A stretch of DNA of 10,463 nt from an uncultured euryarchaeote (GTDB lineage Archaea > Thermoplasmatota > Poseidoniia > Poseidoniales > Poseidoniaceae). The position numbers were made by a program, and so were the translations under genes. This document shows positions 1-10,463 of this stretch, piece after piece. The stretch lies in the NCBI GenBank assembly GCA_937892665.1, contig CALBJF010000060.1, forward strand, positions 1 to 10,463, given 5' to 3'. Below the pieces are notes generated by a model, which had not been told where the DNA came from, ran no database searches, and saw only the letters and a list, made by a program, of their open reading frames with translations. Position 1 is the first letter of the stretch. Each line of letters begins with the position of its first letter.

Positions 1-62
1 CAGTCAGGTAGAGCGTCGGACTTTTAATCCGATGGTCGCGGGTTCGAACCCCGTCGGGCCCG
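1..62 (+). tRNA. trnK: tRNA-Lys (anticodon UUU), 5' end cut off by the window
   Basis: This is the 3' part of a lysine tRNA. The visible part starts in the D-loop (GG at 7-8) and the 3' D-stem GAGC (11-14). The anticodon stem is 16-20 with 28-32 (five Watson-Crick pairs) around the loop CTTTTAA (21-27), so the anticodon is TTT at 23-25. A five-base variable loop (33-37) is followed by the T-stem 38-42/50-54 (one G-T pair) with the canonical TTCGAAC loop (43-49). The 3' acceptor strand is 55-61 and the discriminator is G62. The bases that follow are CCT, so CCA is not encoded and would be added after transcription, as is common in archaea. The acceptor 5' strand and 5' D-stem lie outside the window. 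The first RNAP gene begins only 47 bases downstream on the same strand. Confidence 0.94.
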
Positions 63-96
63 CCTGCTGCGCTGCAGCACAACGTTGGGGCGAAGC

Positions 97-105
97 GGGG
101 TTGAT
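97..105 (+). promoter_or_regulatory. Ribosome binding site of rpoH
   Basis: GGGGTTGAT lies four bases before the ATG at 110 and resembles the archaeal Shine-Dalgarno GGAGGTGAT at seven of nine positions. It supports 110 as the start rather than an in-frame ATG at 32, which lies inside the tRNA. No convincing TATA box is visible between the tRNA and rpoH. Confidence 0.55.
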
Positions 106-109
106 TTGG

Positions 110-757
110 ATGGTAGTAAAGAGCGCAACAAAAAAGCGGTTAATTGAACTCGGAGTCTCCGATGAATACGCCCACAAATTGGCTACGGACAGAAATATGG
201 CCGACATTAAGGCCATGCCTGCTGACGACGTCGCAAAGATTCTCGGAATCGCAAAAGATAGCGAATCCTTCACCAAAGTTATGCAAATTATTGCCGAGCA
301 AGGGAACCGCCGTTCCCGTAACAAGCGAAGCAAGAAAATCACCATTTCCTCCAAAGCCATCGACGAGTTCGATCGTCCTGAGGCAACCAGTCGTTTCAAC
401 CCACTGAACCATGAACTGGTTCCTCATCAGGAACTTCTTGGTGAGGCCAACATCAGCGAACAAGAGCAATACGATTTGGAAAAAGAAGAACTTCTTCCTT
501 GGGGACTTGAAGAACTCGATGAAGACGGAGACCCACGTCTTGCAAAGGAACTTCTCCCGAAAGTTCTGATCTCAGACCCTGTTGTTCAAGCCATCAAAGA
601 GGCTTGTGAAATTCTCGACAATGCAACACTTGCTGCAAATCCTGAACACCGCCCACTCGCAGCGGGTTGGATTGCAGACCGTGTTCTGAAAGTAAAGAGA
701 CATTCCAAATCTGCTGGTACAGCTGTTGCTTACCGGCTTATTGTGGAGGGCAGCTGA
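110..757 (+). CDS. rpoH: RNA polymerase subunit H (Rpb5 C-terminal homologue) with an extra N-terminal domain
   Basis: The 215-residue product contains the archaeal RpoH fold (counterpart of the eukaryotic Rpb5 C-terminal domain), which assembles on the largest subunit at the lower jaw. The core starts near F96 (FNPLNHELVPH) and continues through ISDPVVQAI (154-162) and KSAGTAVAYRLIVE (200-213), all recognisable RpoH motifs. Archaeal RpoH is normally about 75-85 residues; this one is far longer. Two short insertions sit in the core: an acidic one around 113-146 and one around 163-186. A separate N-terminal extension (1-95) has a helical part (1-64), a basic stretch (R67-K76) and a linker. Residues 1-44 are clearly homologous to the start of A'' in this operon (23 of 44 identical) and look helix-hairpin-helix-like, which is my inference. 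The start at 110 is supported by the SD and by the exact MVVKSATKK match to the A'' start. Only 16 bases separate it from rpoB. Confidence 0.94.
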   Translation: MVVKSATKKRLIELGVSDEYAHKLATDRNMADIKAMPADDVAKILGIAKDSESFTKVMQIIAEQGNRRSRNKRSKKITISSKAIDEFDRPEATSRFNPLNHELVPHQELLGEANISEQEQYDLEKEELLPWGLEELDEDGDPRLAKELLPKVLISDPVVQAIKEACEILDNATLAANPEHRPLAAGWIADRVLKVKRHSKSAGTAVAYRLIVEGS

Positions 758-761
758 GGCT

Positions 762-770
762 GGAGTTGAT
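762..770 (+). promoter_or_regulatory. Ribosome binding site of rpoB
   Basis: GGAGTTGAT matches the archaeal consensus GGAGGTGAT at eight of nine positions and ends three bases before the ATG at 774. It decides the start: the same frame is open upstream to a TTG at 726, but that would overlap rpoH and add residues without RpoB character. Confidence 0.75.
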
Positions 771-773
771 ATT

Positions 774-3700
774 ATGCAAGAAATTATTGAATCATTTTTC
801 AAAGAACGAAGCCTAGTAAACCACCAACTTGCTTCTTACAACGACTGTATCCCATCCACGGTCAACCAACTCTCTCGAATGGAGAAAATCATTCGTAACA
901 TCCGCGTCGGAACTGACGAGGAAATCATCGATGATCTCGGTGGCTACATCAAACTCGACGTAGCTGACCAAGAAATCGTCATTCGCTTGAAGGACATCAA
1001 ACTCGGCGCCCCAAATATTCGTGAAGCTAACGGTTCTTACCACCATGCTTCTCCTATGGAATGCAGACTTCGTAAGTTGACCTATCAATCCCCGGTCAGC
1101 ATCGATTTCACAATCTATCGAAACGGTGTGGCCTCCTTCCCAGAAGAAGGTGTACAAGTCGGTTCAATTCCGATTATGGTTCGTTCACAACGTTGTCACC
1201 TCCACCCAAGCCATATTGCTGACGGCCGTACACTTGAGCCGACGAAATCAAGCGAAGATTCTGCTCTTCTTGCAGAACTCCTTCGCTCTCGTGGCGAAGA
1301 CCCACTTGACCCAGGAGGCTACTTCATTATCAACGGTACAGAGCGTGTCCTCATCTCTATGGAAGATCTCGCACCAAACAGAGTAACTGTTGAGATTAAC
1401 AAGCGTACTGCAAAGCGTACTGAAGTCGCTAAGATTTTCTCTCAGAGAAACGGTATGCGCAAACCACTCACTGTCGAAAAGCGACGTGATGGTATGCTCA
1501 TGGTGAAAGTAAGTACTGCTGGTACAACCCCTATTCCAGTCGTTCTCCTCATGAGAGCGCTTGGAATTGAAAACGACCAAGAAGTATTCACTGCTATTTC
1601 AGGACCTCAAGAGACATTCAAGTACATCGTTGCAAACATCAACGAAGTTAACGGTGATGAGAAGCAAGAAGGCGATTACGACGTTAAGAGTACCAACGAA
1701 GCATATGAATGGCTGCAAAAGAAATTCGCTGCTGGACAACAAAAGGAATACCGTGAAGCACGAGTAAACCAACTCCTTGACAGAGAACTCCTCCCCCACC
1801 TTGGTGATCAAACAGAAGACCGAAAGAAGAAGGCTATCTTCCTCGGAAGAATTGTTCGTCAAGTTCTCGAAATGGCACTCAACGACAAGGAACCAAACGA
1901 CAAGGATCACTACGCAAACAAGCGTGTTCGACTCGCAGGTGACCTTATCGAAGATTTGTTCCGTGTTTCATCTGGACAACTTGCTCGTGACTTGAAGTAT
2001 CAACTCGAGCGTCATCATAACCGTAAGAGAGAACTCAAGATTACATCCTGTCTACGACCGGATGTTTTGTCATCAAAGATTCTCCACGCACTTGCGACTG
2101 GAAACTGGGTCGGAGGACGATCTGGCGTAAGCCAACTTCTCGACAGAACAACATACCTTGCTTCCCTATCTCACATGAGAAGAGTCACCTCTCCTCTTGT
2201 TCGAAGCCAACCTCACTTCGAAGCTCGTGACCTTCACCCTACTCAATGGGGACGATTGTGTCCAAACGAGACCCCTGAAGGGCAGAACTGTGGTCTTGTA
2301 AAGAACGCAGCTCAAATGATTGACGTCTCAGAAGAAGTCGACCCGCATGAAGTACGCGAACGTCTTGATGAGCTTGATGTATACCAACCTGATGACTGGA
2401 CTGATGGTGATAGAGTTCACGTCAACGGTGACATCTATGGTATGCACAAGAAGGGTAAGAACCTCGTTAATCACTTCAAAAACGCTCGTCGTCGTGGAAC
2501 CATTCCTGCAGAAGTTTCCATTCGCCACGATCTTGAAAATCGAGACATCTTTATCAACACAGACAAAGGACGAATTCTCCGTCCATTGCTCGTATTGTAT
2601 GACGGTACACCTCGTCTTGAAAATCATCACCTTGTCGATCTCGCTGCAGGTAACATTATCTTCAAAGATCTCGTCAATGATGGTATCGTCGAGTGGGTAG
2701 ATGCTGAGGAAGAAGAAGACCTCTATATCGCTCCACGACCGTTCGTTCTTCCTGAAACTGTACCGGAAGGGAAATTCTCTGGCCGCCCAGTAACTCACGA
2801 GAAGATTCGATGGGTCAACCTCGGAGAACCAGGGGAATCTCATGCTATTCTCGAAGCAGAAGTTCGAATGCCAAATGGTTCGATTGAAGTCGCTAAGTTG
2901 GAAGTTCCGCTCTTGTTTGGAGCAGAACACACACACGTCGAAATCGACCCACAATTGGTTCTCGGTGTTTGCGCATCTCTTATCCCGTACCCAGAACACA
3001 ACTCAACTCCTCGTGTTACTGGTGGTACTGCAATGGTCAAGCAATCACTTGGTCTGCCAAGCGCAAACTATCGTCTGCGCCCAGACACACGTGCTCACAT
3101 CTTGCACTACTCTCATCGCTCAATCGTCCGTACTGCCGCTATGAAGACCACAAACTTCGATGAGCGACCTGGTGGTCAGAACTTCATTGTTGCAATTATG
3201 TCTCTACACGGTTACAACATGCAAGACGCTGTCATCATGAACCGTGCATCAGTCGATCGTGGCCTCGGACGTTCAACCTTCAACCGAACCTACAACGCAG
3301 AACGCCGCCGATTCCCAGGTGGTCAAGTTGAAGAGATTGAAAAGCCTGGAAACAAGCTTACTGAAGTCAAGGGATTGAAGCCTGCTGAAGCATATGCTCA
3401 TCTCGAAGATGACGGATTGCCTCTTCCTGAAACATACTTAGAAGGCGGAAACGTCCTCGTTGGAAAGACAAGTCCGCCTCGATTCCTGGAAGAATCGAAC
3501 AGCGGGGCATTCCTCATGGCTCAAGAACGTCGAGAATCCTCGATGCTTGTTCGTCACGGTGAGAAGGGCTGGGTCGACAACGTATATGTCACAGAATCAG
3601 ACAACTCTGGTCGTCTCGTTCGTGTTATGGTTCGAAGCCACAAGATTCCTGAAGTTGGAGACAAATTCGCTTCACGTCACGGACAGAAGGGTGTTATCGG

Positions 3701-4394
3701 CAGACTCGTAGAGCCTGAAGATATGCCATTCACACAAGACGGTGTTGTTCCTGATTTGATTATCAACCCTCACGCTATTCCATCCCGTATGACAGTAGCA
3801 CACGTTCTGGAAATGATCGGTGGTAAAGTCGGTGCTATGGAAGGACGTCGTATTGATGGTACTGCATTCCGTGGAGAAAAGGAAAGCAGCCTACGTGATG
3901 GACTTGTCCGAAATGGACTTGCTCACACAGGCCGTGAAATCATGGTTAACGGCGAAACTGGAGAATCATACCCTGCTGATATTTTCGTTGGATGTATCTA
4001 CTATCAGAGACTCCACCATCTCGTCAGTTCCAAGATTCACGCCCGTTCCCGTGGACGTGTTCAAATTCTTACCCGTCAACCAACAGAAGGCCGTGCCCGT
4101 CAAGGTGGTCTTCGATTTGGTGAGATGGAGCGTGACTGTCTGATTGCACACGGTGCTTCAATGGTCATCAAGGACCGTCTGCTCGATGAGTCTGACGGAA
4201 TTGACATGTTTGTATGTGCTCAATCTGGGCACATTGCATGGTACGATCCAAAACGCCGAACCTACGTCAGTCCAGTTCATGGAGATGGTGCGGAAGTCTA
4301 CAAGGTACAGACTTCCTATGCATTCAAGCTCTTGCTGGATGAGATGAAGAGTCTCGGGGTTGCTATGCGACTAGAACTGGAGGACCGAAGATGA
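774..4394 (+). CDS. rpoB: DNA-directed RNA polymerase subunit B (unsplit)
   Basis: This is the second-largest catalytic subunit (Rpb2/beta homologue), 1206 residues, slightly longer than usual for an unsplit archaeal B. Visible landmarks are GYFIINGTERVLISMEDLAPNR in the N-terminal third; the fork-loop region RDLHPTQWGRLCPNETPEG from R485; GYNMQDAVIMN from G813; the active-site lysine block DKFASRHGQKG from D963 (K964, K972); and the C-terminal SYAFKLLLDEM clamp-anchor segment. Four oddities stand out. Q817 replaces the Glu of the usual ED pair. Q504 replaces the Pro of the nearly universal PEGPN. About 64 residues (654-717) are inserted between the EEEEDLYIA and HTHVEI motifs. The C-terminal zinc ribbon, normally CXXC...CXXC, reads C1148-A-Q-S1151 and S1166-P-V-H1169, so it probably does not bind zinc in the usual way. 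The gene ends in an ATGA overlap with rpoA1. Confidence 0.98.
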   Translation: MQEIIESFFKERSLVNHQLASYNDCIPSTVNQLSRMEKIIRNIRVGTDEEIIDDLGGYIKLDVADQEIVIRLKDIKLGAPNIREANGSYHHASPMECRLRKLTYQSPVSIDFTIYRNGVASFPEEGVQVGSIPIMVRSQRCHLHPSHIADGRTLEPTKSSEDSALLAELLRSRGEDPLDPGGYFIINGTERVLISMEDLAPNRVTVEINKRTAKRTEVAKIFSQRNGMRKPLTVEKRRDGMLMVKVSTAGTTPIPVVLLMRALGIENDQEVFTAISGPQETFKYIVANINEVNGDEKQEGDYDVKSTNEAYEWLQKKFAAGQQKEYREARVNQLLDRELLPHLGDQTEDRKKKAIFLGRIVRQVLEMALNDKEPNDKDHYANKRVRLAGDLIEDLFRVSSGQLARDLKYQLERHHNRKRELKITSCLRPDVLSSKILHALATGNWVGGRSGVSQLLDRTTYLASLSHMRRVTSPLVRSQPHFEARDLHPTQWGRLCPNETPEGQNCGLVKNAAQMIDVSEEVDPHEVRERLDELDVYQPDDWTDGDRVHVNGDIYGMHKKGKNLVNHFKNARRRGTIPAEVSIRHDLENRDIFINTDKGRILRPLLVLYDGTPRLENHHLVDLAAGNIIFKDLVNDGIVEWVDAEEEEDLYIAPRPFVLPETVPEGKFSGRPVTHEKIRWVNLGEPGESHAILEAEVRMPNGSIEVAKLEVPLLFGAEHTHVEIDPQLVLGVCASLIPYPEHNSTPRVTGGTAMVKQSLGLPSANYRLRPDTRAHILHYSHRSIVRTAAMKTTNFDERPGGQNFIVAIMSLHGYNMQDAVIMNRASVDRGLGRSTFNRTYNAERRRFPGGQVEEIEKPGNKLTEVKGLKPAEAYAHLEDDGLPLPETYLEGGNVLVGKTSPPRFLEESNSGAFLMAQERRESSMLVRHGEKGWVDNVYVTESDNSGRLVRVMVRSHKIPEVGDKFASRHGQKGVIGRLVEPEDMPFTQDGVVPDLIINPHAIPSRMTVAHVLEMIGGKVGAMEGRRIDGTAFRGEKESSLRDGLVRNGLAHTGREIMVNGETGESYPADIFVGCIYYQRLHHLVSSKIHARSRGRVQILTRQPTEGRARQGGLRFGEMERDCLIAHGASMVIKDRLLDESDGIDMFVCAQSGHIAWYDPKRRTYVSPVHGDGAEVYKVQTSYAFKLLLDEMKSLGVAMRLELEDRR
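4379..4384 (+). promoter_or_regulatory. Ribosome binding site of rpoA1, inside the end of rpoB
   Basis: GGAGGA lies six bases before the ATG at 4391, within the last rpoB codons. Together with the ATGA overlap this points to coupled translation of B and A'. Confidence 0.8.
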
Positions 4395-7300
4395 GCCGAA
4401 GAACGACACTAATCCCAAAGCGAATCGCACAGATTCGTTTCAGCCTGATGGACCCGAGTGAAATCCGTAAGATGTCATCTGTCGAAGTTAAGACTCCTGA
4501 CACCTACAAGGATGATGGACGCCCATACAATCAAGGATTAATGGACTCTCACATGGGAGTTATTGAACCCGGTTTGGTTTGTCCAACTGACAACTGTAAG
4601 TACGACGAATCACCCGGTCACTTTGGACACATCCAACTTGAACTTCCGGTTATTCACATCGGTTTCGTAAACCTCATTAAGACAGCACTGAAGTCAACAT
4701 GTAACTCTTGCAGTAACGTTCTGCTTCACTCTGCAAAGGAAACACACCCTTCCAACCCAGAACTTTCTGAACAGGATTACTACCGATCACGTATCCGTGA
4801 TATCATCACCAAACACGGTGTTGGTTCAACAGAATTTTCAAGCATCATTAAGGAAGTCGAAAAGATTGCATCTGCAAAGAACCGACGTACCTGTATGCAC
4901 TGTGGAGCTCTCCAAGGAGAAATCCGTCTTGACAAGCCAACGACATTCAAGGAGAAGACCGAGAATGCAACTACTGGTGGAAAAGAGACTGAGAGAAAGA
5001 TGAATCCTCGTGACGTTCGTGAATGGTTAGCAAGTATTCCTCCGGAACACTTGATTTTCATGGGAATGGACAAGCAAAATCGTCCTGAGTGGACTGTTTT
5101 GAAGGTTCTACCAGTTCCTCCAATCACCGTTCGACCATCGATTACACTAGACAGTGGAGATCGTTCAGAAGACGACTTGACACACAAGTTGGTTGACGTC
5201 CTACGTATCAACCAACGTCTGCAAGAGAATCGTGACTCTGGTGCACCTCAATTGATTGTTGAAGATCTTTGGGAACTTCTACAATACCACGTTACGACCT
5301 ACTTCGATAACCAAACATCTGGAATCCCTCCAGCACGTCATCGATCTGGCCGTACATTGAAGACTCTGACACAACGACTCAAGGGTAAGGAAGGACGATT
5401 CCGTTCTAACCTATCCGGTAAGCGTGTTAACTTCTGTGCTCGTTCAGTTATCTCTCCTGACCCTTATCTTGGAATCAATGAAGTTGGTGTCCCTAAGAAG
5501 GTTGCAAAGGAATTGACTGTACCTATTCGCGTTACTCTACGTAATCGAGAACAAATGCGACAGATGATTCTCCGTGGACCTGATATTCATCCTGGTGTCA
5601 ACTACATTGTTCGTGGAGACGGCCGACGTGTCCGAATCAATGCTCGAAGCCGTTTGATTAACGCAGGTTTCCGATGCCATAATCCTGAATGCCACTCTGG
5701 GGATTCTCTCAAGAGCCAACCATATCCTGGTCTACGTCATGATCTTAACGAAGTTCTCTTCGCTCCAAACTTCCTACCAGGTTTGGTTATCCGTGAAATT
5801 CAGAATCTTGAAGGAAGCGGTCTAGATGATTTGACGTACTTGGTTGATGATGAAGCTACTCTTCGAAACCTTCGTGGTGAAGACGCTCACGGTCACCCAT
5901 TGCCTGAAGACGATCCTCGTGCAGTTCTCCATCATCGCTGGTTGCATGAACTTGGTCAAGCAGACAAACTTGACCCTGAGCCACTCCCAGCGCATCTTGA
6001 AGTTCGTTGCCCTCACTGTGGCAGTCCTGCTGATGAATACGATATGCCAACACCTATCGAAGACCGACTCTCAACTGTTGACGTACGTGGCAATCCAAAG
6101 CCAGGTATGCAAGTAGAACGCCACCTTATCGATGGTGACGTTGCAATCTTCAACCGACAACCATCTCTTCACAGAATGTCGATGATGGTTCACGAAGTTC
6201 GTGTAATGGAAGGGAAAACATTCCGATTTAACTTGGCTGTGTGTACACCTTACAACGCAGATTTCGACGGTGATGAGATGAATCTTCACGTTATTCAATC
6301 TGAAGAAGCTCGTGCGGAAGCTAAGATTCTGATGAGAGTGCAAGAACACATCCTCACGCCTCGTTACGGTGGAGCAGTTATCGGTGGTATTCACGATCAC
6401 ATTTCTGGTGCTTATCTCCTATCACGCCCTGGAACAACTGTTCTCAAGTCCCATGGTCTTGAAATGCTCGGAAGTATCGACTATACTGGCCAACTACCTG
6501 AAATCGTCAAAAATGAGGATGGGAAAGATTCATTCAGAGGTCACGACATAATCTCACTGATTATTCCAGACAACATCAACCTGCACTTCATGTCTAGAAG
6601 CCGCGACGAAGTTCACGTCCGCAACGGTAACGTAACGGGAACACTTGACAAGCGTGCAATTGGTGCTGAAGATGGTCGCTTGTTGGACGCTATTGTGCAA
6701 ACAAATGGTTCCGAAAAGGGAGCGCAATTCCTAAACGAATTCACACGACTCTCCATTGCTGCTTGTACTTCTCTTGGATTTACAACTGGTATTGATGACG
6801 AAGATTTGACCGCTGAAGCTCTTGATGCTATTCACGCAGCGAACGCTGAAGCTGGCGAACTTGTTAACAAAGAACTTGCACACTTCGAATCTGCCAAGGG
6901 AGATCCTCGAAAGTACGAACCTCGTGCTGGCCGAACAATGCGTGAAACTCTTGAAGAGAACATCATGGTCATGCTCGATGAAGGAAAGCAAGCTGCTGGT
7001 GACGTTGCTAAGAATGAATTGAACCAATCTGGTTCAACCAACGCTGCTGTAAACATGGCAATCTCTGGTGCTCGTGGTTCAATGGATAACCTGAACATGA
7101 TGGCTGGTTCAATTGGACAAGCAAAGGTTCGTGGAAAGCGTCTAGAACGTGGATATGACGACCGTGTTCTTCCTCACTTCAAGCGTGGAGGACGTGGAGC
7201 AGAAGACCGTGGATTCATCTCCGGTTCTTTCAAGCGTGGTCTTGAACCAACAGAGTTCTTTATGCTCTCTGTCTCTGGAAGAGAATCTCTGGTCGATACA

Positions 7301-7627
7301 GCGGTTCGTACTTCTAAGTCTGGTTACATGCAACGCCGATTAATCAACGCAATGGATGACCTCAAGGTCTTCAACGATGATATGCTCTCCGTCCGAAACA
7401 CAGCAAATCGAATTATCCAATTCTCCTATGGTGAAGATGGAATTGACCCAAGCCGTGGTGTTCACGGATCTGCTTTCAACATCGATGTTATTATCGATGG
7501 TGCTCTTGGTACTGACGGAACAACAGTTGTTACTCGTGAAAGTCTAGAGCGCGAAGAACGTGAAGAAGATCTTGGTGCATGGGACGATGAGTCAACCGAG
7601 GTCGATTACGATGGAGGTGAGAACTGA
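4391..7627 (+). CDS. rpoA1: DNA-directed RNA polymerase subunit A' (N-terminal part of the largest subunit)
   Basis: This catalytic subunit (Rpb1/beta' N-terminal portion) has 1078 residues against roughly 870-970 in most archaea. The absolutely conserved NADFDGD Mg-binding motif is at 622-628 (D624, D626, D628). The clamp zinc pair CNSC (104-107) and CMHC (168-171) is intact. The more N-terminal site reads C64-PTDN-C69 ... S74-PGHFGH, so the usual third Cys before PGHFGH is Ser. [19 protein letters not shown] marks the switch/clamp-core region. Residues about 417-571 are an insertion between [15 protein letters not shown] and [11 protein letters not shown], with C429/C434 and C540/C543. The bridge helix (about 955-975) reads [18 protein letters not shown] instead of the usual EFFFHAMGGREGLVDTAV. 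The protein ends at the normal A'/A'' split with an acidic tail (1050-1078). It overlaps rpoB by four bases and rpoA2 by one. Confidence 0.98.
7613..7620 (+). promoter_or_regulatory. Perfect Shine-Dalgarno site of rpoA2, inside rpoA1
   Basis: GGAGGTGA is a full match to the archaeal Shine-Dalgarno core, six bases before the ATG at 7627. It also encodes part of the G-G-E near the end of A'. With the TGATG stop/start junction it suggests that A' and A'' are made by coupled re-initiation, which would suit two halves of one subunit needed in equal amounts. Confidence 0.85.
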
Positions 7628-9192
7628 TGGTCGTTAAGAGTGCAACCAAGAAGAAGCTCATGGATTTGGGTATTGCAGAAAACTTCGCTCACACGCTAGC
7701 AAACGACCGAAAGTGGGATGACGTCAAGATTCTCACTGCTCAAGAAATTGCTCAAATCTGTGAAACTGATTCAGAAACATCAGCCACAATTCGTGGAACT
7801 ATTGATGGAGCCATGAAGAAGAACCGTGCAACTGGTTCTGAAGCAACTGGTCCAGTAACTCAAGTTCGTAAGATGCGAGCAAGAGGAACTCGAACTCGTT
7901 CTCGTGCAAAGACAGCAGTTGATCTCGATGTTTACAACGTTGAGAAGAAACTTCGTTCTTTTGATGATATTCTTGCAGATGACAAGGTCTTCCAAGCTCT
8001 TCATGCAGCTGTAGATGACATGGATACAAACCGCTTCAGCGGCAAAATCATTCACGACATGACGCTTGCAATTCACAAGCGTGGACTCAAGAAATTGACA
8101 AAGAAGCAAGCTGCTGCCGTTATCAACGATGCATTCAATGCTCTGGATAAAGCCAGTATTGATCCATTCGAAGCAGCAGGAATTATCACTGCCCAATCCA
8201 TTGGAGAACCAGGGACACAGATGACCATGCGTACGTTCCACTATGCGGGTGTTGCGACTGTCAACGTCACACAAGGTCTGCCTCGTATCATTGAGATTGT
8301 CGATGCACGTAAGGTACCAAGTACACCTACAATGATCATTCGTCTTATGCCTGACAAGAATTCTCCTGAAGAAGCACAGAAACTTGCAGCTTCTCTCGAG
8401 ATTACAACTACTGCCAACATCGCTCAAATCGAGACTGACGTTGCTCAACGACGACTTGTTCTCAAATTGAACAAAGGAAACCTCAAGCAAAAGAACATGA
8501 CTGGAATGGAAGTTAAGGACAAACTAGAGAGAGCACTTCGCCTCTATGTACAAGCTGATAAGGAAAAGAATCCAGGTACACTTACCATTATCCCTGGTGT
8601 TCACAACGAAGAAGATCTTGCTGAATTGCAGGATAATCCTCCTTCCTACACCATGCTTCTACAACTTGAAGAAAAGATTCGTGACATGCGTCTGAAAGGT
8701 ATCCCAAGCATCGAGCGTGCAAACGTGCAATACGATGACAAAGCTGCTGAGTACTACCTCTCGACCATTGGTTCAAATCTATCACGAGTGAGCGAAATTG
8801 AATCGATTGATCGTTCTCGTACCTACACGAACAATATTATCGAGATTTTCAATTACCTCGGTATTGAATCTGCTCGTCAAGCAATCATCAACGAACTTGA
8901 GGCAACTCTGCTCAGTGCTCGTCTTGAAGTCGACGTTCGCCACCTTCTCATGGTTGCAGACGTCATGACCTCTGAAGGTGAAGTACGTGCGATTGGCCGA
9001 CACGGTGTTTCAGGAACCAAGCACAGTATTCTTGCTCGTGCTGCTTTCGAAGTTACTGTAAACCACTTGCTTAAGGCAGGTATCATCGGTGAAACAGACC
9101 GTCTTACCGGTGTTGCAGAGAACATTATTGTTGGACAACCAATTTCCCTGGGAACAGGCAGTGTTGAGTTGTTCTATATCCCTGAAGAATGA
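7627..9192 (+). CDS. rpoA2: DNA-directed RNA polymerase subunit A'' (C-terminal part of the largest subunit) with an extra N-terminal domain
   Basis: The 521-residue product is the C-terminal part of the Rpb1 homologue, which completes the active centre (trigger loop), cleft and jaw. The trigger-loop region is canonical: [17 protein letters not shown] followed by [22 protein letters not shown], with M199 and H205 as markers. Further landmarks are [17 protein letters not shown] and, near the C-terminus, [20 protein letters not shown] and [14 protein letters not shown]. Archaeal A'' is usually about 380-400 residues. The excess is mainly N-terminal: residues 1-63 are a helical domain homologous to the RpoH N-terminus here, 64-95 are a very basic linker (for example [16 protein letters not shown]), and the recognisable A'' core begins near D99. 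The start at 7627 is fixed by a perfect SD and by the identical MVVKSATKK of RpoH. The gene is the last polymerase subunit of the operon, followed after 42 bases by rpl30e. Confidence 0.97.
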
Positions 9193-9222
9193 TTTCAACC
9201 ATGAGAAACACATGTGGAGAAT

Positions 9223-9228
9223 GGAGGA
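9223..9228 (+). promoter_or_regulatory. Ribosome binding site of rpl30e
   Basis: GGAGGA lies six bases before the ATG at 9235. It selects that start over an in-frame ATG at 9214, which would place the SD inside the gene and add seven residues (MENGGSK) without homologues that I recognise. Confidence 0.75.
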
Positions 9229-9234
9229 AGTAAA

Positions 9235-9534
9235 ATGGATCTAAGCCGACAATTAAAAACAGCAATAACAACTGGTAGCCTACTATTTGGACAACGACAA
9301 ACTCTCGCTGCTTGTGCACGAGGGGATGCAAGATTGGTGGTCATTGCCGCTAATTGCCCAACAAAGTACATCGATAACCTCCGGGCAAAGCACCCTGAAG
9401 TAACTGTGCATCAAGCACATATTGTCAACCGTGACCTTGGTGTTGCTTGTGGTAAGCCATTCCCAATCTCCACACTCTGTATTCTTGATGCAGGCGATAG
9501 TGAATTGCTTCAACTTGATGACAATATGTCCTGA
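9235..9534 (+). CDS. rpl30e: Large-subunit ribosomal protein L30e (eL30)
   Basis: The 99-residue product has the length and pattern of archaeal L30e, a small RNA-binding protein of the L7Ae/L30e fold in the 50S subunit. Visible features are the N-terminal helix MDLSRQLKTAITTGSLLFGQRQT, the strand RLVVIAANCP followed by a helix with conserved YIDNL, and the loop region CGKPFPISTLCILDAG that in this family ends in a hydrophobic strand. In many archaea L30e directly follows rpoA2, as here, normally with nusA and then rps12 and rps7 after it; these are absent from the rest of this window. The gap to rpoA2 is 42 bases with no obvious promoter, so co-transcription is likely. Confidence 0.94.
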   Translation: MDLSRQLKTAITTGSLLFGQRQTLAACARGDARLVVIAANCPTKYIDNLRAKHPEVTVHQAHIVNRDLGVACGKPFPISTLCILDAGDSELLQLDDNMS

Positions 9535-9552
9535 TTTGTCTACTCGACAAAT
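9534..9552 (+). other. Perfect 7-bp stem-loop at the end of rpl30e (possible transcript-end element)
   Basis: ATTTGTC (9534-9540) and GACAAAT (9546-9552) are exact inverted repeats around a five-base loop, starting on the last base of the rpl30e stop codon. No T-run follows, so it is not a bacterial-type intrinsic terminator. Archaeal terminators depend mostly on U-tracts, so a terminator role is uncertain. It could instead protect a processed 3' end or be an operator for the next gene. Confidence 0.35.
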
Positions 9553-9562
9553 GAAAGGCTTG

Positions 9563-9579
9563 ATGTCTGTTAAGGACAT
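9563..9579 (+). other. Second inverted repeat in the rpl30e downstream spacer
   Basis: ATGTC (9563-9567) and GACAT (9575-9579) flank a seven-base spacer, ten bases before the ATG of the next gene. The TGTC/GACA core also occurs in the stem-loop at 9534-9552 and in a short inverted repeat at 9520-9530. It might be a protein-binding site or a weak hairpin; the stem is short enough to be chance. Confidence 0.25.
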
Positions 9580-9588
9580 GGGTCAAAC

Positions 9589-10463
9589 ATGCGCACGCAT
9601 CTTAATGCAGCAACAGCCTTACTTTTGACAGCCCTGATGCTGACATCGCTTCTTGCAATACCCCAACCAGTTCCTGTTGAAGTGCTAGCAGAAGAAGATT
9701 TGAGTTTCAATGAACCTCTGCTTACTTCTGGTCGCTCCTCAAGTACTTCCATTCTAGCTGCTGGTAGTGGTGCCAATAGCGAATTTGGTGATCATATCGA
9801 AGCTCTCCCTAATGGTGGATGGGTTGTTGGTTCCGAATTCAACTCAACTCTAACTTATGGGACGAAAACACTTGCACCGACTTCCCCTTATCGCCAAAAT
9901 AATGGGATTGGGGAGTTCTTCCTTGGTATCATGAATGATCAAGGTGTTTGGTCAAATCTTGTAGGTGCAGACCATAATTATGGAAGTGGTGGTCTTTCAT
10001 TCATTACGGATATCACCGTCGGAATGGCAGGGGAAATTTTCGTATCCGGATACTTCTATGGAGAAATTGCCTTCGGAGCTCCTAATCCGAATACGATAAT
10101 CAGTAATACGAATTCTGGATTTCACGATGAAGGATTCATTGCCAAAGCCGACCCAATGGGTAACTGGATGTGGGCAAAAAGTTTCACAACGTTAGTCAAT
10201 GGAAGTGGCGAGAACAGTCGTACTACTGCTATGCAAGTCGATATGATGGGTGATCTTTTTGTTACTGGAACGTTCCAAGGAGAAACTGATTTTGGTGGTA
10301 TGAGTCTTAACGCCACAAGTCAAGACATCTATGTTGCAAAATATGATGGAAACCAAGCAACTCTAAGTTGGGTTATCTTTGGCGGAGGTATTGGTACAGA
10401 CAGCGTCTTCGATATGGCGATTACTCCATCAAATGGTGTCAAAATAGCAACTGCAACTACTAG
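9589..10463 (+). CDS. Secreted beta-propeller (SBBP-like) repeat protein, 3' end beyond the window
   Basis: The frame is open from ATG 9589 to the window edge (291 complete codons). An in-frame TAA at 9571 and no other start codon between fix this start; the RBS is weak (AAGGAC at 9572-9577, 11 bases away). Residues 1-24 look like a signal peptide: a short basic MRTH, then a hydrophobic run with ALLLTALMLTSLLAI. The rest is repeats of about 60-70 residues with the pattern (I/L)FV(S/T)G.F.GE..FG, then (F/Y)(I/V)AK.D, then W and a Gly-rich end. The clearest copies are about 140-200 and 213-265; a more diverged one is at about 64-126 and another begins near 270. This matches SBBP-type propeller repeats found in secreted proteins of bacteria and archaea. 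The molecular role is unknown; cell-surface or extracellular location is inferred. It does not belong functionally to the upstream operon. Confidence 0.82.
   Translation, partial: MRTHLNAATALLLTALMLTSLLAIPQPVPVEVLAEEDLSFNEPLLTSGRSSSTSILAAGSGANSEFGDHIEALPNGGWVVGSEFNSTLTYGTKTLAPTSPYRQNNGIGEFFLGIMNDQGVWSNLVGADHNYGSGGLSFITDITVGMAGEIFVSGYFYGEIAFGAPNPNTIISNTNSGFHDEGFIAKADPMGNWMWAKSFTTLVNGSGENSRTTAMQVDMMGDLFVTGTFQGETDFGGMSLNATSQDIYVAKYDGNQATLSWVIFGGGIGTDSVFDMAITPSNGVKIATATT

Follow-up and report, generated by a model that had tools for sequence, protein, structure and literature searches.

A SAM-like, degenerate helix-hairpin-helix-type domain predicted at the N-termini of two RNA polymerase subunits, RpoH and A'', of Poseidoniales

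The C-terminal domain of the bacterial RNA polymerase alpha subunit (alpha-CTD, PF03118) is a small domain of the helix-hairpin-helix (HhH) type, connected to the polymerase by a flexible linker. Canonical HhH motifs hold DNA through GhG, and SAM domains mostly bind proteins. Archaeal RpoH, as described in PMC2675907, is without the jaw of eukaryotic Rpb5, and in Sulfolobales Rpo13 docks in the resulting groove, near downstream DNA. Compared with the locus reported here by position and description, the Rpb5 jaw and Rpo13 are additions on the same subunit or the same (Rpo5) side of the enzyme, both implicated in downstream DNA; Rpo13 is a separate helix-turn-helix subunit (PMC2675907), unlike the RpoH-fused domain described below. 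A search of an open-access library, judged by titles, the beginnings of abstracts and text passages, gave no paper describing an HhH domain on either of the archaeal subunits RpoH and A''. In PMC13257274 (on the evolution of archaeal Rpo6 and Rpo8), 'helix-hairpin-helix' occurs once, in the reference list, and 'Poseidon' is absent.

The stretch analysed (the window, 10,463 nucleotides) is one contig of a draft genome of 1.73 Mb in 408 contigs, estimated to be 83% complete. It runs from a partial tRNA-Lys-like gene through rpoH, rpoB, rpoA1 and rpoA2 to an L30e gene and the start of an unassigned open reading frame. The window starts inside the tRNA-Lys-like gene (anticodon TTT, by eye); ARAGORN reported no tRNA at the window start, presumably since the gene is cut. 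All four polymerase genes are on the forward strand. The rpoH gene (110..757) encodes an Rpo5/Rpb5-type subunit of 215 residues with an N-terminal extension, and its product matches PF01191 over residues 144–211 with 31.9 bits (cut-off 23.5). The cut-off of NCBIfam NF007129 was missed (42.8 vs 83), and no Pfam match to the N-terminal domain of Rpb5 was found at E≤1, with HMMER filters that drop weak matches. It is followed by rpoB (774..4394), encoding an unsplit subunit B (NF006335, 1501 bits), by rpoA1 (4391..7627), encoding A' (NF006336, 1139 bits), whose stop overlaps the start of A'', and by rpoA2 (7627..9192), encoding an A'' of 521 residues that also carries an N-terminal extension. A'' scores 169.9 bits with PF04998 (cut-off 28.5) and 419.1 bits with TIGR02389, from residue 140 (cut-off 420.65).

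Both genes are present at the coordinates given in an earlier note on this DNA, which had claimed that the same extra N-terminal domain is fused to RpoH and A''. BLASTP confirmed the common domain, aligning the two proteins from residue 1 of each with 31 of 80 residues identical (E 8e-13), a value that rules out chance similarity. The two copies of the shared nonapeptide MVVKSATKK indeed differ synonymously in five of the eight non-Met codons. In RpoH the predicted SAM-like, (HhH)2-type domain comprises residues 1–66 (110..307), with a last helix extending to residue 71 in the full-length model, and is followed by a basic linker predicted to be disordered (residues 67–95, 308..394, net charge +6 here) and by the core, the Rpb5 assembly domain (395..754; Pfam and NCBIfam matches and the model). 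A CusF-like NCBIfam match of the RpoH linker (E 3.5e-4, 20.7 bits against a cut-off of 143) was rejected as spurious. In A'' the corresponding domain comprises residues 1–62 (7627..7812), its fold being assigned through similarity to the modeled RpoH copy, and the basic linker residues 63–110 (7813..7956, net charge +10 here). Two boundaries needed correction: position 7926, previously taken as the end of the feature, falls within the A'' linker, as the domain ends near residue 62 (7812) and the linker near residue 110 (7956); and the D-S-E-S/T stretch of RpoH, which had been placed after the domain, lies inside it, just before the last helix.

The source genome belongs to Poseidoniales, also known as Marine Group II. 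The search for the domains covered 60 genomes from 20 genera of two families (f1 and f2 in our numbering), namely the source genome and 59 relatives from the same genus, family or order. With matches on either gene counted, the RpoH query was matched in 58 of the 60 genomes, as was the A'' query. Among the 50 RpoH and 50 A'' loci that were fetched (certain genomes twice), the domain heads 49 RpoH proteins, the remaining one being cut by a contig end, and 48 A'' proteins; 47 of the latter begin with it at residue 1, a methionine, and one is matched from residue 3 at a contig end. The other two A'' are truncated, at a contig end or by a stretch of N. Start codons at the 49 uncut RpoH loci are ATG (40), TTG (7) and GTG (2), so that the first position varies only as the start codon does. 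The conserved position of the RpoH start codon, the methionine at residue 1 of A'' and the overlap of the A'' ATG with the stop codon of A' (TGATG) rule out wrong start sites.

Across the class, a profile search matched 258 of 292 genomes. Fourteen match-less genomes of families f1 and f2 were examined for A'' and B; neither was found in 12, and of the other two, one has A'' from residue 73 onward only and one has B from residue 377 onward only. Absence of the domain from these 14 therefore fits missing sequence. The RpoH domain as query returned two copies in the source genome at E≤1, as did profile A1 at E≤10. A third, more distant copy, on another protein, was found there with model A4, built from the A'' domains of other families (see below). 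A1 is an alignment of 37 RpoH and A'' domains of the order, from which rows with non-ATG starts were left out; 11 of its columns are invariant across both subunits and both families. The order's copies share the signature VKSxTKK...AHxLAxD, with tryptophan (A'') or mostly methionine (RpoH) at residue 30.

AlphaFold2 modeled the RpoH domain, from the 37 rows of both subunits, as five helices in a SAM-like arrangement, with a pLDDT of 85.4. In the model of full-length RpoH (pTM 0.50), the domain (residues 11–60) has pLDDT values of 85–87 and the core (residues 111–210) values of 86–93, with block means of 46–52 over residues 71–100. The model thus consists of two rigid parts, residues 6–71 and approximately 104–215, and a linker that is predicted to be disordered and stalk-like. 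Foldseek neighbors include FANCM-FAAP24, NusA, RAD51, the SAM domain of SARM1 and UvrC, all with E values of 0.8 or worse, and no match reached 0.001. VIA-align placed SAM domains first (Z up to 7.6), followed by NusA (6.9), FANCM and RAD51 (both 6.8) and XPF (6.3); all Z scores are below 8, where a common arrangement may be all that is meant. GhG is absent from the first hairpin in all 95 copies (none has glycine at the third position of residues 15–17), and none of the 37 domains scanned has a significant match to Pfam HHH_5, which is listed at E≤1 for one of them (best E 0.039). Since both the GhG and a significant HHH_5 match are missing, the domain is described as degenerate. A search of A1 against the PDB gave two matches (E 1 and 2.2), to unrelated proteins. 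These results support, at the level of prediction, the HhH or RadA-N-like fold proposed earlier, in the form of a SAM-like, degenerate (HhH)2-type fold. The N-terminal domain of RadA/RAD51, the C-terminal repeats of NusA, XPF/FANCM and topoisomerase V share the predicted five-helix arrangement, and the relatives gathered in A4 match them by sequence; the order's copies differ in lacking the first-hairpin GhG and a significant HHH_5 match.

The linkers are basic, with a mean net charge of +6.9 (range 4 to 9) for RpoH (residues 67–81) and +6.0 (range −2 to 10) for A'' (residues 61–115), whereas the domain itself is near neutral (means of −1.1 in RpoH and −1.9 in A''). The basic linkers and the invariant VKSxTKK favor nucleic acid as the ligand. 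The reading that we prefer, with a probability of roughly 0.45, is that the two domains are tethered arms gripping nucleic acid, chiefly downstream duplex DNA. The basic linkers would make the grip together with the VKSxTKK segment that is invariant at the N-terminus, and the job would be like that of the eukaryotic Rpb5 jaw, the Sulfolobales Rpo13 or the bacterial alpha-CTD. On its basic linker of about 30 residues, the RpoH arm could reach an Rpo13-type site near downstream DNA. Against arms of this kind, the A'' N-terminus, which sits between the bridge helix (A') and the trigger loop (A''), is not demonstrably close to the jaw. Moreover, a neutral domain without GhG favors a protein or a partner domain as ligand. 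The domains may instead be docking modules, each binding a partner protein such as a transcription or coupling factor, with the RpoH copy providing a second site. The near-neutral charge, the missing GhG and the SAM domains in the first rows of the VIA-align list agree with docking, which we consider a less probable alternative. As a guide to how tethered arms might work, the alpha-CTD is likewise a small HhH-type domain on a flexible polymerase tether, on a different subunit; the families listed for the 37 domains of the order (25 of 34) do not include PF03118.

For comparison, A'' and its upstream DNA were surveyed in the rest of the phylum, which we take to be Thermoplasmatota. The 84 loci comprise 79 from other-family genomes (A'' was found in 79 of 80) and five of family f3, which we take to be Marine Group III. 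RpoH is present in 73 of them, the other 11 running into a contig end. With default filters, none of these 73 RpoH proteins matches A1 or A4, in agreement with the claim that ordinary RpoH lacks the domain; in some, if the first Met of the frame is taken as the start, up to 56 residues could precede the core. When the filters were switched off, A4 gave matches in other RpoH proteins (E up to 0.06), and those located fall after the start of the RpoH core. As far as sampled, the sequences indicate that the RpoH copy is specific to the order.

The A'' N-terminus, by contrast, did not prove lineage-specific as had been supposed. It is highly variable over the phylum, and many A'' proteins of other families start like MAKKDTI.ALIKRGIS..A..L, with a single HhH domain and a charged linker. 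Tandem canonical HhH repeats are found in f13, f4 and others (two were tested and match HHH_5 at 5.8e-14 and 4.2e-13), with one tandem HhH of f13 scoring 7.1e-4 against PF03118, below its cut-off. The 13 loci of f14 have lysine-rich tails by eye; another domain occupies this position in f22 and f25, and some A'' proteins have nothing. Of the 84 A'' N-termini, 38 are found by A4, an HMM of 27 other-family A'' HhH domains; these 38 include the 27 rows of the model itself and are spread over 16 of 31 families. The 15 families without a match are f4, f6, f7, f10, f12, f14, f18–f22, f25, f26, f28 and f32, although HhH-like repeats are visible by eye in f4, f19 and f21, and the HHH_5 match at 4.2e-13 is to one of the f4 repeats. 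Among solved HhH proteins, A4 matches topoisomerase V (4.7e-20), NusA (1.3e-6), DNA ligase (1.2e-4) and RAD51 (1pzn, 4.6e-4), and seven of its 27 rows list Pfam HHH_5 (best 7.4e-6); matches to IcmE/DotG (1.1e-12) and BURRH repeats in the PDB were taken as repeat artefacts. One f15 A'' and an A'' of Methanomethylophilus have 100% identity over this region. Judged by these sequences, the A'' N-terminus is a hot spot across the phylum where HhH domains, tails rich in lysine and further extensions have been added. The other-family HhH domains (e.g. that of Methanomethylophilus, annotated only as A'') resemble the order's A'' copy in subunit, N-terminal position, kind of domain and charged linker; they differ in having no RpoH copy, and the order's copies have diverged to the VKSxTKK...AHxLAxD signature. 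Of the undescribed lineage-specific module envisaged in the earlier note, it is thus the RpoH copy that is restricted to the order in our sample, and the A'' copy that is not.

Profile comparison of A1 with A4 by hhalign gave a probability of 93.8% (E 1.8e-7) over 56 columns, starting at residues 3 and 2 respectively, so that the two are similar in register from the N-terminus. With separate profiles, the probabilities are 99.8% for A'' with RpoH, 94.1% for RpoH with A4 and 67.7% for A'' with A4. Against tandem HhH, A4 reaches 95.2%, the order's RpoH 16% and its A'' 5%. In small sets at E<0.01, A4 detects the N-terminus of 44 of the order's 50 RpoH proteins and of 11 of its 50 A'' proteins. 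When six Poseidoniales genomes were searched with it at E≤10, five gave RpoH (E 5e-5 to 0.02) and none gave the A'' domain; in the source genome a frame that reads as RadA scores 0.002. Searching the phylum with A1 gave eight weak matches outside the order (E 0.004–0.084); the seven examined include no other-family A'' at E≤0.1, three carrying an HhH by eye (uS3, eL32 and a repeat protein) and four looking like chance. By sequence, the order's A'' copy is weakly linked to other A'' domains. In a tree of 69 columns, the order's domains stand apart from the other A'' domains (99/97), RpoH does not form one clade and the order's A'' lies beside f1 RpoH (95/90); the bootstrap had not settled, and the tree was not used for the direction of copying, which a quick tree including protein Z left open too. 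Protein Z, an order-specific, zinc-ribbon-like protein of 363 residues, carries a domain of the phylum type (MAKKDT; hhalign with A4, 98.9%) and is matched in 39 of 40 Poseidoniales genomes among those listed, in two only over residues 1–51. Its near-universal presence is in keeping with docking, for which protein Z is a candidate partner.

Because HhH domains are widespread on A'' and the RpoH copy occurs only in the order, the domain on RpoH is most likely a duplicate of that on A''. The A'' domain would have been present before the order arose, a duplication within the operon would have placed a copy ahead of RpoH in the order's ancestor, and both copies would afterwards have come under strong constraint. 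The direction of copying rests on distribution, as the single-profile links to other A'' domains are weak. The preference of A4 for the order's RpoH over its A'', the grouping of A'' with f1 RpoH in the tree and the A4-type domain kept on protein Z argue against a simple history, which may have involved loss followed by regain, or an exchange of domains between RpoH and A''. It is also conceivable, but unlikely, that the order's domains descend from another HhH protein instead of the old A'' domain, with later copying from one subunit to the other; the phylum-type domain retained on protein Z and the distance of the order's A'' copy from A4 speak for such an origin, and the wide occurrence of HhH domains on A'' for the duplication of the A'' domain.

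Selection was estimated by the Nei-Gojobori method from closely related genomes; the stretches are short and the mean dS ranges from 0.34 to 1.34, so the ratios are rough. The dN/dS of the A'' domain is 0.003 (5 of 5 pairs) and 0.001 (8 of 8 pairs), compared to 0.029 and 0.025 for the A'' core; for RpoH, the domain gives 0.053 (16 of 16 pairs) and the core 0.051 (13 of 16 usable). Thus, in Poseidoniales the A'' domain is under stronger constraint than the A'' core, as would be expected for an invariant docking partner, and both copies are maintained by selection, as had been claimed (0.001–0.053). Neutral accretion without function, which the great variability of A'' N-termini over the phylum might suggest, is very improbable for Poseidoniales given these ratios and the 11 invariant columns of A1. 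At larger distances (pairs with core identity below 85%), the identity of the order's A'' domain is 0.70 vs 0.73 for the core, with the domain above the core in 310 of 868 pairs, whereas in f3, f5, f15, f27 and f29 it is below in all 45 pairs (0 of 45 above); this difference points to tighter constraint on the A'' domain in the order that has the second copy. The corresponding values for RpoH are 0.57 for the domain and 0.63 for the core.

That the A'' domain is conserved almost as well as the core in the order, where RpoH carries a copy, and less well than the core in the five other families compared, would suit a further alternative, in which the copies pair with each other like the (HhH)2 heterodimers FANCM-FAAP24 or XPF-ERCC1 and staple RpoH to A'' or ring the DNA. 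The copies are a paralogous pair within one enzyme, and FANCM-FAAP24 is the top Foldseek match (probability 0.95, but E 0.82). Pairing is not the original role, as elsewhere in the phylum A'' carries such a domain and RpoH does not, and we regard it as rather doubtful also in the order. A wider proposal, which in its entirety is unlikely, would make the two domains matching HhH-type arms on flexible tethers, equivalent in archaea to the paired alpha-CTDs of bacteria: an old A'' arm would have been copied to RpoH, and both would act together in initiation or elongation, by pairing or by gripping downstream DNA, in an enzyme whose A' has also acquired a Cys-rich insertion and which possibly has an order-specific HhH zinc-ribbon-like partner.

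The arms of our preferred reading are accessible to test with short expressed fragments of individual subunits. In archaea, the subunits of RNA polymerase are usually regarded as an unchanging core; in this marine order, two of them carry the same accessory domain. If the arms bind DNA or factors, they would represent a natural experiment in a polymerase gaining regulatory arms, comparable with the alpha-CTD, the Rpb5 jaw and Rpo13.

Subunit A' of the order carries approximately 135–145 additional residues with four to five cysteines between the sequences GVNYIVR and FNRQPSLH. In the window, this region spans 5594–6172 (A' residues 402–594), and the cysteines of the insertion are Cys429, Cys434, Cys540 and Cys543. 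The gap between the two flanking sequences measures 177–187 residues, with the extra residues present in all 21 operons read from families f1 and f2 of the order; the same gap in family f3 is 44 residues, and the extra residues are present in none of five. The additional segment looks like an inserted, putative zinc-binding element.

Some RpoH proteins of the order (P0014 and P0045) bear the label of the copper protein CusF in one source. The label goes back to a weak hit in the linker (window 266–409; RpoH residues 53–100) and is likely wrong. At the 3' end of the window, an ORF (9589–10461) that runs off the contig has a start resembling a signal peptide by eye, and matched no Pfam family at E≤1.

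Protein Z (363 residues; G000:C163:1877–2965, minus strand, in the window's own draft genome; loci L353 and L359) combines an N-terminal HhH domain of the A'' type (A4 alignment) with a Cys4 zinc-ribbon-like part. Its gene is flanked, by eye, by KsgA-like and ferredoxin-like ORFs. It was matched in 39 of 40 Poseidoniales genomes among the genomes listed, two of the matches being limited to residues 1–51, and 80 genomes without a match lie outside that listing. In eight other genomes the match is confined to its first 58–111 residues, and four of these matches are A'' from the survey of other families. A Pfam search with protein Z returned no family (best E 0.024).

Ribosomal proteins of other families in the phylum also appear by eye to carry HhH additions, at the uS3 C-terminus and the eL32 N-terminus (loci L153, 879–1688; L154, 1738–2391).

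The A'' N-termini of the phylum, inspected by eye, include tandem HhH repeats; an HhH domain, an uncharacterised middle domain and a second HhH-like stretch in f3; lysine-rich tails in f14; and, in f22 and f25, a different domain with a start resembling MSSLLWKDTKANV. Judged by eye from these sequences (loci L190–L268 and L143–L147), additions concentrate at the A'' N-terminus, a hot spot across the phylum.
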